Part shown: piece by piece, positions 1 through 64,000 of the stretch | How positions within the stretch are numbered: the stretch's first letter is position 1 | How the letters are laid out: each line of letters starts with the position of its first letter | Assembly (NCBI GenBank): GCA_002085155.1 | Contig: NASX01000018.1 | Coordinates: 1 to 64,000, forward strand | Source of the DNA: Sorangiineae bacterium NIC37A_2 | Lineage (GTDB): Bacteria > Myxococcota_A > Polyangia > Polyangiales > Polyangiaceae | Direction of reading: 5' to 3' | DNA: 64,000 nt | Translations under genes and position numbers: made by a program | Notes under the pieces: model-generated | The model's database searches: none | The model's input: the letters and a program-made list of their open reading frames with translations, nothing else | Told to the model about the DNA's origin: nothing

Positions 1-178
1 CGCGCGGCTCGACGCGAAACTCGACGGACGAGGCGTCCGGTCCGAGGGGCGCCTCCAGCACTACGCGAAAGTGGCGCAGAAAGTCGCGCACTGGCATGTT
101 CGCTTCGCTGGCAAAACGAGCAGTGGCCTGTTCGCGGGCAGCCTCGAGCTCATGAATGACAACTTCTAGTCGGCTCAT
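1..178 (-). CDS. Hypothetical 60-aa-family protein, copy 1 (runs off left edge)
   Basis: Starts with ATG at 178 on the minus strand and stays open to the window edge, so the C-terminus is not visible. It is the second copy in transcription order, starting 18 bp after the stop of the neighbouring copy. The protein is the same as that copy except for His in place of Pro at about residue 36 (from the base change at 72). No family is recognised. The N-terminal half looks like a charged helix (residues about 2-25) and the rest like a short beta segment. No clear ribosome binding site is seen. Confidence 0.5.
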   Translation of the reverse strand, partial: MSRLEVVIHELEAAREQATARFASEANMPVRDFLRHFRVVLEAPLGPDASSVEFRVEPR

Positions 179-196
179 CAGGGGGGCCGCGGAGAG

Positions 197-379
197 TTAC
201 TCGCGCGGCTCGACGCGAAACTCGACGGACGAGGCGTCCGGTCCGAGGGGCGCCTCCAGCACTACGCGAAAGGGGCGCAGAAAGTCGCGCACTGGCATGT
301 TCGCTTCGCTGGCAAAACGAGCAGTGGCCTGTTCGCGGGCAGCCTCGAGCTCATGAATGACAACTTCTAGTCGGCTCAT
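197..379 (-). CDS. Hypothetical 60-aa protein, copy 2 of a tandem pair
   Basis: A complete 60-residue reading frame from ATG 379 to TAA 197. It begins MSRLEVVIHELEAAR and ends VEFRVEPRE. The first 25 residues are predicted to be an amphipathic helix; the remainder is mixed, with alternating hydrophobic residues. No signal peptide, Cys or known motif is seen, and the family is not recognised. It is followed 18 bp later by its near-identical copy. Conservation of the frame in both copies, with only one missense change, mildly supports it being coding. The upstream 249 bp to relA contains no other convincing gene. Confidence 0.5.
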   Translation of the reverse strand: MSRLEVVIHELEAAREQATARFASEANMPVRDFLRPFRVVLEAPLGPDASSVEFRVEPRE

Positions 380-628
380 CTCGGAGTGCGACGCGCAGTA
401 TCACGCGAAACGCACTCGTACACCTCTTTTTTTACGAAGGTTCCTCGAAATTTCTTCCCCGGCGCCCTGCCGATCTCCCGGTGTCAGTCCCAGCCGCCAG
501 GGCGGACCAGCCAGCCCTGAACGGGGGACGCAAAACCTGCACCTGCCCACATCTTCGTACACGTGGGGCCTTCGCCGGTCCGGCGGCGGGCTCAGCCAGC
601 CGAGTGCTGACCCGCGGCCCAATAGCCG

Positions 629-2779
629 TCAGACGCGGCTCACCGAGACGACGCCGTTGATCTTGCCCAAAGACTTCATGACGTTCTTGAGCTGATCGAG
701 GTCGCTACAGTGGAAGGTGAAGATGTTGTGCGCGCGCCCGTCGCTCTCCGCGCGACAATTCGCTTCGCTGATGTTCACGCGCTGAGCGCTCAGGGTCTGG
801 CTGATGTTGGCCAGGATGCCCGGGCGATTGTTCGTCACCACGGCGATGCTCACGGGACGATTCACCTTGGCCCGGCTGTCCCAGGTCACGTCGATTCGGC
901 GCGCGGGATCGGCGTCGAAGGCGCGCGGACAGTCGCGCCGGTGCACCGTCACGCCTCGGCCCCGCGTGATGAATCCGAGGATGGCGTCGCCGGGCAGCGG
1001 ATTACAGCAGCGAGAGTACCGCACGAGAACGTTATCGATGCCGGAGACCTTAATGCCGCTATCCGTCTCGCGCTTCACACGACGGACCAGCGTCTCAATG
1101 GCGCCGGCCTTGAGCTCGGCTGCCTTGCCGCCCACCGAGCCCTGAACGGTCTCGATAACCTGCTCAACTCCGAGCTTGCCGTAGCCGATCGCGAGGAAGA
1201 GCTCTTCGAGCGAGCCGACCTCGTGAGCTTTGAGCAGAGCGTCGAGACGATTCGAATCCTTCTGCAGTTTGGCCCAGCTGAGGCCCGCTGAGCGCATGGC
1301 CGACTCGACCAGCTCGCGGCCCAGATTGATGCTCTTTTGGCGCTTCTCGGCCCGAAGGAAGGCGCGGATCCGGTTCTTTGCGCGGGTGGTGACGCAGGCT
1401 TCGACCCAATCTTTGCTCGGCTCCTGGGTTGCGCTCGTCATGATTTCGACGACGTCGCCGCTCTTGAGCTTGTGACGGATCGGGACGATCTGGCCGTTAC
1501 AGCGCGCGCCAGAACAGTGGTGTCCGACTTCGCTGTGGATCGCGTAAGCGAAGTCGATAGGCGTAGCGCCCCGCGGAAAGACGCGAACGTCTCCCTTCGG
1601 GGTGAAGACGTAGACCTCGTCGGGGAAGAGGTCGATCTTGACGCTCTCGAGGAACTCAGCGGGATCCTTGAGGTTTCGCTGGTAGTCGGCGAGCTCCCGG
1701 AGCCAGCCGAAGCGCTTGGCCGCCTCCGGATCGATGCCCCCTGAGTGGCGTTCTTTGTACTTCCAGTGGGCCGCGACGCCGGCTTCGGCCACACGGTGCA
1801 TGCTGTTTGTGCGGATCTGGACTTCGATGCGCTGTCGGCCGGGTCCAATCGCCGTCGTGTGCAGCGACTGGTACATGTTCGGTTTCGGCAGCGCGATGTA
1901 GTCCTTGAAGCGTCCCGGCACCGGGGTCCAGCGGGAATGGATCGCGCCGAGACACGCATAACAATCCGCCTCCGTCTCGACGATGATGCGGAAGGCGATC
2001 AGATCGTGGATCTGCTCGAACTCACACTCCTGATCCCGCATCTTGCGGTAGATGGAGTAGGAGTGTTTCGCACGTCCGGAGACCTGAGCGTTGAAGCCTT
2101 GTTCGGCGAGGCGCGCTGCGATCGTCTTCTCGGTGCTCTCGATGTAGCGAAGCCGCTCCTTGAGTGACTTGTGCAGCTTGGCCTGGATTTCTCGGTATGC
2201 GTCGGGTTCGAGGTAGCGGAAGGACGTGTCCTCGAGCTCGTTCTTGATGACGTGGAGACCGAGCCGGTTGGCCAGCGGCGCGTAAATCTCGAGCGTTTCT
2301 CGAGCGATACGCTCCTGAGCCGACGGGCTCATGTGCTCGAGGGTGCGCATGTTGTCCACGCGATCGCAGAGCTTCACCATGAGCACCCGGATGTCCTTGG
2401 CCATAGCCACGACCATCTTGCGGAAGCTCTCGGCCTGCGCGTCTTCGCGGGACGTGAAGTTGATCTTGCCGAGCTTGGTCACCCCGTCGACCAGCGTCGC
2501 GATCTCCTTACCGAATTCAGACTCAATCTCGGCCAGGGTTACGTTTGTGTCTTCGACAACGTCGTGCAAAAAGCCGGCGCAGATGCTGGTAGCGTCCAGC
2601 TTCAATCCAGCAATGAGCGCTCCGACACGCGCAGGATGGGTAAAGTAGGGCTCACCGCTTTTGCGAAACTGATCCCGATGAGCCCATTCGCCAAAACGGT
2701 AACACCTCTCGATTAGCCCGAGGTCCGCCGTTTCCTGATAGGACCGGACACGGGCCAAGATTTCATCAAGCGCTGTCAC
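629..2779 (-). CDS. relA/spoT: Bifunctional (p)ppGpp synthetase/hydrolase, RelA/SpoT family
   Basis: A 716-aa long RSH enzyme that makes and degrades the alarmone (p)ppGpp in the stringent response. Domains in order: an HD hydrolase domain with intact ligands (FTHPA around His48, LHDVVEDT with His72-Asp73); a synthetase domain (GRAKHSYSIYRKM near 235-247, FKDYIALPKPNMYQSLH near 291-307); a TGS domain (about 393-455); and a C-terminal ACT domain (about 640-716, NRPGILANISQTL). Because the HD residues are present, a bifunctional Rel enzyme is more likely than a synthetase-only RelA. The start is GTG at 2779, only 27 bp from the divergent hemW start, so the two promoters must overlap or lie in coding sequence. 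Confidence 0.95.
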   Translation of the reverse strand: MTALDEILARVRSYQETADLGLIERCYRFGEWAHRDQFRKSGEPYFTHPARVGALIAGLKLDATSICAGFLHDVVEDTNVTLAEIESEFGKEIATLVDGVTKLGKINFTSREDAQAESFRKMVVAMAKDIRVLMVKLCDRVDNMRTLEHMSPSAQERIARETLEIYAPLANRLGLHVIKNELEDTSFRYLEPDAYREIQAKLHKSLKERLRYIESTEKTIAARLAEQGFNAQVSGRAKHSYSIYRKMRDQECEFEQIHDLIAFRIIVETEADCYACLGAIHSRWTPVPGRFKDYIALPKPNMYQSLHTTAIGPGRQRIEVQIRTNSMHRVAEAGVAAHWKYKERHSGGIDPEAAKRFGWLRELADYQRNLKDPAEFLESVKIDLFPDEVYVFTPKGDVRVFPRGATPIDFAYAIHSEVGHHCSGARCNGQIVPIRHKLKSGDVVEIMTSATQEPSKDWVEACVTTRAKNRIRAFLRAEKRQKSINLGRELVESAMRSAGLSWAKLQKDSNRLDALLKAHEVGSLEELFLAIGYGKLGVEQVIETVQGSVGGKAAELKAGAIETLVRRVKRETDSGIKVSGIDNVLVRYSRCCNPLPGDAILGFITRGRGVTVHRRDCPRAFDADPARRIDVTWDSRAKVNRPVSIAVVTNNRPGILANISQTLSAQRVNISEANCRAESDGRAHNIFTFHCSDLDQLKNVMKSLGKINGVVSVSRV

Positions 2780-2806
2780 TCAGATATCCTAAGTTCTAGC
2801 ACCCGA

Positions 2807-4102
2807 ATGCACATCCCCCACGTCAAAAGTAATGGGCAGGGGGGCGCCGATTCAACGGACGCTTCGGCCCGCCCGGATCCCGCTCCTCTCGGGATCTACG
2901 TGCATTTCCCGTGGTGCTTGACGAAATGTCCGTACTGCGACTTTTTGAGCGTCCCCCTCGCACCCCGAGCCGCGGGAGGGGAGGCCCGGGCCCTCTCGGG
3001 CGCCGACGAGCGGGAGGTGCGTAACAAAGTACCCCATCGGGCCTACGCCGACGCCGTCCTCCGGGAGCTCCGAGCACGACAGGACGTCCTCGTCGGCCGC
3101 CCCATCCGGAGCGTCTTCTTCGGCGGAGGGACGCCCTCGCTGTGGGAGCCAGAGGAGCTCGGGCGCGTACTCGAGGCGCTCCAGGAGCTCGCCGGCGGCA
3201 GCTTGGAGGAGGTGACCGTCGAGGGGAACCCGTCGAGCCTCGACGAACGGCAAGTCGAGGGGCTCGTTGCGGTGGGGGTCCAGCGCTTCAGCGTGGGCAT
3301 CCAGTCCCTCGATGCCGGTCGCTTGGCCTTCCTCGGTCGCGCCCACGACACCCAAGAGTCCGAACGCGCCGTCCGAGCCGCCGTCCGCTCGGGACGCCGC
3401 GTCAGCGCGGACCTGATTTACGGCGTCCACGGGCAGTCCCCTGAAATGGCGCTGGAAGAGGTGCGCGGGGTTCTCTCCTTCGGCCCGGGGCACCTCTCCG
3501 CCTATTCCTTGACCGTGGAGGACAACACCCGATTTGGGAGCTTGCACCGAAGAGGACGACTCCCGCTCTTGCAGGACGACCTGGTCGCGGAGACCTTTTG
3601 GCTTCTGCATGAAGAGCTGACCGGACGCGGCTTCGAACACTACGAAATATCTAACTATGCGCTCCCTGGTCAGCGTTCCTTGCACAACGAAGGCTACTGG
3701 CAGGGCAACGATTACCTGGGGCTCGGCGTCGGTGCCGTAGGGACCGTCAGCCTCGGCGGCAGTCGGCTTCGCTACAAGAACCACATCTCGGTCGAGCGCT
3801 ACTTGAGCGCCTACGGCTCGAGCGAACCCGAAGCTCCCTTCGACGAGGAGCTCCACGAGCGCGAATGGCTCACCCCCGAAATCAGCATCGGCGAGAGCAT
3901 CCTGCTCGGGCTCCGCACCAAAGCGGGCATTGACCTCGATTTCGAAGGTGAGCGACGGGGCGTCGATCCTTGGACCCCAGAGCGCACAGAAGCGGCGGCA
4001 AGCCTCGAGGCTCAGGGCCTTCTGCGCCGCGATGGGACAAGGCTGACCATCCCCGAAGCGAAGTGGATGCTGGCGGATCGGGTGATCAGGGAGCTTTATT
4101 GA
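2807..4102 (+). CDS. hemW: Radical SAM heme chaperone HemW (coproporphyrinogen oxidase-like)
   Basis: A 431-aa radical SAM protein. The 4Fe-4S/SAM motif is [11 protein letters not shown] near residues 36-46, followed by the SAM-contacting FFGGGTPS segment. The HemW-type motif [15 protein letters not shown] lies near residues 296-310. HemW proteins bind heme and are thought to deliver it to apoproteins, and most so annotated are not coproporphyrinogen oxidases. The ATG at 2807 leaves about 25 poorly conserved residues before the core, so a later start is possible. There is also an insertion of about 20 charged residues just after the cluster motif. The 3' end overlaps convergent trmFO by 17 bp. 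Confidence 0.9.
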
Positions 4103-5417
4103 GCCCCGCGATGAACTCGTCGAGCGCGCGCAAGGAGCGTTCGGCCATCGCCTCGTACTTCGCGCGCTTCTTCAGGCGCGGCCCCTCCCAGGGCGGCAAA
4201 TGGGAGAAGGTAATGTTGGAGGGTTGGTAGTTGTCCTCTCCGCGCCGCGTCTGCACCAAGAGACCATGATGCGCCGTGACTTCCGGAGGGAAGGTCACCT
4301 CACGGCCCTCGAGACACGCCGCGATGAAATGAGCCGCAAGCCAGCCTCCCGCGGCTGCTTCGACATACCCTTCGGTGCCGATGATCTGCCCCGCGAGGTA
4401 AACCCCCTCCGCCGCCCGAAGTTGCCACGTGTCGTCCACCGCACGCGGCGCGTTCACGAAAGTGTTTCGGTGCACCGCACCAAAGCGCTGGAATTCAGCC
4501 TTCTCGAGGCCGGGAATCATCCGAAATACCTCCGCCTGAGCAGGCCAGGTCATCTTCGACTGAAAGCCCACCATGTTGTAGGCGGTACCCGCCGGGTCTT
4601 CCCGCCTGAGCTGCACGACAGCATAAGGCCAACGTCCCGTCTTTGGATCGGTGAGCCCGGTCGGCTTCATGGGGCCGAAGGCCAGCGTTTGTTCGCCGCG
4701 CTGGGCCATGACCTCGACCGGCAGACAGCCCTCGAAATAGCGCGCCTCCTCGAAAGCAGCCGGCTCGACCTTCGGCGCCGCCAGGATGGCGCGCACGAAA
4801 GCCTGATATTCCTCTTTCGTCAGCGGACAGTTCACGTACGCCGCGCGCTCTTCCTCGGTCTCGCCTTTGTCCCAGCGGGAGGCGATGAACACCTTTTCCC
4901 AGTCGATGCTGTCCGCCTCGATGATAGGTGCGATGGCGTCGTAGTAGGCGAGCTGTCCACCGGTCAGCTCCGCGAGTTCACGGGCCAGTTCGTCGCCGGT
5001 CAAAGGTCCTGTCGCGATCAGAAGCGGCCGCTCCTTGGGCAAGGAGGTCACCACGCCGCTGACGATCTCAATGTTCGGCTGCGCCCGGAGCCGACGACTC
5101 ATCTCCGCTGAAAAGGCCTCACGGTCGACCGCCAGCGCACCTCCTGCCGGGACGCTCGTCTGGTGTGCAACTTCGATCACCTGCGACCCGAGCCGGCGCA
5201 TCTCTTCTTTCAGGAGGCCAACAGCGTTCGAGAGCGCTGCGCCGCGCATAGAGTTCGAACAGACAAGCTCACAGAAATTGTCGCTCGATTGCGCCGGGGT
5301 CCGCGCCACGGGCTTTTGCTCGAGCAAGCGGACACGGAAACCTTGCTTCGCGAGCTTGAGGGCAGCTTCAGTGCCGGCGAGGCCGGCGCCGACGATAGTC
5401 ACTTGGGCGTCAGTCAC
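4086..5417 (-). CDS. trmFO: tRNA m5U54 methyltransferase, folate/FAD-dependent TrmFO
   Basis: A 443-aa flavoprotein that methylates U54 in the tRNA T-loop using methylenetetrahydrofolate. The N-terminal FAD Rossmann motif is [10 protein letters not shown] (residues about 11-20). The family motif with a conserved Cys pair is [16 protein letters not shown] near residues 45-60. The C-terminal half has the GQIIGTEGY and AAGGWLAA segments of the GidA/TrmFO family. The start is GTG at 5417, inside the end of the upstream dprA-like gene (8-bp overlap), so the two are probably translationally coupled. A dprA-topA-trmFO order is known in other bacteria; topA is absent here. Confidence 0.95.
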
Positions 5418-6264
5418 GGGGGTCCGGGTCGTAGCGCAAAAGACCGCGCTCGTCCTCCGCTACCCTTCCCTCGAGAGTCAGCAGCAAAATGCGGTGTTGG
5501 ACGAGCGGCGCCGCGAGCCCCGTCGCCTCGCAAATTTCATCCACGGTGCGCGCGCCGAGGAAAAGAGCCCGCGCCACCGGGTCCTCGGGACGTTTTCGAG
5601 CAGGCCGCGCTCGGCTCAAGCCGAGACGCCGGAGCAGCCAGTCCGTCGAGAGCACGGCATCGGCCCCTTCGTTCAGAAGCGCGTTGCTCCCCAGCCCAGC
5701 TTCCTCCCCGAACCGCGAAGGCAACACACCGATCGGCTTTTTGAGGCGTCGCGCGTGTTTCACCGAGTTCTGAGTCCCGCTCTTGAAGCCACACTCCCCC
5801 ACCACCAAAAGTCGGCTGTAGGCGACGAGCGCTTCGTTCCTCCGGAAGAACTGCGCCGGCCGCGCGGCTGTCTTCTCTTGGGCCAAGCAGAGATACCCGC
5901 CCCCCGCGTCGAGAACGCGCGCGAAGAGTTCTTCGTTCTCTTTCGGATAGGCGTGGTGCAGCCAAGCAGGCGCGAACACGATCGTCTTTCCTCCCGCCTC
6001 GAGCGCTCCCTGGTGCGCCTCAGAGTCAATGCCAAGCGCCCCGCCCGAGACGATGACAACTCCCCTTTCCGCAAGCTCACGGGCCAGCCTGCGCGCCGAC
6101 TCCGCGCCCGCCTCCGACGGAGAGCGGGTCCCGACAATGGCCACCGTGGGACCTTCCGGGAGCTCGCCCCAGAGAAAGACGCGGGAAGGGGGCTGACTCA
6201 TCGCCCCTAGGCAAGCGACGCGAGGATCGGAGCCGACAAGGAGCGTGGAAGGAGACGCGTGCAC
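5410..6264 (-). CDS. dprA: DNA-processing protein DprA/Smf-like, short form
   Basis: About 284 aa from a GTG at 6264; ATG 6201 is an alternative that would cut into the conserved PP-xx-LxxxG approach to the Rossmann fold, so the upstream GTG is preferred. DprA loads RecA on incoming single-stranded DNA during transformation. Visible core motifs are [29 protein letters not shown] and [22 protein letters not shown] winged-helix-like C-terminus (about 225-280) follows. The N-terminal SAM/HhH region of long DprA proteins is missing. It overlaps trmFO by 8 bp and follows nspC after a hairpin. A nucleotide-binding LOG-like role cannot be excluded. Confidence 0.8.
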
Positions 6265-6308
6265 TTGGGGTCCTCGGCCAGAGTGCCCCGAGCATTGCGC
6301 GTTTTTGT

Positions 6309-6343
6309 GCAAAAAGGGCTCCGAAATCTCGGCGCCCTTTTGC
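6309..6343 (-). terminator. Possible weak terminator after nspC
   Basis: An inverted repeat: left arm 6309-6319, right arm 6334-6343, about 10 bp with one extra A, and a 14-base loop. It begins directly after the nspC stop codon on the minus strand. The U-run lies inside the stem rather than after it, and only a short A/U-rich stretch follows, so it may attenuate rather than stop transcription into the dprA-like gene. Confidence 0.4.
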
Positions 6344-7510
6344 TCAGGAGAGTCGACGTTTGTAGTCGTCGTAGCCGAACCGGCGCACCTCAACGCTCTC
6401 GCCGGTTTCCGGATCGAAGGTCGCGATGCTCGGATGACGCACGCCGTTGAAGGTGGTCGTCTTCACCATCGTATAATGTGCCATGTCCGTGAACACGAGA
6501 CGGTCACCGATTTCGAGGGGCTCGTCGAAGGAGTAATCACCAATCACGTCACCGGCCAGACAGGTCAAGCCTCCGAGGCGATAGGTGTAAGGGCGTTCTT
6601 CGGGCATCCCTGCACCCAGGATCCCCGGTCGATAGGGCATCTCGAGCACGTCCGGCATGTGAGCCGTCGCTGAGGTGTCGAGGATGACGGTGCGCTGATC
6701 GAAACCCACGATGTCGAGAACTTCCGCGACCAGGTAGCCGGTCCCGAGCGCAATCGCTTCGCCGGGCTCCAGATAAACCTGAACTCCCCACTTCTGCTGG
6801 AACTCGCGCACGATGCGGATGAGCCGGTCGACCTCGTAGTCAGCGCGGGTAATGTGGTGCCCGCCACCAAAATTGACCCATTTTTTCCCGGGGATCAGGT
6901 CTCCGAAGCGCTCTTCGAAGGCCTTTACGGTTCGCTCCAGGGCATCAGAGTTCTTCTGGCACAGGGTATGGAAGTGCAGTCCGTCGAGGCCGCTCGTATC
7001 GATCCCTTCGAGCTCCGCCCGCCGAGTCCCGAGACGTGAGCCGGGCGCGCAAGGGTCGTAGAGGGCGACCTCGACCTCACGGTGCTCCGGATTCAGCCGC
7101 AAGCCGCACTCGATGCCCTGAGCCTGGAGTCTATCGCCGTAACGCTGCCACTGACGCGGCGAATTGAAGACGACATGATCGGCGAGCTCGATGAGCTCTT
7201 CGATGTCTGCCTCGGTGTACGCCGGAGCGTAGGCGTGTACTTCTCCGCCCCACTCCTCTCGTCCGAGGCGCGCCTCGTGCACGCTGCTCGAGGTCACTCC
7301 CACGAGATAACGCTTCGTGATCGGAAAGACGCTCCACATGGCGAAGCCCTTCAGGGCCAAGAGGATCTTCGCGCCGGTCTGGTCCTGGACGTGCCTTAAG
7401 ATCTCGAGGTTCTTTCGCAAGAGCCCAAGATCAACGATGTAATAGGGCGACGGGAGCGCGTAGGGGTCGAAGCGGACCCCTTCTCTGAGCGCAGCTTTCC
7501 GAGACGTCAT
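6344..7510 (-). CDS. nspC: Carboxynorspermidine/carboxyspermidine decarboxylase
   Basis: A 388-aa PLP enzyme (fold type III, alanine racemase-like barrel) that decarboxylates carboxyspermidine or carboxynorspermidine to the polyamine. The Schiff-base lysine is in LLALKGFAMW (Lys54). Other family segments are HTLCQKN, the glycine-rich WVNFGGGHH loop and YLEPGEAIALG. It sits directly after the matching dehydrogenase (7518-8774), 7 bp apart, so the two form the alternative spermidine route from aspartate semialdehyde. I chose ATG 7510; an upstream start at 7552 would add 14 residues that overlap the dehydrogenase. No good ribosome binding site is visible, which suggests translational coupling. 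Confidence 0.92.
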   Translation of the reverse strand: MTSRKAALREGVRFDPYALPSPYYIVDLGLLRKNLEILRHVQDQTGAKILLALKGFAMWSVFPITKRYLVGVTSSSVHEARLGREEWGGEVHAYAPAYTEADIEELIELADHVVFNSPRQWQRYGDRLQAQGIECGLRLNPEHREVEVALYDPCAPGSRLGTRRAELEGIDTSGLDGLHFHTLCQKNSDALERTVKAFEERFGDLIPGKKWVNFGGGHHITRADYEVDRLIRIVREFQQKWGVQVYLEPGEAIALGTGYLVAEVLDIVGFDQRTVILDTSATAHMPDVLEMPYRPGILGAGMPEERPYTYRLGGLTCLAGDVIGDYSFDEPLEIGDRLVFTDMAHYTMVKTTTFNGVRHPSIATFDPETGESVEVRRFGYDDYKRRLS

Positions 7511-7517
7511 GGTTGTC

Positions 7518-8774
<1,257 letters not shown>

Positions 8775-8836
8775 GAATCTTCGTTCCTTTTTCGTGGTTC
8801 AGTGAAACCCTTGTGGCGCGACCTGCCCGAAAGGCG

Positions 8837-8852
8837 GAGGCCTTCGGGCCTC
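8837..8852. other. Perfect GC hairpin with TTCG loop between divergent genes
   Basis: Stem 8837-8842 pairs with 8847-8852 around the loop TTCG. It lies in the 160-bp gap between the divergent polyamine pair and hemB. No U-run follows on either strand, so it is not a typical terminator. It could shape the leader of either transcript. Confidence 0.4.
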
Positions 8853-8934
8853 AGCGACCCAATCGAGCGGCGCGACAGGGCCAAACCCGGGTCCGGCTGT
8901 ACCAGGCCGGGAGAAGCTGTAAAGTGGGCAAGTA

Positions 8935-9900
8935 ATGCTGGAGCGCCCACGCCGCAATCGAGTCAGCCCCGCGATTCGCGGGCTCGTCCGCGAGACCGTC
9001 CTCTCCCCGGCCCACCTCGTCCTGCCGCTCTTTGTTCATGAGTCGGCCACGCCGCATCCGATCCCCTCCATGCCCGGGCATGCGCGGCTCAGTATTTTCG
9101 ATCTCGTGGCTGTCGCTCAAGAGGCCCATAAGCTCGGCGTCGGCGGAGTCGCGCTTTTCCCCGCGATCGCGGACGAGCTCAAAGATCCCCTCGGGAAGGA
9201 GAGCAAAAATCCCGACGGGCTCCTGCAGCGGGCGATCCGCGCGCTGAAGAGCGAAGTCCCTCATCTCACGGTCATCACCGATGTCGCGCTCGATCCTTAC
9301 TCATCGGACGGCCACGACGGGGTCGTCGTCGACGGACGCATCGACAATGCTCTCACCTTGCCCATCTTGGCCGAGATGGCCGTGAATCAGGCGCGCGCTG
9401 GTGCCGACGTGGTCGCGCCGTCGGACATGATGGACGGACGAGTCGGTCATATCCGCCGCGCCCTCGACGAGGCCGGCTTCACCGACGTGCTCATCTGCAG
9501 CTACGCGGTCAAGTACGCTTCGGCCTTCTATGGGCCTTTCCGGGACGCGCTCGACTCCACGCCGCGCGCTTTAGACAAGAAGACTTACCAGATGGATCCC
9601 GCAAACGTCCGAGAGGCGAAGCGCGAGATTGACCTCGACGTGCGTGAAGGCGCCGATTGGCTCATGGTCAAACCCGGGCTTCCCTACGCCGACGTCATTC
9701 GCTTCGTCCGCGAGTCGTCCTCGCTTCCGGTCGCCGCCTATCACGTGAGCGGCGAGTACTCGATGCTCAAGGCGGCCGCTGAGCGCGGCTGGCTGAACTT
9801 TGACCAGTGCCTGCTCGAAAGCCTGGTTTGTCTGCGCCGCGCAGGGGCCGATATCATCTTCACCTACGGCGCACTGGAAGCCGCGAAGCTCCTTCGCTGA
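8935..9900 (+). CDS. hemB: Delta-aminolevulinic acid dehydratase (porphobilinogen synthase)
   Basis: A 321-aa enzyme that joins two 5-aminolevulinate molecules into porphobilinogen in heme and tetrapyrrole synthesis. The two active-site lysines are seen in SYAVKYASAFYGPF (Lys193) and LMVKPGLPY (Lys246). The metal-site region reads DVALDPYSSDGHDG, without the cysteines of zinc enzymes, so it belongs to the Mg2+-dependent, zinc-free type. Length is normal for the family. The 5' gene is divergent, and a metallophosphoesterase follows 42 bp downstream on the same strand. hemW is also nearby, but on a separate transcript. Confidence 0.96.
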   Translation: MLERPRRNRVSPAIRGLVRETVLSPAHLVLPLFVHESATPHPIPSMPGHARLSIFDLVAVAQEAHKLGVGGVALFPAIADELKDPLGKESKNPDGLLQRAIRALKSEVPHLTVITDVALDPYSSDGHDGVVVDGRIDNALTLPILAEMAVNQARAGADVVAPSDMMDGRVGHIRRALDEAGFTDVLICSYAVKYASAFYGPFRDALDSTPRALDKKTYQMDPANVREAKREIDLDVREGADWLMVKPGLPYADVIRFVRESSSLPVAAYHVSGEYSMLKAAAERGWLNFDQCLLESLVCLRRAGADIIFTYGALEAAKLLR

Positions 9901-9942
9901 GCTCCGACCCTCGATAGCCCACTCGGCCGGCATTTATTTCTC

Positions 9943-10584
9943 ATGCGTTTTCTCTGCATCTCCGACATCCAAGGCAACGTAAGAGCCCTTCAGACACTCC
10001 TCGAAGAAGCCGACGCCCGCGGCTTCGACCAGCTGATCGTGTGCGGAGACATCTGTTGGCCCGGGGAAGATCCCCTCGAGGTGTGGAAGATCCTGGCCGC
10101 GCGTAACGCCGTGTGTGTCCAAGGGTTAGGTGACCGAGCCCTCGCGACCATTGACGCCAAGAAGCTCGCAGGGGCGACGCCCGAGGAACGGGCGCGCGTG
10201 GAGCGCCTCAAGACCACCAAAAGAGAGCTCGGCGAGCTCATCTTGGCCCGGCTGGCGAAACTTCCGCCGATCGTGCGGCTCCCGCTCGAGTCCGGCCACA
10301 CCATGGTCGTTGTGCATGGGAGTCCCCGCGATCCCACAAGCTCGATCACGCGCGACATGACAGAGGAAGAGCTCATGTATGCGCTCGGCGACGAGCCCGG
10401 CGATTTAGTGATTTGTGGCTCGAGTCACGAGCAGTTCGAAGGCAAAGTCGGCGACGTGCACATCGCGAGCGTGGGCTCGGTGGGAGAGGCGCCCGGAGGC
10501 ACTCACGCCCTCGGGGCTTTCGTCGATTCCGGGCAGCTCGGCTACCAGGTGACGTTCCTCGAAGTACCGCTCACTTCTTCCTGA
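9943..10584 (+). CDS. Calcineurin-like metallophosphoesterase with altered metal motifs
   Basis: A 213-aa protein with the general outline of the MPE fold (YfcE/DUF2437-like). Several metal ligands differ from the family consensus. Motif I is SDIQGN (Asp8, with Gln10 in place of His); motif II CGDICWP is intact (Asp36); motif III is GLGD (Leu62-Gly63 in place of Asn-His). Motif IV VVHGSP keeps His125; motif V is GSSH, with Ser160 replacing the first His and His162 kept. Either the enzyme uses fewer or other metals, or it has become a non-catalytic relative. It follows hemB by 42 bp and may be co-transcribed. No strong ribosome binding site is seen before ATG 9943. Confidence 0.7.
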   Translation: MRFLCISDIQGNVRALQTLLEEADARGFDQLIVCGDICWPGEDPLEVWKILAARNAVCVQGLGDRALATIDAKKLAGATPEERARVERLKTTKRELGELILARLAKLPPIVRLPLESGHTMVVVHGSPRDPTSSITRDMTEEELMYALGDEPGDLVICGSSHEQFEGKVGDVHIASVGSVGEAPGGTHALGAFVDSGQLGYQVTFLEVPLTSS

Positions 10585-10626
10585 GCGTCTCAACCCCAAA
10601 GCCAGAGCGCGCGGGCGGGCAGAGCC

Positions 10627-11427
10627 TTACACCGCGGCGCGCAGCGCCCGCACCAGGTCCGCCACACGGCGCGGCGCGTCACTCGGATCCCCGGCCGCGA
10701 CAGCCCGAATCAGTGCCGTCCCGACCACAACCCCGCTGGCTCCAGCGCCCGCAGCCTGGCGCGCTTGCTCCGGACTTCCGATCCCAAAGCCCACCACGGC
10801 GGGGATCGAGGACAAGCGCTCCAGTTCGGCGGCGTGGGCCCCAGCCTCGGCGAGAGGCGCGGTGCCGGTGCCCGTCACGCCTGCAACAGAGACGTAATAG
10901 ATGAACCCGCTCGCGCCGCGCTCGAGGATCTTCTTCGCCCGCGCCTCGTCGGTCGTCGGCGCGATGAGCGGAATGATCGAAAGCTCACGAGCCGAGGCCT
11001 GAGCCCTGAGGGAGTCGCCTTCTTCCGGTGGAAGGTCGACGAGGAGCAAGCCGTCGCCGCCCGCTTCGGCCCAGTCGCTCACCGCCTTCGCCTCTCCGTA
11101 CGAGAGGATCGGGTTATAGTAAGAGAAAAGGACCATCGGCTCCTGCCGTACTTTGCGGAGGCGCGCTCCGAGCGCGATCGCTGCTTTCAGCGAACCACCG
11201 CTTTGGATCGCTTCAAAGCTCGCCTTTGCGATCACCGGGCCGTCCGCCGTCGGATCGCTGAAGGGCACCCCGAGTTCGAGGATGTCCGCCCCTGCCTCAA
11301 GGGCCGCTAGCGCGCACTCATAGCTCACCTCGAGGTTCGGATAACCCACGGTCAGGTAAGCAATCAGGACCTTCTTGCCTTCGGCGCGCCGCGCCTCGAA
11401 CTTCTGACGAATGCGAGGAGAGCTCAT
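10627..11427 (-). CDS. trpA: Tryptophan synthase alpha chain
   Basis: A 266-aa TIM-barrel subunit that cleaves indole-3-glycerol phosphate to indole, which is channelled to TrpB. Catalytic acids are seen in [17 protein letters not shown] (Glu and Asp). The phosphate-binding segments [13 protein letters not shown] and GFGIGSPEQ are present. ATG 11427 is chosen over an upstream possibility at 11496 because a perfect AGGAGG lies 7 bp before it, within the end of trpB. The start overlaps the trpB stop as ATGA, indicating translational coupling and balanced alpha/beta production. Confidence 0.97.
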
Positions 11428-12638
11428 TTCGCCTCCTTCTTCGCCAGATAGTCGAGATAGGTCACAAGGTCCTTGTCGCCGCGCCCCGAGAGGCACACCA
11501 AGATGCGAGGCGGGCGCCCGAGGCGCTTCGTCTCGCGTTCACTCACTTCCGTGAGCGCTGCGATGGCGTGGGCGGTCTCAAGAGCGCAGATGATGCCCTC
11601 GGTGCGCGTGAGATCGAGAGCCGCATTGAGAGCAGCCTCATCCCCGACAGCGAGATACGTCGCTCGCCCGAGCTCCTGAAGATAGGCGTGTTCGGGACCC
11701 ACTCCCGGGTAGTCGAGACCAGCGCTCACCGAGTGCGCCTCGAGCACCTGGCCATTTTCGTCCTGCATGATCCGAGTGAGCGAACCGTGGAGCACCCCAA
11801 CGCCACCCGCGTTCAGGGGCGCTGCGTGGTGTCCGGTCTCGATACCGTGCCCAGCCGCCTCCACGCCGTACAGGGCAACGTCTGTGTGCGGCACGAAGTC
11901 CGCGAAGATGCCGATGGCGTTCGAGCCGCCGCCCACGCAAGCAACGACCGCATCCGGGAGCTTCTGATCGAGCTGTCCGAACTGTTCGAGAGCCTCGGCA
12001 CCGATCACCCGCTGCAAATCGCGCACGAGGCTCGGATAGGGGTGGGGGCCGGCGGCAGAGCCCACGCAGTAGTGAGTCGTGCGCACATTGGTCACCCAGT
12101 CTCGGAGCGCCTCATTCATGGCGTCCTTGAGCGTGCGCGAGCCTGACTCGACCGGGATCACCCGAGCGCCGAGCATCTTCATACGCCCGACGTTCGGAGC
12201 CTGACGCTCGACGTCGACCGCACCCATATACACCTCACAGGGAAGCCCGAGCACGGCACAAGCCGTGGCCGTCGCAACTCCATGCTGTCCGGCGCCCGTC
12301 TCGGCGATGATGCGCGTCTTGTTCAGCCTCTTGGCGAGCAAGACCTGGCCGAGGGCGTTATTGATCTTGTGCGCTCCGGTGTGGCAGAGATCTTCGCGCT
12401 TCAGCCAGATTTCGGCGCCGGGAGCTCCGCGCGACGTGAGGAGCGCGCCGAGCTGATGGGCGCGGGTCACGGGCGTCGGCCGCCCGACATAGCTCGCCAA
12501 GAGGCCGCGCCACTCGTCCTGGAACTCCTTCGTCGGTACGATTTCTTCGTACGCGCGCGTGAGTTCTTCCAGCGCCGGTACAAGCGTTTCAGCGACGAAA
12601 CGCCCGCCGTATTGACCGAAATATCCAGCCTGAGCCAT
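11424..12638 (-). CDS. trpB: Tryptophan synthase beta chain
   Basis: A 404-aa PLP enzyme that condenses indole with serine to give tryptophan. The PLP lysine is in HTGAHKINN (Lys91), and the phosphate loop GGGSNAIG is near residue 233. It follows trpF by 6 bp and overlaps trpA by 4 bp. The remaining trp genes (E, G, D, C) are not in the window, so the pathway is split in this genome. This is the standard trpB1 type, not trpB2. Confidence 0.97.
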
Positions 12639-12644
12639 CGGGGG

Positions 12645-13316
12645 TCAGGACCCTATCTCAGAACCGGACCCCTCGCCAATCGAGCCCGCCCGCGCTTGCT
12701 CGATGAAAGCGCGGACAAGTCGAAGGTCCTTCTGCCCCGGCGACGACTCAACGCCACTCGCCGTGTCCACACCGAAGGGCCTGACGAAACGCACCACGCG
12801 GGCCACGTTGTCCGGCCGGAGCCCTCCCGCCACGACCAGAGGACGCTTCCGCGCCAGGTCCGTGACCAGCGCCGGATCAAAAGAATGCCCAGTTCCGCCC
12901 AAAACCCCGTCGACCTTCGCATCCACCAGCAAGCGATCCCCGGCGTCCTCGAGGGCGCCCGCGAGATCCGCCTCGGACTGGATGCGAAGAGCCCGGTAGG
13001 CCGCGAGGCCTTCCGCAAGGAGCGCCGCGACGAAGCTCGGGTCCTCGTCCCCATGGAGCTGGACTCGATCGAGCTTGAGCTCCCGAGCCATGCTCACCAC
13101 CTCCGGCAGACTCATGCCCGCAAAAACGCCCACCCACTCGACGGACGCGGCCGCGTCGGGCACCGAGCTCATGATGGCGGCGGCGCGCTCCCGGCTGACA
13201 AAACGCGGCGAACTTTGCACGAAGTTGAGCCCAATGGCGTCCGCGCCGAGTCGAACCACTTCGCGCGCGTCCTCTTCTCGGGTCACGCCGCAGATCTTGA
13301 TCCAGAGGGAAGCCAT
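12645..13316 (-). CDS. trpF: Phosphoribosylanthranilate isomerase
   Basis: A 223-aa TIM-barrel enzyme, the Amadori rearrangement step of tryptophan synthesis. The catalytic Cys is in KICGVTREEDA at the N-terminus. The catalytic Asp is in the VDAKVDG segment, with phosphate-binding GGTGHSFD and AGGLRPDNV loops. ATG 13316 gives the usual start close to KICG; a GTG at 13349 would add 11 residues. It is the first gene of the trpFBA cluster. A GC hairpin at 13365-13383 separates it from the upstream regulator genes. Confidence 0.93.
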   Translation of the reverse strand: MASLWIKICGVTREEDAREVVRLGADAIGLNFVQSSPRFVSRERAAAIMSSVPDAAASVEWVGVFAGMSLPEVVSMARELKLDRVQLHGDEDPSFVAALLAEGLAAYRALRIQSEADLAGALEDAGDRLLVDAKVDGVLGGTGHSFDPALVTDLARKRPLVVAGGLRPDNVARVVRFVRPFGVDTASGVESSPGQKDLRLVRAFIEQARAGSIGEGSGSEIGS

Positions 13317-13364
13317 GGCGGGCCGATCTATGACACAGCTTCCCCCCACGGGACAGGTCGCAGA

Positions 13365-13383
13365 GGCGGGCCGTCTGCCCGCC
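13365..13383 (-). terminator. GC hairpin downstream of the response regulator
   Basis: Seven-base-pair perfect stem (13365-13371 with 13377-13383) and a five-base loop, 11 bases after the response-regulator stop codon. There is no good U-run, so it may be a weak or Rho-assisted terminator dividing the GAF/regulator genes from trpF. Confidence 0.4.
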
Positions 13384-13393
13384 TTGCGCCGGG

Positions 13394-13771
13394 CTACTCG
13401 AGCTTCAGAAGCTCTTTCACAGTCGCGATCACCTGCGGAGCCTGGATCGGCTTGGTGATGTAAGCGTTCGCACCGAGCTGCAGGGCTCGCTGACGATCCT
13501 CGGAGGCTCCCTCCGTTGTGATGATCACGATGGGCGTGTCTTTATGGGTCGGGTCGCTGCGCACGCGTTTGACGAGCTTGAGCCCGTCCATGATCGGCAT
13601 GTTGATGTCCGTCAGGATGATGTCGTAGCGCGCAGAAGCGAGCTTCCGGAGACCGTCCACGCCGTCATCCGCCTCCGTGACGCGGAGATTCTTCAAGCGC
13701 CCCAGCGCGAATACGAGGAGCTGCCGCATCATCGGCGAGTCTTCAACGACTAAACAGGAGTACTCAGACAT
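13394..13771 (-). CDS. Single-domain (CheY-like) response regulator
   Basis: A 125-aa receiver domain with no output domain. The acidic pair is VEDS (Glu10-Asp11), the phospho-acceptor is Asp55 in LTDINMP, the switch Thr is in IITTEG, and the conserved lysine is Lys107 in ITKPI. It therefore looks fully phosphorylatable. It lies 53 bp downstream of the coiled-coil/GAF protein gene and is probably co-transcribed. No histidine kinase is in the window, so the partner kinase and the target are unknown. Myxobacteria use many such stand-alone receivers in chemosensory and motility systems. Confidence 0.9.
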   Translation of the reverse strand: MSEYSCLVVEDSPMMRQLLVFALGRLKNLRVTEADDGVDGLRKLASARYDIILTDINMPIMDGLKLVKRVRSDPTHKDTPIVIITTEGASEDRQRALQLGANAYITKPIQAPQVIATVKELLKLE

Positions 13772-13824
13772 GGGGGAGATGGATGCGATTCAAAAACAAC
13801 GATCAGAGAGTGTGGGAAGGGCCC

Positions 13825-14664
13825 TCAGAAGCCCGCCGAGAGGAGCGCCTCCGCGCTCGGCAACTTGTGTCCCCCGCTCTCAAAGAGGAAGGCTCCGACC
13901 AGAGCCGGCCCTGCATGCTGCCCGAGGAGCTTGAAGAGCTCAAAGTCCGTTCTGGAAAAGCGCAATTTCTGCTCGAGCAGGCGATGGATGACAAAGGCCC
14001 CGATCGCCTTGTCCGCCAAAGTCAGTGGGATGATCGCTCGAGGCTCCCCAGCCGCGGTGGACGTACCGTCCTCGTCGATCTTGGCAATTCCGGCGCTGAC
14101 CACCCCGCCCACCTTCGAGCCCTCGATGGCTAGCTCCCTCGGAATGTCATGGGGAAAGCCCTCGCCGCCGACGAACAAGAGCCGAGCTCCGTCCTCCGAG
14201 CGAAGATAGAGAGCATAAGAGGCCGCGCCGATCAGCTGGCCGAGAATATCCCGGAGCCGCTGCCAGACGCCCTGGAGCGTCAGGCTCGCGTGGAGCTGGT
14301 TCCCAGCCACGTAAAGGTTCGCAAAATGGGCGAACTCGGACTCGATCTCAATCGCGCGCTCCGACAGAGAGCCGCGGAGCTCCTCCGCCTGTTTGGTCCT
14401 CGACAGGAGCTCCGCCCGATCGCGCTCGAGGCGCTCGACCTGTTCGAGCAAACGCGCGACCCGATCGTCAGCCAAGAGCTGCGCGCGGAGGCGAGCGTTC
14501 TCTTCTTCGACCTCAAGGACCCTCTCCTTCAGCCGAGCATACTCGCTCATCAATCGCTCAGTGAGCGCTGCGCCTTGATGAAAGCTCTGAAGCAAGAGCT
14601 CGCGCTCGGTCTGGAGGTCGGGGGCGCTGCCACGAGCGCTGGACGAGTTTTTCAGATCGGACAT
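13825..14664 (-). CDS. Coiled-coil plus GAF-domain protein
   Basis: A 279-aa soluble protein from ATG 14664 (an upstream in-frame start at 14769 adds an unconvincing 35 residues). Residues about 15-105 form a long charged coiled coil (repeats such as LEQVERLERDRAELL). Residues about 115-270 resemble a GAF domain, with the typical closing segment PLTLADKAIGAFVIHRL and a C-terminal helix. No catalytic domain follows. The stand-alone response regulator is next in the same direction. Together they suggest a signalling pair in which the GAF protein binds a ligand or a partner; this is inference from domain and position only. Confidence 0.75.
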   Translation of the reverse strand: MSDLKNSSSARGSAPDLQTERELLLQSFHQGAALTERLMSEYARLKERVLEVEEENARLRAQLLADDRVARLLEQVERLERDRAELLSRTKQAEELRGSLSERAIEIESEFAHFANLYVAGNQLHASLTLQGVWQRLRDILGQLIGAASYALYLRSEDGARLLFVGGEGFPHDIPRELAIEGSKVGGVVSAGIAKIDEDGTSTAAGEPRAIIPLTLADKAIGAFVIHRLLEQKLRFSRTDFELFKLLGQHAGPALVGAFLFESGGHKLPSAEALLSAGF

Positions 14665-14897
14665 GGTCTGGACGAGTGGTCGATTCTCCCGGCGAGAAAG
14701 AGCCCAGCAGAACCCAAGATTGTTCGAAGGTAACACGCCTCTGCCCCAGCCCAAAAAACTCTGCGCCACTTGTGCGAGCCCAATCCGGGGGGCGCGCAGG
14801 CGCCCACGAGGAGCGGGCCCCGAGCTCGCTTCCTAGAGAAAAGCTCATGTGCCAAGAGCGCTTGCAATTGCGCCCTGTTTGGGGCCCGCTTCTCGGG

Positions 14898-15956
14898 ATG
14901 ACCGACTTAGGTGCACGCAAGGATGACCACCTCGACCTCGCTCTGCGGGCCGATGTGGGATTTCGTCGCACAACTTTGCTCGAAGAGGTCGAGCTCGTGC
15001 ACTCTTCCCTTCCCGAGCTCGCCTGGGAAGAAATTGATCTCAGCCTCCGTATATTTGGCAAGCGCGTCCGCGCGCCCGTGCTCATCGCCGGTATGACGGG
15101 CGGCAGTGAGCGCTCCAAGGAGATCAACCAGAAGCTCGCCGAGGTCGCCGAGTCGCGCGGCCTCGCGCTCGGCCTCGGATCACAGCGCGCGATGGTGAAA
15201 ACCGGGCGCGTCGACCCCCAGATCGCAGCCAGCTATCAGGTGCGAAATATCGCCCCGACCATCCCGATTCTCGCAAACATTGGGGCTGTCCAAGCGCGCG
15301 ACATGCCGATCGATCTGATCCAGGCTCTCATCGATTCGGTCGGAGCCGACGCTCTGTGTGTCCATTTGAATCCCGCCCAAGAACTCATTCAGAGCGACGG
15401 GGATCGCGATTTTCGCGGCTGCCTCGAGCGGATCGCCGAACTCGTCGGCACGCTCAGCACCCCGATCGTCGTCAAAGAGACCGGCAACGGCATCTCAGCG
15501 AGTGTTGCTCGAAAGTTGCGCGCCGTCGGAGTGGTCCACCTCGACGTCTCGGGGAGCGGAGGCACGAGCTGGGTCGGAGTCGAGACACACCGCGCGAAGG
15601 ATGAAGAAAGGCAGCGAGGAGAGCTCTTCTGGGACTGGGGCATTCCGACCGCAGCGAGTCTGCTCCAGGTCACAGGCGAGCGCTTCGAGACGGTGATCGC
15701 GACCGGAGGGATCCAAAATGGACTCGACGTGGCTCGCGCCCTCGCCCTGGGCGCTCACGCCGCAGGGATGGCACGCCCGGTCCTTCACGCGCTCGACCAA
15801 GGCGGAGTCGCCCGCGCCGCGCGCCTTCTTGAGCGGGTCGAGAACGAAGTCCGCACCGCCATGTTGCTCACAGGTTCGAAAAACGCCGCCGATTTGCGGG
15901 CGGTTCCCCGTGTGCTTGGTCCTCGGCTCTCCGCGTGGCAAACGAAGCGGCCGTGA
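14898..15956 (+). CDS. fni: Isopentenyl-diphosphate delta-isomerase, type II (FMN/NADPH)
   Basis: A 352-aa TIM-barrel flavoprotein that interconverts IPP and DMAPP. The start ATG 14898 places the conserved substrate motif ARKDDH at residues 6-11; longer reading upstream is not conserved. Other type II motifs are IAGMTGGS, LGLGSQRAM, VKETGNGIS and DVSGSGGTSWVGVE. It is the first gene of the mevalonate operon and is divergent from the GAF gene, with a 233-bp gap. It overlaps the start of the prenyl synthase gene. No strong ribosome binding site is visible. Confidence 0.95.
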   Translation: MTDLGARKDDHLDLALRADVGFRRTTLLEEVELVHSSLPELAWEEIDLSLRIFGKRVRAPVLIAGMTGGSERSKEINQKLAEVAESRGLALGLGSQRAMVKTGRVDPQIAASYQVRNIAPTIPILANIGAVQARDMPIDLIQALIDSVGADALCVHLNPAQELIQSDGDRDFRGCLERIAELVGTLSTPIVVKETGNGISASVARKLRAVGVVHLDVSGSGGTSWVGVETHRAKDEERQRGELFWDWGIPTAASLLQVTGERFETVIATGGIQNGLDVARALALGAHAAGMARPVLHALDQGGVARAARLLERVENEVRTAMLLTGSKNAADLRAVPRVLGPRLSAWQTKRP

Positions 15957-16993
15957 GAGCCACTACGTCCCTCAAGGACCTTCAAAAGAGGGTTCTCGTC
16001 GATCAGGAGCGCCGACTCCGCCGCCTCTTCGCCCGCGAACAGAAGCGAACCGAAAAGCTCGATCCAGAGCTCGGCGTAATGGTGAGTGTTCTGTCAGACC
16101 TGTCGCTGCGAGGAGGGAAGCGACTCAGGCCACTCCTCGCGTGCATCGGTGCTCTCTGTCACGATGCGAAGGCTGACCTCGGACCCGTCCTGGCTGCTGG
16201 CGTCTCGCTCGAACTGCTCCAGACCTACCTCCTGGTCCACGACGATTGGATGGACCAGGATGCGACGCGGCGAGGGGGACCGACTGCTCACGTTCTCTTC
16301 GAGAAGCATCACAAGTCTGCTTTTTTGGGCGAGCGGGCGGCCATCCTAACAGGCGACTACGCCATCGCCCTAGCTCAAGCGGAGCTCGCTGCTCTGCCTT
16401 GTCCCCCTCGAAACCTACGAGCAGCGCTCGCAGCCTTTGCGCGCATGCAGGTCGCCGCTGTCGAGGGCCAAAGGCTCGACTTGCTCGCGGACTCCGATCC
16501 GGAGCTGACCTACGAGCTCAAGACCGCGAGCTACACCGTGCTCGGTCCCTTGGAGCTCGGGGCCGCCCTGGCCGGCGCCACGCCGGCCCAGCTCAAGAGC
16601 TTTGAGGGTTACGCTCGCAGCGCTGGCGTAGCTTTTCAGCTCAGAGACGACCTCTTGAACGCCTTCGGGGACCCGAAGGCCACAGGAAAACCCCGCGGCT
16701 CCGATCTTCGCCAAGGCAAGAAGACGCCGCTTGTTTCGGAGGCGCTCCGTCGCCTCAAAGGACGGGACCAGAAGAAGATCCGCCTCGCGCTCGGCGCACA
16801 AGACGCGAGCCGCGCCCAGATCGACGAGGCCCTGACCCTCATCTCGGAGTCCGGAGCCAGGGAGGCCATCGAAGCCCGGATCGATGCTCTCACCCGCGCT
16901 GCACTCAAGAGCCTGAAGAGGCCTCTGATGAAGCCGCTCGGACGCTCTCTTCTCGAACAGGCCACCCATGAGCTCGTCGAGAGAAAAAGCTAA
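15953..16993 (+). CDS. Polyprenyl synthetase (farnesyl/geranylgeranyl diphosphate synthase type)
   Basis: A class I trans-prenyltransferase of about 346 aa that condenses IPP units onto DMAPP. The first aspartate-rich motif is VHDDWMDQD (near 97-101). The second is QLRDDLLNAFGD (near 231), where the last position of DDxxD is Asn, as in many bacterial members. The GGKRLRPLL segment precedes the first motif. Chain length cannot be told with confidence. The start is either GTG 15953, overlapping the fni stop as GTGA, or GTG 15935; the former is chosen for the overlap pattern used throughout this operon. Confidence 0.9.
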   Translation: MRATTSLKDLQKRVLVDQERRLRRLFAREQKRTEKLDPELGVMVSVLSDLSLRGGKRLRPLLACIGALCHDAKADLGPVLAAGVSLELLQTYLLVHDDWMDQDATRRGGPTAHVLFEKHHKSAFLGERAAILTGDYAIALAQAELAALPCPPRNLRAALAAFARMQVAAVEGQRLDLLADSDPELTYELKTASYTVLGPLELGAALAGATPAQLKSFEGYARSAGVAFQLRDDLLNAFGDPKATGKPRGSDLRQGKKTPLVSEALRRLKGRDQKKIRLALGAQDASRAQIDEALTLISESGAREAIEARIDALTRAALKSLKRPLMKPLGRSLLEQATHELVERKS

Positions 16994-16994
16994 C

Positions 16995-17879
16995 ATGGTG
17001 TCGCTCGGCCAGGCGCGCGGCAAAGCGATCCTGCTCGGCGAACACGCAGTCGTCTACGGCGTACCAGCCCTGGTCGCCGGGCTCGAGGTGGGCGCGAGAG
17101 CTCGCGCGACCATCGCTTCCGAGCTCGCCGTCGATTGGGTCGACGAGCGCCTCCCCGCGAGCGATCCTCTGTATGAAGCGCTGGCGCGGCTCACCGCTGC
17201 TTTTAACGCGCCCCCCGTCCACTTGCGCCTGGAGCTCGCGCTCCCCTCGGGCATGGGCCTCGGAGCCTCGGCCGCGCTCGGCGTCGCCGCAGCGCGCGCC
17301 GTGCGGGAGCTTGGGACCCGACCTTCGGAGCCCTTGAGCCCTGCCGTCGACGCTTGGGAGCGGGTGTTCCACGGAAACCCGAGTGGCGTCGACGCCGCAG
17401 CGGCAGAGCTCGGAGGTGTGCTCCGGTTCGTGCGGGGCGAAAAGCCAGTGCCTCTCGAGCTCAAGACATCCTTCGACCTATGTGTGTGTCTCGCGGCCCC
17501 TCCTGCGAGCACCAAAGAAATGGTCGAGCAGGTGCGGCGCGGGCGAGACCAAGATCCTGCCGCCTTCCAAGCGAAGCTCGACGAGATCGGACAACTGGTC
17601 GACGCTGGTGCTCTCGCCCTGTCGTCCGGGGACCTGGATCATCTCGGAGCGCTGATGTCTCGAAATCATGAAATTCTCCGGAGCTTTCAGCTCTCGACTG
17701 GGGAGCTCGAAAAGGCCCGCGAGCTCGCGCTCGAGGCAGGAGCGCTCGGCGCCAAGCTCACGGGCTCGGGGGGCGGAGGCGCTCTGATCGCCCTGGGCGA
17801 CCCCGGACCTATCCTTTCTGCCTGGAAAACCCAGGGGTTTGACGGCTTTTGCTCGCGCATAGGAGGCTCGCCGACGTGA
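16995..17879 (+). CDS. mvk: Mevalonate kinase (GHMP family)
   Basis: A 294-aa GHMP kinase that phosphorylates mevalonate to 5-phosphomevalonate. It begins with the typical GKAILLGEHAVVYG motif, then the ATP loop LPSGMGLGASAALG, the FHGNPSGVD segment and the C-terminal KLTGSGGGGALI motif. ATG 16995 lies 1 bp after the prenyl synthase stop; ATG 16968 is possible but adds a tail unlike the family. The 3' end overlaps the next gene by 4 bp. HGNPSGVD and the GEH start are diagnostic for mevalonate kinase, in contrast to the two other GHMP genes that follow. Confidence 0.93.
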   Translation: MVSLGQARGKAILLGEHAVVYGVPALVAGLEVGARARATIASELAVDWVDERLPASDPLYEALARLTAAFNAPPVHLRLELALPSGMGLGASAALGVAAARAVRELGTRPSEPLSPAVDAWERVFHGNPSGVDAAAAELGGVLRFVRGEKPVPLELKTSFDLCVCLAAPPASTKEMVEQVRRGRDQDPAAFQAKLDEIGQLVDAGALALSSGDLDHLGALMSRNHEILRSFQLSTGELEKARELALEAGALGAKLTGSGGGGALIALGDPGPILSAWKTQGFDGFCSRIGGSPT

Positions 17880-18901
17880 CCAAGGAGAGCTCCCCGGGTA
17901 CGGCCCGCGCCGTAGCCCACGCGAACATTGCCCTCGCGAAATATTGGGGCAAGTCCGAGCGCGGTGACAACCTCACGGCTGTCCCGAGCCTGTCATTGAC
18001 GCTCGACGCGCTCACAACACGCTCCCAAGTCTCCTTTGACGCTTCACTGAAGAGCGACGAGGTCATCCTGGGCGGCAAGACGCTCGGCGGGCGGGAGCTC
18101 ACAAGGGTCACAGAGCTGCTCGACCGTGTGAGGAAAGCCGCAGGTGAATCCCGCTTCGCCCGCGTCGACAGCATCAACAACTTTCCGACAGCAGCCGGTC
18201 TTGCCTCCAGCGCGTCGGGTTTCGCGGCCCTTGCTGTGGCTGCACGCGCCGCGGCGGGTTTGCCCGCGAGCGACAAGGATGCGTCGAAGCTCGCTCGACA
18301 GTCTTCTGCCTCCGCGGCGCGCTCGATCTTCGAGGGTTTCGTCGAGTTGCTCGAAGATACCGACTCCGCTGAGCCGGTCGCTCCGAGCAGCCACTTTGAC
18401 GTCTGCATGTTGGTCGCGATCGTCCAGCAGGAACGAAAAGACGTCTCCTCGACGGGCGGCATGGAGCAAACACGCCTGACCTCACCTTACTATCGAGGCT
18501 GGCTCGAGGCCGCGCCTCCCCTCTTCCGGGAGATCAAACAAGCCCTGCTCGCCAGGGATTTTGAGCGTCTGGCTTGGGGTATGGAGCGCTCCACGCTCCT
18601 CATGCACGCGTCGATGTTCGGCGCCGACCCTCCGATCGTCTACTTCAAGCCGACCAGCGTCGAGCTCATCCACGCCATCAAGAACCGCCGAGCCGGGGGG
18701 CACCCCGAGGCGTTCACCCTCGACGCAGGGCCCAATGTCAAAGTGCTTACGCTCGCGAGCCACGCAGCCAAAACCGAAGAGTTTTTGCTCAGAGTGCCCG
18801 GCGTCACGCGAGTGATCGTGTGCCGCCCCGGGCCTCGAGCAGCGCTCTTGTCGCTCGATGGGCCGCTCTCCGAAGCACGGCGGACGGACGCTGCACCATG
18901 A
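17876..18901 (+). CDS. mvaD: Diphosphomevalonate decarboxylase
   Basis: A 341-aa GHMP-fold enzyme that makes IPP from diphosphomevalonate by ATP-dependent decarboxylation. Diagnostic motifs are AHANIALAKYWGK, SINNFPTAAGLASSASGFAAL and FTLDAGPNV, which includes the catalytic Asp region. The start is a GTG at 17876, overlapping the mvk stop as GTGA, with a perfect AGGAGG 9 bases upstream (17861-17866); this decides the start against an earlier in-frame candidate at 17849. The stop overlaps the next start as ATGA. Confidence 0.95.
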   Translation: MTKESSPGTARAVAHANIALAKYWGKSERGDNLTAVPSLSLTLDALTTRSQVSFDASLKSDEVILGGKTLGGRELTRVTELLDRVRKAAGESRFARVDSINNFPTAAGLASSASGFAALAVAARAAAGLPASDKDASKLARQSSASAARSIFEGFVELLEDTDSAEPVAPSSHFDVCMLVAIVQQERKDVSSTGGMEQTRLTSPYYRGWLEAAPPLFREIKQALLARDFERLAWGMERSTLLMHASMFGADPPIVYFKPTSVELIHAIKNRRAGGHPEAFTLDAGPNVKVLTLASHAAKTEEFLLRVPGVTRVIVCRPGPRAALLSLDGPLSEARRTDAAP

Positions 18902-19842
18902 GAGCGCGCGCACCGGGCAAGCTCGTCCTCTCGGGCGCCTACTCGGTCCTGCGCGGCGCCCCAGCTCTCGTGAGCGCGGTGAATCGCTACGCCTTCGCCA
19001 CAATAGGCGCACCTGCGACCTTCGAGTCGGAAGAAGTGCGCGCTTTCTTGGATACGCTCCCCCCGGAGCAAAGGCCCCCTCACCCACAGCTGGACGCGGC
19101 CGCTTTGCGCACAAACGTTCCCGGGGGAAGTCGTAAGCTCGGCTTAGGTTCAAGCGCGGCCCTGCTCTCCGCGGCCATCATGGTGGTCCTCACGGACCTC
19201 GAACAAAAGGAGCCTTTTGCCGAAGACGTCTTCTGGCGGGCCTTCGACGCCCACCGCCGCGCTCAAGGGGGCGGCAGCGGGATCGACGTAGCAGCATCCG
19301 TGTTCGGCCGGGTCCTTCGCTTTGAGCTCACAGAGGGCCAGCCTTCTTGGGCGCGGGTGCGCCTGCCCCCAGATCTCGTCGTAGAAGTCTGGGCCATGAC
19401 CGAAGCGGCTTCTACGAGCGACTTCGTCCGAAGAGTGTTCTCCCTCGAGGCTCGAGAGCCGAGCAGGTTCCAGCGCCTCTTTTCCGCTCAAGCAGAGGCC
19501 GCACACGCCGCTGCCGCTGCCCTCGAGGCGGGCGCATCACTCGAGTTCATCCGAGCGCTCGGAGCCCAAGCGCTCGCCTTGCGGGCCCTGGGAGAAGCGA
19601 GCCAGGTCCCGATCGTGCTGCCCGTGCTCGACGAGCTTCGACCGAAATTGCCCGAGCAGTCTGCCTGGTTGCCCTCGGGTGCGGGCGGAGGCGACGTGAC
19701 CCTGTACGTCGGCACAGAGCCCTCGCCGAGCTCATTCCGAAGCGCAGCGGCACAAGCGAACCTAGCCCGGCTCGAGCTCGAGCTGGACGCCGAAGGAGTC
19801 GCGCTCGCAGACGAGCCAAGCGAACGAGGAACACGCCCCTAG
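18898..19842 (+). CDS. pmk: Phosphomevalonate kinase (GHMP family)
   Basis: A 314-aa GHMP kinase. It starts RAPGKLVLSGAYSVLRGAPALV, the variant N-terminal motif of phosphomevalonate kinases, where Gly-Ala/Glu-Tyr replaces the GEHAV of mevalonate kinase. The ATP loop is LGLGSSAALLSAA, and the C-terminal glycine motif is PSGAGGGDVTLYV. Position between mvaD and hmgR completes the pathway from mevalonate 5-phosphate to its diphosphate. ATG 18898 overlaps the mvaD stop; the frame is open far upstream, but that part lies inside mvaD and is not coding. Confidence 0.88.
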   Translation: MRARAPGKLVLSGAYSVLRGAPALVSAVNRYAFATIGAPATFESEEVRAFLDTLPPEQRPPHPQLDAAALRTNVPGGSRKLGLGSSAALLSAAIMVVLTDLEQKEPFAEDVFWRAFDAHRRAQGGGSGIDVAASVFGRVLRFELTEGQPSWARVRLPPDLVVEVWAMTEAASTSDFVRRVFSLEAREPSRFQRLFSAQAEAAHAAAAALEAGASLEFIRALGAQALALRALGEASQVPIVLPVLDELRPKLPEQSAWLPSGAGGGDVTLYVGTEPSPSSFRSAAAQANLARLELELDAEGVALADEPSERGTRP

Positions 19843-19844
19843 CC

Positions 19845-21131
19845 ATGAAGAACTCACGAATCATCGGTTTTCACAAACTCGATCTCAGCGAGCGCCGAGC
19901 CATCATTCGCGAGGCGCTCGGCAGCGCGGAGATCGAAGACCTGGACTCCCTGCTCGATTCTGGCGGTCTCGACTCGAAACGCGCGCTCTCCATCGTCGAG
20001 AACGTGATCGGCATCTATTCGTTGCCGTTCGGCGTGGCGATGAACTTCACGATCAATGGCAAAGACCGCCTCGTACCGATGGTCGTCGAAGAGCCGAGCG
20101 TGATCGCAGCCAGCTCCAATGCCGCGAAGATGGTACGGCAAGGTGGAGGCTTCCACGCGCAAATGGAAGAGTCACTGATCGTGGCTCAGGTCGAGCTCCG
20201 AAGCGTGCGAGACATCGCCGCTGCGCGCCAAGCGATCGCGGACGACACCGAAGAGGTGCTCCGGGTCGCCCGGGAGGCCGTGCCCGGTCTGGTTCGGCGT
20301 GGCGGCGGTCCGAAGCGGCTCACCATCCGCGAGCTCGCCCCCGATCATCTCGTGGTCCACATCGCTGTGGACGCCTGCGACGCCATGGGCGCCAATCTCG
20401 CGAACATGGTCGCCGAAGCAACGGGCCCTCTGCTGGCCCGTCTCGCCCAGGCTGAGGTCGGCCTTCGTATCCTCTCGAACTTGAGCGATGAGCGCCTTGT
20501 CAGGGTAAAGGCGAAGATCCCCTTCGAGGCTCTGCACAAGGACGCTGAACTCGGCGCGTCGGCTGCTCGGGCTATCGAAGCCGCCTCCATCTTCGCTGAG
20601 CGCGACCCTTACCGCGCTACGACCCACAACAAAGGGATCATGAACGGCGTGGATTCAGTGCTGCTCGCCACGGGCAACGACTACAGAGCGGTCGAGGCAG
20701 GGGCTCACGCCTTCGCGGCCAAGAGCGGACGGTACCTTCCGCTCGCCACCTGGCGCACTCGGGAGGATGGCCTTTTTGGCAGCCTCGAGATGCCGATTTC
20801 CGTTGGTGTCGTCGGCGGCACGCTGCGTGTCCACCACGCTGCCCGCTTCTCCCTTCGCCTCGCGGAGATCGAGTCAGCGCGGGACCTCGCCATGCTCGCC
20901 GGAGCGGCTGGCCTCGCCTCGAACCTTGCCGCGCTCCGCGCCCTGTCCATGGAGGGGATCCTGCGCGGCCACATGGCGCTCCATGCCCGCTCGCTCGCAT
21001 CGTTTGTCGGCGCCGAGCCCGATGAAGTCGAAGCTGTCGCGGCGCGCATCACTTTTGGCAATGACTTTAGTGAACTGGCGGCACGCGCGGCTCTTGTGGC
21101 TGAACGAGAGGCCCGCCAGCGAAGCACCTAA
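19845..21131 (+). CDS. mvaA: Hydroxymethylglutaryl-CoA reductase, class II
   Basis: A 428-aa enzyme that reduces HMG-CoA to mevalonate. The class II signature ENVIGIYSLPFGVAMNF is at residues 52-68. The expected catalytic residues are present: Glu52, Lys263 in HNKGIMNG, Asp279 in ATGNDYRAVEAG and His380 in GHMALHA. The cofactor segment is DACDAMGANLAN. ATG 19845 is 2 bp after the pmk stop; the same frame reads open upstream through pmk and should not be included. It is the last gene of the mevalonate operon. HMG-CoA synthase, the preceding step, is not in the window. Confidence 0.95.
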   Translation: MKNSRIIGFHKLDLSERRAIIREALGSAEIEDLDSLLDSGGLDSKRALSIVENVIGIYSLPFGVAMNFTINGKDRLVPMVVEEPSVIAASSNAAKMVRQGGGFHAQMEESLIVAQVELRSVRDIAAARQAIADDTEEVLRVAREAVPGLVRRGGGPKRLTIRELAPDHLVVHIAVDACDAMGANLANMVAEATGPLLARLAQAEVGLRILSNLSDERLVRVKAKIPFEALHKDAELGASAARAIEAASIFAERDPYRATTHNKGIMNGVDSVLLATGNDYRAVEAGAHAFAAKSGRYLPLATWRTREDGLFGSLEMPISVGVVGGTLRVHHAARFSLRLAEIESARDLAMLAGAAGLASNLAALRALSMEGILRGHMALHARSLASFVGAEPDEVEAVAARITFGNDFSELAARAALVAEREARQRST

Positions 21132-21238
21132 AAATCCCGAATGATCTCGCAGCTCGGGCCGCTCGCCTCTTGGGCCAGGGCCGTTTTCTTCGCTGCGCAT
21201 CTCAGTTAGAAGAACCGCTCAAGCGAGAGCGACTGTCC

Positions 21239-22330
21239 ATGCGTAAGTTCGATCCCCATTTGATCCTTCGCCCCGAGCTGGCCGAGCTGAAAGCCTATAG
21301 CCCTCTCACGGGCAACTTCGAGGTGCGACTCGACGCGAACGAAGCTCCGGCGGTCCTCAGCGCCAAGGCGAAGAAGAGGCTCTCGCAGGTCGCCTCGGAG
21401 ATCGACTACAGCGCCTATCCCGACGCGGGCCAGAAAGAACTGCGCGCCGCGATCGCCGCGCGCATGGGCCTCACCCCAGCGCAGATCTGCGTGGGCGTAG
21501 GGAGCGATGAGCTCATCACGTTGCTCTTGACCGTGATGACGCGGACCAAGTCGAAGGTGCCCTGCCCGACCATCCTGACCACCACCCCAACCTTCGTGAT
21601 GTACCGCCTGAGCGCGCGAGTGCGGGGGCAGCGCGTCATCGAGGTTCCCCTCGATGAACAATGGGATATCGATGTTGAAGGCATGAAGCGCGCCGTGAGC
21701 GCGACGGACCCGAACGTCATCTTCATCGCCACCCCGAACAATCCAACGGGCACGATGGCGAGCCACGACAGGCTGATCGAGCTGATCGAAGCGACCCCGA
21801 GCGCCCTGATCGTCGTCGACGAGGCCTATATCGACTATGCCTCGAGGAACCACGTCGCTCTATTGAGCCAATACGAGAACGTCGTCATCTTGCGCACGCT
21901 CTCCAAGATCGGCTTCGCCGCCTTGCGCGTCGGCTGGCTCGCGGGCAGCCGCGCATTGGTCGCGGAGCTCGACAAGGCGCGCCTCCCCTACAATCTCCCC
22001 ACGCACTCGCAGAAGCTCGCCCAGGTCGCGCTCAGCGAGCTCAGCGAAGAAATCGACGCCACCACCACGCTCGTGAAAAATGAGCGAGCGCGCCTGGCTC
22101 AAGAGCTCGACAGCCTCCCAGGTGTCCGCGTCGTCCCGAGTGAAGCAAACTTCCTTTGGCTCGAGCTCGAGCAACCTGCCGAAAGCGTGATGAATGCGCT
22201 CATGAAGCAAAAAATCCTCGTGCGCAGCTTCTCCGGGAGAGGGGGCCGCCTCGACCGCTGTCTCCGCGTCACCATCGGCACCGAGGAGAACAATCAACGT
22301 TTCCTCGACGCCCTCAGGCGCTCGCTCTAA
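21239..22330 (+). CDS. hisC: Histidinol-phosphate aminotransferase
   Basis: A 363-aa fold-type I PLP aminotransferase acting in histidine synthesis. The PLP lysine is Lys223 in RTLSKIGFAALRVGW; the PNNPTG and VVDEAYIDY motifs are at about 166 and 193. ATG 21239 begins the conserved N-terminus (LRPELAELKAYSP); a start at 21170 adds 23 unlikely residues. It lies 107 bp after hmgR on the same strand, with no other his gene nearby. An aromatic aminotransferase activity is a possible alternative, as HisC paralogues are common. Confidence 0.9.
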   Translation: MRKFDPHLILRPELAELKAYSPLTGNFEVRLDANEAPAVLSAKAKKRLSQVASEIDYSAYPDAGQKELRAAIAARMGLTPAQICVGVGSDELITLLLTVMTRTKSKVPCPTILTTTPTFVMYRLSARVRGQRVIEVPLDEQWDIDVEGMKRAVSATDPNVIFIATPNNPTGTMASHDRLIELIEATPSALIVVDEAYIDYASRNHVALLSQYENVVILRTLSKIGFAALRVGWLAGSRALVAELDKARLPYNLPTHSQKLAQVALSELSEEIDATTTLVKNERARLAQELDSLPGVRVVPSEANFLWLELEQPAESVMNALMKQKILVRSFSGRGGRLDRCLRVTIGTEENNQRFLDALRRSL

Positions 22331-22340
22331 AAAAGACAAC

Positions 22341-23333
22341 ATGCCCCAGGTCCGCGCTCTGAGCTTGCTCCTCTTGATCGGACTATCGGCCTGCGGCGCT
22401 CCCTCCCCCGTCGTGCGGCGCGACGGCGCTCACACGGCGGTCGGACGCGGCGTCTCGGGAATTGCTTACGCCTGGTTCCTCCGCGGAAAGTGGTACGAAG
22501 GGGCGGGGCGGCTCGCCGAAGCGCAATATGCATACGAGCAAGGACTGAAAGAAGATCCTCGCTCGGGCTCCATGTACAGAGCTCTCGCCCGGGTTCGTTG
22601 TCTCCGGGACGACCCGAGAACCGAGGACACGTTCTCGGAAGGGAAAAGCCGAGCCGACGAGCTCCTTCCCCTCCTCATCGAAGAGAGCGCCTGCGCTCTC
22701 GCCAAGGGAAAACCCGGCCTCGCGATCCGAGCCGCCCGCGACGCCGTGGAGCTATCGCCCTCTGAACCCGAGGCAAGCCTCGCGCTCTACTCAGCGCTTG
22801 AGCATAGCGAAGGTGAAAGCGCCGCGGAAAATGTGGCGCGGGCCTTTGAGCTCTGGACGGGGCGCCCCCTGCCGAGGGCGCCTCAAATTGCCCCAGAGCA
22901 CTATCTCCCCTCCCCTCGAGAAGCACGCAGCGCCGTCGACGGCTTTTTGCGTGCCGGAGACTTGGCTCGAGCTCGAAGCGCCGGGGCAGGTGTCATCGGC
23001 CCTGGCGAAATCGCCCTGCGCGCTGCCCTTTTCGGCGCTTCTGAGCTCGCCCAAACCCAGGCGCTGACCACGTTGACCCTCGATCCTTCAGACTTCGACG
23101 CCCAGGTCGCCCTCCTCATCGTTCACTCACAATTACGCGGGGAGCCCGAGTTTCTTCCGCGTGCGGTCCCCGCCTTTGCAAGTGAGCTCGGGACGCTCGC
23201 CCTTGCCCGCCAAATTGCGCCGTGGAACCGTGAAGCAGCCGAGCGGATGAGTGCTCTCTCGTTCGAATCAACTGAGTTCGATCCACTCGTCCGAGAGCTA
23301 CGTCGGCAGCTCAGCCGAGAAAGCTCCCGCTAA
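22341..23333 (+). CDS. Lipoprotein with TPR-like repeats, function unknown
   Basis: A 330-aa protein with a lipoprotein signal: hydrophobic LLLLIGLSAC and Cys18 in the lipobox LSAC. The mature part is alpha-helical and Ala/Leu/Arg-rich, with TPR-like helical pairs such as WYEGAGRLAEAQYAYEQGLKEDP near residues 50-75 and AIRAARDAVELSPSEPEA near 125-145. It is probably anchored in the outer or inner membrane facing the periplasm. It starts 10 bp after hisC and may be co-transcribed with it. Its 3' end overlaps the convergent next gene by 4 bp. I do not recognise the family beyond the TPR-like pattern. Confidence 0.75.
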   Translation: MPQVRALSLLLLIGLSACGAPSPVVRRDGAHTAVGRGVSGIAYAWFLRGKWYEGAGRLAEAQYAYEQGLKEDPRSGSMYRALARVRCLRDDPRTEDTFSEGKSRADELLPLLIEESACALAKGKPGLAIRAARDAVELSPSEPEASLALYSALEHSEGESAAENVARAFELWTGRPLPRAPQIAPEHYLPSPREARSAVDGFLRAGDLARARSAGAGVIGPGEIALRAALFGASELAQTQALTTLTLDPSDFDAQVALLIVHSQLRGEPEFLPRAVPAFASELGTLALARQIAPWNREAAERMSALSFESTEFDPLVRELRRQLSRESSR

Positions 23334-24226
23334 GGCGTCGAGTCCGCGTCCGCTTTGTACTCGATCTCAAGATCGACCTCTTTCGTCTTGCCGGCCTCGA
23401 GCTCGACGACCTTCTCTGCGACTCCGGTCGTCGCCGGCAAATAGGCGCCTATTTTCACCTTCCCCACAGGAACGCCGCTGATCTCATACACGCCATCGAG
23501 ACCGGTCACGTCGTGGGTGGAATAGGCGAGGACGAACACGTCCGACCGGCTATAAAGGCGCATGCTGTCCTGGAGCGCGTACTGTCCAGGAGCCGCCGGA
23601 ACGAGATGAATCGGATCGGCCCCCGGCATGGCGAATAGCTCCGCCACACGCCTTTGGCCAACCAAGTCAGGCACGTACGGCCTCCTGTCCGCGGCCACCA
23701 CCCCAATTCTCTGGCCGAAGGTGAGCGCGATCGTCCGCCGGTCCCAAGCGCAACCTTCTCCTCGCACCATCACGGTCTCTTTTCCTGCCGGCACGGGGAC
23801 GTACCCGTCGTATTCCGTGACCGTCACGAGGACATCCGCCAGCGTCCGTCCGGGACCCTCCCGGAAAAGACGTCCAAACATCGGTTCCGCCATCTCACAC
23901 CGGGGCTCCACCCCGCCGGTGAGCGCAGTCTTCGGGGCAGAGTCTCCCTTGATCCGCACGACGCCACGCACAGTGGCCGTGGGCCCGGAGTAAGGCTGCC
24001 TTCCTGCTGAGTTCGTCACCTTTTGGACCACATCGGGCGGCGGCAGAGTCCCCATCTCCTCCTGGATCGCACGCGCGCTCCCGGGCTCGGGGGCCTCGGT
24101 CTTTGCGTCGTCCTTCGCCTGTTCGTCAGGCTTGGCCCGACACGAAAAGCTCAAGCACGACAAGACACCGAGGAGGAGCGGCGCGACTCCAGAGGCGAAA
24201 GGACGTGAAAGGCAACGCTGTGACAT
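23330..24226 (-). CDS. Putative lipoprotein with carboxypeptidase-regulatory/cupredoxin-like region
   Basis: A 298-aa exported protein with a signal ending in the lipobox LSFSC (Cys29), then an acidic linker. The middle (about 85-190) reads VRGVVRIKGDSAPKTAL ... LADVLVTVTEYDGY ... GEGCAWDRRTIALTFGQRIGV. This resembles bacterial periplasmic proteins with a carboxypeptidase-regulatory-like domain followed by a cupredoxin-like fold. The copper ligands of true cupredoxins are not evident. The C-terminus (about 235-290) again looks like a beta-sandwich regulatory domain (LDGVYEISGVPVGKVKI). Function unknown. It converges on the TPR lipoprotein and diverges from the next gene. Confidence 0.75.
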   Translation of the reverse strand: MSQRCLSRPFASGVAPLLLGVLSCLSFSCRAKPDEQAKDDAKTEAPEPGSARAIQEEMGTLPPPDVVQKVTNSAGRQPYSGPTATVRGVVRIKGDSAPKTALTGGVEPRCEMAEPMFGRLFREGPGRTLADVLVTVTEYDGYVPVPAGKETVMVRGEGCAWDRRTIALTFGQRIGVVAADRRPYVPDLVGQRRVAELFAMPGADPIHLVPAAPGQYALQDSMRLYSRSDVFVLAYSTHDVTGLDGVYEISGVPVGKVKIGAYLPATTGVAEKVVELEAGKTKEVDLEIEYKADADSTP

Positions 24227-24264
24227 CTCCCTCGTTATATCGAGTCTGTGTTAGATGTCCCGGG

Positions 24265-24798
24265 GTGTTGTGGCGGCCATTTGCTCATTCCACCCTGCGC
24301 ACGGCCCCCCGGCGGGTCATCGTCCTTTCCGCCGCTGAAACCGACGCCCTCAGGCGGGCGACGCGTCTTCTGATTTTCCTCGCTGGATCCGCCGCGCTCT
24401 CCTGCCAGAGCATGGGGGGAGACCCGGCGACCAATGAGCCATATTCGTTCGAGATCCTCTCGAGCGAGGAGTGCGCATTGCCGACCGCGGGCGCTCAGCC
24501 TCAAAGAACGCTGCTGGGAGTCAAAGTTCGCCTGAAGAGCCACACCGATCTCGGTGTGCCAGCGAACTATTACTACGGCTCGGTGCTCACCAAGGACGGC
24601 GCCCGCTACCTGGCCGAATTGCCCGGGTGTCAGCCTGTGCTCTCTGGGCCCCCGCTCCGAAAAGGCCAGAGCGCCGAGGGATACCTCAACTTCCCGGTCC
24701 CGCCTCAGAAGACGGCGGAGACCGTCGTCTACCTACCTGCGATCGGGAAGCTCACAGAAAGAGAGCGTCTGACCGAGCGAAAGCTCAGCGACAAATAG
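24265..24798 (+). CDS. Putative small lipoprotein, function unknown
   Basis: A protein of roughly 177 aa if started at GTG 24265. No ATG lies near the signal sequence, and TTG 24268 or GTG 24220 are alternatives; the last would overlap the divergent neighbour. The segment RRATRLLIFLAGSAALSCQ looks like a lipoprotein signal with the lipobox ALSC. The mature part has a beta-rich pattern (GVKVRLKSH, GSVLTKDGARYLAELPGC, GYLNFPVP) reminiscent of DUF4352/telokin-like extracellular domains. It contains two further cysteines that could form a disulfide. Divergent from the previous gene, convergent with nuoN. Confidence 0.6.
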   Translation: MLWRPFAHSTLRTAPRRVIVLSAAETDALRRATRLLIFLAGSAALSCQSMGGDPATNEPYSFEILSSEECALPTAGAQPQRTLLGVKVRLKSHTDLGVPANYYYGSVLTKDGARYLAELPGCQPVLSGPPLRKGQSAEGYLNFPVPPQKTAETVVYLPAIGKLTERERLTERKLSDK

Positions 24799-24862
24799 CC
24801 TCCGCGGCTCCATCGGGCGCCTCATGAAAAGGTCGCCCGATGATCCCCGAGAAGCCGATAGC

Positions 24863-26404
24863 TCAGTTGAGCTTGGCTTGGCTGACGACAGACAAGAGCT
24901 GGTCCGGGCAGAGGCCCGCGCCCAAGACGACCACCGCTGCGATCGCGAGGGCAGCAATCACGAGCCCGGACTCCATCGGCTGGGCGATCGGAGCACCCGT
25001 GCGCGGCTCGCGCATGTACATGTACACGAGCGCCTTCAGATAGTAATAGGCGCCGATCACGCTGTTGATGAGGCCGACCACGGCGAGGCCGTAGAGCTCC
25101 ACATCGATCGCAGCCTGGAACACCGTGAACTTCCCGAAGAATCCTACCGTCGGCGGAACGCCAGCGAGAGAGACGAAGAAGAACGAGAGCGCCAGAGCGA
25201 CGGCGGGGTGACGACGGCCGAGACCAGCGAGATCCTCGTAGCTCACGGCTTCGAGACCACGACGACCCGCCCACAGCAGGGCACCGAAGGCACCGATCGT
25301 CGAGACAGCATAGCCGAACAGGTAGAAGAGAACGGCGCCCATGGCCTCCGCCCCACGGGAGGCGGCGACAACACCGACCAGCGCGTAACCCGCGTGGGCG
25401 ATCGAGGAGTACGCGAGCATGCGCTTCACGCTCTCCTGACGTCCCGCCATCGCGTTCGCCGCGAACATCGTGATCACGGCGAGAGCCGCGAGCACGGGGG
25501 GCCATCCGCTCCCCCAGCTCATGATCCGCGTGTCGCCGAAGGCCACGAAGAGCACGCGCAGAAGAACCGCGAAGCCGGCGCTCTTCACGATACCGGCCAT
25601 GTAACCGGTCGTGGGAGTCGGGGCACCTTCGTACGCATCGGGCGCCCACATGTGGAAGGGCACAGCGCTGATCTTGAAGGCGAGACCGACCAGCATGAGC
25701 ATGGTCGCGACCAGGATCATGCCGGCGCGCTCATCGAGGGCCGCGCCCTTGAGCTCGCCGATGGCGGCGCCAATGCCTGCGAGGTCCGTATGTCCGGTCA
25801 CCCCGTAGAGGAGCGCTCCGGCAAACAGCATGAAAGCGGCGGCGAAAGAGCCCAGGAGGAAATACTTGAGGGCGGCCTCGGCGCTGCGGGGATTTGTCCG
25901 CCGCAGGCCGATCATGGCGTAAACGCCGAGCGACATCGTCTCGAGAGCTACGAACAGGCTGAGCAGGTCCCCCGCTGCCGCGAGAGCAATCGCTCCGAGA
26001 GTCGAGAAGATGAGCAGCGGGAAGAACTCACCGCGATCGATCTTGTGCTCCGGGAGATAAGCCGCAGCGAGGAGCGCCACAAGTCCGCCACCGAAGCAAA
26101 GCGAGAACGCAAAGAAGACGGTGAATCGATCGATGATCAGGTAAGGCGCGACCTTCGAGACCTCAGGGAGGCTCTCCGGTCCTACCAACCACAACGAAGC
26201 GCTGAAGACTGCGCCAGCGAAAAGAATCACGGCCGCGATCAGGCCGAGCTCCGTGCCGCGTCCCGCGCCCGCGTCGACGACCTCACCGGTATGCGTTCTA
26301 CCTTCGGCGCCAGCAGGACTTCCAAAAGCCTCAGCGAGCATGAGAAGCATGCCGCCGAGCCCAAGCGCCAATATCGGGGAGAGCCCCAAAAACAGATTGA
26401 TCAC
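24863..26404 (-). CDS. nuoN: NADH-quinone oxidoreductase subunit N
   Basis: A 513-aa antiporter-like subunit of the complex I membrane arm with about 14 transmembrane helices. The Mrp-type conserved segments are visible, including the GLRRTNPRSAEAALKYFLLG region and the AYSSIAHAGY motif after the discontinuous helix. It translocates protons during NADH oxidation. The start is GTG 26404, overlapping the nuoM stop as GTGA. It is the last gene of the nuoEFJKLMN cluster; a lipoprotein gene converges on it, 64 bp away. Confidence 0.95.
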   Translation of the reverse strand: MINLFLGLSPILALGLGGMLLMLAEAFGSPAGAEGRTHTGEVVDAGAGRGTELGLIAAVILFAGAVFSASLWLVGPESLPEVSKVAPYLIIDRFTVFFAFSLCFGGGLVALLAAAYLPEHKIDRGEFFPLLIFSTLGAIALAAAGDLLSLFVALETMSLGVYAMIGLRRTNPRSAEAALKYFLLGSFAAAFMLFAGALLYGVTGHTDLAGIGAAIGELKGAALDERAGMILVATMLMLVGLAFKISAVPFHMWAPDAYEGAPTPTTGYMAGIVKSAGFAVLLRVLFVAFGDTRIMSWGSGWPPVLAALAVITMFAANAMAGRQESVKRMLAYSSIAHAGYALVGVVAASRGAEAMGAVLFYLFGYAVSTIGAFGALLWAGRRGLEAVSYEDLAGLGRRHPAVALALSFFFVSLAGVPPTVGFFGKFTVFQAAIDVELYGLAVVGLINSVIGAYYYLKALVYMYMREPRTGAPIAQPMESGLVIAALAIAAVVVLGAGLCPDQLLSVVSQAKLN

Positions 26405-28245
26405 TGTGCCTTCTCCTCGGCCTGATTCTTCGAAGCTTGTGCGGTCTTCTCAGCGTCGCTCTTCGGCGCTTCCGGGTACCCGCTCTCGAGCGGACCACCT
26501 CGGCGCCCCATCAAACGAGCCTCCGAGTTCTCCTCTTGAGCCGTGAACTCCTGACGATGTTCGCGATAACGGTCGAGGACCGCCTCAACGCTCGGCCCCA
26601 TACGATCCAGGAACAAGCTGGGGAAGAAACCGATGATGAAGATGAGCCCGACGAGCGGCGAGATCGCGAAGAGCTCGCGAGCGTTCATGTCCGGGAGGTG
26701 CTTGTTCTTTGGGTTCGACAGCGGACCGAAGAACACCTTCTGGACCACCGAGAGCATGTACAAGGCGGCGAGGATGACGCCCGTCGAGGCCAGGATGGCC
26801 TGGAAGTGGGCGAAAGGTCCGAGGTGCTCGAAGCCGAGGAAGGTGCCCATGATGACCATGAACTCCCCAACGAAGCCATTGGTCCCGGGGACGCCGACGC
26901 TCGACATCGTCACTAGGATGAACAGGCTCGTGTAGATCGGCATGACCTTCGCGAGGCCGCCGAACTCGCCCACCATCCGCGTGTGGCGACGGTCGTAGAT
27001 GACGCCGACCAAGAGGAAGAGCGCGCCCGTCGAGACGCCGTGGTTGATCATCTGCAGGATGGCGCCCTTCACACCCGCGGGGTTCGCGGCGAAAAGACCC
27101 AGCATGATGAAGCCCATGTGCGCGACCGATGAATAAGCGACCAGCCGCTTCACGTCGTCCTGCTTCCAGGCGATGAGGGCGCCGTAGATGATGCCGAGCG
27201 CGATCACGACGCTCGCCAGCGGAGTCGAGACCACACCTGCCGGCCCGCCCAGCATCCCCATACAGAACCGGAGGTAGCCGTAGGTTCCGAGCTTCAGGAG
27301 CACCGCAGCCAGGAGCACCGAGCCCCCGGTCGGCGCCTGCACGTGAGCATCAGGGAGCCAGGTATGGAACGGGAAGACCGGGACCTTGATCAAGAATGCC
27401 AGCGCAAAACCTGCGAAGCAGAAGTAAGCGGCTGTCTTCGGCAGGACCAACTTCGAGAGCGCCAGGTAGTCAAACGTGATGTAGCCGGCGAGGGTCTTGT
27501 GGGTCCAGACCATGTACAGGATGGCCGCCAGCATCATCATCGAGCCGACCATCGTGTAGAGGAAGAACTTGTACGCGGCCTTGATGCGGTCGACGCCACC
27601 GTAAACGCCGATCAAAATCAGCATCGGGATCAGCATCAACTCCCAGAACACGAAGAAGAGGAACAGGTCGAGGGAGATGAAGGCCCCGAGCATCGCGCCG
27701 TGCAGCATGAGCAGGGAGAAGCAGAGGTCCTTGATGCGCTCACGAATCGAACCGAACGCGACGATGGCGGCGATCGGCGTCGTGAAGGTCGTCAAGAGGA
27801 CCATCCAGAGGCTGAGGCCGTCGACTGCGACGTGGTAGCGAATGCCGAGAGAGGGGATCCAGTCAGCGACCACCTGATAACGCCAGCCGCTCTCCGCTGA
27901 AACGCCGAGCAGGGACAGCGACGCGACGAAGTCGATCGCGAGCACCGCCAGCGTGAAGTTCTTGAGAAGTCCTGGCGATTGCCGCGGCAGGAACAACAAG
28001 AACACCGCGGCCACGAGCGGCAGGAACGTCAAGAACGACAAGAGGTTCGGCCAAGAGGTCGCCGACTCCTCCAGGCTCGGCGCCCCGGACCAGGTGCAGG
28101 TCACAAAGACGTGCAAAAGAGCGGCGACGGCGCCCATGCCGAGGCGCAGCGGCAGGCGCTGATTCCGACCGGGAACCAGGGCGAAGACCGCGAAAGTAAG
28201 GAGATAAGGAGCGATCTCGAAGAACGCACGTGCGAGCGGATTCAT
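26401..28245 (-). CDS. nuoM: NADH-quinone oxidoreductase subunit M
   Basis: A 614-aa antiporter-like membrane subunit of complex I. Hallmarks are FVFWELMLIPMLILIGVYGG (with the key Glu), the KAAYKFFLYTMVGS segment, FPFHTWLPDAHVQAPT and the KRLVAYSSVAHMGF motif. It is about 100 residues longer than typical NuoM. Part of the excess is a polar C-terminal tail of about 65 residues after the last helix, rich in Glu, Lys and Ala (such as EAPKSDAEKTAQASKNQAEE). It begins 3 bp after nuoL ends and overlaps nuoN by 4 bp. Confidence 0.96.
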   Translation of the reverse strand: MNPLARAFFEIAPYLLTFAVFALVPGRNQRLPLRLGMGAVAALLHVFVTCTWSGAPSLEESATSWPNLLSFLTFLPLVAAVFLLFLPRQSPGLLKNFTLAVLAIDFVASLSLLGVSAESGWRYQVVADWIPSLGIRYHVAVDGLSLWMVLLTTFTTPIAAIVAFGSIRERIKDLCFSLLMLHGAMLGAFISLDLFLFFVFWELMLIPMLILIGVYGGVDRIKAAYKFFLYTMVGSMMMLAAILYMVWTHKTLAGYITFDYLALSKLVLPKTAAYFCFAGFALAFLIKVPVFPFHTWLPDAHVQAPTGGSVLLAAVLLKLGTYGYLRFCMGMLGGPAGVVSTPLASVVIALGIIYGALIAWKQDDVKRLVAYSSVAHMGFIMLGLFAANPAGVKGAILQMINHGVSTGALFLLVGVIYDRRHTRMVGEFGGLAKVMPIYTSLFILVTMSSVGVPGTNGFVGEFMVIMGTFLGFEHLGPFAHFQAILASTGVILAALYMLSVVQKVFFGPLSNPKNKHLPDMNARELFAISPLVGLIFIIGFFPSLFLDRMGPSVEAVLDRYREHRQEFTAQEENSEARLMGRRGGPLESGYPEAPKSDAEKTAQASKNQAEEKAQ

Positions 28246-28248
28246 GGA

Positions 28249-30927
28249 TCAGAGAGTTCCCTTCGCGTCGGGGGCCGATCCCGCCCGCGTCGGAGGATGC
28301 CCCGGCGGCAGTTGGACGGCAGCAGACTTTTCTTCGGGCTTTTGGGGTGTAACGGCGGCGCTCGAGGCATCAGGCCGCGGACGGACCAAGATCTTCTCGT
28401 AGCGTGAGGTGATGAGGAGCGGGCCTTCGACCTCCAGACGAATCACTCGCTCTTCGTCGACCTTGAGCTGGAAGGTCGCCTCCGTGCGATTGCCAAACTT
28501 GTCACCACCGTCCCAGCCTTCCTGACCGTCAACGTCCCAGCGGTACTTGTAGCCGAGGCCGGGAGCTGCGCTCAGCTTGTACACGCCCGAGGCGTGGTCG
28601 AAGTGCTCACGAACGTTCGCGTGCGGCAGGACGAGGTAGGTTCCTACGCCCAGAAGACCGAACATGAGAACGGCGGAGTAGGCCTGGACACGACCGGTCT
28701 GGAACTGGCGCAGGATCGCGCCCGCAGCTTGGATGACGAAGGCCGAAGCCCGCGCCAAGATGCCGTCGACGATCCACTTGTCGAACCAGACGCACATGTC
28801 GGCGAGCGAGTCGACGATGTCCAAAATCGTGGCCTTGTAGAACTCGTCGACGCGCCACTTGTCGGACAAGAAGGCGTGCAGGCGCGGGAACTTCGCCGCA
28901 GCTTCCGCCGCCGGGCGTCCCGCCTTCACCACGTAGGTGTACCAGGCGAGCCCGATGCCGGGCGCCGCCGCGATGAAGACAGCAATCGCCGCTCCGATCC
29001 ACTTGAACGACTCGACGCTCTCCTCGGGAGCTTCAACGCTCTTCGAAGCTTCAGCGAACACCGGCTCGAGGAAGTGCCCGAGAGGGGCGATGTGGATGAG
29101 GTGGGCGTTGAGGAGGCCAGCGAAGAGCGAGAGTCCACCCAAGATCCAGAGCGGCAGCGTCATCTGCCAGGGCGACTCGTGAGGCGTCGGTCCCTCCATG
29201 TGCTCGACGCCGGGCTTCTCGTGGTGGTGATGAGCGTGGTCGTCGTGCTCATCGTGAGCCGCGGCATGGGCGTCATGGCCGTGGTCGTCGTGAGCGCCGG
29301 AGGCCGGCTGCGCGTGGGGGTCAACCCAGTTCGGCACAATCTTCCAGCCTCGGAATTCACCGAGGAAGATGCCGATGACGAGACGGGACATGTAGAAGGC
29401 GGTCAGAATCGCCGTCAAGAGCCCCATCGCGTAGAGCAGGCCGCTGTACCACTCGGGCCACACAAAGTTCTCGAGGACAACGCGGTGTTGACCACCGCTG
29501 ATCGTGGCGGGCCCCGTCACCTTCGACTTGAGGGCCATGAGCAGGATCTCATCCTTGGAGAAGAAGCCGCTCGTCAGCGGGACACCAGCAATCGCTGCCC
29601 AGGCCGCCGCGAAGGTGATCGCCGTCGCGGGCATGAACTTCAGCAGGCCGCCCATGTTCCGCATGTCCTGAGAGTCGTTTGTGTCGTGGATGCGAGCGTG
29701 CATCGCGTGGATCACCGAACCAGCACCCAAGAACAAGCAGGCCTTGAAGAAGGCGTGCGTCAGAACGTGGAAGAAACCCGCCTCGAAGGCGCCGACACCT
29801 GCGCCAAGGAACATGTAACCGAGCTGGCTCAAGGTCGAGTAAGCCAGCACCTTCTTGATGTCGTTCTGGACGAGAGCAATCGTCGCCGCGAAGAGCGCCG
29901 TGAATGCGCCGATGCCAGCCACGACCGCCATCGCCATCGGGCTCATCACGAACACCGCCGACAGGCGGCAAAGGAGATAGACGCCCGCGGTGACCATGGT
30001 CGCGGCGTGGATGAGGGCCGAAACCGGCGTCGGACCCGCCATCGCGTCCGGGAGCCAGACGTGGAGACCGAACTGAGCGCTCTTGCCCATCGCCCCGAGG
30101 AAGAGCGCAAGGCAGACGAGAGTGGCCGCGCTCGCGTAACGGGGCTTGCTGATCGCCTCGGCGAGGCTCTCCGGCAGAAGTTGGGCAATCGGGACCGAGT
30201 CCGCGACCGGCCAAACCTTCACCGGCTGAAGAAGATTGTTGCGCCCGACCTCAATGCCGTGCCAGTCGAGGGCCCCGACGTAGTAGACCAAAAGGCCCAT
30301 CGCGACGAGCAGACCGAAGTCGCCGACGCGGTTGGTAATGAACGCCTTCTTTCCTGCGGAGGCGTTCTGGTCCTCACTGAACCAGAACCCGATCAAAAGG
30401 TAGGAGCAGAGCCCGACACCTTCCCAGCCCACGAACAGGATGGGCAGGCTGTTGCCGAGCACCAGCACCAACATCGAGAAGATGAAGAGGTTCAGGTAAG
30501 CGAAGAACCGGTAGTACCCGGGATCTTCGGCCATGTAAGACGAGGAGTAGAGGTGGATCAGGAAGCCGACGCCCGTGATGACGAGCGCCATGGTCCCGCT
30601 GAGGGCATCCACCGAAAACGCGACATCGAGAGGCACCGCACGGAAGGCGAGGGCATCTCCGACACCTTCGAGCTGGAGCCATCGCCAGGCGTTAAAGTGG
30701 AACCGAACTAGCTCCCCATGCTCGCCGTGGCCGAGGAGCATGAGGTAGGTGATGACGGCACCGACGAAGGCGGCAAAGATCGCGGAGAGACCCATCAGGG
30801 TCACGGCCTCCCGACCGAGCCGCTTGCCGAAGACGCCGTTCACGAACGCTGCCAATAGAGGCAGGATCAGAATCAAGCCGAGAAGCGAGAAGTGACTCGC
30901 GGGGAAGAGCTGTGTGAGAAGTTCCAT
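28249..30927 (-). CDS. nuoL: NADH-quinone oxidoreductase subunit L with His-rich loop and C-terminal extension
   Basis: An 892-aa antiporter-like subunit, far longer than the usual 610-680. The core is intact: FVGWEGVGLCSYLLIGFW (Glu169), LGAMGKSAQFGLHVWLPDAM (Lys282), and KKVLAYSTLSQLGYM. A loop at about 538-583 carries about 14 histidines; His-rich stretches at this place occur in other NuoL proteins. The final membrane helix is near 748-768. After it comes a segment with the pattern YKYRWDVDGQEGWD ... TEATFQL ... IRLEVEGPLLITSRY (about 792-850), which looks like a PKD/Ig-type beta-sandwich, then a Pro/Ala tail. This extra domain is unusual and is expected on the periplasmic side. Confidence 0.95.
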   Translation of the reverse strand: MELLTQLFPASHFSLLGLILILPLLAAFVNGVFGKRLGREAVTLMGLSAIFAAFVGAVITYLMLLGHGEHGELVRFHFNAWRWLQLEGVGDALAFRAVPLDVAFSVDALSGTMALVITGVGFLIHLYSSSYMAEDPGYYRFFAYLNLFIFSMLVLVLGNSLPILFVGWEGVGLCSYLLIGFWFSEDQNASAGKKAFITNRVGDFGLLVAMGLLVYYVGALDWHGIEVGRNNLLQPVKVWPVADSVPIAQLLPESLAEAISKPRYASAATLVCLALFLGAMGKSAQFGLHVWLPDAMAGPTPVSALIHAATMVTAGVYLLCRLSAVFVMSPMAMAVVAGIGAFTALFAATIALVQNDIKKVLAYSTLSQLGYMFLGAGVGAFEAGFFHVLTHAFFKACLFLGAGSVIHAMHARIHDTNDSQDMRNMGGLLKFMPATAITFAAAWAAIAGVPLTSGFFSKDEILLMALKSKVTGPATISGGQHRVVLENFVWPEWYSGLLYAMGLLTAILTAFYMSRLVIGIFLGEFRGWKIVPNWVDPHAQPASGAHDDHGHDAHAAAHDEHDDHAHHHHEKPGVEHMEGPTPHESPWQMTLPLWILGGLSLFAGLLNAHLIHIAPLGHFLEPVFAEASKSVEAPEESVESFKWIGAAIAVFIAAAPGIGLAWYTYVVKAGRPAAEAAAKFPRLHAFLSDKWRVDEFYKATILDIVDSLADMCVWFDKWIVDGILARASAFVIQAAGAILRQFQTGRVQAYSAVLMFGLLGVGTYLVLPHANVREHFDHASGVYKLSAAPGLGYKYRWDVDGQEGWDGGDKFGNRTEATFQLKVDEERVIRLEVEGPLLITSRYEKILVRPRPDASSAAVTPQKPEEKSAAVQLPPGHPPTRAGSAPDAKGTL

Positions 30928-30972
30928 CTTCGGTATCGAGCCCTCAAGAGAAAGCGCGCGAAAAGCCTCGCC

Positions 30973-31281
30973 TCAGTGGCGCAGAGTGGTCGCGTCGTCG
31001 CTGTTGACAGCGCCGCGCAGGCGGTAGAGTTGGAGAACGATCGCGAGCCCGACAGCGACCTCCGCCGCAGCAACGGCGATGATGAAGAAGGCGAACGCTT
31101 GGCCCACCATGTTGCCCGTGTGAAGTCGGTTGAAGGAGACGAGCAGGAGATTCACGCTGTTCAGCATGAGCTCGATGCTCATCAGCTGAACCAGGACATT
31201 CCTCCGGACCAAAAACCCGATCGCTCCGATGACGAAGATGACCGAGGACAGGAGCATGTAGCTTTCGATTGTGGTGTCCAT
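30973..31281 (-). CDS. nuoK: NADH-quinone oxidoreductase subunit K
   Basis: A 102-aa membrane subunit with three transmembrane helices. The conserved glutamates in the second and third helices are visible (IELMLNSVNLLLV and AAAEVAVGLAIVL). Length and motifs match the family. It overlaps nuoJ by a single base (TGATG) and precedes nuoL by 45 bp. NuoK takes part in coupling quinone reduction to proton transfer at the base of the membrane arm. Confidence 0.97.
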   Translation of the reverse strand: MDTTIESYMLLSSVIFVIGAIGFLVRRNVLVQLMSIELMLNSVNLLLVSFNRLHTGNMVGQAFAFFIIAVAAAEVAVGLAIVLQLYRLRGAVNSDDATTLRH

Positions 31282-31919
31282 CAGGCGTTTTTCTCCGATT
31301 CGTAACGTTCCTGGAGCGTCCGTCCGTCGAGCGGCCGGCCTGCATCCCTCGCGAGAAGGGGGCCGTGGAACAAGCGCACCGTCGGGTTCTGAATCTTGGG
31401 CTTTTCGCTCTTCTTGTGCGCAGTGCGCGCCACAGCGACCGCACCGACCACCGCCACGATGAGCAGGGCTGTCACGAGCTCAAAGGGCACGAGGCCATGC
31501 TCGAAGATCTGGCGACCCACGGCCTCGACCGTCCCGTGCTCTTTTCCGACGATCGGGAAGGCATGTTCCTTGGTCGAGACCAAGAGCGAGATCACGAACA
31601 CGCCCGCAATGGCTCCGAGTCCCCCGCCGACCGCTCGCGCCAAGAAGGAGCGAGTTCCGCGCGCCGGGATCAGCTTCGCCGTGGGGCCGAGGAGCATGAT
31701 CACGAAGACGAAGAGAATGACGACGGCGCCGGCGTAGACCAAGACCTGCATCGCCGCCAAAAACTCAGCGTTCAGGCGCAGGAACAGGCCAGCGATCCCG
31801 AAGATGGTCGTGAGCAGCCCGAGGGCGCTCCGGATCGGGTTCGCGGACAAAACCGTGAAAAGCGCGCCGCCGACGCAGAGGAGCGAGCAAACGCTGAAGA
31901 GCAAAAGGCCGGGAGTCAT
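31281..31919 (-). CDS. nuoJ: NADH-quinone oxidoreductase subunit J
   Basis: A 212-aa membrane subunit with five predicted helices. The conserved VLVYAGAVVILFVFVIMLLG segment in the third helix is visible. The C-terminus continues as a polar tail of about 40 residues. ATG 31919 overlaps the nuoF stop as ATGA, so translation of the peripheral-arm subunit NuoF and the membrane subunit NuoJ appears coupled. Usually nuoG, nuoH and nuoI lie between these two genes; they are absent here. Confidence 0.96.
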   Translation of the reverse strand: MTPGLLLFSVCSLLCVGGALFTVLSANPIRSALGLLTTIFGIAGLFLRLNAEFLAAMQVLVYAGAVVILFVFVIMLLGPTAKLIPARGTRSFLARAVGGGLGAIAGVFVISLLVSTKEHAFPIVGKEHGTVEAVGRQIFEHGLVPFELVTALLIVAVVGAVAVARTAHKKSEKPKIQNPTVRLFHGPLLARDAGRPLDGRTLQERYESEKNA

Positions 31920-33265
31920 ACCGTGAGGCTCCTTGTCTGGTGGCTGCCACCAGTCTGAATGTAGTCGAGGAGCTCAGCGCGGAATTTCCGCACGAAGGAG
32001 AGCGCCGGCTGAGCTGCACCATCGCCGAAAGCACAGATGGTGTTCCCGGTGATGTTCGAGCCGATCTCGTGGATCTGGTTCAGCTCTTCGACGGTCCCTT
32101 GGCCCTGGACGATCTTGTCCAAAATTCTCTCGATCCATCCGCACCCTTCGCGGCAGGGTGTGCACTGTCCGCAGGATTCGTGACGGTAGAAGCGCATGAC
32201 GTTGTGGAGCGCGAGCACCGGATCGGCCTTATCGGAAAGGACGATCGCACAGCAGGTGCCCAGCATGCTGCCCGCGCCGCGGAAGGTATCTACGCCGAGC
32301 GGCAGGTCGAGGAAGCTCTTGCCATGGTAGGGCGCGAACTTCTCATTGTTCGGCACGTCGACGATCTCGTCCGCGCGGTGCACGGGGCAGCTCGAGCCTC
32401 CCGGGATCACGGCCAAGAGCTGACCGTCCCCGAGGATGCCGCCGCCGAGATCGTAGATGAGCTCGCGGAGCGTGAGCCCGACCGCGCACTCGTAAATGCC
32501 CGGGTTCTTCACGTGGCCGCTCACCCCGAACAGACGCGCGCCGCCATCGTTCCAATCGTGGAGGGCACTCAGCTTGCTGAAGTTGTCCCCGCCCATCGTA
32601 AAGACGGTCGGTGCGATGGCGATGGTCTCGACGTTGTTGACCGTGGTCGGGCAACCGAACGCGCCGACCTGCGCCGGGAAGGGCGGCTTCAGGCGCGGCT
32701 CGCCGCGGCGACCTTCCAGAGAGTTCAGGAGCGCCGTCTCTTCGCCACAGATGTAAGCGCCCGCGCCTGTGTGGACGTAGACCTCCATCGAGTAGCTCGT
32801 CCCGAACGGGTTCCGCCCGAGGTAGCCGCGCTCTTTCGCCTCTCGAATAGCGCCCCAAAGTCGCTCCTTCGACAGGTGCAGCTCGTCGCGCACATAGATA
32901 TAGGCAGCGTGGGCGCCGATGGCGAAGGCACCAATGATACAGCCCTCGACGAGCGCGTGAGGGTTCTGCTCCATGATGGTCCGGTCCTTGAAGGTGCCGG
33001 GCTCGCCCTCATCGGCGTTCACGACCAAGTAATGCGGCTTGCCGCTTTCCTTGGGCATGAAGCTCCACTTCGTCCCACAGTCGAAGCCTGCACCACCGCG
33101 ACCTCGCACATGAGCAGCTTTCATCTCATCGATGGCGCGTTCCCGCGTCATCGTCGAAAGCACCATGCGAGCCGCGCGGTATCCGCCGTGAGCCTCGTAG
33201 TTGCCGAGCGTGTGTGCGTCGGGTTTGCCGTAACTATGCGACAAGTATGTAGTTCGCTTCAGCAT
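31916..33265 (-). CDS. nuoF: NADH-quinone oxidoreductase subunit F (NADH-binding)
   Basis: A 449-aa flavoprotein that oxidises NADH. The FMN/NADH loop VRGRGGAGFDCGTKW is near 53-67 and GAGAYICGEETALLNSLEG near 167-185. Ligands of the N3 4Fe-4S cluster are Cys365, Cys368, Cys371 in SCGQCTPCREG and Cys411 in NTICAFGDG. ATG 33265 is chosen, 11 bp after nuoE; a start at 33388 would add 41 residues within nuoE that do not resemble the family. It overlaps nuoJ by 4 bp. Confidence 0.96.
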   Translation of the reverse strand: MLKRTTYLSHSYGKPDAHTLGNYEAHGGYRAARMVLSTMTRERAIDEMKAAHVRGRGGAGFDCGTKWSFMPKESGKPHYLVVNADEGEPGTFKDRTIMEQNPHALVEGCIIGAFAIGAHAAYIYVRDELHLSKERLWGAIREAKERGYLGRNPFGTSYSMEVYVHTGAGAYICGEETALLNSLEGRRGEPRLKPPFPAQVGAFGCPTTVNNVETIAIAPTVFTMGGDNFSKLSALHDWNDGGARLFGVSGHVKNPGIYECAVGLTLRELIYDLGGGILGDGQLLAVIPGGSSCPVHRADEIVDVPNNEKFAPYHGKSFLDLPLGVDTFRGAGSMLGTCCAIVLSDKADPVLALHNVMRFYRHESCGQCTPCREGCGWIERILDKIVQGQGTVEELNQIHEIGSNITGNTICAFGDGAAQPALSFVRKFRAELLDYIQTGGSHQTRSLTV

Positions 33266-33276
33266 ACTCGGGACCT

Positions 33277-33759
33277 TCAGTCCTTCTGGAGTCCGTCGAG
33301 GATTCGGTCGACGTCCGCAAGGGTTAGATTCTCGTGATAGACCTTGTCGACCTGCATCATGGGTGCGGAGCCACAGGAAGCGAGACACTCAGCGGTGCGG
33401 AGCGTGATCTTGCCGTCTTTGGTCGTCTCACCGACGTGGATGCCGAGACGCTTCTCACAGTGTTTGAGTACTGTGTCAGCGCCGCGCAGAGCGCAGGAGA
33501 GCGTGTGGCACACCCAAACTTGGTGCTTGCCGGGCTTCTCGCGATTGAACAGGTGATAGAAGGTCGCAACGCCTGTCACGTGTGCAGTGCTGAGCTCGAG
33601 GCGCGAAGCCACGAAAGCGATCACTTCCTCGCTCACCCAGTTCTCGTTCGCCTCTTGGCAAAGGTGCAAGGCTGGGATGCACGCAGCCATCTTGTTGGGG
33701 TAGCGCGCAAGAATTTCTTGGAACTTGCTCTCCTGCTCCGCGCTGAGGGCAAACGTCAT
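33277..33759 (-). CDS. nuoE: NADH-quinone oxidoreductase subunit E (2Fe-2S)
   Basis: A 160-aa thioredoxin-fold subunit with the N1a 2Fe-2S cluster. Ligands are Cys84 and Cys89 (VCHTLSCALRG) and Cys125 and Cys129 (AECLASCGSAP). ATG 33759 gives the normal length; an earlier start at 33801 adds 14 residues with no support. It is the first gene of a minus-strand cluster nuoE-F-J-K-L-M-N. The subunits for quinone binding and the Q-module (NuoB, C, D, H, I) and NuoG, NuoA are not in the window and must lie elsewhere. Confidence 0.95.
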   Translation of the reverse strand: MTFALSAEQESKFQEILARYPNKMAACIPALHLCQEANENWVSEEVIAFVASRLELSTAHVTGVATFYHLFNREKPGKHQVWVCHTLSCALRGADTVLKHCEKRLGIHVGETTKDGKITLRTAECLASCGSAPMMQVDKVYHENLTLADVDRILDGLQKD

Positions 33760-34097
33760 GGTACTCCAGGTTTCCGTCGTAGAGCGATCCCGGAGCAGCA
33801 AAAGCGCCGACTCGGGGCTCTGGGCGGCCCGAACCGTAGTGACCGGGTCGATTCTGTGTCAAGCCCGCGCCGCGTCTCACGGATCGATCCCGCCGCCCAG
33901 CTTCATGAACCATTTCGGGCAGGTCGTGAGGCCCGCCTGGGCTCGCCCTGCCAGCGGCTCGAAGGGCCTTTCAGCGATGTGGCCGGCCCGAGCCGTCAAG
34001 CTCGAGCGGAGACAGATGATGCTTGTGAAATGCAGTAACCCTCGTGTACGCTCGGGCTGGCTCATTAGTTGAGAGCACGGAAGGACCAGCGTACCGC
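33760..34097. other. 338-bp gene-free region between nuoE and the zinc-ribbon gene
   Basis: This divergent intergenic stretch holds the candidate nuo promoter on the minus strand. On the plus strand, TTGTGA around 34024 and TACGCT 18 bases later form a weak promoter-like pair for the zinc-ribbon gene. Reading frames here are short and lack protein-like character. No terminator or repeat was seen. Confidence 0.5.
33833..33862 (-). promoter_or_regulatory. Candidate sigma70-type promoter for the nuoE-N cluster
   Basis: On the minus strand, a consensus TTGACA (33857-33862) is followed after 18 bases by TACGGT (33833-33838), a moderate -10 match. Transcription would begin near 33826, leaving a leader of about 67 bases to the nuoE start. 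It is the only strong -35 hexamer noticed in this gap. Not tested. Confidence 0.4.
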
Positions 34098-35078
34098 GTG
34101 TTTTGTCCGAATTGTGGGAGCAAGAACGAAGACGGCGCGCCGCGCTGCGCGCAGTGTGGGTTTGAACTACAAACGGGAAAGCCCGCCCCGCGATTCAAAG
34201 GCACGATGGTGATGCAGTCTCCTGTGCCCGCGGCGGCCCCGGGCGCAGGGATCAACGCGCCTGCCTCCCCCGCGAGGACCCCCTCGGCCCTGAAGGGGAC
34301 GATGGTCGGCGTTGCCCCCCCTGGGATGGATGACCTGCGCAAGCAGATCGCCGAAGCTCGTCAGAACCCGGCGGCCGCTGCGACTCCGGCCCCCGCTCCC
34401 GCTGGTCCCTCGAAGCTCAAAGGGACGATGATCGGTCTCGCCCCGCCCCATTTGGCGGGTGGCGATCTCCAGCCGACCTTACTCGGCGTCGCTCCCCCTG
34501 GCTCCGATGCGCCCCCAGCCGCGGCCCAGCAGCCAGTTCAGACCCCTCCCACCGAGCCCGCGCCCATGCCGAGTCGCCTCAAGGGCACGATGGTCGGCGT
34601 CGCTCCGCCGGATCTCGGGAACGTTCAGTCCCCCGATGCCTTTGGTGGAACTCTCATGGCCGGCGCGACAGCGCCCATGGCCGCGATCCAGCCTCAGTTT
34701 GAGGCTCCGGCGACTTCGGCCACCGAGCCGAGTCCCCCGCCCACCGAGCCTCCCCAGGCCGGTGGTTCTGGCTTCCCCGGCGCTTTCCCCACCGCGCAAG
34801 AGGCCTTGCGCCCGGCCCGAGTTCCGGAAGTGGGCGGAGTGGGGGGACCCCGTTATCCGATCAGCGACACTGCCTCCAGCCTCTCCGCCACGACGAAGGC
34901 CACCTCGAGTCAGCTGCCGATCCTGCTTCTCATCGGCCTCATCGTGATCCTCACCCTCGCGCTCGTTGCCTTCGGCTTCGTGATGCGCGGAGACGACGAG
35001 GAGACCGAGGCCGCTCCCTCCCCCAGCGAGCCCGCCGCCGCTCCCGCCGAGCCCGGTTCCGCGGAGCCGGCTCCGTAA
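34098..35078 (+). CDS. Zinc-ribbon membrane protein with repeated KGTM(V/I)G motif
   Basis: A 326-aa protein starting at GTG 34098, which places the zinc ribbon FCPNCGSKNEDG ... CAQCG at the very N-terminus (Cys3, 6, 17, 20) as usual for this class; GTG 34044 would add 18 residues. A Pro/Ala-rich low-complexity region of about 230 residues carries a short motif: KGTM at 34, 66, 108 and 162, three of the four followed by (V/I)G(V/L)APP, plus two degenerate copies (PTLLGVAPP, GGTLMAG). One transmembrane helix lies at about 272-296, followed by an acidic Pro/Ala tail. The motifs would face the cytoplasm if the zinc ribbon does. The function is unknown; the motif may be a docking or phosphorylation site. 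Confidence 0.8.
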   Translation: MFCPNCGSKNEDGAPRCAQCGFELQTGKPAPRFKGTMVMQSPVPAAAPGAGINAPASPARTPSALKGTMVGVAPPGMDDLRKQIAEARQNPAAAATPAPAPAGPSKLKGTMIGLAPPHLAGGDLQPTLLGVAPPGSDAPPAAAQQPVQTPPTEPAPMPSRLKGTMVGVAPPDLGNVQSPDAFGGTLMAGATAPMAAIQPQFEAPATSATEPSPPPTEPPQAGGSGFPGAFPTAQEALRPARVPEVGGVGGPRYPISDTASSLSATTKATSSQLPILLLIGLIVILTLALVAFGFVMRGDDEETEAAPSPSEPAAAPAEPGSAEPAP

Positions 35079-35235
35079 CCAAGAGTCGACGGAAAAGCTC
35101 GTCCCGACCCGAGGCTCGGACGCCGAGGCTTCGCCGAGGCCCGGCTCAACGAGGCTCCGGCGCGCACCGGCGCCGATCATGGCGCGGAGAGCCCCGCTTG
35201 CGCGGATGCGTGAGCGAATTGTGAGGAGCTGTCGC

Positions 35236-35252
35236 GGCTCGCGCAGCGAGCC
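35236..35252. terminator. GC hairpin between convergent zinc-ribbon and ychF genes
   Basis: Perfect 7-bp stem (35236-35242 with 35246-35252) around a GCA loop, in the 210-bp gap where two genes converge. No U-run follows. The first half of this gap also holds several degenerate CGAGGCT-like repeats (about 35112-35155). Terminator function is only suggested by position. Confidence 0.35.
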
Positions 35253-35288
35253 CCCGGCGCACAGCTATTTCGGCGGAGCGCCGTTGTG

Positions 35289-36389
35289 TCAGACGTTGAA
35301 TCGGAAGTGGATCACGTCGCCATCACGCACGACGTACTCTTTTCCTTCAATCCCGAGCTTGCCCTGCTCTTTACACTTTGCCTCAGAGCCGAGGGTGATG
35401 AGATCCTCCCACCAGATCACCTCGGCGCGAATGAAGCCGCGTTCAAAGTCGGAGTGAATCACGCCGGCCGCCTCAGGCGCTGTCGCCCCCTTACGGACCG
35501 TCCAGGCGCGCGCTTCTTTCTTGCCCGCCGTGAAGTAGGTGATGAGGCCGAGCAGCGAGTAGCCCGTCCGGATCACGCGATTCAGTCCCGCCTCTTCGAG
35601 ACCGGCTGCTTCAAGGAACTCAGGACGATCGGCCGGGTCGAGCTCAGCAATCTGGGCCTCGAGGGCCGCGCAAATCGGGACGACAGAAGCGCCTTCTTGA
35701 GCGGCGTACTCGACCAGCGCCTTGTAGTGAGGATTCTTCTCCGGCTCCGCGGCGCTGCCCTCATCGACGTTTGCGACGTAAAATGTCGGCTTCGAGGTCA
35801 AGAGCTGAAGTTCGGCGAGGGCGGCTCGCTCCGCGTCCGACTTCGTAGCGTAGGAGCGAGCAGGTTTGCCTTGATCGAGATGCGCCGCCAGCTCCTCGCA
35901 GAGGGACACCAGGACCTTCTCCTTGGCGTCGCCGCCTTTGCTCTGTTTGCGCGCACGGTCGAGTCGTTTCGTCACGGTGTCGAGGTCCTTCAAGCAAAGC
36001 TCGGTGTGGATGGTCTCGACGTCGCCGACGGGGTTCACGCGCCCGTCGACGTGGGTCACGTTCTCGTCCTCAAAGCATCGCACCACATGGGCGATCGCAT
36101 CGACCTCACGGATGTGTCCGAGGAACTGGTTCCCGAGGCCTTCGCCTTTCGAAGCACCACGCACGAGACCCGCGATGTCGACAAAGCGGATACTCGTGGG
36201 GACCTCGATCGTCTGGTAGACCTCTGCGAGCTTCTTGAGTCGCGGATCGGGAACCGGAACGATACCGACGTTGGGCTCAATGGTACAAAATGGGAAGTTT
36301 TGCGCCTCCGCTTTCGCAGTGGAGAGCGCGTTGAACAGCGTGCTCTTGCCAACGTTCGGAAGACCGACCACTCCGCATGAAAAACCCAT
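35289..36389 (-). CDS. ychF: Redox-regulated ATPase YchF (Obg/OLA1 family)
   Basis: A 366-aa ribosome-associated P-loop protein that prefers ATP over GTP. Walker A is GLPNVGKST at residues 9-17, the switch region contains FVDIAGLVRGASKGEGLGNQFL, and a C-terminal TGS domain ends the protein with the family ending GDVIHFRFNV. The central coiled-coil insertion (about 130-190) is present. It is divergent from the 5'-nucleotidase gene, 126 bp away, and convergent with the zinc-ribbon gene. Length and ending are as expected. Confidence 0.97.
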   Translation of the reverse strand: MGFSCGVVGLPNVGKSTLFNALSTAKAEAQNFPFCTIEPNVGIVPVPDPRLKKLAEVYQTIEVPTSIRFVDIAGLVRGASKGEGLGNQFLGHIREVDAIAHVVRCFEDENVTHVDGRVNPVGDVETIHTELCLKDLDTVTKRLDRARKQSKGGDAKEKVLVSLCEELAAHLDQGKPARSYATKSDAERAALAELQLLTSKPTFYVANVDEGSAAEPEKNPHYKALVEYAAQEGASVVPICAALEAQIAELDPADRPEFLEAAGLEEAGLNRVIRTGYSLLGLITYFTAGKKEARAWTVRKGATAPEAAGVIHSDFERGFIRAEVIWWEDLITLGSEAKCKEQGKLGIEGKEYVVRDGDVIHFRFNV

Positions 36390-36515
36390 CGCGGCCGCGC
36401 CTTACCTGAATTCTCGGCGTCGACAAGGGCTTCGGACCTTTTCCTCCGAAATCCGGCGCTTTTTGCGCACCTCGTCTCCACGCGAGCTCAGAAAAGCTGT
36501 GGTAAGCTGAATCGA

Positions 36516-38051
36516 GTGTCCCGCATAGCCGATAGCGAAGCGCCCACAGCGCCGAACCTCCAGCTCTATCTCCCGCTCCCCGGCCACCTCGAGCCCCCCA
36601 AAGGTCACTCGATCCCCCGCAAGGATCGCGTCTTCGCGAATCGAAATCTGCATTTGGCCGAGATCGACTGGGTCGGTTTCGACATGGATTACACGCTCGC
36701 GATCTACGAGCAGCACGCGATGGACACCTTGAGCGTGCGCCTGACCGTCGAGCGGTTGATCAAACGCGGCTACCCCGAGCGCCTCAAGAACCTCGCCTTC
36801 GACACGAACTTCCCGATCCGCGGCCTGCTCGTCGACAAAGATCAGGGAAATATCCTGAAGCTCGACCGCCACAAACAAGTCGCCAAGGGCTTCCACGGAA
36901 CGCGCCTGCTCTCGCAGGAGGAGATCGACACCCTCTATCACAAGAACAAGCTCCTCTATCAGACGGACCGTTATCACTGGATCGACACGCTCTTCGCTCT
37001 CTGCGAAGTAACGAGCTACGCGTCGATCGTGACCGCCTTGACCGACGCGGGCATCGAGTTCGACCCCCGTCAGCTCTTCGTCGACGTGCGCACCTCGATC
37101 GACGAAGCGCACCATGATGGCTCCGTTTACCGCGAGGTCACTCAGAACCTCGACCGCTACCTCGATCGCGACCCGCTCCTCCCAGCGACTCTGCACAAGC
37201 TCAGGAGCTCCGGGAAGAAGCTGTTCATTCTGACCAACTCGCCGTGGCACTACACAAACGCGATCATGAGTTACCTGCTCGAAGAGAGCGGCAGCCGTTA
37301 CCCCCACTGGCGGAACTACTTCGACATCATCATCTGCTCCGCGAAGAAGCCGCTGTGGTTCGGCGACGGCACACCTTTCGCTGAGCGACTGCCCTCCTTG
37401 CCACCGCCGGACTGGGGTCAGGTGAGCGAGCCGGGGCAGACGCGCGAGGTGGAAGGTCCGCTCGAGCGTGGGCATGTCTACGAAGGCGGGAGCCTCGCCG
37501 AGTTCGAGAAGCGGCTCGGCATCGGGGGCCATAAGGTCCTCTACGTCGGCGACCACATCTACGGGGACATCCTACGCAGCAAGAAGGACTCGACCTGGCG
37601 CACCGCCCTCGTCATCCAGGAGCTCGACCGAGAAGTGGAAGCGCTCAAGGCGACGGTCGATCTCAGGGCGCGCAGGCGTCAGCTCTATGAGCTCCGTCCG
37701 CTCTACGAAGATGATCTTCGTTACTACCAAAAGCTGCTCAAGGAACTTCCCAAGGATCCTGAAAATGAGCACGACCGCCAGAAGCGGGCCCAAATCAAAG
37801 CGGAAATCGAGCGCCAAAAGCTCGCCCTCGCGGAGCTCGAGGCGGAGTACACCAAGGTGTCCAAGGAACACGACCGCGTCTTCCACGAGTACTTCGGGCC
37901 TCTGCTCAAAGAGATGAACGGACTATCGGTCTTCGGCCAGCAGGTCGAGACCTACGCCGACATCTACATGCGGCGGGTCTCGAGCCTCAACAACTATCCC
38001 CCGACGCAGTTCTTCCGCTCGCCCCACGATCTCCTGCCTCACGAGATCTGA
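36516..38051 (+). CDS. HAD-superfamily 5'-nucleotidase (cN-II-like, HAD-IG family)
   Basis: A 511-aa cytosolic nucleotidase related to purine 5'-nucleotidase cN-II. HAD motif I is GFDMDYTLA (nucleophile Asp55 and Asp57), motif II FILTNSPWHY, and motif IV VLYVGDHIYGDIL. The C-terminal quarter (about 385-470) is a charged coiled-coil region, as in other members. It probably hydrolyses IMP/GMP-type nucleotides; the substrate is inferred from the family. The start is GTG 36516. A strong bidirectional hairpin terminator follows 51 bp after the stop codon. Confidence 0.9.
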   Translation: MSRIADSEAPTAPNLQLYLPLPGHLEPPKGHSIPRKDRVFANRNLHLAEIDWVGFDMDYTLAIYEQHAMDTLSVRLTVERLIKRGYPERLKNLAFDTNFPIRGLLVDKDQGNILKLDRHKQVAKGFHGTRLLSQEEIDTLYHKNKLLYQTDRYHWIDTLFALCEVTSYASIVTALTDAGIEFDPRQLFVDVRTSIDEAHHDGSVYREVTQNLDRYLDRDPLLPATLHKLRSSGKKLFILTNSPWHYTNAIMSYLLEESGSRYPHWRNYFDIIICSAKKPLWFGDGTPFAERLPSLPPPDWGQVSEPGQTREVEGPLERGHVYEGGSLAEFEKRLGIGGHKVLYVGDHIYGDILRSKKDSTWRTALVIQELDREVEALKATVDLRARRRQLYELRPLYEDDLRYYQKLLKELPKDPENEHDRQKRAQIKAEIERQKLALAELEAEYTKVSKEHDRVFHEYFGPLLKEMNGLSVFGQQVETYADIYMRRVSSLNNYPPTQFFRSPHDLLPHEI

Positions 38052-38101
38052 AGAGGGGCCGCGGGCACGAGCGCTCGCCCCCCAAGACACCAAAAGAGAA
38101 A

Positions 38102-38129
38102 GGCCCCGTCCGCTTGCGCGGCCGGGGCC
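38102..38129. terminator. Bidirectional Rho-independent terminator
   Basis: Stem 38102-38108 with 38123-38129 plus an inner stem 38110-38113 with 38118-38121. It is flanked by an A-rich stretch on the left and TCTTCTT on the right, so it can work for both the nucleotidase gene (plus) and the OmpA gene (minus), which converge here. Confidence 0.7.
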
Positions 38130-38153
38130 CTCTTCTTCAGCCGAGCTGTGCTC

Positions 38154-39782
38154 TTAATCCTGGAGGATCGAGAACTCGATGCGGCGATTCCGCTGACGAC
38201 CCGCGGCCGTTGCGTTGTCTGCGATCGGGAGATCGGGACCGGCGCCGTAGATCGAGAGCTGCGACTCGCTCACGCCCTGAGCCACGAGGAAGTCCTTGAC
38301 CGACTGAGCGCGCTCCGTCGAGATCTTCAGGTTCTGCTCGCGCTCACCTTGGTCATCGGTGTGACCCGTGATGCGCACGCGCAGATCGGGGTAGGACTTG
38401 AGAACAGCGGCGGCTTCGCGCAGAAGCGGCTCCGACGCCTTCTTGATCTTCGCGCTCCCGAAGTCGAACTCGATGCCCTTGATGACACCGACGAACTTGG
38501 TGACCTTCTCGGGGATCACGTCGGGGCAACCGTCCTCATCATCGAGGCCATTTTTGGTCTCGGGCTGCGTCGGGCACTTGTCCACGGAGTCCGGGATTCC
38601 ATCGCCATCCTGATCGTGGACGACACAACCAGTGATCGTGCGAGCAGGCTCGTTCGGGCATTCGTCGACAGAGTCGATGAGGCCGTCACCGTCGGTGTCT
38701 TGGATGGGGCAGATCTTCTCGGGGCATCCGGAGGGTGCCGGACCTGCCTCCTCGGGGCACGGATCGCGCAGATCGATGATGCCGTCGCCATCGCTGTCGG
38801 GGCATCCGGTCGGCGCGATGCCGGGAGCGTCCACGCACTCGTCGACGTCGTCCGCAACACCGTCACCGTCCGTGTCAGGCGGAATGGGGATGCACCCACG
38901 GTCCGTACCGGCCACGGTCGGGCACTCATCCTGGTAGTCGAGGAATCCATCCCCATCCAGGTCAGGGCGCTTGCGCGTGGGCACGAAGGTGATGCCGAGG
39001 AGAATCTCGGGAGAGTGCGCACCAGAGCCGGAGCCCGCGTCGTACTTCCTCGAGACCACGTCACGCACATCGAGACGGAGCGAAAGGTGCTCGTCGAGAG
39101 CAGCCTTCACGCCAGCGCCGAAGTGGAACGCGTCGTCGTCATCGTTGCCCATCTCGTTGCTGCTCGCACCGAGCACACCACCACCGACGAGGGCGAAGGG
39201 GGTGATGCTCGAGCCAGGAATCTGAAGGATGGCGTGACCGCGCACGGTCCAGAGCGTGGCTTCCGTACCGTCTTCGACAGCCGTCGGCATCAGCGCAGCT
39301 TCCGCTTCGACACCGAGGAAGGTGAGCGGGAAGAAGGCAACGCGAGCGCCAACTTCACCGGCCAGCTTGAACGGACGCTGATCCGCGAGCGGAAGACTCG
39401 GGGCGTAGAGCTGGTGATCGTTGGCGGGGAACATGAGGCCGCCGTAGAGCCCGAGCTCCCACATCAGGGGTTCGGGGACGTAGCGCTTCATGTACGGGAT
39501 GTTCTTCGGTCCCGTGCGATCCGAAGTTGCATCGGAGGCCTCGACCGCCGGGGCGGGCTCAGTTTCTTCCGCGGTCGTGAGAACACGAGCTTCCGCTTCA
39601 GGTCCTGCGCCGAGCGTCACTGCTGCGCGCGCCTCGGCCTTCGGCTCTGCGTCAGCCTCGGGAGCGGCTTCGGCCACCGGCGCGGCGCTGGCCTCTTCCG
39701 GTGCGGGATCGGCTGCAAGGGCAGGGCTCGTAACGAGCGCCAGAGTCACCACTGCATTCTTGAGAATCAAAGTGTCTTTCAT
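38154..39782 (-). CDS. OmpA-family outer membrane protein with thrombospondin type 3 repeats
   Basis: A 542-aa protein. Signal peptide residues 1-23 (cleavage after PALA); Ala/Glu/Pro-rich linker about 24-90; a beta-barrel-like region about 107-268; then five or six calcium-binding TSP3 repeats (DxDGDGxxDxxD with CP/GC pairs) at 273-420. The C-terminal OmpA domain (425-540) contains ITGHTDDQGEREQNLKIS and RQRNRRIEFSI, the peptidoglycan-binding residues. It likely tethers the outer membrane to the cell wall, the repeats forming a rigid stalk. It is followed by the bidirectional terminator and lies 28 bp downstream of the DUF481 gene. Confidence 0.93.
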   Translation of the reverse strand: MKDTLILKNAVVTLALVTSPALAADPAPEEASAAPVAEAAPEADAEPKAEARAAVTLGAGPEAEARVLTTAEETEPAPAVEASDATSDRTGPKNIPYMKRYVPEPLMWELGLYGGLMFPANDHQLYAPSLPLADQRPFKLAGEVGARVAFFPLTFLGVEAEAALMPTAVEDGTEATLWTVRGHAILQIPGSSITPFALVGGGVLGASSNEMGNDDDDAFHFGAGVKAALDEHLSLRLDVRDVVSRKYDAGSGSGAHSPEILLGITFVPTRKRPDLDGDGFLDYQDECPTVAGTDRGCIPIPPDTDGDGVADDVDECVDAPGIAPTGCPDSDGDGIIDLRDPCPEEAGPAPSGCPEKICPIQDTDGDGLIDSVDECPNEPARTITGCVVHDQDGDGIPDSVDKCPTQPETKNGLDDEDGCPDVIPEKVTKFVGVIKGIEFDFGSAKIKKASEPLLREAAAVLKSYPDLRVRITGHTDDQGEREQNLKISTERAQSVKDFLVAQGVSESQLSIYGAGPDLPIADNATAAGRQRNRRIEFSILQD

Positions 39783-39810
39783 GGTTCTTTTCTCCGAATG
39801 TCTGGCTCAA

Positions 39811-40710
39811 TCACTGCAGGGTGTAGACCAGGCTCAGCGAGGTGATCGTGTCGAGGTTCTTGGGCACGACCGGGGTGTGGTCGTAGCGGAGCGTGAATCC
39901 AGCGGCCATTTGGAACTTGGACGCGATGCGGGCGCTGAGCACCGTGGCCCAGTTGATCCGGAACGGGAGCCCCGTCGCGTTGGTGCCGTCTCCCGCGATG
40001 TAGGAGACGTCCTCGAAGCCCTGCAGGTACTCGAGGTCCGTCTCGATGGAGATGTTTTCGCTCATCGAGTTGTCGTAGTGGCCCGCAGCCCTGAGCTGGT
40101 GCCGGGTATCGGTGGCGTAGACGCCAGCGGCAGGATCCACGGCGCCTTGTTCACGCATATCGTACTGTAAGTCATAACCAAGTTCGAAGTTGAGGTGCTG
40201 CTTCTCTTGGTTGATGAAGTAGTAACCAAGACCTGGGTCGACGTTGAGACGGAGATCCAAGTTCTGGAAGTAGTCGCGCCGACCGGAAACCTGCACGAAG
40301 ATCTCGAACTGCTCGGTCAACAGGCGACCGTAGCGGAGCAGGCCCTGGAAGTTCTCGGCGGTCGGGACCGACTCGGTCGATCCAGCGGGGATACCTCGGG
40401 CGTAGTTGGCGAAGAGAGCGGCGCGGAACTTGTCCATGTCGCGGCGAAGCTTCACGTCACCGCCGCCGGTCAGGTTGATGTTCTCCGTGTTACCACTGGT
40501 GAGCGCGAAGCCTGCCATGAGCGAGATCGACGTCTCGTTCGCGGGCGCGAGCTCAGCCGGTCCTTCACCTCGCTGAAAACCCTCCGCGGCAACGTCGGTA
40601 GAGCCACTCGTGGCCTTCTTATCCTCGATGAGCGACTGGGCCTGCCCGGTCTGCCCCAAAAGGGCAACGCTCGTGGCGAGCGCAGCCGCGCACATTTTTT
40701 GTTGAATCAT
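39811..40710 (-). CDS. DUF481 (YdiY-like) outer membrane protein
   Basis: A 299-aa protein with a signal peptide of about 25 residues (ending GQTGQAQ). The mature part has the alternating pattern of an outer-membrane beta-barrel. Family features are ISLMAGFALTSGNTENINL near residue 65, NFQGLLRYGRLLTEQFEIF near 122 and the terminal aromatic-rich strand SLVYTLQ. DUF481 proteins are beta-barrels, some salt-induced; the transported substance is unknown. A GGGAG site lies about 10 bases before ATG 40710. It precedes the OmpA gene by 28 bp and is probably co-transcribed with it. Confidence 0.88.
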   Translation of the reverse strand: MIQQKMCAAALATSVALLGQTGQAQSLIEDKKATSGSTDVAAEGFQRGEGPAELAPANETSISLMAGFALTSGNTENINLTGGGDVKLRRDMDKFRAALFANYARGIPAGSTESVPTAENFQGLLRYGRLLTEQFEIFVQVSGRRDYFQNLDLRLNVDPGLGYYFINQEKQHLNFELGYDLQYDMREQGAVDPAAGVYATDTRHQLRAAGHYDNSMSENISIETDLEYLQGFEDVSYIAGDGTNATGLPFRINWATVLSARIASKFQMAAGFTLRYDHTPVVPKNLDTITSLSLVYTLQ

Positions 40711-41159
40711 GGTCGTCGATCTCCCATCTGGCGAGTTCTAGCCGGAGGCCCATCTTGACCCTCCGAACCCCGCCTCGGAGCCGATTTGGATGAGTTTAGG
40801 AGCCGCGTCAATGCGTCAAAGCGTGCGCACCACCCTGAAATTGCGGCATTTTCCGCATTCAGCTGAGGCTGCAACTGAAAAATCGTGACCTTTTTGGGTC
40901 AAGAGAGGGTCTATCGAGCCTCGATGGACCTGGGGCCGCTGCGACCGCCGGAAACATCCAGACGTCGCCCAACGGCGTCGTAAGGGATCGCCGTGGTGAA
41001 AAAATCACGAGGCACCTCCCCCACCTGCGTTTTTTGGGAAAGCCAGAAACCAAACAGAAAACATCGGACTGCTAGTGAGTTTTCAACGACGCCCCCCCGA
41101 AACATTCGCCGCTCGGCGCGCCCGTCTCTTGGGGCCCTTCGGAGGCAAGGAAAAACTAC
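40711..41159. other. 449-bp gene-free region between divergent DUF481 and amtB genes
   Basis: No convincing gene. It contains the weak DUF481 promoter, a TGACC-N6-GGTCA inverted repeat near 40888-40903, a TGCGG/CCGCA repeat just upstream, and long poly-pyrimidine and poly-G/C tracts before amtB. No sigma54-type GG-N10-GC element with a good match and spacing was found for amtB. The amtB ribosome site AAGGA is at about 41148-41152. The usual glnK gene is not present here or after amtB. Confidence 0.6.
40793..40819 (-). promoter_or_regulatory. Weak promoter candidate for the DUF481-ompA pair
   Basis: On the minus strand, TTGACG (40814-40819) is followed after 15 bases by TAAACT (40793-40798). 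A second TTGACG overlaps at 40806-40811. Spacing is shorter than the ideal 17, so this is only a candidate. Confidence 0.3.
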
Positions 41160-42422
41160 ATGAATGCAGCAGACACAACTTGGGTCTTAGCCTCGACGGC
41201 ACTCGTTCTCCTCATGACCCCAGGCCTCGCCCTCTTCTACGGAGGCATGGTTTCCACGAGGAACGTCCTTTCCACCCTGATGCACAGCTTCTTCGCCATG
41301 GGAATCATCACCGTGGTGTGGATCGTGGTCGGGTACTCGCTCGCCTTTGGGCCTGGCAACAGCTTCATCGGTGACTTCTCGATGGTGGGCCTCAAGGGCG
41401 TCACCGCAGAGCCGAACGGTGTGCTCGCGCTGGTGGATGGAAAACTTGAGCCGGCGATCACGAATATCCCCCACGTCACGTTCATGGGCTTCCAGATGAT
41501 GTTCGCCATCATCACCCCCGCGCTCATCTCGGGCGCCTTCGCAGAGCGCCTCAAGTTCCGCGCTTACGCTGTGTTCATCGTCCTCTGGTCCATCCTCATC
41601 TACGCCCCCCTGGCACACTGGGTCTGGCATCCCCACGGCTGGGTGGCGCAAGACGGTGGTCTCGACTTCGCAGGCGGTCTCGTCGTTCACGCGTCGAGCG
41701 GTGTGTCGGCTCTTATCTTCGCCCTTGTGATCGGCAAGCGGAAGCGCCCCGCCCCTCCGCACAACCTGCCCATGGTCTTGACCGGTGCAGGCATGCTCTG
41801 GTTCGGCTGGTTCGGCTTCAACGCCGGCAGCGCTCTGGCCGCCGATGGGCTCGCAGCGACCGCTCTCGTCAATACGCACGTCGCCGCTGCAGGAGCCATG
41901 CTGAGCTGGCTCTTGGCAGAGACGCTCAAGCACGGAAAGGCGACCGCGCTCGGTGCAGCCTCTGGTCTCGTCGCCGGTCTCGTGGTCATCACCCCCTGCG
42001 CTGGTTTCGTGAGCCCGATGAGCTCGCTCTGGATCGGCCTCATTGGTGGCGTGGTCTGCTTCGGTGGCGTCCTGCTCAAGGGCAAGCTCGGTTATGACGA
42101 CTCCCTCGACGCCTTCGGTGTCCACGGCATCGGCGGCATCGTCGGTGGCCTCCTGCTCGGCGTCTTCGCTGACACCGCCTGGAACGAAGGTGGAGCGAAC
42201 GGTCTGCTCCTCGGCGACAGCGCCCTCTTTGTTGCCAACCTCAAGGCTACCGTCATCGGCGTCGCGTTCGCGGCTCTCGGCACCTTCATCATCCTGAAGA
42301 TCCTGGATGCCACGATCGGTCTGCGCGTCAGCGAAGAGGTCGAAGAAGAAGGGCTCGATCAACACCTGCACGGCGAGCGCGCCTACTCGGAATCTTCCGG
42401 TGGCAGCCACGTCGAGGCGTAA
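41160..42422 (+). CDS. amtB: Ammonium transporter Amt
   Basis: A 420-aa inner-membrane channel with about 11 transmembrane helices. The pore twin histidines are His177 (GGLVVHASSGV) and His322 (FGVHGIGGIVGG); the family segments LFYGGMV and HPHGWVAQDGGLDFAGG are present. No cleavable signal peptide is obvious. The C-terminal tail (about 385-420) has RVSEEVEEEGLDQHLHGERAY, the conserved PII-contact region, so control by a GlnK protein encoded elsewhere is expected. ATG 41160 has AAGGA 7 bases upstream. A strong terminator follows. Confidence 0.97.
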   Translation: MNAADTTWVLASTALVLLMTPGLALFYGGMVSTRNVLSTLMHSFFAMGIITVVWIVVGYSLAFGPGNSFIGDFSMVGLKGVTAEPNGVLALVDGKLEPAITNIPHVTFMGFQMMFAIITPALISGAFAERLKFRAYAVFIVLWSILIYAPLAHWVWHPHGWVAQDGGLDFAGGLVVHASSGVSALIFALVIGKRKRPAPPHNLPMVLTGAGMLWFGWFGFNAGSALAADGLAATALVNTHVAAAGAMLSWLLAETLKHGKATALGAASGLVAGLVVITPCAGFVSPMSSLWIGLIGGVVCFGGVLLKGKLGYDDSLDAFGVHGIGGIVGGLLLGVFADTAWNEGGANGLLLGDSALFVANLKATVIGVAFAALGTFIILKILDATIGLRVSEEVEEEGLDQHLHGERAYSESSGGSHVEA

Positions 42423-42447
42423 TCGGTCCCCCTCTCCCATCAAAAAA

Positions 42448-42475
42448 GCCGGGCCTCTTCGAGGTCCGGCTTTTT
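42448..42475 (+). terminator. Rho-independent terminator after amtB
   Basis: Ten-base stem (42448-42457 with 42461-42470, one G-U pair) with a TTC loop, followed by TTTTT and preceded by AAAAAA. It lies 25 bases after the amtB stop and can also serve the convergent DUF2845 gene. Confidence 0.92.
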
Positions 42476-42538
42476 CCATTTCGCGTCGGCTCGTAAAGGG
42501 AATCGTGCGACGAGGCCTATCTCGACTCGCTGGAGACC

Positions 42539-42931
42539 TCACTTCACGCCGTAGTCGCCCGTATCGAGGGCCACGAGCCGGCTCGACTCGAAGAGGAGGT
42601 GGTAAACGAAGCGGTTTCGCCCAAAGTCATAGATGAGGCGATGGATCGGCACCTCGACGACCCCCCGAACTTCACTGCCGCCGCACAGGATGCGACCACT
42701 CTGGTCCTTGGAGCAGCCCCGCAACACTTGGCTACCAATGCGGTATTCGACAGTGACGTCTTCCTGGTCCGGAGCCCCGCACAGCTGCTTCACTTTGTAC
42801 ATGGGGTCCCCGAGCTCCACCATGCGGTTCGCACAGCGCATCGTTGACCAAGCTGTTGCGCTCGCCGGAGCCCAAAAAGCCAAAGCCGACAGAGAAGTAG
42901 CCAGAAGAAGCGCTCGAGCCCTCGAAGTCAT
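42539..42931 (-). CDS. DUF2845 family secreted protein
   Basis: A 130-aa exported protein with a signal peptide (about 1-26, ending PASATA). The mature part begins with the DUF2845 pattern MRCANRMVELGDPMYKVKQLCGAPD, in which two cysteines probably pair, followed by beta strands with a second Cys pair (RGCSKDQ, ILCGG). The function of the family is unknown; members are periplasmic. ATG 42931 is used. It converges on amtB across a shared terminator. Confidence 0.82.
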   Translation of the reverse strand: MTSRARALLLATSLSALAFWAPASATAWSTMRCANRMVELGDPMYKVKQLCGAPDQEDVTVEYRIGSQVLRGCSKDQSGRILCGGSEVRGVVEVPIHRLIYDFGRNRFVYHLLFESSRLVALDTGDYGVK

Positions 42932-43188
42932 ATCTTTCTATTTTTCCAGGAATTTCCGAGACCGCCCAGCAGCTGGGCCAAGGGTCCGAACTTGCTCATG
43001 ATTCATGCGAACCTGGCCCGCCCGTCGGTCCGTCCCGAGGAGCCACGGCGACTCGGAGTAGAACTTTCGACTCCCGAGGCAACCATTGCCCACCTCTCCT
43101 CACCGAAATCAAAGGACCGTTCGCCGATTGCGAGCTTTGTGTGAGAGTGGAGTTGATCTCCTCCTCGTCCGAGTGGTGTGCTCCCCGG

Positions 43189-44025
43189 ATGATCCGAAGC
43201 TCCCGCGCAGTCCGCCTCGGCGGACCCTTTCGGCCCTCGAGCAGCCTCCTGCTCGCGGCCTCTGTCTTGATCGCCATCGGCTGCGACGAGCCGAAGAAGA
43301 AAGCTCCTGCGCCCGAGGCCGCGACGAGTGCTCCTGCCCCCGTCGAGCCTCCTCCTTCTGCCCCGGTCGCCGAAGAACCTCAAGCTCCCCCACGCACCTA
43401 TCCGAAGCTCGCCGATTGCCCGCCGGGTCCTCTGAAGGTCGAGATCCAGAGCCCCGAGCTCGAGGGTGCGATCCGGGTCAAGGCACAGAAACCGGACGGT
43501 CCTCTCACCGCTGCCGATCTGCGCCGGCTCCGCTCCCTCAACCTGTCACGCGTGCCCCGCGAAGGAATCGACGTTTGCTTGTTCAAGGGCATGACCGAGC
43601 TGCGTGAATTGAGCTTCGGTCCCGATCAAATCGACGACCTGAGCCCCCTCGCCGCCCTCACGAAGCTCGAATCTCTGAGCATGACCGGAAACCCGGTGAG
43701 CGACTTGAGTCCTCTTCAGAAGCTCCTCAAGCTCGACCGACTCACCATTGCGAAGGCAAATATCACAGACCTCTCCCCCCTCGCGAACCTCAAGGTCATC
43801 ACGGAGGTCAACTTCGATGATAACCCCGTCGAGGACATCTCGGTCCTCGCGAACATGAAGGATCTGGAGCGGGTTTCCCTCCAGCGCACCAAGGTTGCCT
43901 CGGCGGCGCCGCTCTCGAAGCTCAAGTCCCTCAAGTCCTTGCATCTCGCGGGTAGTCCGCTCGGAGACGACATCGGCGCGACCGCCGAGCTGGTTCGCAA
44001 TGGGACCAAGGTCTTCCGCGAGTGA
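43189..44025 (+). CDS. Leucine-rich-repeat lipoprotein
   Basis: A 278-aa protein from ATG 43189 (GTG 43141 possible). The signal is unusually Arg/Ser-rich, then LLLAASVLIAIGC with a lipobox Cys. A Lys/Pro/Ala linker follows (about 35-75). Residues about 140-265 hold five to six internalin-type repeats with the pattern LxxLxLxxNxIxDLSPL (for example TKLESLSMTGNPVSDLSPL). Such domains bind proteins. It probably sits on the periplasmic or outer surface of a membrane. Partner unknown. It converges on the fur-family gene. Confidence 0.8.
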   Translation: MIRSSRAVRLGGPFRPSSSLLLAASVLIAIGCDEPKKKAPAPEAATSAPAPVEPPPSAPVAEEPQAPPRTYPKLADCPPGPLKVEIQSPELEGAIRVKAQKPDGPLTAADLRRLRSLNLSRVPREGIDVCLFKGMTELRELSFGPDQIDDLSPLAALTKLESLSMTGNPVSDLSPLQKLLKLDRLTIAKANITDLSPLANLKVITEVNFDDNPVEDISVLANMKDLERVSLQRTKVASAAPLSKLKSLKSLHLAGSPLGDDIGATAELVRNGTKVFRE

Positions 44026-44091
44026 GCTCCGAAAAGCAAAGGGGCGCTCGAAGGACCAGGCTCCCAGAGATACGCACAACGCCGAGATGTT

Positions 44092-44109
44092 CGCCCCATC
44101 GACGGGGCG
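44092..44109. terminator. GC hairpin between the LRR gene and the Fur-family gene
   Basis: Six-base perfect stem (44092-44097 with 44104-44109) and a six-base loop between convergent genes. No U-run follows, so assignment as a terminator rests only on position. Confidence 0.3.
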
Positions 44110-44135
44110 CACTCAGCCAAGGCTTTCCATCAAAC

Positions 44136-44576
44136 TCAGGGGTGCGTGCGATCGCAGTCCTGACAGCGCCCCTTCAGCTGCACCTCCGCCACACGTCCAC
44201 GCATGCGTGTACCGCGGATTTGAACGGCATCGGTAGGCAGACAGCGCACTGTGCCGCATTCGCTGCAAACGAAATGAGGGTGCCCACCGTGGGCCGGCTG
44301 GCCATCCCGGGGCAACTCGAAGCGCCACACGCCGTCTCCAAGCTGCGTCTTCACCAAGATCCCCGCGGCGTTGAGCGAGAGCAGGTTCCTGTACACCGTG
44401 ACCCGATCCAACTTCGAGGGCGCGAGCCGATCATACAGCTCGGGATGACTGATGGGGGCTGAGAGCGTGGACAGCTCAGCCAGCACTCTCAGACGTGACG
44501 GGGTGACCCGCAGATCCCGCGACGAGAGCAGGGCGCGAAGATCCGCGTCCTTCAGGGGCTGCCGGTGCCGGGTCAT
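44136..44576 (-). CDS. Fur-family metal-responsive regulator (Zur/Fur-like)
   Basis: A 146-aa repressor of the ferric uptake regulator family. The winged helix is at about 10-80 (recognition helix KLDRVTVYRNLLSL). The metal region is HGGHPHFVCSECGTV (His96-101, Cys104, Cys107), and a second Cys pair is at the C-terminus (Cys138, Cys141), forming the structural zinc site. The subtype cannot be fixed; the spacing resembles Zur or short Fur. ATG 44576 gives the normal family N-terminus; 44636 would add 20 residues. No target operator was identified nearby. Confidence 0.88.
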   Translation of the reverse strand: MTRHRQPLKDADLRALLSSRDLRVTPSRLRVLAELSTLSAPISHPELYDRLAPSKLDRVTVYRNLLSLNAAGILVKTQLGDGVWRFELPRDGQPAHGGHPHFVCSECGTVRCLPTDAVQIRGTRMRGRVAEVQLKGRCQDCDRTHP

Positions 44577-44654
44577 GGCGAGAGCTTGGCACCTGGGGAT
44601 GGAGCCGAGCAAGTCGCCGGGCGGGCTCGTGCCCATCCCGGCCGCGCGAGGCCT

Positions 44655-45899
44655 TTAGGGCTCGAGGACCGTGTCCTCGTCAATGATGCGGACCGTGTCG
44701 TCGTGCATCGAAATTCCAGGCAATACATTCCAGCCCCCGCCCCGGTTGCCCCGGATCACTGAGCGGGAGAGCTCGAGGGTGCCCTGGTGATTGTTCGACA
44801 CGAAGAAAATCCCGGAGCCGTAGGCCCGGACCGTGTTGTTCTCGACTCGCGTTCCGCACAAGGAGAGCCTGAGGGTCCCGCCGTCCGAATAGATCCCTCC
44901 GCCACTGCCGCCGCCAGGAGTGCCAGCTTCGGCGGGATTCCCACCGCGGCCTATTGCCTGATTGTGAGAGAAGAGGGAGTCAACAATGACCCAGTTGACC
45001 CCGATCGAGCTGATCCCGCCGCCGTTGGAACAAGTGTTTCCTTGGTCCGGTCCGCCACCGAAGGTGCTCTCGATGACGTAAGCGGGGCGATTCTCGAACT
45101 GTTGAAAGGCGCGCACGGCCGCGCCACCGACGTCCGGTCCTTCACTCGCACATTCATTCCGGAAGAAGCGGGAGCGAATGATCTTGAGACGGCCACCACG
45201 AGCATAGATGGCTCCGCCACCATCGTAGGTTTCTTCGTTCTTCGAGTTCCCGTCGACGAAGGTCAGGTTCTGCACGGTGAGGCGGGGGTGATCTTGGTTG
45301 TCGCAATGGCTGGTCGTGTACCCCTGCTTTTCGTCACAGGTGTTCATGTAGAGGATCCGCGTCTTGCCGCCGCCGCTCAGCGTCACCTTGCCGCCGCCGT
45401 CGAGGACAACCACGGGATTCGCCGCGTTTTTCACCTTCGCCGGCTCATCCAGCACGATCGTGACAGGCTCCGGTCCACAATCGAAGACAATCACCCCACC
45501 TCGCCCCACCGCTTCGACAACCCGAGCTCCCGTGCAGCTCTCCGCCGTCCCATCGCCAATCACCGTATCCGGCTGAGACACGTCTTCGAGGCCCGCCTCC
45601 GAGGGGCGCTCGCAAGCCCCATCCGCGTCGGGGTTCCCCGTCGGAACCGCGTCATCGCCCCTGCTCTCCGATCCCGAACCGCCTCCGCCGTCGCCCGGAT
45701 CTCCCGCCGCGCCTCGTCCGCCGCTCCCGCTCACGCTACCGCCCGAAGCGCGACCGCCCATGGACCGGCCCCCCGAGGAGCGCCCCCCAGAGCCATCGTC
45801 CTGCGAAGAGCCACCTCCGCAGTGCAGACTCAGAAGCGCTACACCCAAGGCGCACAGCGAGCTCTTCGCCCATCCCTTCGCGAAAATCCTCTCACCCAT
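44655..45899 (-). CDS. Lipoprotein with Gly/Ser-rich linker and right-handed beta-helix
   Basis: A 414-aa exported protein. The signal ends in the lipobox LSLHC, giving Cys27 from ATG 45899 (a TTG at 45908 is also possible). Residues about 28-90 are a GGR/GGS-rich linker. From about 110 the chain has short beta strands with repeated N-G, GGAIYARGG, GGGISSIG and GGGIYSDGG turns, the pattern of Pbp1/pectate-lyase-like parallel beta-helix (choice-of-anchor or PMP-like) proteins. Six or more cysteines may form disulfides. No catalytic residues were recognised. It is probably a surface protein; function unknown. Confidence 0.75.
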   Translation of the reverse strand: MGERIFAKGWAKSSLCALGVALLSLHCGGGSSQDDGSGGRSSGGRSMGGRASGGSVSGSGGRGAAGDPGDGGGGSGSESRGDDAVPTGNPDADGACERPSEAGLEDVSQPDTVIGDGTAESCTGARVVEAVGRGGVIVFDCGPEPVTIVLDEPAKVKNAANPVVVLDGGGKVTLSGGGKTRILYMNTCDEKQGYTTSHCDNQDHPRLTVQNLTFVDGNSKNEETYDGGGAIYARGGRLKIIRSRFFRNECASEGPDVGGAAVRAFQQFENRPAYVIESTFGGGPDQGNTCSNGGGISSIGVNWVIVDSLFSHNQAIGRGGNPAEAGTPGGGSGGGIYSDGGTLRLSLCGTRVENNTVRAYGSGIFFVSNNHQGTLELSRSVIRGNRGGGWNVLPGISMHDDTVRIIDEDTVLEP

Positions 45900-45981
45900 C
45901 CGAGGCAAGATACCGAATCAACAGGGCGCCGGAAAGGAGGACGCCAGCAGCCGCTGTCGCCAAGTGTAGGTGAGCGGACGG

Positions 45982-47055
45982 TTAGCTCTCCTGAAGTGTC
46001 ACCCCATGTCCTCGGCGGATGGGTGAGAGATCGATGCGGGGGCCCTCTTGCGCGTAGCCGCCCCTGAGGGGGCGCTGTCCCATGAACAGGGGGGTGTCCA
46101 GATCGACAAAACGCACGCCGCCGACGCCTGCCGCCAAACAGGCGGAAACCCCCATCGAGATCTCGGTCTCGACCATGCCCCCGACCATGACGACCAAGCC
46201 GAGGGATTGCGCCGCGCGCAATAGGTCGAAACCACCGATCACGCCGAGCTTCGCGGTCTTGATGTTCACAGCCCCGATGCCAGGCCTCTTGACGATCCGC
46301 CCCAGATCTTCGGCGGATCGAAAGCCCTCATCTGCCGCGACCAGGACATCCCCCTTGAGCGACAGCTCCGCGAGCCCGTCCCAGTCCTCTCGAGGGACCG
46401 GCTGTTCGAAGAGGGTCACTCGGTCGCGGGCGGGCCCGAGTGCGCGCAAGAGCTCAAGTCCGGAGGCGACCGAGAAGGCTGTGTTGCCGTCGAGCACAAG
46501 AGTACACGAGGGCGCAGCTGCGGCGATCGCTCTGAGCCGCCGCACGTCGTGGTCGAGGTCAGCGCCGCCCACTTTGATCTTCAGCTCACGAAAGCCGAGT
46601 CCCAGGGCGCGTGCCGCGGCGCGCTCGGCTTGTTCCACGGTGCCCGTCGTGATCGTGATATCCGTCTCAAGCTCCGTCTCCCGACCGCCGAAGAACTCGA
46701 GGAACGAAGCGCCCCAAGAGCGGAGGAGAGCGTCCAAGATCGCCATTTCCACGGCAGCCAGCGCCGAGGGCACAGCGGCGAGCGGCTCTCGAACCATCGC
46801 GCTGAGCCTCCTGTACTGTCGAACGTCCTGGCCCCGAAGGAGCGCTGCCAACTCGCCCGCGGTTTGAAGCACTTGCTCTCGCGTCTCGCCGCTGATGTGC
46901 GGAACAGGAGCGGCCTCACCGAGACCCTCTGTGCCGTCTTCGAGCTTCACCCGCACCGCGACATTTTCGGCAGCATGATGGGCCCCGGTCGCGATCCCAA
47001 AGGGCTCGGTGAGCGGAACCGTGAGAGGAGAGAGCGAGAGCGATTCAATTTTCAT
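45982..47055 (-). CDS. Enolase-superfamily dipeptide epimerase (L-Ala-D/L-Glu epimerase-like)
   Basis: A 357-aa member of the muconate-lactonising subgroup. The base lysines are in ELKIKVGG (Lys159, Lys161) and NIKTAK (Lys266); metal ligands are Asp189, Glu217 in LFEQP and Asp242 in AADEG. The C-terminal DLDTPLF (Asp318, Asp320) is the dipeptide-binding motif of Ala-Glu epimerases. It probably acts in recycling of murein peptides or on other dipeptides. It overlaps the upstream ABC1 kinase gene by 11 bp. Specificity is inferred from the motif only. Confidence 0.88.
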   Translation of the reverse strand: MKIESLSLSPLTVPLTEPFGIATGAHHAAENVAVRVKLEDGTEGLGEAAPVPHISGETREQVLQTAGELAALLRGQDVRQYRRLSAMVREPLAAVPSALAAVEMAILDALLRSWGASFLEFFGGRETELETDITITTGTVEQAERAAARALGLGFRELKIKVGGADLDHDVRRLRAIAAAAPSCTLVLDGNTAFSVASGLELLRALGPARDRVTLFEQPVPREDWDGLAELSLKGDVLVAADEGFRSAEDLGRIVKRPGIGAVNIKTAKLGVIGGFDLLRAAQSLGLVVMVGGMVETEISMGVSACLAAGVGGVRFVDLDTPLFMGQRPLRGGYAQEGPRIDLSPIRRGHGVTLQES

Positions 47056-48412
47056 CGGAGCTGAACCCCCGGTCGAGAAGAGCGCGTTCTACCAAGGTGC
47101 GGCACGGCACTCGTGCGCCGAGGTTACGACAAAGGAGGAAGGTGCCCGTGAGCTTTCTCTGAAAGAAGACGTACTCAGGGGGCGGCGCCCCGAGCTTCCC
47201 TTGGAACTCTTTCATCGCCGGAGCCCGCTCGTTCAGGCGTCGCTGCAGGTCGGTGGCCCCGAAATCGTAGACCTCGTCGTCGAAGGCCTCAGCGGCTTCG
47301 AGCGCGAGCGAAACAATGAGGCGGGTCGCCTCGGGGTACTCAGGGTTGTCGACGCCGAGTCGCCGAACAACCTCCTCGAGCCGGAGCTGGTCGCGGTCCA
47401 TGATGCCAAGAAATGCTTCTCGGTAGAGGAGAGATACGCCCGGCTCGACGCCGCGCGTTGCGCCAAAATCGAGCAGAACCAAACGCCCCGTTTCAGGCTC
47501 GACCTGGTAGTTGGCGGGATTCGGATCGGTTTGGCTCAGACCGAAACGGAAGAGCTCGGAGAGTAAGAGCTCGAAGAGGAGCGTGCCCATGGCATTGCGC
47601 TCCTGTTGGCTCTTTCCCTGAGCCCAGGTCAGAAGCGGCTCCGCCCTCATCTCTTCGAGCGCCAAAATGCGCGACGTGGTGTGCTCCGGGTAGGGCCGGG
47701 GCACGAGGATCCGCGGATCTCCTTCGACCTTCTTGCGGTAGGCGCCGAGCTGTTCGAGCTCACGCTCGTAGTCCACTTCTCGGCGCAATTCCGCCTTGAG
47801 AGCTTCGACGAACACCTCAATGTCGACCCCCTTGGGAACGAGCCTTGCGAGCCCGACCAGGGAGCGAAGATTGTCGACGTCACTGTCGATGCTCTCTCGC
47901 ACTCCGGGGTACTGGATCTTGAGGACAATGCGCTCCCCTTGATGGGTCACGGCTCGATGTACCTGGCCAATCGAAGCAGCAGCCATGGGCTCGAGCTCAA
48001 GATCGCGGAAGCGGAACAGGTAGTCTTCTCCATACTCCGCGCGCAGCATCTGGCGGACCTGCTGGTCCGGCATGCGGTGCGCCGAGGAACGCAGCACCTC
48101 GAGGGCTTCGGCGAACTCCTTCGGAAGCAGGTTGTCCCCCTCGAGGGAGAGCATCTGGCCGACTTTCATAGCGGCGCCGCGCAAGCGCGAGAGCCTTTCC
48201 GCAAGGGCTTTTGCGCTCTGCCGAGTGAGCAGGACGTGAGGAAGCGCCTCTTCTGTCCCCCCGGGGATTCGGCGCATTTTCTCGAGCGCCCCGCTTGCCA
48301 TCATGCTGCCCGCAGCTCGACCCAGGTGGAGGAAACGGGAGAGCCTGCCGCTCGGCACCGCGAGCTCCCCGCTCGGCCCCACCGGCTTTCGGTCACTTTT
48401 GTCGTCGTCCAC
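47045..48412 (-). CDS. ABC1/AarF/UbiB-family atypical kinase
   Basis: A 455-aa protein with the ABC1-specific KxGQ motif (MKVGQMLS), the Ala-rich loop AAASIGQVHRA replacing the normal glycine loop, the ATP lysine in VLKIQYPG, and the catalytic pair DPNPANY and LLDFGATRG. Members support ubiquinone or other isoprenoid-lipid metabolism through ATPase activity. The start is taken as GTG 48412 with AAGG 10 bases upstream; TTG 48418 adds two residues. It overlaps the epimerase gene by 11 bp. No C-terminal membrane helices as in UbiB are evident, so it is the ADCK-like soluble type. Confidence 0.9.
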   Translation of the reverse strand: MDDDKSDRKPVGPSGELAVPSGRLSRFLHLGRAAGSMMASGALEKMRRIPGGTEEALPHVLLTRQSAKALAERLSRLRGAAMKVGQMLSLEGDNLLPKEFAEALEVLRSSAHRMPDQQVRQMLRAEYGEDYLFRFRDLELEPMAAASIGQVHRAVTHQGERIVLKIQYPGVRESIDSDVDNLRSLVGLARLVPKGVDIEVFVEALKAELRREVDYERELEQLGAYRKKVEGDPRILVPRPYPEHTTSRILALEEMRAEPLLTWAQGKSQQERNAMGTLLFELLLSELFRFGLSQTDPNPANYQVEPETGRLVLLDFGATRGVEPGVSLLYREAFLGIMDRDQLRLEEVVRRLGVDNPEYPEATRLIVSLALEAAEAFDDEVYDFGATDLQRRLNERAPAMKEFQGKLGAPPPEYVFFQRKLTGTFLLCRNLGARVPCRTLVERALLDRGFSSDEN

Positions 48413-48532
48413 TGGCAAGAGACCTTGGCACTCGAAAGCTCCCCTTTCGAGCTCATTTTTCAGGTCGAAGGCAAATATCGAGACGCAAGCAGGCCTTTAC
48501 AAGCCCCCTGTCCATCGCCAGATTCGCCGCCC

Positions 48533-48718
48533 ATGTCCCGCTCCACGATCCAACTCGTCCTTGCCCTCCTCTCGACCGCGATCATCGCAACTGTCGCTTG
48601 CCAGTCGGTGCGCGCCGTCGACGAATGCTCCACGGGAGCGACCAAATGCGCGCTCGGTGGGCAAGGCGGCGAGGCCGGTGCCGGCGGCGAAGGTGGCCTC
48701 GGCGGCGCGGCTCGCTAA
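48533..48718 (+). CDS. Very small Gly-rich lipoprotein
   Basis: A 61-aa protein from ATG 48533. Residues 1-23 are a typical lipoprotein signal (ending IATVAC, Cys23). The mature 38 residues contain two more cysteines (DECSTGATKC) and a Gly/Ala-rich tail with GGQGGEAGAGGEGGLGG. It is divergent from the ABC1 kinase gene. A short hairpin lies 8 bases after the stop codon. The signal is convincing, but no good ribosome site was seen. Similar Cys/Gly-rich mini-lipoproteins or lipoprotein fragments are common in Polyangiales-type genomes. Confidence 0.55.
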   Translation: MSRSTIQLVLALLSTAIIATVACQSVRAVDECSTGATKCALGGQGGEAGAGGEGGLGGAAR

Positions 48719-48725
48719 AGTCCGG

Positions 48726-48742
48726 AGGGCAGGCTGCCCTTT
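48726..48742 (+). terminator. Short hairpin after the mini-lipoprotein
   Basis: Six-base stem (48726-48731 with 48735-48740), GGC loop, then TT. It begins 8 bases after the stop codon. Weak, but correctly placed for a terminator. Confidence 0.35.
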
Positions 48743-48799
48743 CGCCGCGTGGCGCGGGGCTCGCTCATCTGGACTCACGCAAGTTCGCGCCTCGCTTCC

Positions 48800-50869
48800 T
48801 CAGGCCCGGCTCACGATCCGCTCGGGACCGATGGCGAGCCGTTTGGTTTCGCTCACGTGCCCGTCTTCCCGCTCGCGAGCACGCTCGCGGAAACGGGGCA
48901 TCCACTCTTCCCAGAACCGCCGCGCCGCCAGCTGAGTCCACGCGGGCTCCCCCGGAGGAAGCTCGTTCAGAAGGCGGAGCAGCTCGCGGGCATCGCGAGG
49001 GCGCCCTTCCGGAGCGCGACTCAGGCACGCCATCGTGAGCTGAGAGAGCTCCTTCTGGATCGGGGCGCCGAGCGCTGTTTCAGGTGGAACCGCGTCGGAC
49101 GTGGTGACGCGCGCCACGAGGGCCATCAGGCTCGGCGCCGAATGAGGCGGGCGTCCGGTGAGGAGATAGTAAAGGACGCTGCCGAGCCCGTAGATATCCG
49201 AGGCGGGCGTGAGATCGGCGCCCCCGAGAAAAGCTTCGGGCGCCATGTACTCCGGCGTCCCGATCATCGCGTGCTCTTTGGTGATGAAGGTCTGCTCGGT
49301 CATCGCGCGATTTTTGACGAGACCGAAGTCGAGCACCTTTACGAAGTCTTGGATCCCGCCGCGCTGACACACCATGATGTTATCAGGCTTCAGATCCCGG
49401 TGAATCATGCCGAGTTCGTGCGCTTCGGCGAGGGCACCGGCCGCTTGCCGAATCAGCTCTTTGGCACGCTCGGCAGGAACTGGTCCCGAACCTTCAACGA
49501 GCTCTCTCAGCGTGACGCCGTCGATGAACTCCATGGCGTAGTAGAAAACGCCCGTCGGTGTTCGCCCGTAATCGAAGACCTGGACGGTGTTGGGATGCGT
49601 GAGGCGACTCGTGGCTTGAACCTCGCGCTCGAACCGCTCCAGGGAAAGGTCGCTCGATGCGTCCTCTCGGATCAACTTGATGGCCGCGGGGCGTCGGAGC
49701 AGCGCGTGCTCCGCCTCATACACAACGCCCATCCCTCCCGAACCCAGTCGCCTCTTGAGCGCGTAGCTCCCCAGACGATCCGCCTCCAGAGCCCGAGCTC
49801 GCGCGCGCTGAAGAGCCAAGAAGGAGAAGGTCGCCCCTGCGAGGACGATGGAAAGGACGAGCCCGAAGCCGAGCACCCAGCCGGAGGTCGAGAGTCCCGG
49901 AGGGACAACTGGTGCTCCTCGCCAGCGAATACGCCAGGAGCGATCGAGGAACCTGACCGAACTTTCCCACTCGAAGGGCTGATCCGAAATTTCATCGAAG
50001 CCCCCGCTCTTTGTGAGCAGGAGAGGTGAGCCCGAATCCGTGACGTCGTGGAGAATGTAAGAGAGACCCTCGAGGTTCGTGGCTCGAAACGCCTCATCAA
50101 TCAACGGCTGCAGACGGAACAAGCAGACCGTAAAACCGAGCGTGCGCTCCTCCCATCCCGCAGCCGGTACACGCGACGGGACCGGGGCCAAGATCGAAAC
50201 GCTCATCACGTTCGGAGGATCTTCGACGAGGCGGAACGGAAGAGAGAGCGCCGCCTGCCCGGAGCTGCCCGCCCGCTCCACCATCGCCCGTCGCTCCTCA
50301 TCGAAGGCGATATCGAGGCCGCGCACCGTCGGGATGTCCGGCGCCATGAACGCAAGCGGGTAATACACATCGCGATCCGGGGATCGGATGCGGCGCCCTT
50401 CCCCGTCTAGCTCCCAGATCTCGCCGTGGGTTTGCTCGAACTCCGCGCGCGTGTCCCGTGTCACTTTCGGGGCCCACTCGAGCGCGGCGAGAGATCCGTG
50501 ACGTTCGAGGGTCGGCGCCACGAATCGGCTGAACTCTTGGGCCGTCGCGTTCGGGTAGACGCTCATGAATGCGGGCAAAGACAGCCCCACTTCGAGGGGC
50601 AATTCGAAGTGGCGAAACAGGTCCGAGGACGCAGTCTGGACGCGACTTTCAAAGGCCGCCCGCGCCGCCAAATCCTCGCGGTCCCGCGCGAAGTAGTAGC
50701 CGAAGAGTGTCGCCGAGACGCCGAACAGAAGCACGGCCCCGACCTTCCCCCAGGGGGCAAGCGCCCGCGCGGCTCGACTGTCGCCCGAGAGAGGAGCACT
50801 TTGTCGTCTCGAACCACCGCTCAGCGGACGCATTCGACTCTGGCTCACTCTCGTCGGAGGATCTCCCAT
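48800..50869 (-). CDS. Membrane Ser/Thr protein kinase with extracytoplasmic CHASE-type sensor
   Basis: A 689-aa protein. Transmembrane helix about 41-60, a periplasmic segment about 62-327, a second helix about 331-353, then a PknB-type kinase at about 367-638. The periplasmic part resembles a CHASE domain (FVAPTLERHGSLAALEWAPKV; YYPLAFMAPD; LPFRLVEDPPNVMSVSILAPV). The kinase is complete: glycine loop GSGGMG (376-381), Lys398, HRDLKPDN (Asp492) and DFG (514-516), with an activation loop containing several Thr. A GAGGG site precedes ATG 50869. CHASE sensors are best known from histidine kinases and cyclases; fusion to a Ser/Thr kinase is uncommon. Confidence 0.88.
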   Translation of the reverse strand: MGDPPTRVSQSRMRPLSGGSRRQSAPLSGDSRAARALAPWGKVGAVLLFGVSATLFGYYFARDREDLAARAAFESRVQTASSDLFRHFELPLEVGLSLPAFMSVYPNATAQEFSRFVAPTLERHGSLAALEWAPKVTRDTRAEFEQTHGEIWELDGEGRRIRSPDRDVYYPLAFMAPDIPTVRGLDIAFDEERRAMVERAGSSGQAALSLPFRLVEDPPNVMSVSILAPVPSRVPAAGWEERTLGFTVCLFRLQPLIDEAFRATNLEGLSYILHDVTDSGSPLLLTKSGGFDEISDQPFEWESSVRFLDRSWRIRWRGAPVVPPGLSTSGWVLGFGLVLSIVLAGATFSFLALQRARARALEADRLGSYALKRRLGSGGMGVVYEAEHALLRRPAAIKLIREDASSDLSLERFEREVQATSRLTHPNTVQVFDYGRTPTGVFYYAMEFIDGVTLRELVEGSGPVPAERAKELIRQAAGALAEAHELGMIHRDLKPDNIMVCQRGGIQDFVKVLDFGLVKNRAMTEQTFITKEHAMIGTPEYMAPEAFLGGADLTPASDIYGLGSVLYYLLTGRPPHSAPSLMALVARVTTSDAVPPETALGAPIQKELSQLTMACLSRAPEGRPRDARELLRLLNELPPGEPAWTQLAARRFWEEWMPRFRERAREREDGHVSETKRLAIGPERIVSRA

Positions 50870-51015
50870 CCCTTGCCCTCGAATTCACAGCCAGGATACG
50901 CCTCTTCGTCGCTGAGCGTCGAGAGGGCCCGCGCGGCCTCGCTTTTCCACTGTGAGCGCTCCGTCGCGCTCGGCTTCGCTCGCCGGGGCTCCTTTGCGCG
51001 GTATCATAAGCGACG

Positions 51016-51822
51016 ATGCCCGAGCGTTTCCCTGCCATCTATATCCCGCACGGAGGAGGCCCTTGGCCCTTCGTGGAAACAGGTTTCGGTCCCCGCGCGA
51101 TGTGGGAACCTCTCGAGACTTACCTTCGGAGCCTCGTGACCGGGCTCTCTGAGCGTCCCCGCGCGATCCTCGTCTCCTCAGCCCATTGGGAAGAACCCCA
51201 GCCGACCCTCATGACCGGAGCTCGGCCTCCCATGCTCTACGATTACGGCGGCTTTCCGCCGGAAGCCTACGAACTGCGTTGGGACGCGCCGGGCCCCGAT
51301 ACGACTCTCGTCCGTCGAGCCCAAGAGCTCCTCGCCGCTCGTGGCTTCTCCTCCGCCCTCGAGCCCCGTCGAGGTTTCGATCACGGGACCTTCGTTCCGC
51401 TCAAGGTCGCGCTCCCCGAGCCAGACATCCCTGTACTCCAGGTCTCGCTGCTGCGTGGCCTCGATCCGAAGGCGCACATCGAGCTCGGTGCCGCGCTTGC
51501 GCCACTTCGCGACGAAGGGGTCGTCTTCATTGGAAGCGGGATGAGCTACCACAACATGCGGGGCTTCTTCCGAGGCGACGCCCAAGAGCACAGTCGCCTG
51601 TTCGACGCCTGGCTCGAAGAGACGACCCGGCTGCCAGCAGGCGAGAGGAATGCCCGACTCGCCCGCTGGACAGAGGCGCCCGCTGCTCGGCAGTGCCATC
51701 CGCGCGAGGAGCACCTGCTCCCCTTACATGTCATGTCCGGCGCCGCACCGGACAGCCGCGGCGAGGTCGTCCACCGGAGCGAAATTCTCGGTGTCACGGT
51801 GAGCGCGATCCAGTTCGACTGA
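51016..51822 (+). CDS. DODA-type extradiol ring-cleavage dioxygenase (LigB superfamily)
   Basis: A 268-aa protein like YgiD/plant DOPA 4,5-dioxygenase. Metal ligands are expected from His12 (YIPHGGGP), His57 (SSAHWE) and the C-terminal HPREEHLLPLHV segment; His123 in GFDHGTF is the likely acid-base residue. It should open a catechol ring, but the natural substrate in bacteria is unknown. It stands alone, divergent from the Ser/Thr kinase (146 bp gap) and convergent with phoU, with GC hairpins in the 82-bp gap. Confidence 0.88.
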   Translation: MPERFPAIYIPHGGGPWPFVETGFGPRAMWEPLETYLRSLVTGLSERPRAILVSSAHWEEPQPTLMTGARPPMLYDYGGFPPEAYELRWDAPGPDTTLVRRAQELLAARGFSSALEPRRGFDHGTFVPLKVALPEPDIPVLQVSLLRGLDPKAHIELGAALAPLRDEGVVFIGSGMSYHNMRGFFRGDAQEHSRLFDAWLEETTRLPAGERNARLARWTEAPAARQCHPREEHLLPLHVMSGAAPDSRGEVVHRSEILGVTVSAIQFD

Positions 51823-51830
51823 GTCCGGGT

Positions 51831-51851
51831 GGGGCGGGCCTCGTCCGCCCC
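51831..51851. terminator. GC hairpin between convergent DODA and phoU genes
   Basis: Seven-base stem (51831-51837 with 51845-51851). A second GC-rich inverted repeat follows immediately. No U-run, so terminator activity is uncertain. Confidence 0.35.
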
Positions 51852-51904
51852 GCGCGCCGCGGGGGCGCCGTCCCGCGACGGCGAGAGCGAAACGGAGCGT
51901 AGGC

Positions 51905-52606
51905 CTATTCCGCGCGCTGTTTGCGCTCGGGTTTGTCCTCGTGGACGTGACGAACGTCCCGGCCTTCCACCATGAAGACAACCATCTCCGCGAGGTTCGT
52001 CGCGTGATCGGCGATGCGCTCGATGGCTTTGCTGATCGAGATCATGCGCATCAAGTGATCGAAATCCGAAGGCGTCGCCTCCATTTGGCGAGCAATGATG
52101 GGGAAAAAGGCCGCGTGTTGTTCGTCGATGAGCTGGTCGCGCCGGCTCACTTCTCGCGCCTTGCGCGCGTCTCCCGCCACGAGCGCATCGACCGCGTCCC
52201 TCACCATATTGCGCGCCGCCTCACCCATGTCCTGAAGCGCGCTCGGGCGATAGGCCCCAGGCGTGCCCTGCAGTTCCAGGACTCGGCTGCAGATGCTCGT
52301 GGCGAGGTCCCCAATGCGCTCGAGATCCGTCACGATCTTCAAGATGGTCGTCACGAAACGGAGGTCGGAGGCGACCGGCTGCCGGCGCGCGAGCATCTGG
52401 ACGCAAAGACCGTCGATCTCGACCTCAAGCTGATCGACTTGGCTGTCGGCCTGTCGCACGCGCTCGGCGAGGACGGAATCTTGTGTTTGGTAGGCGCGCA
52501 GGGCGCCGTTCACCTGTTCTTCGACTCGCGCAGCCATCAAGAGGACCCGCTCACGGAGTGCCGTGAGTTCTGCCTCGTATTCGCGGTCGGTATGCATTCT
52601 GCCCAT
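51905..52606 (-). CDS. phoU: Phosphate transport system regulator PhoU
   Basis: A 233-aa helical protein of two three-helix PhoU repeats. Metal-binding ExxxD-type segments are visible (TILKIVTDLERIGDLAT and MISISKAIERIADHATNLAE). PhoU links the Pst transporter to the PhoR/PhoB signalling pair and represses it when phosphate is plentiful. It is last in pstSCAB-phoU, 155 bp after pstB. Start 52606 has AGGGAA 6 bases upstream; ATG 52597 is an alternative. phoR and phoB are not in the window. The C-terminal tail is Arg/Lys/Glu-rich. Confidence 0.95.
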   Translation of the reverse strand: MGRMHTDREYEAELTALRERVLLMAARVEEQVNGALRAYQTQDSVLAERVRQADSQVDQLEVEIDGLCVQMLARRQPVASDLRFVTTILKIVTDLERIGDLATSICSRVLELQGTPGAYRPSALQDMGEAARNMVRDAVDALVAGDARKAREVSRRDQLIDEQHAAFFPIIARQMEATPSDFDHLMRMISISKAIERIADHATNLAEMVVFMVEGRDVRHVHEDKPERKQRAE

Positions 52607-52761
52607 TTGAGTTCCCTGCCAGCGCTGGTCGAATTTCGACCTACCCTTCGTCCCCCATCTCGAGCGTCCCTTCGCGCCTTACGCGCCTCGTGTCCGCTTG
52701 ATGGTGTTCGCGCGATCCTATCACAAATTCAGAAAACGGACACTTTGGGCCCCGGCATCGA

Positions 52762-53646
52762 TCAGCCGAAACGGCCCGTGATGTAATCTTCCGTTCGCTG
52801 CTGAGCTGGACGCGTGAAGATCACGTCCGTGCGATCGTGCTCGATGAGCTCGCCCATGTAGAAAAAGGCAGTGTAATCTGCCACGCGGGCGGCCTGCTGC
52901 ATGTTGTGGGTCACGATCACGATCGTGTAGTCCTTCTTGAGCTCGTGGATGAGCTCCTCGACGCGGGCCGTCGCGATCGGATCCAGAGCCGAACAGGGCT
53001 CGTCCATCAGGATGACTTCCGGCTCCATCGCGAGCGTACGGGCGATGCAAAGCCTCTGCTGTTGGCCCCCAGAGAGGCTCAAGCCGCTCCGATGAATGCC
53101 ATCTTTGACTTCATCCCACAGCGCCACCTGGCGCAGCGCCCGCTCCACCAGGGCGTCCGGCTCAGCGACCTTCAGCCCATTCAAGCGGAGACCAGCCAGC
53201 ACGTTGTCTCGGATCGACATGGTCGGGAACGGGTTCGGCTTCTGGAAGACCATGCCGACTCGCCTCCGCAGACGCACGGGGTCCATCGAGAAGATGTCCT
53301 GACCGTCGAGGTGCACCTGACCGACCGACGTCGCGCCACTCACCACTTCGTGCATCCGGTTCAAACAGCGGATGAAGGTCGACTTGCCACAGCCGGAGGG
53401 CCCGATGATGGCGGTGACATGCTTTTCGTAGAGGGGAATTGAGATCCCCTTCAAGATCTCCCGCGCCCCGAAGCTCGCGCGCAGGCCCACCGCGCTCATC
53501 TTGGCGCTCTCGTGAAGAGGCTCGACCATCGCGCCCAGCGCGCCGAGGCTCGGGGGAGGCGGAACTACTTGCAGATGGGCGTCCGAGCCCCAGGGGGCTC
53601 CGGAGACGGAGCCGCTCGCTACCACGGAGTTTGTCGTGCTCATCAT
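52762..53646 (-). CDS. pstB: Phosphate ABC transporter ATP-binding protein
   Basis: A 294-aa ATPase. Walker A is GPSGCGKST, the signature LSGGQQQR, Walker B VILMDEP, and the H-loop VTHNM. The core begins at about residue 50; the first 50 residues are a non-conserved Ser/Pro-rich extension, so an internal start (for example the ATG for MSAVGLRAS) could also be used. The ATG pair at 53646/53643 lies at the very end of pstA, with GAGG just before. It powers phosphate import through PstCA. Confidence 0.96.
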
Positions 53647-54492
53647 TTACCTCACTCGATGTCGAACCAAGACCCGCGCGGCGACATTCAGCGTCAGAAC
53701 CAACGCCACCAGGACGAGCGCCGCTGCCCACGCCTGGCTATGCCAATCCTCATAGGGGGACACGGCATAAGTGTAGATTTGCACCGGTAGAGAGGCCGTC
53801 GGCTCATCGAGCCCGCCGGGCCAAAACCGGTTGGAGAAAGAAGTGAAGAGAAGCGGAGCCGTTTCTCCGGCCACCCGTGCCACTGCGAGCATGATGCCCG
53901 TGGCGACACCGGGAGCCGCTGTGCGGAGCATCACGCTCAAGGTCGTGCGCCACTGAGGCACACCGAGCCCAAGTGCCGCCTCACGGAGGGCTTCGGGAAC
54001 CAGCTTGAGAAGCTCTTCGGTCGTACGCGTCACGGTCGGCAGCATGATCACCGCGAGCGCGAGCCCCCCGGCGTAGGCGGAGAACTGCTTGGTGCGGACG
54101 ACGAGCAAGGAATAGACGAAGATACCGATCGTGACCGAAGGCACACCGCTCATCACGTCCGCTGAGAAGCGCACGATCTTACCGAGCCGAGTATGGCCGA
54201 ACTGGGAGAGGTAGACGCCCGCCAGGACTCCAGGGGGAATGCCGAAGAGGCAAGCGAGTCCAACGAGCGTCAACGTGCCGGTGATGGCGTTCGCCACACC
54301 CCCGTGCTCTTCGCCCACCGGCGTCGGCAGCTCCGTAAAGAATTCAAAGCTGATTCCGCCGAGCCCGCGCGCAGTCACGTAATAAAGGACCGAGAAGAGC
54401 GGAACCAGCGCGAGCAGTGCTGCCAAGAGACAGAGACCGCGCACGATGCGGTCAACGGCCTTTCGGTACGTGAAATGACTGCGAATGTTCAC
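53647..54492 (-). CDS. pstA: Phosphate ABC transporter permease PstA
   Basis: A 281-aa inner membrane permease with six helices. The ABC coupling segment EALREAALGLGVPQWRTTL is near residues 167-185, followed by GIMLAVARVAGETAPLLF. The start is GTG 54492, with GGGGGAG about 8 bases upstream. It is 2 bp downstream of pstC and abuts pstB. With PstC it forms the transmembrane path for phosphate. Confidence 0.96.
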   Translation of the reverse strand: MNIRSHFTYRKAVDRIVRGLCLLAALLALVPLFSVLYYVTARGLGGISFEFFTELPTPVGEEHGGVANAITGTLTLVGLACLFGIPPGVLAGVYLSQFGHTRLGKIVRFSADVMSGVPSVTIGIFVYSLLVVRTKQFSAYAGGLALAVIMLPTVTRTTEELLKLVPEALREAALGLGVPQWRTTLSVMLRTAAPGVATGIMLAVARVAGETAPLLFTSFSNRFWPGGLDEPTASLPVQIYTYAVSPYEDWHSQAWAAALVLVALVLTLNVAARVLVRHRVR

Positions 54493-54494
54493 GC

Positions 54495-55472
54495 CTACGC
54501 TCCCCCTTGGCGCCCGACGCGCCAGACCAAAAACCGCGCGAAGATGTTGAGGAGCACGGTGATGATGAACAGCAAGAGCCCTATTTCGGCCAGGGCGGAG
54601 AGGTAGAGATCTTCGGTCGCCTCCGTAAACTCATTGGCGATCACGCTCGCCATCGTGTAGCCGGGGGCAAAGAGCGAAGCGCTGATGTCCGCGCGATTGC
54701 CGATCAGCATCGTGACAGCCATCGTCTCACCGAGCGCACGGCCCAGACCCAAGACGACCGCGCCCACGAGCCCCGAACGCGCCACGGGAAAGACACCCGT
54801 ACGGATCGCTTCCCACTGCGTCGCCCCCAGTCCGAGGGCTGCCTCACGATAGGCGCGAGGCACGGCGCGTAGCACTTCGCGACTCACCGAAGCGATCGTC
54901 GGCGTGATCATGATGGCCAGCACGACACTCGCCGTCAGCATGCCGTATCCCTGATTCGGGCCAGAAAACAGCGGCAAGAACCCGAGAGACGCGCGGAGCG
55001 CCGGCTCCACAGTCTCCCGCATGAGCGGAGCCAAAGCGAAGATCCCCCACAGGCCGTAAACAACGCTCGGCACGGCAGCGAGCAGCTCCACCAGGAAGCC
55101 GAAAGGATTTCTCAGCCACTCGGGAGCAAGCTCGCTCAGAAAAAGAGCGACTCCGAACGAAACAGGCACAGCCAGCGCCAGCGCGACGGTCGAAGAGACG
55201 ATCGTCCCGAAAATGAACGGGAGCGCGCCGAACTGCTCGGTCACCGGGTTCCACTCGAGGCTCGTGATGAACGACCAATGGAACGTCTCGAGGCTCAGCC
55301 AAGAGGACGCGAGCATTTGGCCCGTCATCGCGAGGACCGTCAGGATGACGATCGACGCCGAAGCGGCGGTGATCCAAGAAAATACGCGATCGCCACGGTG
55401 GGTATCCCCTCGAAAACGACCAGGTACGAGGGGCGGGCGCTCAGGTGTAGGCCAGATGCTCTGCCTCATCAT
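54495..55472 (-). CDS. pstC: Phosphate ABC transporter permease PstC
   Basis: A 325-aa inner membrane permease with six to seven helices. Conserved segments are FGTIVSSTVALALAVPVSFG, LLAAVPSVVYGLWG and the coupling loop YREAALGLGATQWEAI. The N-terminal 30 residues are polar and cytosolic. Two consecutive ATG codons (55472, 55469) are possible, with AAGGG close upstream. The first overlaps the pstS stop as ATGA, showing tight coupling. Confidence 0.96.
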   Translation of the reverse strand: MMRQSIWPTPERPPLVPGRFRGDTHRGDRVFSWITAASASIVILTVLAMTGQMLASSWLSLETFHWSFITSLEWNPVTEQFGALPFIFGTIVSSTVALALAVPVSFGVALFLSELAPEWLRNPFGFLVELLAAVPSVVYGLWGIFALAPLMRETVEPALRASLGFLPLFSGPNQGYGMLTASVVLAIMITPTIASVSREVLRAVPRAYREAALGLGATQWEAIRTGVFPVARSGLVGAVVLGLGRALGETMAVTMLIGNRADISASLFAPGYTMASVIANEFTEATEDLYLSALAEIGLLLFIITVLLNIFARFLVWRVGRQGGA

Positions 55473-56539
55473 GTCCCTTGCGATAGAAACGGCTTTCCGC
55501 CGAAATGGAGCGATTTTATGCGCTCGTCGATCTTCTGAACGACACGGGCGGGCAGCGGCGCGTAGTGGAGCGCGGCAGCGAGGCCCTGCCCGTCATGAAC
55601 CGCCCAAGCGATGAACTTCGCGAGAGCCTCACCTTTCCTCGCATTCTTCGATTCTTCGTAGACGAGGAGATAGGTAAACGATGCGATCGGATAGCTCGCC
55701 GCTCCCGGTGCGTTCACCAGCGAGGCGACCAGGGAGTCGTCGAGCTCGACTTGCTCCGCGGCGGCGGTGACCGCAGAGACCTTCGGCGAAGCGTAGGCGC
55801 CTTCGCGATTTTTGATCGCCGCGGTCGTGAGCCGATTCTGACTCGCGTAAGCGAGCTCCGTGTAACCGATGGTGCCGGGGGTCGTCTTGAGCTGACCGGT
55901 GACGCCCTCATTGCCTTTGGCGCCGAGCCCCACGGGCCATTTCACGCTCTTGCCTTCGCCGACGACACTCTGAAACTTCGGGCTCACGCTGGCCAAATAG
56001 CCCGTAAAAACTGCGGTCGTGCCGCTGCCGTCGGAGCGGGTGACCACCGCGATCGGGAGGCTCGGAAGCGCGAGCCCTGGGTTGGCTCGAGCGATCCGCT
56101 CGTCGTTCCAGGTCTTGATCGTGCCGAGAAAAATATCGGCGAGGACGTCCCCGTCGAGCTTCAGCTCTCCGGTGACCCCAGGGATATTGTAGGCGACGAC
56201 CACAGCCCCGATCGTCACCGGAATGTGGAGGATGGCGCGCGGCGCTTTCTTCGCATCCGAAGCGCTCATCGGCGTATCGGTCGCACCAAAATCGACAGTC
56301 TCACTCGCGATCTGGCGGATGCCTCCGCCGGAGCCGATGGACTGATAGTTGATTCGGATCTCCGGATGGAGCTTGTTGTATTCGCTCATCCATTTCGAAT
56401 AGAGCGGGAACGGGAACGTCGCGCCTGCGCCGCCGAGGTAGATGTTCGGCGAATTGGGATCGCCTCGTTTGCATCCCGCGGCGAGGCCGAGAAGGAGCAG
56501 GGCGGAGAGCCCTTTGAGAACGCTGCGTCGTTCGACCAT
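55469..56539 (-). CDS. pstS: Phosphate-binding periplasmic lipoprotein PstS
   Basis: A 356-aa phosphate receptor. From ATG 56539, with AGGA 6 bases upstream, the N-terminus reads ERRSVLKGL and then LLLLGLAAGC. This gives a twin-arginine-like motif (Arg4-Arg5) and a lipobox Cys23, suggesting export by the Tat route and lipid anchoring. Ligand segments are GAGATFPFPLYSKW, GSGGGIRQI and TRSDGSGTTAVFTGYL. A longer reading to 56659 would bury the Pho box in coding sequence and is rejected. First gene of the operon. Confidence 0.95.
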   Translation of the reverse strand: MVERRSVLKGLSALLLLGLAAGCKRGDPNSPNIYLGGAGATFPFPLYSKWMSEYNKLHPEIRINYQSIGSGGGIRQIASETVDFGATDTPMSASDAKKAPRAILHIPVTIGAVVVAYNIPGVTGELKLDGDVLADIFLGTIKTWNDERIARANPGLALPSLPIAVVTRSDGSGTTAVFTGYLASVSPKFQSVVGEGKSVKWPVGLGAKGNEGVTGQLKTTPGTIGYTELAYASQNRLTTAAIKNREGAYASPKVSAVTAAAEQVELDDSLVASLVNAPGAASYPIASFTYLLVYEESKNARKGEALAKFIAWAVHDGQGLAAALHYAPLPARVVQKIDERIKSLHFGGKPFLSQGT

Positions 56540-56591
56540 TTCTGTCCTACTCGAGGGTGAGCGGACTTTCGGTGCCTTGCGCAGCGCGCTC

Positions 56592-56620
56592 GTCACAGCT
56601 TCGTGACAATTGGGTGACAG
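56592..56620 (-). promoter_or_regulatory. Pho box (PhoB binding site), three direct repeats
   Basis: On the minus strand, three 7-base units CTGTCAC, TTGTCAC and CTGTGAC (56614-56620, 56603-56609, 56592-56598) are separated by exactly 4 bases, giving the 11-bp period of a PhoB site. The last unit is 52 bp before the pstS ATG. Two units are enough for a PhoB dimer, and the third extends the site. This predicts phosphate-starvation induction of pstSCAB-phoU. Confidence 0.88.
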
Positions 56621-56659
56621 CCCGACCCAGACGGCCTCAGTAGTCCAGCCTCGCTGCAA

Positions 56660-57394
56660 TCATCCCCCGTCGCGCGGCTGTTCGGCCGGCGGGGTTCGCC
56701 TGGCCTTGCCGACGTCGTCGAGCTCGACTCGCCCGTCCCGTAGGCGCACCACCCGCGGCATGCTCTCCGCGAAGCCCGGATTGTGGGTGACGACCACGAT
56801 GGTCGTGTTGTGCTCCTTGTTCAGCTCGAAGAACAAGTCGTGCACGGAGTCACCGGTGGTCGTGTCGAGATTCCCCGTCGGCTCGTCCGCGAGGAGCAGC
56901 TTCGGTTCAAGCACGAGCGCCCGCGCGACCGCGACGCGCTGCTGCTCACCACCGCTCATCTCGCCTGGACGATGATTGGCGCGGTGCCCCACCTGCACCT
57001 CATCGAGAAGCTTCTTGGCCCGAATCGCCATCTCGCGCCGCGAGCGACCTTGGATCAGGCCGGGCATCATCACGTTCTCCAGAGCGTCGAACTCAGGGAG
57101 CAAGTGATGAAACTGGAAGACGAAGCCGATCTGTTGGTTGCGCACTGCGGCGAGGCGGGTGCGGCTCATCGTCGTGAGCTCTTCGCCGGCGAGCCGGATC
57201 TTTCCCGCCGTCGGCAGGTCGAGCGTCCCGATACAGTGCAGGAGCGTACTCTTGCCTGCTCCCGACGGGCCCACGATGGAAAGGATCTCGCCAGCGTTGA
57301 TCGTCAAATCGATGCCGCGCAGGACATTCAGCGTTTGACCCATGTGCTCGAAGGACTTCTCGAGCCCTTCGATGACGACGAGCGGTTCATTCAT
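56660..57394 (-). CDS. lolD: Lipoprotein-releasing ABC ATPase LolD (MacB/FtsE-type)
   Basis: A 244-aa ATPase. Walker A is GPSGAGKST, the Q-loop FQFHHLLPEFDALENV is typical of LolD, the signature is MSGGEQQR and Walker B LLLADEP. It drives release of lipoproteins from the inner membrane toward LolA. ATG 57394 with GGAAGG 8 bases upstream is chosen and overlaps the end of the permease gene by 8 bp; the frame is open further upstream, but inside the permease. The last 15 residues are a basic/proline tail. Confidence 0.93.
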   Translation of the reverse strand: MNEPLVVIEGLEKSFEHMGQTLNVLRGIDLTINAGEILSIVGPSGAGKSTLLHCIGTLDLPTAGKIRLAGEELTTMSRTRLAAVRNQQIGFVFQFHHLLPEFDALENVMMPGLIQGRSRREMAIRAKKLLDEVQVGHRANHRPGEMSGGEQQRVAVARALVLEPKLLLADEPTGNLDTTTGDSVHDLFFELNKEHNTTIVVVTHNPGFAESMPRVVRLRDGRVELDDVGKARRTPPAEQPRDGG

Positions 57395-59120
57395 GTCGGA
57401 TACCTTCCACAGGGAGCAGCCGGCTCGCGGCGAGCGCGGGATAGAGCGTGGCGAGTGTAGTGATGAAGAGGGCAGAGGCTCCAATGATCAGGTAGTCGAC
57501 GGTCTCCACGTTCACGGGCAACCGCTCGACGTAATAGACCTCCGGATCGAGCCAAACGCCGAAGACGGCGAGTCCCTTCATCGCGACGTATCCTGCGGCC
57601 ACACCGATCACCGTACCGACGCTGCCGATCAAGACTCCTTCGGTCAAAAACAGCCGCAAGACGGTGCCGTCGCTCGACCCCATCGCCTTCAGGATCGCAA
57701 TCTCCTTCGACTTCTCAGTCACCATCAGGAGCAGCGTGCAAATGATGCAGAAGCTGGCGACAGCGATCGCGATCGAAAGAACCACGAAGCTCGCAAGTTT
57801 TTCGAGCTCGAGCGCTGTAAACAAGTTCTTGTTCATCTCGCGCCAATCTCGAACCAAAGTCGCCTCACTGGCTCCAGGGAGGTCCGCTAGGGCGCGTTTG
57901 ATCCGAGGACCGACCGCGTCGACCTTCCCCAGGTCCTCTACGCGAACATCGATCGAGGAGACCTTGAAGCCCATGTCGAGAAGATCCGCAGCCGCCTCAA
58001 GTGTCATGTAGGCGTGCGCCACGTCGTACTCGTAGAGACCGCTATGGAAGATGCCCGCGACCCGGAAGCGGCGGGTCTTCGGCATGATGCCCATGGGCCC
58101 CAGATCGCCCATCGGCGAGATCAGGGTCAGAACGTCCCCGACGAAGGCGTGGAGATTCTCCGCGAGCTCGGAGCCAAGAATGACCCCCGGATAGGCCTCC
58201 TGATCCGCCCGAGCGAAGGAAGACCCGGAGTCGTTGTCCCTGGGGCCTTGGTAGTAAACTTCCCCGCCCTTGCTGACGCCGATCGGCGTGCCGGGGGGCA
58301 AATCGCGCAGAGCGTAGGGGTCTTCGAGGTACTTGAAGTCGCCGACCTCGACCTTCTTCGGGATGTCGACGACGGACGACACCACCGTCGGATCGATGCC
58401 CCGAACCAGCATGCCCGCGGTGCTCGTCGAACTCGAGGCCATGACCTCACCCGTGATGACGGGCATGGCCCCCCGGACCCCGGGCACCTCACGCACCCGG
58501 TCCAACATCGCCCGGTAGTCTTCGATGCCCCCGCTCTGGGTGGACTCGATCCTCACATGGGCATCATTGTTCAGGATCTTTTCCTTCAAGTCCGCCCCGA
58601 AGCCGCCCATGACGCTGATCACGGCGCACAACTTGAACGAGCTCAGGCCCACCCCAAGGATCGAGAGCCCCGAGATCACCGTCAAGAACCCGGATTTCTT
58701 CGCGCGCAAATGGCGCGCTGCGACGAACGAGCGGAACGAACCGCGCTCGAGCACGCTCAGGATGAGCGGAACGGCGGCGCTGAGGAGCAGGATCGTGAAG
58801 ACCGTAGCGCTCAAGGTCGCTCCGGCCCGAATGAGCTGATGGGTGACCGAAAAGCGCACCGAGCGGCCCTCTGGCAATCCCAAAGCCACAATCCCGAGCC
58901 AGACCGCCGCGACCCCCGAGCCGACAGTGAGGAAGGCCCGCACTGTCTTCCGCCAGCGAGCCGGGAGCCGGAACCATCCGTAGACCACGAGCGAGAGCAG
59001 GAGCAGCACGAGCCCGAGGTTCAGCCCGATTTGGACCCCAATCGGCAGTTCGCGGAACAGCTCACCGAGCTGGTCCAGCCAGGTCTTCTCTACGGGGGCG
59101 CGGCTCGCAGGCAAAGTCAT
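57387..59120 (-). CDS. LolC/LolE-family permease with an N-terminal three-helix extension
   Basis: A 577-aa permease, about 160 residues longer than usual LolC/E. Extra helices are predicted at about 28-50, 62-81 and 98-123. The standard LolC/E core then begins with FRSFVAARHLRAKKSGFLTVISGLSILG (130-157), followed by a large periplasmic domain to about 440 and three C-terminal helices with EKSKEIAILKAMGSSDGTV, the coupling region. It lies between lysS and lolD, overlapping both (4 and 8 bp). Only one permease gene is present, so it may work as a homodimer (LolF-like) or have a partner elsewhere. Confidence 0.88.
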   Translation of the reverse strand: MTLPASRAPVEKTWLDQLGELFRELPIGVQIGLNLGLVLLLLSLVVYGWFRLPARWRKTVRAFLTVGSGVAAVWLGIVALGLPEGRSVRFSVTHQLIRAGATLSATVFTILLLSAAVPLILSVLERGSFRSFVAARHLRAKKSGFLTVISGLSILGVGLSSFKLCAVISVMGGFGADLKEKILNNDAHVRIESTQSGGIEDYRAMLDRVREVPGVRGAMPVITGEVMASSSTSTAGMLVRGIDPTVVSSVVDIPKKVEVGDFKYLEDPYALRDLPPGTPIGVSKGGEVYYQGPRDNDSGSSFARADQEAYPGVILGSELAENLHAFVGDVLTLISPMGDLGPMGIMPKTRRFRVAGIFHSGLYEYDVAHAYMTLEAAADLLDMGFKVSSIDVRVEDLGKVDAVGPRIKRALADLPGASEATLVRDWREMNKNLFTALELEKLASFVVLSIAIAVASFCIICTLLLMVTEKSKEIAILKAMGSSDGTVLRLFLTEGVLIGSVGTVIGVAAGYVAMKGLAVFGVWLDPEVYYVERLPVNVETVDYLIIGASALFITTLATLYPALAASRLLPVEGIRHE

Positions 59121-60829
59121 CGGGCCTCAGGGCGAAGCAGCGGGAAAGCGATGACGTCGCGGATCGAGGGCTGTCCGGTGAGCATCATAATCAGGCGGTC
59201 GATACCCATGCCGAAACCGGCGGCGGGAGGCATACCGTGCTCGAGAGCCCGGATGTAATCCTCGTCGTAGTCCATCGTCTCTTCAGCGCCCTTGGCCTTG
59301 CGAGCCACCTGGGCCTGGAAGCGCGCGGCCTGATCGTCCGGATCATTCAGCTCGGAGAAGGCGTTTGCGATCTCGCGGCCGTCGACGAACAGCTCGAAGC
59401 GATCGACCAGCGTCGGATCTTTGTCCTTACGCCTCGAGAGCGGCGAGACATCGGCGGGATAGTCGATGATGAACACGGGGATGCTCTGAGAGCCAGAGCG
59501 GTAGTCCTCCACGAGAAACGGCTCCGCCAAATACTCGTAAGCGACGAAGGTCTGCTCCCCGCTCGACTCGGATTTGCCGAGAGCGCGACGAAAATTCCCC
59601 CAGTCGATCTTACGACCGCTCTTCTGAGCGAGTTCACGCACCAGGGCGTCTCCGGCGGCGCGCACATCGGCGTTCGTACCATCGTCGACCGCAAGCACAT
59701 CGTAGGCGCCCGTAACGCTCTTCGGCTCGAGCCCTGCGCGCTCGAGCGCCCGGTCAATGGCCTGACTGAGCGGAACGCGAGCGAACGGCTCATCAAGTCG
59801 GAAGGTACGGGCCTCTCGGAACGCGCCATAGACGCCTGCCCGCCCCTCTTGTCGGAGCTTGTCCTCGAGAGCGCGGTCGACGAAGCGGAGCATCTCCTCG
59901 GCCAGGTTCATGAGCGACTCATAGTCGGCGTACGCCTGGTACAGCTCGATCATGGTGAACTCGGGGTTGTGCCGGGTGCTAATCCCCTCGTTCCGATAAC
60001 AGCGACCGATTTCGTAAACCCGCTCGATCCCTCCGACCAAGAGGCGCTTCAGGTAGAGCTCTGGAGCGATGCGCAGGAACAGCTGCATGTCCAGGGTGTT
60101 GTGGTGGGTGATGAAGGGACGTGCCGCCGCGCCGCCGATGAGCGGATGCAGCGAAGGGGTCTCGACCTCCACGAAGGCGCGGGCATCCAAGAAACTGCGG
60201 AGCGCCCCCAGCACCGTGGCGCGGGCTCGGATGACGTCGATCACCTCTGGGTTGGCGACCATGTCGACGTAACGCTGCCGATAGCGAAGGTCGACATCCG
60301 AAAGACCGTGCCACTTGTCCGCAGGCGGACGGAGAGCCTTGCCGATCAAGCGCAGCTCCGTGAGCTCGAGTGAAAGCTCGCCGGTCTTGGTCACGACGAT
60401 CGAGCCCCGCCCGGCGACGTGGTCCCCAAGGTCGAGATCCTTCAGGACCTCAAAGGCGGGACCGAGCTTGTCCACCTTGGCGAAGAGCTGAAGCTCGCCG
60501 CTCGTGTCACGCACCTTGAGGAAGCTAGCCTTGCCGAAGCCACGCCTGCCGATCAGCCTGCCGAAGACCAGAAACTCCCGCTGACCACTCGCGCAAATCG
60601 CCTCGACCTTCTCAGCGTCGTAGCCGGCTTCGCTCGAAGCGGCCTCGAAGAGCTTCCGAATCTCAGACACAAAAGAGCGGCGTCCCTGGTCGAGATCCCG
60701 CGCGAGATCGTTCGGGAACGGCTGCTCTCCGCGGGCCCGAATCCGCTCCATCTTGTCGCGGCGAGCTTGGATCAGGGCTTCTTCGCCCGTTTCCGCGCCG
60801 GCGCGATTCTGTTCTGATGGATCACTCAC
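59117..60829 (-). CDS. lysS: Lysyl-tRNA synthetase, class II
   Basis: A 570-aa enzyme. The N-terminal OB fold (about 85-180, FGRLIGRRGFGKASF) binds the anticodon. Class II motif 2 is YRNEGISTRHNPEFTMIELY and motif 3 GFGMGIDRLIMMLT. It is about 65 residues longer than the E. coli enzyme, mostly through extra sequence between about residues 365 and 450. The start is GTG 60829 with GAGG 6 bases upstream, 18 bp after prfB; prfB-lysS is also an operon in E. coli. The stop overlaps the permease start. Confidence 0.96.
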   Translation of the reverse strand: MSDPSEQNRAGAETGEEALIQARRDKMERIRARGEQPFPNDLARDLDQGRRSFVSEIRKLFEAASSEAGYDAEKVEAICASGQREFLVFGRLIGRRGFGKASFLKVRDTSGELQLFAKVDKLGPAFEVLKDLDLGDHVAGRGSIVVTKTGELSLELTELRLIGKALRPPADKWHGLSDVDLRYRQRYVDMVANPEVIDVIRARATVLGALRSFLDARAFVEVETPSLHPLIGGAAARPFITHHNTLDMQLFLRIAPELYLKRLLVGGIERVYEIGRCYRNEGISTRHNPEFTMIELYQAYADYESLMNLAEEMLRFVDRALEDKLRQEGRAGVYGAFREARTFRLDEPFARVPLSQAIDRALERAGLEPKSVTGAYDVLAVDDGTNADVRAAGDALVRELAQKSGRKIDWGNFRRALGKSESSGEQTFVAYEYLAEPFLVEDYRSGSQSIPVFIIDYPADVSPLSRRKDKDPTLVDRFELFVDGREIANAFSELNDPDDQAARFQAQVARKAKGAEETMDYDEDYIRALEHGMPPAAGFGMGIDRLIMMLTGQPSIRDVIAFPLLRPEAR

Positions 60830-60847
60830 TTTTTCCTCACAATCTTC

Positions 60848-61973
60848 TTAGACGGCGGCCTTGGCGGAGTTTTCTTCGTCCGCTGCCATCATCAAATAAG
60901 ACTCGATGAACGAGTCGATGTCGCCGTCGAGCACGTTCTGGACGTCGCTGCGCTCGACCTGGGTGCGGGTGTCTTTGACGAGTTGGTACGGCTGGAGCAC
61001 GTAGGAGCGAATCTGGCTCCCCCAGGCGATGTCGGTTTTCTCGGCTTCGTATTGAGCCTGCGCGGCTTCGCGCTTCCTTTGCTCGAGCTCGTACAGCTTC
61101 GCCTTCATCATCTTGAGCGCCATGGCGCGGTTCATGTGCTGGCTACGCTCGGCTCGACACACGACCATGATGCCGGTCGGCAAGTGTCGCATGCGCACTG
61201 CCGTCTCAACCTTGTTGACGTTCTGGCCACCCTTGCCACCAGCCCGCATGGTCGTGATCTCGAGATCGTTTTCGGCGATCTGAATATCGATCTCTTCGTC
61301 GATATCTGGCGTGACTTCGACCGCCGTAAAGCTTGTGTGCCGACGCGCGTTCGAGTCAAACGGGCTGATACGAACGAGCCGATGTACGCCCATCTCGGCG
61401 CGCAGATAGCCGTAGGCGTTCGGACCCGAGATGATCACCGAAGCGCCATCGATGCCGGCTTCGTCGCCCGCCTGATAGTCGATGAGCTCGGTCTTGAATC
61501 CACGGCGCTCGGCCCAGCGCAGGTACATGCGCAGGAGCATCTCGGCCCAGTCTTTGGCCTCGGTACCGCCGCTGCCGGGATGGATACTGAGGATGGCGCC
61601 AGCGTGGTCGACCGGTCCGCGCAGCATGCGCGCGAGCTCCGCCCTCTTGAGCCGGGCCGCGAGGGGCTCAATCTGCGCTTCCGCCTCCGCGACCGCGCTG
61701 TCATCGCCCTCAGCGATGCCCAGCTCGAGATACTCGGATACGTCAGCGATGTCCTTTTCGAGGGACTCGACGAGCTCGATCTTCTCGGCGGCGGCCGCAC
61801 GAGTGCGCATGCGCGCCTGAGCCTTCTCCTGGTTGTCCCAGAAGCCAGGTTCCGTGGAGAGCTGATCGAGCTCTTCGATCGAACGTTTCAGAGCCGGGAC
61901 GTCAAAGAAACCCCCTTAGCGCCAAAATGCGCCTTTGGAGGTCAGCGAGTTTACTGCGGGCTTCGGCCGACAT
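60848..61973 (-). CDS. prfB: Peptide chain release factor 2, with programmed +1 frameshift
   Basis: Translation starts at ATG 61973 and reads 23 codons ([13 protein letters not shown] ... LALRGFL) to an in-frame TGA at 61902-61904. Shifting +1 there continues [15 protein letters not shown] ... [12 protein letters not shown] and on to the TAA at 60848, giving about 374 aa, the normal length. RF2 reads UGA and UAA stops. The SPF anticodon-like tripeptide is at about 203-205 and the GGQ catalytic motif at about 248-250, both as in E. coli. A naive reading in one frame (60848-61810) would lose the N-terminal 54 residues. lysS follows 18 bp downstream. Confidence 0.95.
61901..61917 (-). promoter_or_regulatory. 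RF2 autoregulatory frameshift site
   Basis: On the minus strand the sequence AGGGGG TTT CTT TGA C gives the Shine-Dalgarno-like stimulator (61911-61916), 3-base spacing, the slippery CTT codon (61905-61907), and the TGA stop followed by C (61901). This is the same arrangement as in E. coli prfB. When RF2 is scarce the ribosome slips +1 and makes more RF2. Confidence 0.95.
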
Positions 61974-62094
61974 GACCGCTCGCATTTACCCTTGTCGCGT
62001 GCCAAAGCAAACGGCAGAGGGCGATTTGTCGGGAGCTGGGGCGTTCTTCTGCCAGCCCGCCCTGATCATGAGCGCGCGCGAGCGTTTTTCTCGC

Positions 62095-62388
62095 TCAAGA
62101 TTGCGCTTCGGCCTCAAAATCCACGGCCGCCGCCCCCGTCATCCGCTCCCGGATAAAGGTCGCGACTTCGACGTGCACAGGATGTGTCTGGTACGCGTCC
62201 AGCGCCTCTTTGCTGGTGTGCCTCGTGATCAGAGCCAAGTCGTAACTCCTCGCGCTCCGCGTGACATCGAGCCCGGCCTCCACGCTGACGAGCCCTGGGA
62301 TCTTTCCGCTCATCGTGAGGAGACGAGCACGCGCCTCTTCGGCGTCGGCACGCTCAGAAAACGTGAAGAGCACCACGTGAACAATCAT
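62095..62388 (-). CDS. Stress-responsive alpha/beta-barrel (Dabb) domain protein
   Basis: A 97-aa protein with the Dabb fold (dimeric ferredoxin-like barrel). The start MIVHVVLFTFSE at ATG 62388, with AAGGA about 9 bases upstream, is typical; an earlier start at 62445 is less likely. Other family features are the IPGLVSVEAGLDV segment and a central DLALITRHTSKEALDAYQTHPVH region. Biochemical role unknown; related proteins bind small hydrophobic ligands. It is 14 bp downstream of the Rho_N/TPR protein gene. Confidence 0.88.
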   Translation of the reverse strand: MIVHVVLFTFSERADAEEARARLLTMSGKIPGLVSVEAGLDVTRSARSYDLALITRHTSKEALDAYQTHPVHVEVATFIRERMTGAAAVDFEAEAQS

Positions 62389-62402
62389 TTGCTTCTTCCT
62401 TC

Positions 62403-63569
62403 TTACGCCTGCTGAAAAAGGGTCTGCTCCGCTGGCCGAAGCCACTTGTCGCGATGCAACAGAGCCTGCTCACGCGGCACAAACACCCCGTCTTCGACGA
62501 GGCCGATCGAAGCGCTCACCGCAGCGCCTGCGAAGCCCGCGAGATGGAAAGTCCCGGAGCTTTGCGCATCAGGCGCCCCGAGATGGAGCGGGATCCTCGC
62601 CTCTTCAGCGGTCGGTCGACCGGCGCGACCGTGGAAAGCGAAGAGCACGATCGTCGCCGTCGAAGCTCCCTTTTCGCCTACCGGCCACGACCAGGCGACG
62701 ACGAGCTCCGAGCCACTCACGCTCAGGCGAATTTCAGGACGCACGGCTGCTATGGCCTGCGCCTCGGGCTCCGAGGGCACCGCTTGGGGCGCAGGCTCGG
62801 CAAGAGCTTCCGGCGCGCCCTCGACCGGCTTCACCTCTGGCACGATAGGCGCAGGCTCGGCAAGAGCTTCCGGCGCGCCCTCGATCGGCTTCACCTCTGG
62901 CACGATAGGCGCAGGCTCCGCCACGTCTTCGGCCTCGATAGGCTGCTCCTGGGGCTCGACTCGGGGAACCGCGACCGCTTCTCGCGCCTCCTTGGGCTCC
63001 GAGGGCGAAGCCTCTGCTTCGGCGACAGGAGCCGGAGAAGCTTGGACCGGTGGTGGGTCACCGGTTCGAATCTCCTCGCCAGTGGTCTCGAGGACCTGCT
63101 TTTCGGGCTCTCCGCGGAGCGCGAGCCCTGGCTCCTGCAGCTCCTGCTCGCGGCGCAAGCGCTCGCGCAGCCTCTGAGCCTCGAGGTGATCGGGCTCGGC
63201 CTCGAGCACCCGTTCGACCATCGCGAGAGCTCGGTCCGGGTGCCCCTGGGCGGCGTAGATCTCGGCGAGCGTAACGGTCGCGACCGGCGGTCCCCCGGAC
63301 ACTTGGGCGCTCAAGGTTTGTGTGCCGCGAATGAGGGCTGCCGCCTCCGGCATCTTGAGGCCGGTCTCCATCATGCTGGCGAGCATCGAGCGCGCAATGC
63401 CGAAGAAGCCCCGCGCCACATCGGCTTCGCCGCCGGTCTTGGTGCGCCGCAAGATCTCGTCGCGTAGCTCAGGCCGCGTCAGACGATCCGCGCGCTCAAC
63501 GCCAAGGCTTGCGGCGCGAGCCACGAGCTCCGCACGGGACATGGAGAGGAGAACGTCGGGCCCAACCAT
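62403..63569 (-). CDS. Rho_N/SAP-like, TPR-containing protein with Pro/Glu tandem repeats
   Basis: A 388-aa protein. Residues about 8-42 (SRAELVARAASLGVERADRL ... LRDEILRRT) resemble a Rho N-terminal/SAP-type nucleic acid-binding fold. About 95-145 looks like TPR (LAEIYAAQGHPDRALAMVERVL). Residues about 170-275 are Pro/Glu/Ala-rich and include two nearly identical 20-aa repeats encoded by 62791-62910. The C-terminal domain (about 280-380) has the look of DUF4912 (hydrophobic strand with W-S-W, FVPREQALLHR), tentatively. Such Rho_N/DUF4912 proteins occur in myxobacteria with unknown function. ribF precedes it by 39 bp. Confidence 0.65.
   Translation of the reverse strand: MVGPDVLLSMSRAELVARAASLGVERADRLTRPELRDEILRRTKTGGEADVARGFFGIARSMLASMMETGLKMPEAAALIRGTQTLSAQVSGGPPVATVTLAEIYAAQGHPDRALAMVERVLEAEPDHLEAQRLRERLRREQELQEPGLALRGEPEKQVLETTGEEIRTGDPPPVQASPAPVAEAEASPSEPKEAREAVAVPRVEPQEQPIEAEDVAEPAPIVPEVKPIEGAPEALAEPAPIVPEVKPVEGAPEALAEPAPQAVPSEPEAQAIAAVRPEIRLSVSGSELVVAWSWPVGEKGASTATIVLFAFHGRAGRPTAEEARIPLHLGAPDAQSSGTFHLAGFAGAAVSASIGLVEDGVFVPREQALLHRDKWLRPAEQTLFQQA
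62791..62910. repeat. Two tandem 60-bp repeats within coding sequence
   Basis: Bases 62791-62850 and 62851-62910 differ at one position (62825/62885, C versus T), and a third copy starts at 62911 but diverges within ten bases. In protein they encode the repeat (V/I)PEVKP(I/V)EGAPEALAEPAPI, with an Ile/Val change. This is a recent in-frame expansion. Confidence 0.93.
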
Positions 63570-63608
63570 TGGTGTCGGCGGGGATTCACGCCTTTTCCTC
63601 GCCCCAGG

Positions 63609-64000
63609 TCAAGGCGACTGCAGCCGGGCCCGCGCCGCCGCGATGTCACGCTGGATCTGGGCAACCAGCTCGTCTTTCGATGAAAACTTCAGCTGACCGC
63701 GCAGGTACGCGACAAACTCGACCCGAACCACTTGATCGTAGAGATCGCCCTCAAAATCGAGAAGGTGGACTTCGACGGAGCGAGGCCGGTCGAAGGTCGG
63801 CCGGGGCCCTAGGTTCAGGACCCCTTGGGCCCGCTCCCCGCTCGGAAGCACAACCCAAACCGCGTAGACACCGTCGGCTGGCAGCAAGTGAACGATTTCG
63901 CCCAGGTTCGCCGTCTTCACTCCGAGCGCCGCCCCGCGTCCGTCCCCCCGGATGACTCGACCCGAAATGCCAAAGGTGCGCCCGAGCAATGAGCTCGCGG
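63609..64000 (-). CDS. ribF: Riboflavin kinase/FAD synthetase, C-terminal part (continues past window)
   Basis: The visible 130 residues are the riboflavin kinase domain: LLGRTFGISGRVIRGDGRG, then LGVKTANL, which matches the usual LGxPTANL with Lys in the place of Pro, then GVLNLGPRPTF, EVHLLDFEGDLYDQ and the end FVAYLRGQLKF ... LVAQIQRDI. The N-terminal FMN adenylyltransferase domain lies beyond 64000. It phosphorylates riboflavin to FMN, needed by Fni, TrmFO and NuoF here. It precedes the Rho_N/TPR gene by 39 bp. Confidence 0.92.
   Translation of the reverse strand, partial: ASSLLGRTFGISGRVIRGDGRGAALGVKTANLGEIVHLLPADGVYAVWVVLPSGERAQGVLNLGPRPTFDRPRSVEVHLLDFEGDLYDQVVRVEFVAYLRGQLKFSSKDELVAQIQRDIAAARARLQSP

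Follow-up and report, generated by a model that had tools for sequence, protein, structure and literature searches.

The window analysed here is a 64,000-nucleotide stretch comprising bases 1-64000 of contig C110 (82,096 bp), which belongs to a draft genome of 150 contigs and 5.0 Mb that is 98% complete, with an estimated contamination of 3.12%. At its left edge, and on the minus strand throughout, two near-identical copies of a short reading frame lie downstream of spoT. Base 1 is the start of the contig, so the locus edge remarked upon in the first-pass annotation is a contig end and not an arbitrary window edge. The features of the region are as follows.

1-179, minus strand: left repeat unit, truncated where the contig begins and comprising unit positions 23-201.
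1-178, minus strand: distal copy of the ORF, with His as residue 36; the window has 59 of its codons, and the last codon and stop are on contig C136.
72, no strand: the sole difference between the copies, T (His codon) as against G at 273 in the other copy (Pro codon).
179/180, no strand: duplication junction, blunt, with no base common to either outer border.
180-380, minus strand: right repeat unit, complete, 201 bp.
197-379, minus strand: promoter-proximal copy of the ORF (60 aa), with Pro as residue 36.
381-628, minus strand: spacer from spoT to the first ORF copy, without a sigma-70-type promoter, terminator or Rfam family.
629-2779, minus strand: RelA/SpoT-type (p)ppGpp synthetase/hydrolase gene (spoT) with HD, RelA_SpoT, TGS and ACT domains, upstream of the ORF copies and on the same strand.

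Bases 1-179 and 202-380 align as 179-base copies with exactly one mismatch, T at 72 against G at 273, as the first-pass annotation had reported. Tandem Repeats Finder places the array at 1-380 with a period of 201 and 99% matches, and of the five rows returned for the window this is the only one whose period exceeds 60. The true repeat unit is 201 bp (180-380) and not the 179 bp first given; bases 180-201 (22 bases) are part of the unit because contig C136 has them too, where the array begins on its left side. That contig (69,508 bp) was found by searching bases 1-380 against the source genome, which returned, besides the window itself, one further place, the terminal 93 bases of C136. These bases are 100% identical to window 180-272 (unit positions 1-93) and are immediately preceded by unique sequence. 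Because the sequence ahead of them differs, the array's left border lies on C136. Overlaying the end of C136 on the start of C110, which share an overlap of exactly 71 identical bases, yields the full 60-aa distal ORF with a TAA stop. The adjacency of the two contigs is independently placed by the related genome G002, which shows the same gene order with one ORF copy. Read across both contigs, the array has the order unique sequence, unit (His), unit (Pro), unique sequence, the copies being adjacent and in the same orientation, with unique sequence at the right outer border in C110 and at the left one on C136. Extension to the left, proposed earlier as a means of counting copies, thus supplied the left border and a count of at least two; two is a minimum, and further copies collapsed in the assembly, or a mixture of strains, may be present.

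Each unit holds one complete 60-codon minus-strand frame, in which the variable base (72/273) exchanges His for Pro. The earlier statement that both frames are open, 60 aa long and distinguished by a Pro/His change is upheld, with the amendment that the left frame lacks its stop in the window and is completed on C136. With a unit length divisible by three, both copies lie in one frame; translation between them gives a stop (TAA), then L-S-A-A-P-L, then M. The unit begins one base ahead of the ATG, such that the distal copy is preceded by the far end of the unit and not by the native leader. At the junction, CTCATC/AGGGGG has nothing in common with the left border (CCCAG/AGGGGG) or the right border (CTCATC/TCGGAG) beyond the unit itself. 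A search for sigma-70-like promoters and terminators found none in bases 1-900, a result of little weight in an organism of this kind, and an RNA family search of window 1-1500 returned none up to E 1.

Within the relatives set, the ORF has matches in three of 59 genomes, namely the source and both other genomes of its genus, G002 (61% identity) and G001 (58%), each of which carries a single copy. A profile built from the three genus members and applied at E <= 1e-4 to 183 genomes of the order recovered the same number, three, with none outside the genus, and at E <= 0.001 in a phylum sample it matched two of 377 genomes, both from the same genus. When the threshold was relaxed to E <= 0.01 in the family, weak matches (E 0.004-0.01) appeared in three more of 108 genomes and at one other place in the source genome. 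These were judged to be chance; those outside L014 lay within or across larger unrelated frames. A wider contig collection gave, among the matches listed, one confirmed locus, from a record titled Myxococcales bacterium (isolate AS06rmzACSIP_372), with its match position as in G001.

Comparison with G002 gave dN of 0.39-0.40 and dS of 1.8-1.9, a dN/dS of about 0.2, and 35 of the 70-71 differences fall at third codon positions; against G001, synonymous sites are saturated. The frame is therefore conserved with an excess of synonymous change in the comparison with G002, and by this substitution pattern it behaves as a real gene held under purifying selection across the genus. The conservation in relatives on which the first-pass annotation had staked the gene is thus borne out. 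The Ka/Ks test that it had suggested is informative only in this comparison between genomes, since the copies differ from one another by no synonymous and one nonsynonymous change, which tells nothing on selection. The variable site is His in both G001 and G002; because both outgroups have His, the Pro of the copy at 197-379 is derived and His is ancestral.

Taxonomically restricted small (orphan) protein genes form a general class, and the ORF resembles them in its length of 60 aa, in its confinement to one genus in the 183-genome order and 377-genome phylum samples, and in having no family match. It differs from them in that one genome holds two near-identical copies and in that it occupies two different sites within the genus. 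The first-pass view that the protein belongs to no known family was confirmed: searches of Pfam, NCBIfam, PHROGs, PADLOC and the sequences of solved structures gave nothing credible, and Pfam yielded no family for any of four members up to E 1. Nor does the protein match a known phage, plasmid or defence protein (best PHROG E 0.084; PADLOC 0); no match in viral contigs was confirmed among 172 pattern stretches, and plasmids gave none. The small protein is an undescribed genus-level family. An AlphaFold2 model from a three-row alignment (mean pLDDT 89) has a helix at 3-25, a short helix at 30-33 and a beta-hairpin with strands at 37-42 and 53-58, so that residue 36 stands directly ahead of the first predicted strand. 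The protein is thus predicted to be a small alpha + beta-hairpin protein. Foldseek searches with the predicted model gave none at E <= 0.001 (best PDB E 2.5; viral models 0.85). From size and predicted fold, our best guess would be a protein-binding role, as an adaptor or oligomerising element, rather than an enzymatic one.

The gene order in G002 is spoT, ORF and a convergent kinase-TPR gene, the same as that of C110 joined to C136. In G001, spoT and the kinase-TPR gene are on separate contigs (C26 and C53), and no relative of the ORF is found near either. Its ORF, of 98 codons, instead starts 113 bases past the end of a 6S RNA (54.8 bits, gathering cut-off 46.4; in L009, 6S RNA 1836-2026, ORF 2139 onward). 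Because the ORF follows spoT in the source genome and G002 but follows 6S RNA in G001, the location of the gene has shifted within the genus. No relative was found around spoT in G001, G059, G013 or G060 (best tblastn E 0.16). Both sites adjoin growth-control genes, which may be a coincidence and to which we give little weight. As a separate observation, the source genome has a 6S RNA candidate at C79:18302-18493 (L022 1501-1692) that scores 37.3 bits, under the Rfam cut-off, and whose neighbours resemble by eye those flanking the G001 6S RNA; the ORF is absent from its vicinity.

We consider it likely that the array represents a recent, precise and probably near-neutral head-to-tail duplication of 201 bp, carrying one complete genus-restricted small gene downstream of spoT. 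At least some of the population probably carries the duplication, in two copies or more. Its recency, as first proposed, accords with one difference in 179 bases. Since the junction has no base in common with the borders, we infer an illegitimate, homology-independent event, which could have proceeded by template switching or end joining. With the unit beginning a single base ahead of the ATG, and so bringing no native leader along, the distal copy would be read only as the second of two cistrons. The two-copy state would be near-neutral and transient, with drift (His36 to Pro) already under way in the promoter-proximal copy. Small tandem duplications that arise in bacteria through illegitimate recombination are alike in having head-to-tail, near-identical copies, unique flanks and a recent origin. 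A study in Salmonella reports that all of its confirmed spontaneous rearrangements had short repeats at their endpoints (PMC3411829). The short direct repeats of the confirmed cases there differ from the blunt junction seen here, which would make a blunt end the less usual form among those cases and would count against the proposed duplication.

Two further observations weigh against this duplication in its simplest form, and both come from modelling the assembly as a word graph. For a clean two-copy genome, the start of C110 is reproduced with words of 71 but not with words of 75, 91, 101 or 121, so that it fits only one of the lengths tried. A unitig end at unit base 93, which is where C136 stops, one base short of the variable site, is obtained for words up to 91 but not for 101 or 121; a clean two-copy genome assembled at words of 101 would not stop C136 there. 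Comparison of 100 of the 300 contig ends (57 starts, 43 ends), overlaps consisting only of N being left out, gave six overlaps: the 71 bases of C136 and C110, and others of 75, 91, 100, 101 and 101 bases. A word length of 71, considered on the strength of the C136/C110 overlap, was dropped in view of the other five. Because the overlaps vary (71-101 bases), they do not fix the word length of the assembler.

A variant of the duplication just described, and one that does not exclude it, is that only some cells carry two copies and are mixed with single-copy cells or other allele combinations, so that copy number is polymorphic. Mixtures with the G allele beside the left flank reproduce the C136 end at words of 101 and 121 as well. 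The argument hinges, however, on the word length used by the assembler, for which overlaps of 75, 91, 100 and 101 bases give no single value, and we regard this variant as possible but somewhat doubtful. More doubtful still is an assembly artefact, in which only single-copy genomes exist and two alleles of a T/G polymorphism have been strung serially at a contig end. The duplication does lie at a contig end of a 150-contig draft with 3.12% estimated contamination, and in the word-graph model, for all the word lengths used, a two-allele bubble causes a stop where C136 ends, one base short of the variable site. Single-copy alleles, however, would not connect unit base 201 back to unit base 1, a step that the contig takes without N or overlap, and the identical 22-base spacer recurs on C136 at the left border. 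That the junction at 179/180 is exact and free of gaps thus speaks against the artefact that the first-pass annotation had named as its refutation, and leaves it unlikely.

The same annotation had also suggested that the gene may be amplified and dosage-selected, or that the copies may mark where a longer array runs on outside the window. The one observation in favour of this is that two near-identical copies exist. Immediately to the left of the first unit, C136 has unique sequence; G001 and G002 carry a single copy each; and no known function links the gene to dosage. A longer array is not supported in view of that border, collapsed extra copies being what may remain of it, and no evidence of dosage selection was found; the idea in either form is very improbable. 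Equally speculative, and given very little credence, is a reading in which a genus-restricted alpha + beta-hairpin protein without known fold relatives settles beside genes of growth control, namely spoT in the source genome and G002 and 6S RNA in G001, and might act on the stringent response or RNA polymerase, with the Pro36 allele retained in tandem while it diverges into a partner, for instance within a mixed dimer. The least credible proposal derives the protein from an AraC-type helix-turn-helix domain, of which it would be a remnant. Behind it stands a weak alignment between profile positions 17-42 and an AraC-family regulator encoded in the source genome (E 0.009; 26 columns in hhalign, probability 75%), but the pair was picked after a genome-wide search and its E-value is therefore flattering, no helix-turn-helix profile matched and none of the four members has a Pfam match up to E 1, and the predicted strand at 37-42 falls inside the matched stretch, where a helix-turn-helix would be helical.

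Small, recent duplications of whole genes are raw material for new gene families. The duplication at C110/C136 offers a clear polarity, in that the copy that changed can be named, and clear borders; it is otherwise an ordinary draft-genome event, with nothing that hints at a special function, and the small protein family may merit an annotation line. Two minor observations concern repeats elsewhere in the source genome. The start of contig C3 (L057) and the end of C131 (L056) carry short tandem repeats close to CCGAGCCCT, which may be the cause of the assembly breaks there. At 62788-62918 of the window, a 60-bp tandem repeat of 2.2 copies with 98% matches lies in frame within a Pro/Glu/Ala-rich stretch of a 388-aa minus-strand frame (62403-63569).

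Follow-up and report, generated by a model that had tools for sequence, protein, structure and literature searches.

A threonine-centred short motif in a zinc-ribbon membrane protein encoded beside nuoE in Polyangiales-type myxobacteria: a probable common site of docking or phosphorylation

In a 64,000-nucleotide stretch of the genome of Sorangiineae bacterium NIC37A_2 (GCA_002085155.1, contig NASX01000018.1, positions 1–64,000; the window), the gene at 34098..35078 on the forward strand encodes a protein in which a short motif, KGTM[VI]G[VL]APP, recurs between a zinc ribbon and a membrane helix. An initial annotation, made from the sequence alone, had proposed that the copies are docking or phosphorylation sites. 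Is the motif more than a feature of this one protein, and what might bind it? Myxobacterial kinase repertoires are among the largest of bacteria, with substrates and readers that are largely unknown, and to our knowledge few short linear motifs are common to unrelated bacterial proteins. Literature searches found no published description of the motif or of the protein family.

The gene was a true open reading frame with a product of 326 amino acids, as read from the open reading frames of the window. The start was placed at the GTG at 34098 because 79 of 80 relatives had GTG, TTG or ATG immediately ahead of FCP. From the N- to the C-terminus, the product consisted of a zinc ribbon (FCPNCG..CAQCGFEL; 34098..34172, +), a Pro/Ala-rich linker of approximately 240 residues, a single transmembrane helix (residues 273–297; 34914..34988, +) and a short acidic/Pro-Ala tail. 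The ribbon (CxxC-x(10)-CxxC) matched Zn_Ribbon_1 (PF13240) with an E-value of 4.9e-7 and 29.8 bits, above the Pfam cut-off of 25, and hydropathy indicated one hydrophobic helix, which confirmed the annotation as a zinc-ribbon membrane protein. In an AlphaFold2 model built with 33 relatives, confidence was high for the ribbon (pLDDT approximately 90) and the helix (approximately 94) only. All motifs fell in a low-confidence, presumably disordered stretch, in agreement with their annotated placement in a disordered Pro/Ala region. A location inside the folded ribbon was unsupported, as motif 1 and all copies of motif 2 (defined below) had low pLDDT values. A PDB sequence search with the protein returned no relative.

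KGTM occurred four times in the protein, with copies starting at residues 34, 66, 108 and 162. The last three were full copies of KGTM[VI]G[VL]APP (motif 2), detected in the sequence and in motif scans: KGTMVGVAPP (copy a; 34293..34322, +), KGTMIGLAPP (copy b; 34419..34448, +) and KGTMVGVAPP (copy c; 34581..34610, +). The copy at residue 34, RFKGTMVMQSP, had only KGTMV in common with the others. It contained motif 1 (RFKGTMVMQ; 34191..34217, +), which was predicted to be disordered, lay at a near-fixed distance from the ribbon and appeared as KFKGTM(L/M)M in relatives. There were also two degenerate copies, QPTLLGVAPPG (QPTLLGVAPP at 34473..34502, +), read in the sequence, and GGTLMAGATAP, which was assigned to motif 3 (GGTLMAGAT; 34647..34673, +) by comparison with relatives, where it took the form PLGGTM(V/A)(A)D. 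Of the four near-identical and two degenerate motifs initially counted, the degenerate pair and three of the four were therefore retained. The spacing had been described as regular, but the starts were uneven, and spacing was not conserved in relatives either. When the linker was shuffled 200,000 times with its composition kept, only nine of the shuffles contained the core TM[VIL]G[VILM]AP, each a single time, compared with three times in the real linker. A recent DNA repeat or tandem expansion was ruled out because the three copies of motif 2 differed at silent codon positions.

The genomic place of the gene was conserved. The divergent neighbour nuoE, which encodes a complex I subunit (33277..33801, −; PF01257, E 2e-51) and is conserved across the order, adjoined the gene in 67 of the 75 relatives for which sufficient sequence was available, as in the window, whereas ychF on the opposite flank was kept in only 20 of 52. 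A search profile comprising the ribbon and motif 1 gave a full-length match, among the matches listed, in 58 of 71 genomes of the order and in 1 of the 306 other genomes of the phylum. The family is almost confined to the order (Polyangiales-type myxobacteria), with Polyangium, Sorangium cellulosum, Minicystis rosea and Labilithrix among the named relatives. The sole full match outside the order came from a draft genome (G270), where it lay on a contig of 3,167 bases, and may be contamination.

Residues 1–39 of the window protein, the ribbon followed by [KR]F[KR]GTM, matched the family model A1 at 1e-20. The ribbon and KFKGTM(L/M)M were present in all orthologues, and KLKGTM-x-G-V-APP and PLGGTM in most, so that a typical orthologue had one each of KFKGTMLM, KLKGTM-x-GVAPP and PLGGTM-x-AD. 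The comparison of relatives thus upheld the expectation that the motif is kept in orthologues. More distant families retained motif 1, with the later motifs in other forms. The middle motif was tripled in the genus of the window, and a sister species (L010/L142) also had three copies in the same order. One orthologue (L016 in genome G052) contained three extra Thr-centred repeats, GRTEAFxAP-like, in the same linker. Between the motifs, the length and sequence of the linker varied freely, while the motifs were kept with silent codon changes. The C-terminal membrane module varied as well: 6 of 33 scanned members had DUF4234 and 4 had TM2/CD225, the rest having other hydrophobic regions or a single helix. 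None of these modules (PF14018, PF05154, PF04505) was matched by the window protein. In two g12 genomes (L229 in G054, L230 in G013), a ribbon and a hydrophobic C-terminal module still lay beside nuoE, but the motif region has undergone a natural deletion. In one of them the linker and motifs were gone, and the second kept only the remnant RRAATVMMGESP, so that the motif is dispensable in these genomes.

Enrichment of the motif beyond chance had been set beforehand as a test, and it was observed. The strict pattern AARGGNACNATGNTNGGNNTNGCNCC gave 68 matches in 55 of the 183 genomes of the order, and the same pattern read backwards gave none. In 377 genomes of the phylum, the slightly different pattern T-M-phi-G-phi-A-P-P had 40 matches versus 2 in the control; the 40 were spread over 26 genomes, 22 of them from the same order. 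Two matches outside the order (L106, L130) were wrong-frame or extracellular and were put down to chance. In the genome of the window, the strict pattern fell in the window gene alone, and a single two-mismatch match was located in a zinc-ribbon beta protein (L009). The zinc-ribbon look-alikes of this genome, two kinases (L003, L004) and a ribbon-FHA protein (L002), lacked the motif.

Outside the orthologue family, the motif was found in linkers, usually ahead of a membrane helix. The carriers included protein kinases (L134, L225), MJ0042-ribbon TPR proteins (L099, L102, L103, L226), a PEGA protein (L105), a response-regulator/TPR protein (L108), zinc-ribbon beta proteins (L009, L062, L109, L131) and others. 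A GltJ/AgmX-like protein with an MJ0042 ribbon and GYF (L224; matches to PDB 7z3c and 7zok) contained KTTMLGIAPP shortly before its helix. These comparisons show a conserved short linear motif that selection at the protein level maintains in orthologues and that recurs among unrelated signalling proteins of the lineage. The first observation was largely right, and stronger than the sequence alone could show, with the spacing and copy count corrected. A second zinc-ribbon family (L009, L037, L062, L077, L079, L085, L109, L131) had motif repeats, often in the variant T-x-L-G-V-A-R-P-G-I-A-P, followed by one helix and then beta-rich domains. A similar C-terminal IVRxxPF ending was observed in two unrelated motif proteins, L222 and the kinase L225.

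The central threonine was examined by leaving its codon open in the scan, with the same bases demanded at all other positions as in the strict scan. This yielded 69 sites (68 in the strict scan), of which 67 had Thr, 2 had Asn and none had Ser or Ala. In orthologues, this invariance is partly due to shared descent. In 15 motif proteins outside the family, unrelated or distant, the open scan gave Thr in 29 of 29 linker copies, and for about half of these the protein had been detected through another copy; Ser was slightly more common than Thr in these proteins (0.064 versus 0.055). Lys or Arg usually stood one or two residues upstream of the motif Thr. Insistence on Thr over Ser is a behaviour of FHA domains. 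The residue at position +3 from the Thr was Met or Leu in motif 1 and Gly in motif 2. The FHA ligand of Bdellovibrio DgcB is LEK-pT-SIVAS, with the Val at +3 as a key hydrophobic contact (PMC6733907). Motif 1 (T-M-L-M) would fit this ligand, and motif 2, with its Gly at +3, would fit less well.

The genome of the window had 64 kinase and 33 FHA domain matches. FHA matches numbered 29–48 in ten genomes with the motif or module versus 21–27 in eight without, and kinase matches at least 57 in genomes with the module versus 33–58 without (some counts being lower bounds), which is weak evidence because these differences are confounded by relatedness and genome size. One protein of the same genome (L002, genome G000, contig C30) carried a pair of zinc ribbons and, after them, a pair of FHA domains, and is a candidate reader of phosphothreonine motifs.

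Since the motif is reused in unrelated proteins, which was our main argument, a shared partner is proposed, and the motif probably serves these proteins as a common site of docking or phosphorylation. We give about an even chance to a membrane-tethered cytoplasmic adaptor whose Thr-centred motifs dock this partner, most likely after Thr phosphorylation and through FHA domains. The zinc ribbon would be an N-terminal folded head, and the helix, or the DUF4234 or TM2/CD225 module in relatives, would be the anchor. In between, the disordered linker would display the Thr-centred motifs, [K/R]-x(0-1)-T-M-[VIL]-G-[VLM]-A-P and two related forms, for binding to one shared cytosolic partner. More tentatively, Hanks-type kinases may phosphorylate the Thr and FHA domains may recognise it, and several membrane proteins might in this way be gathered under kinase control. 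The three copies of motif 2 in the genus of the window would raise avidity. The exchange of the anchor module, with the ribbon and motifs persisting at one conserved place beside nuoE, was counted in favour of the adaptor. The initial proposal of docking or phosphorylation sites is plausible and consistent with the disorder, the invariant Thr that is never Ser, the upstream Lys/Arg and the kinase and FHA matches, but less so with the Gly at +3 of motif 2, unlike DgcB.

This Gly also bears on docking without phosphorylation, a competing explanation that we regard as possible and to which we give about a third of the weight, compared with about half for phosphothreonine docking and the remainder for a function connected with complex I or the absence of any binding function. 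Here, a hub would bind T-phi-phi-G-phi-A-P directly, with the peptide acting as an extended strand or Pro motif; candidate hubs include GYF domains, TPR proteins and small GTPases. The Gly at +3 and the hydrophobic residues at +2 and +4 were as conserved as the Thr in the collected sites, a weak argument since the searches fixed those positions. APP is typical of Pro recognition, and its conservation could equally mark a Pro-recognition site. The nearest model is the GltJ/AgmX switch protein, which is reported to interact with MglA-GTP at a site adjoining its zinc finger. The strict motif occurred in the GltJ-like protein bearing an MJ0042 ribbon and GYF domains, and GltJ is named among the MglA effectors in a review (PMC12288465). 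However, simple hydrophobic or Pro binding needs neither a Thr that is never Ser or Ala nor an upstream basic residue.

Two further explanations were considered. It is unlikely that the motif is lineage-specific inherited sequence that drifts in low-complexity linkers and has no role in binding. Most matches were indeed orthologues at one place, and the g12 pair kept its ribbon and membrane module there with the motifs absent or reduced; but motifs held with silent codon changes amid freely varying linker, the same motif in unrelated proteins and the phylum-wide excess over the control speak against drift. A role in the assembly or placement of the adjacently encoded NADH dehydrogenase seems quite improbable. 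The constancy of divergent nuoE, far greater than that of ychF, speaks for it, yet adjacency is explicable by a shared promoter or vertical inheritance, several members of the order had nuoE without a detectable neighbour of the family, and the same motif occurred in proteins without an evident respiratory link.

The proposed phosphothreonine-docking adaptor resembles several known systems in part. Like GltJ/AgmX of the myxobacterial gliding machinery, it has an N-terminal zinc ribbon, a long disordered Pro/Ala cytoplasmic linker and a single membrane helix. GltJ, however, has an MJ0042-type ribbon (PF13717) and a GYF domain; neither was found in the window protein, whose ribbon is of the PF13240 type. 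With FHA ligands (the DgcB tail, the GarA/OdhI tails) it shares a Thr-centred short motif in disorder with a hydrophobic residue at +2, and with DgcB also a Lys just upstream. It differs from them in the Gly at +3 of motif 2, the conserved A-P-P tail and the lack of an FHA domain, and its phosphorylation is putative. Orthologues at the same place have the DUF4234 or TM2/CD225 modules of other zinc-ribbon proteins behind the same ribbon and motifs, whereas the window protein has a single helix matching none of them. Three Polyangiales proteins with an MJ0042 ribbon, a helix and TPRs (L099, L103, L226) likewise have one or two motif copies between ribbon and helix, but their ribbon family differs and a large TPR domain follows the helix.

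As the motif is present in kinases, gliding proteins and scaffold proteins, it provides a concrete bait peptide for a reader, for example KLKGTMVGVAPP, and the proteins that carry it are ready candidates for acting together. A wider possibility, which we consider doubtful, is that T-M-phi-G-phi-A-P is a lineage-wide docking code. Through it, a single reader, either an FHA protein or MglA or another small GTPase, would gather kinases, GltJ-like gliding proteins, TPR scaffolds and the window adaptor at the inner membrane. The family also illustrates membrane-module exchange at a fixed genomic place, with a small ribbon and a few linker residues persisting. Elsewhere in the window, the gene at 38154-39782 (−) encoded a protein with an OmpA domain and thrombospondin type 3 repeats, which also gave a weak match to a beta-barrel.
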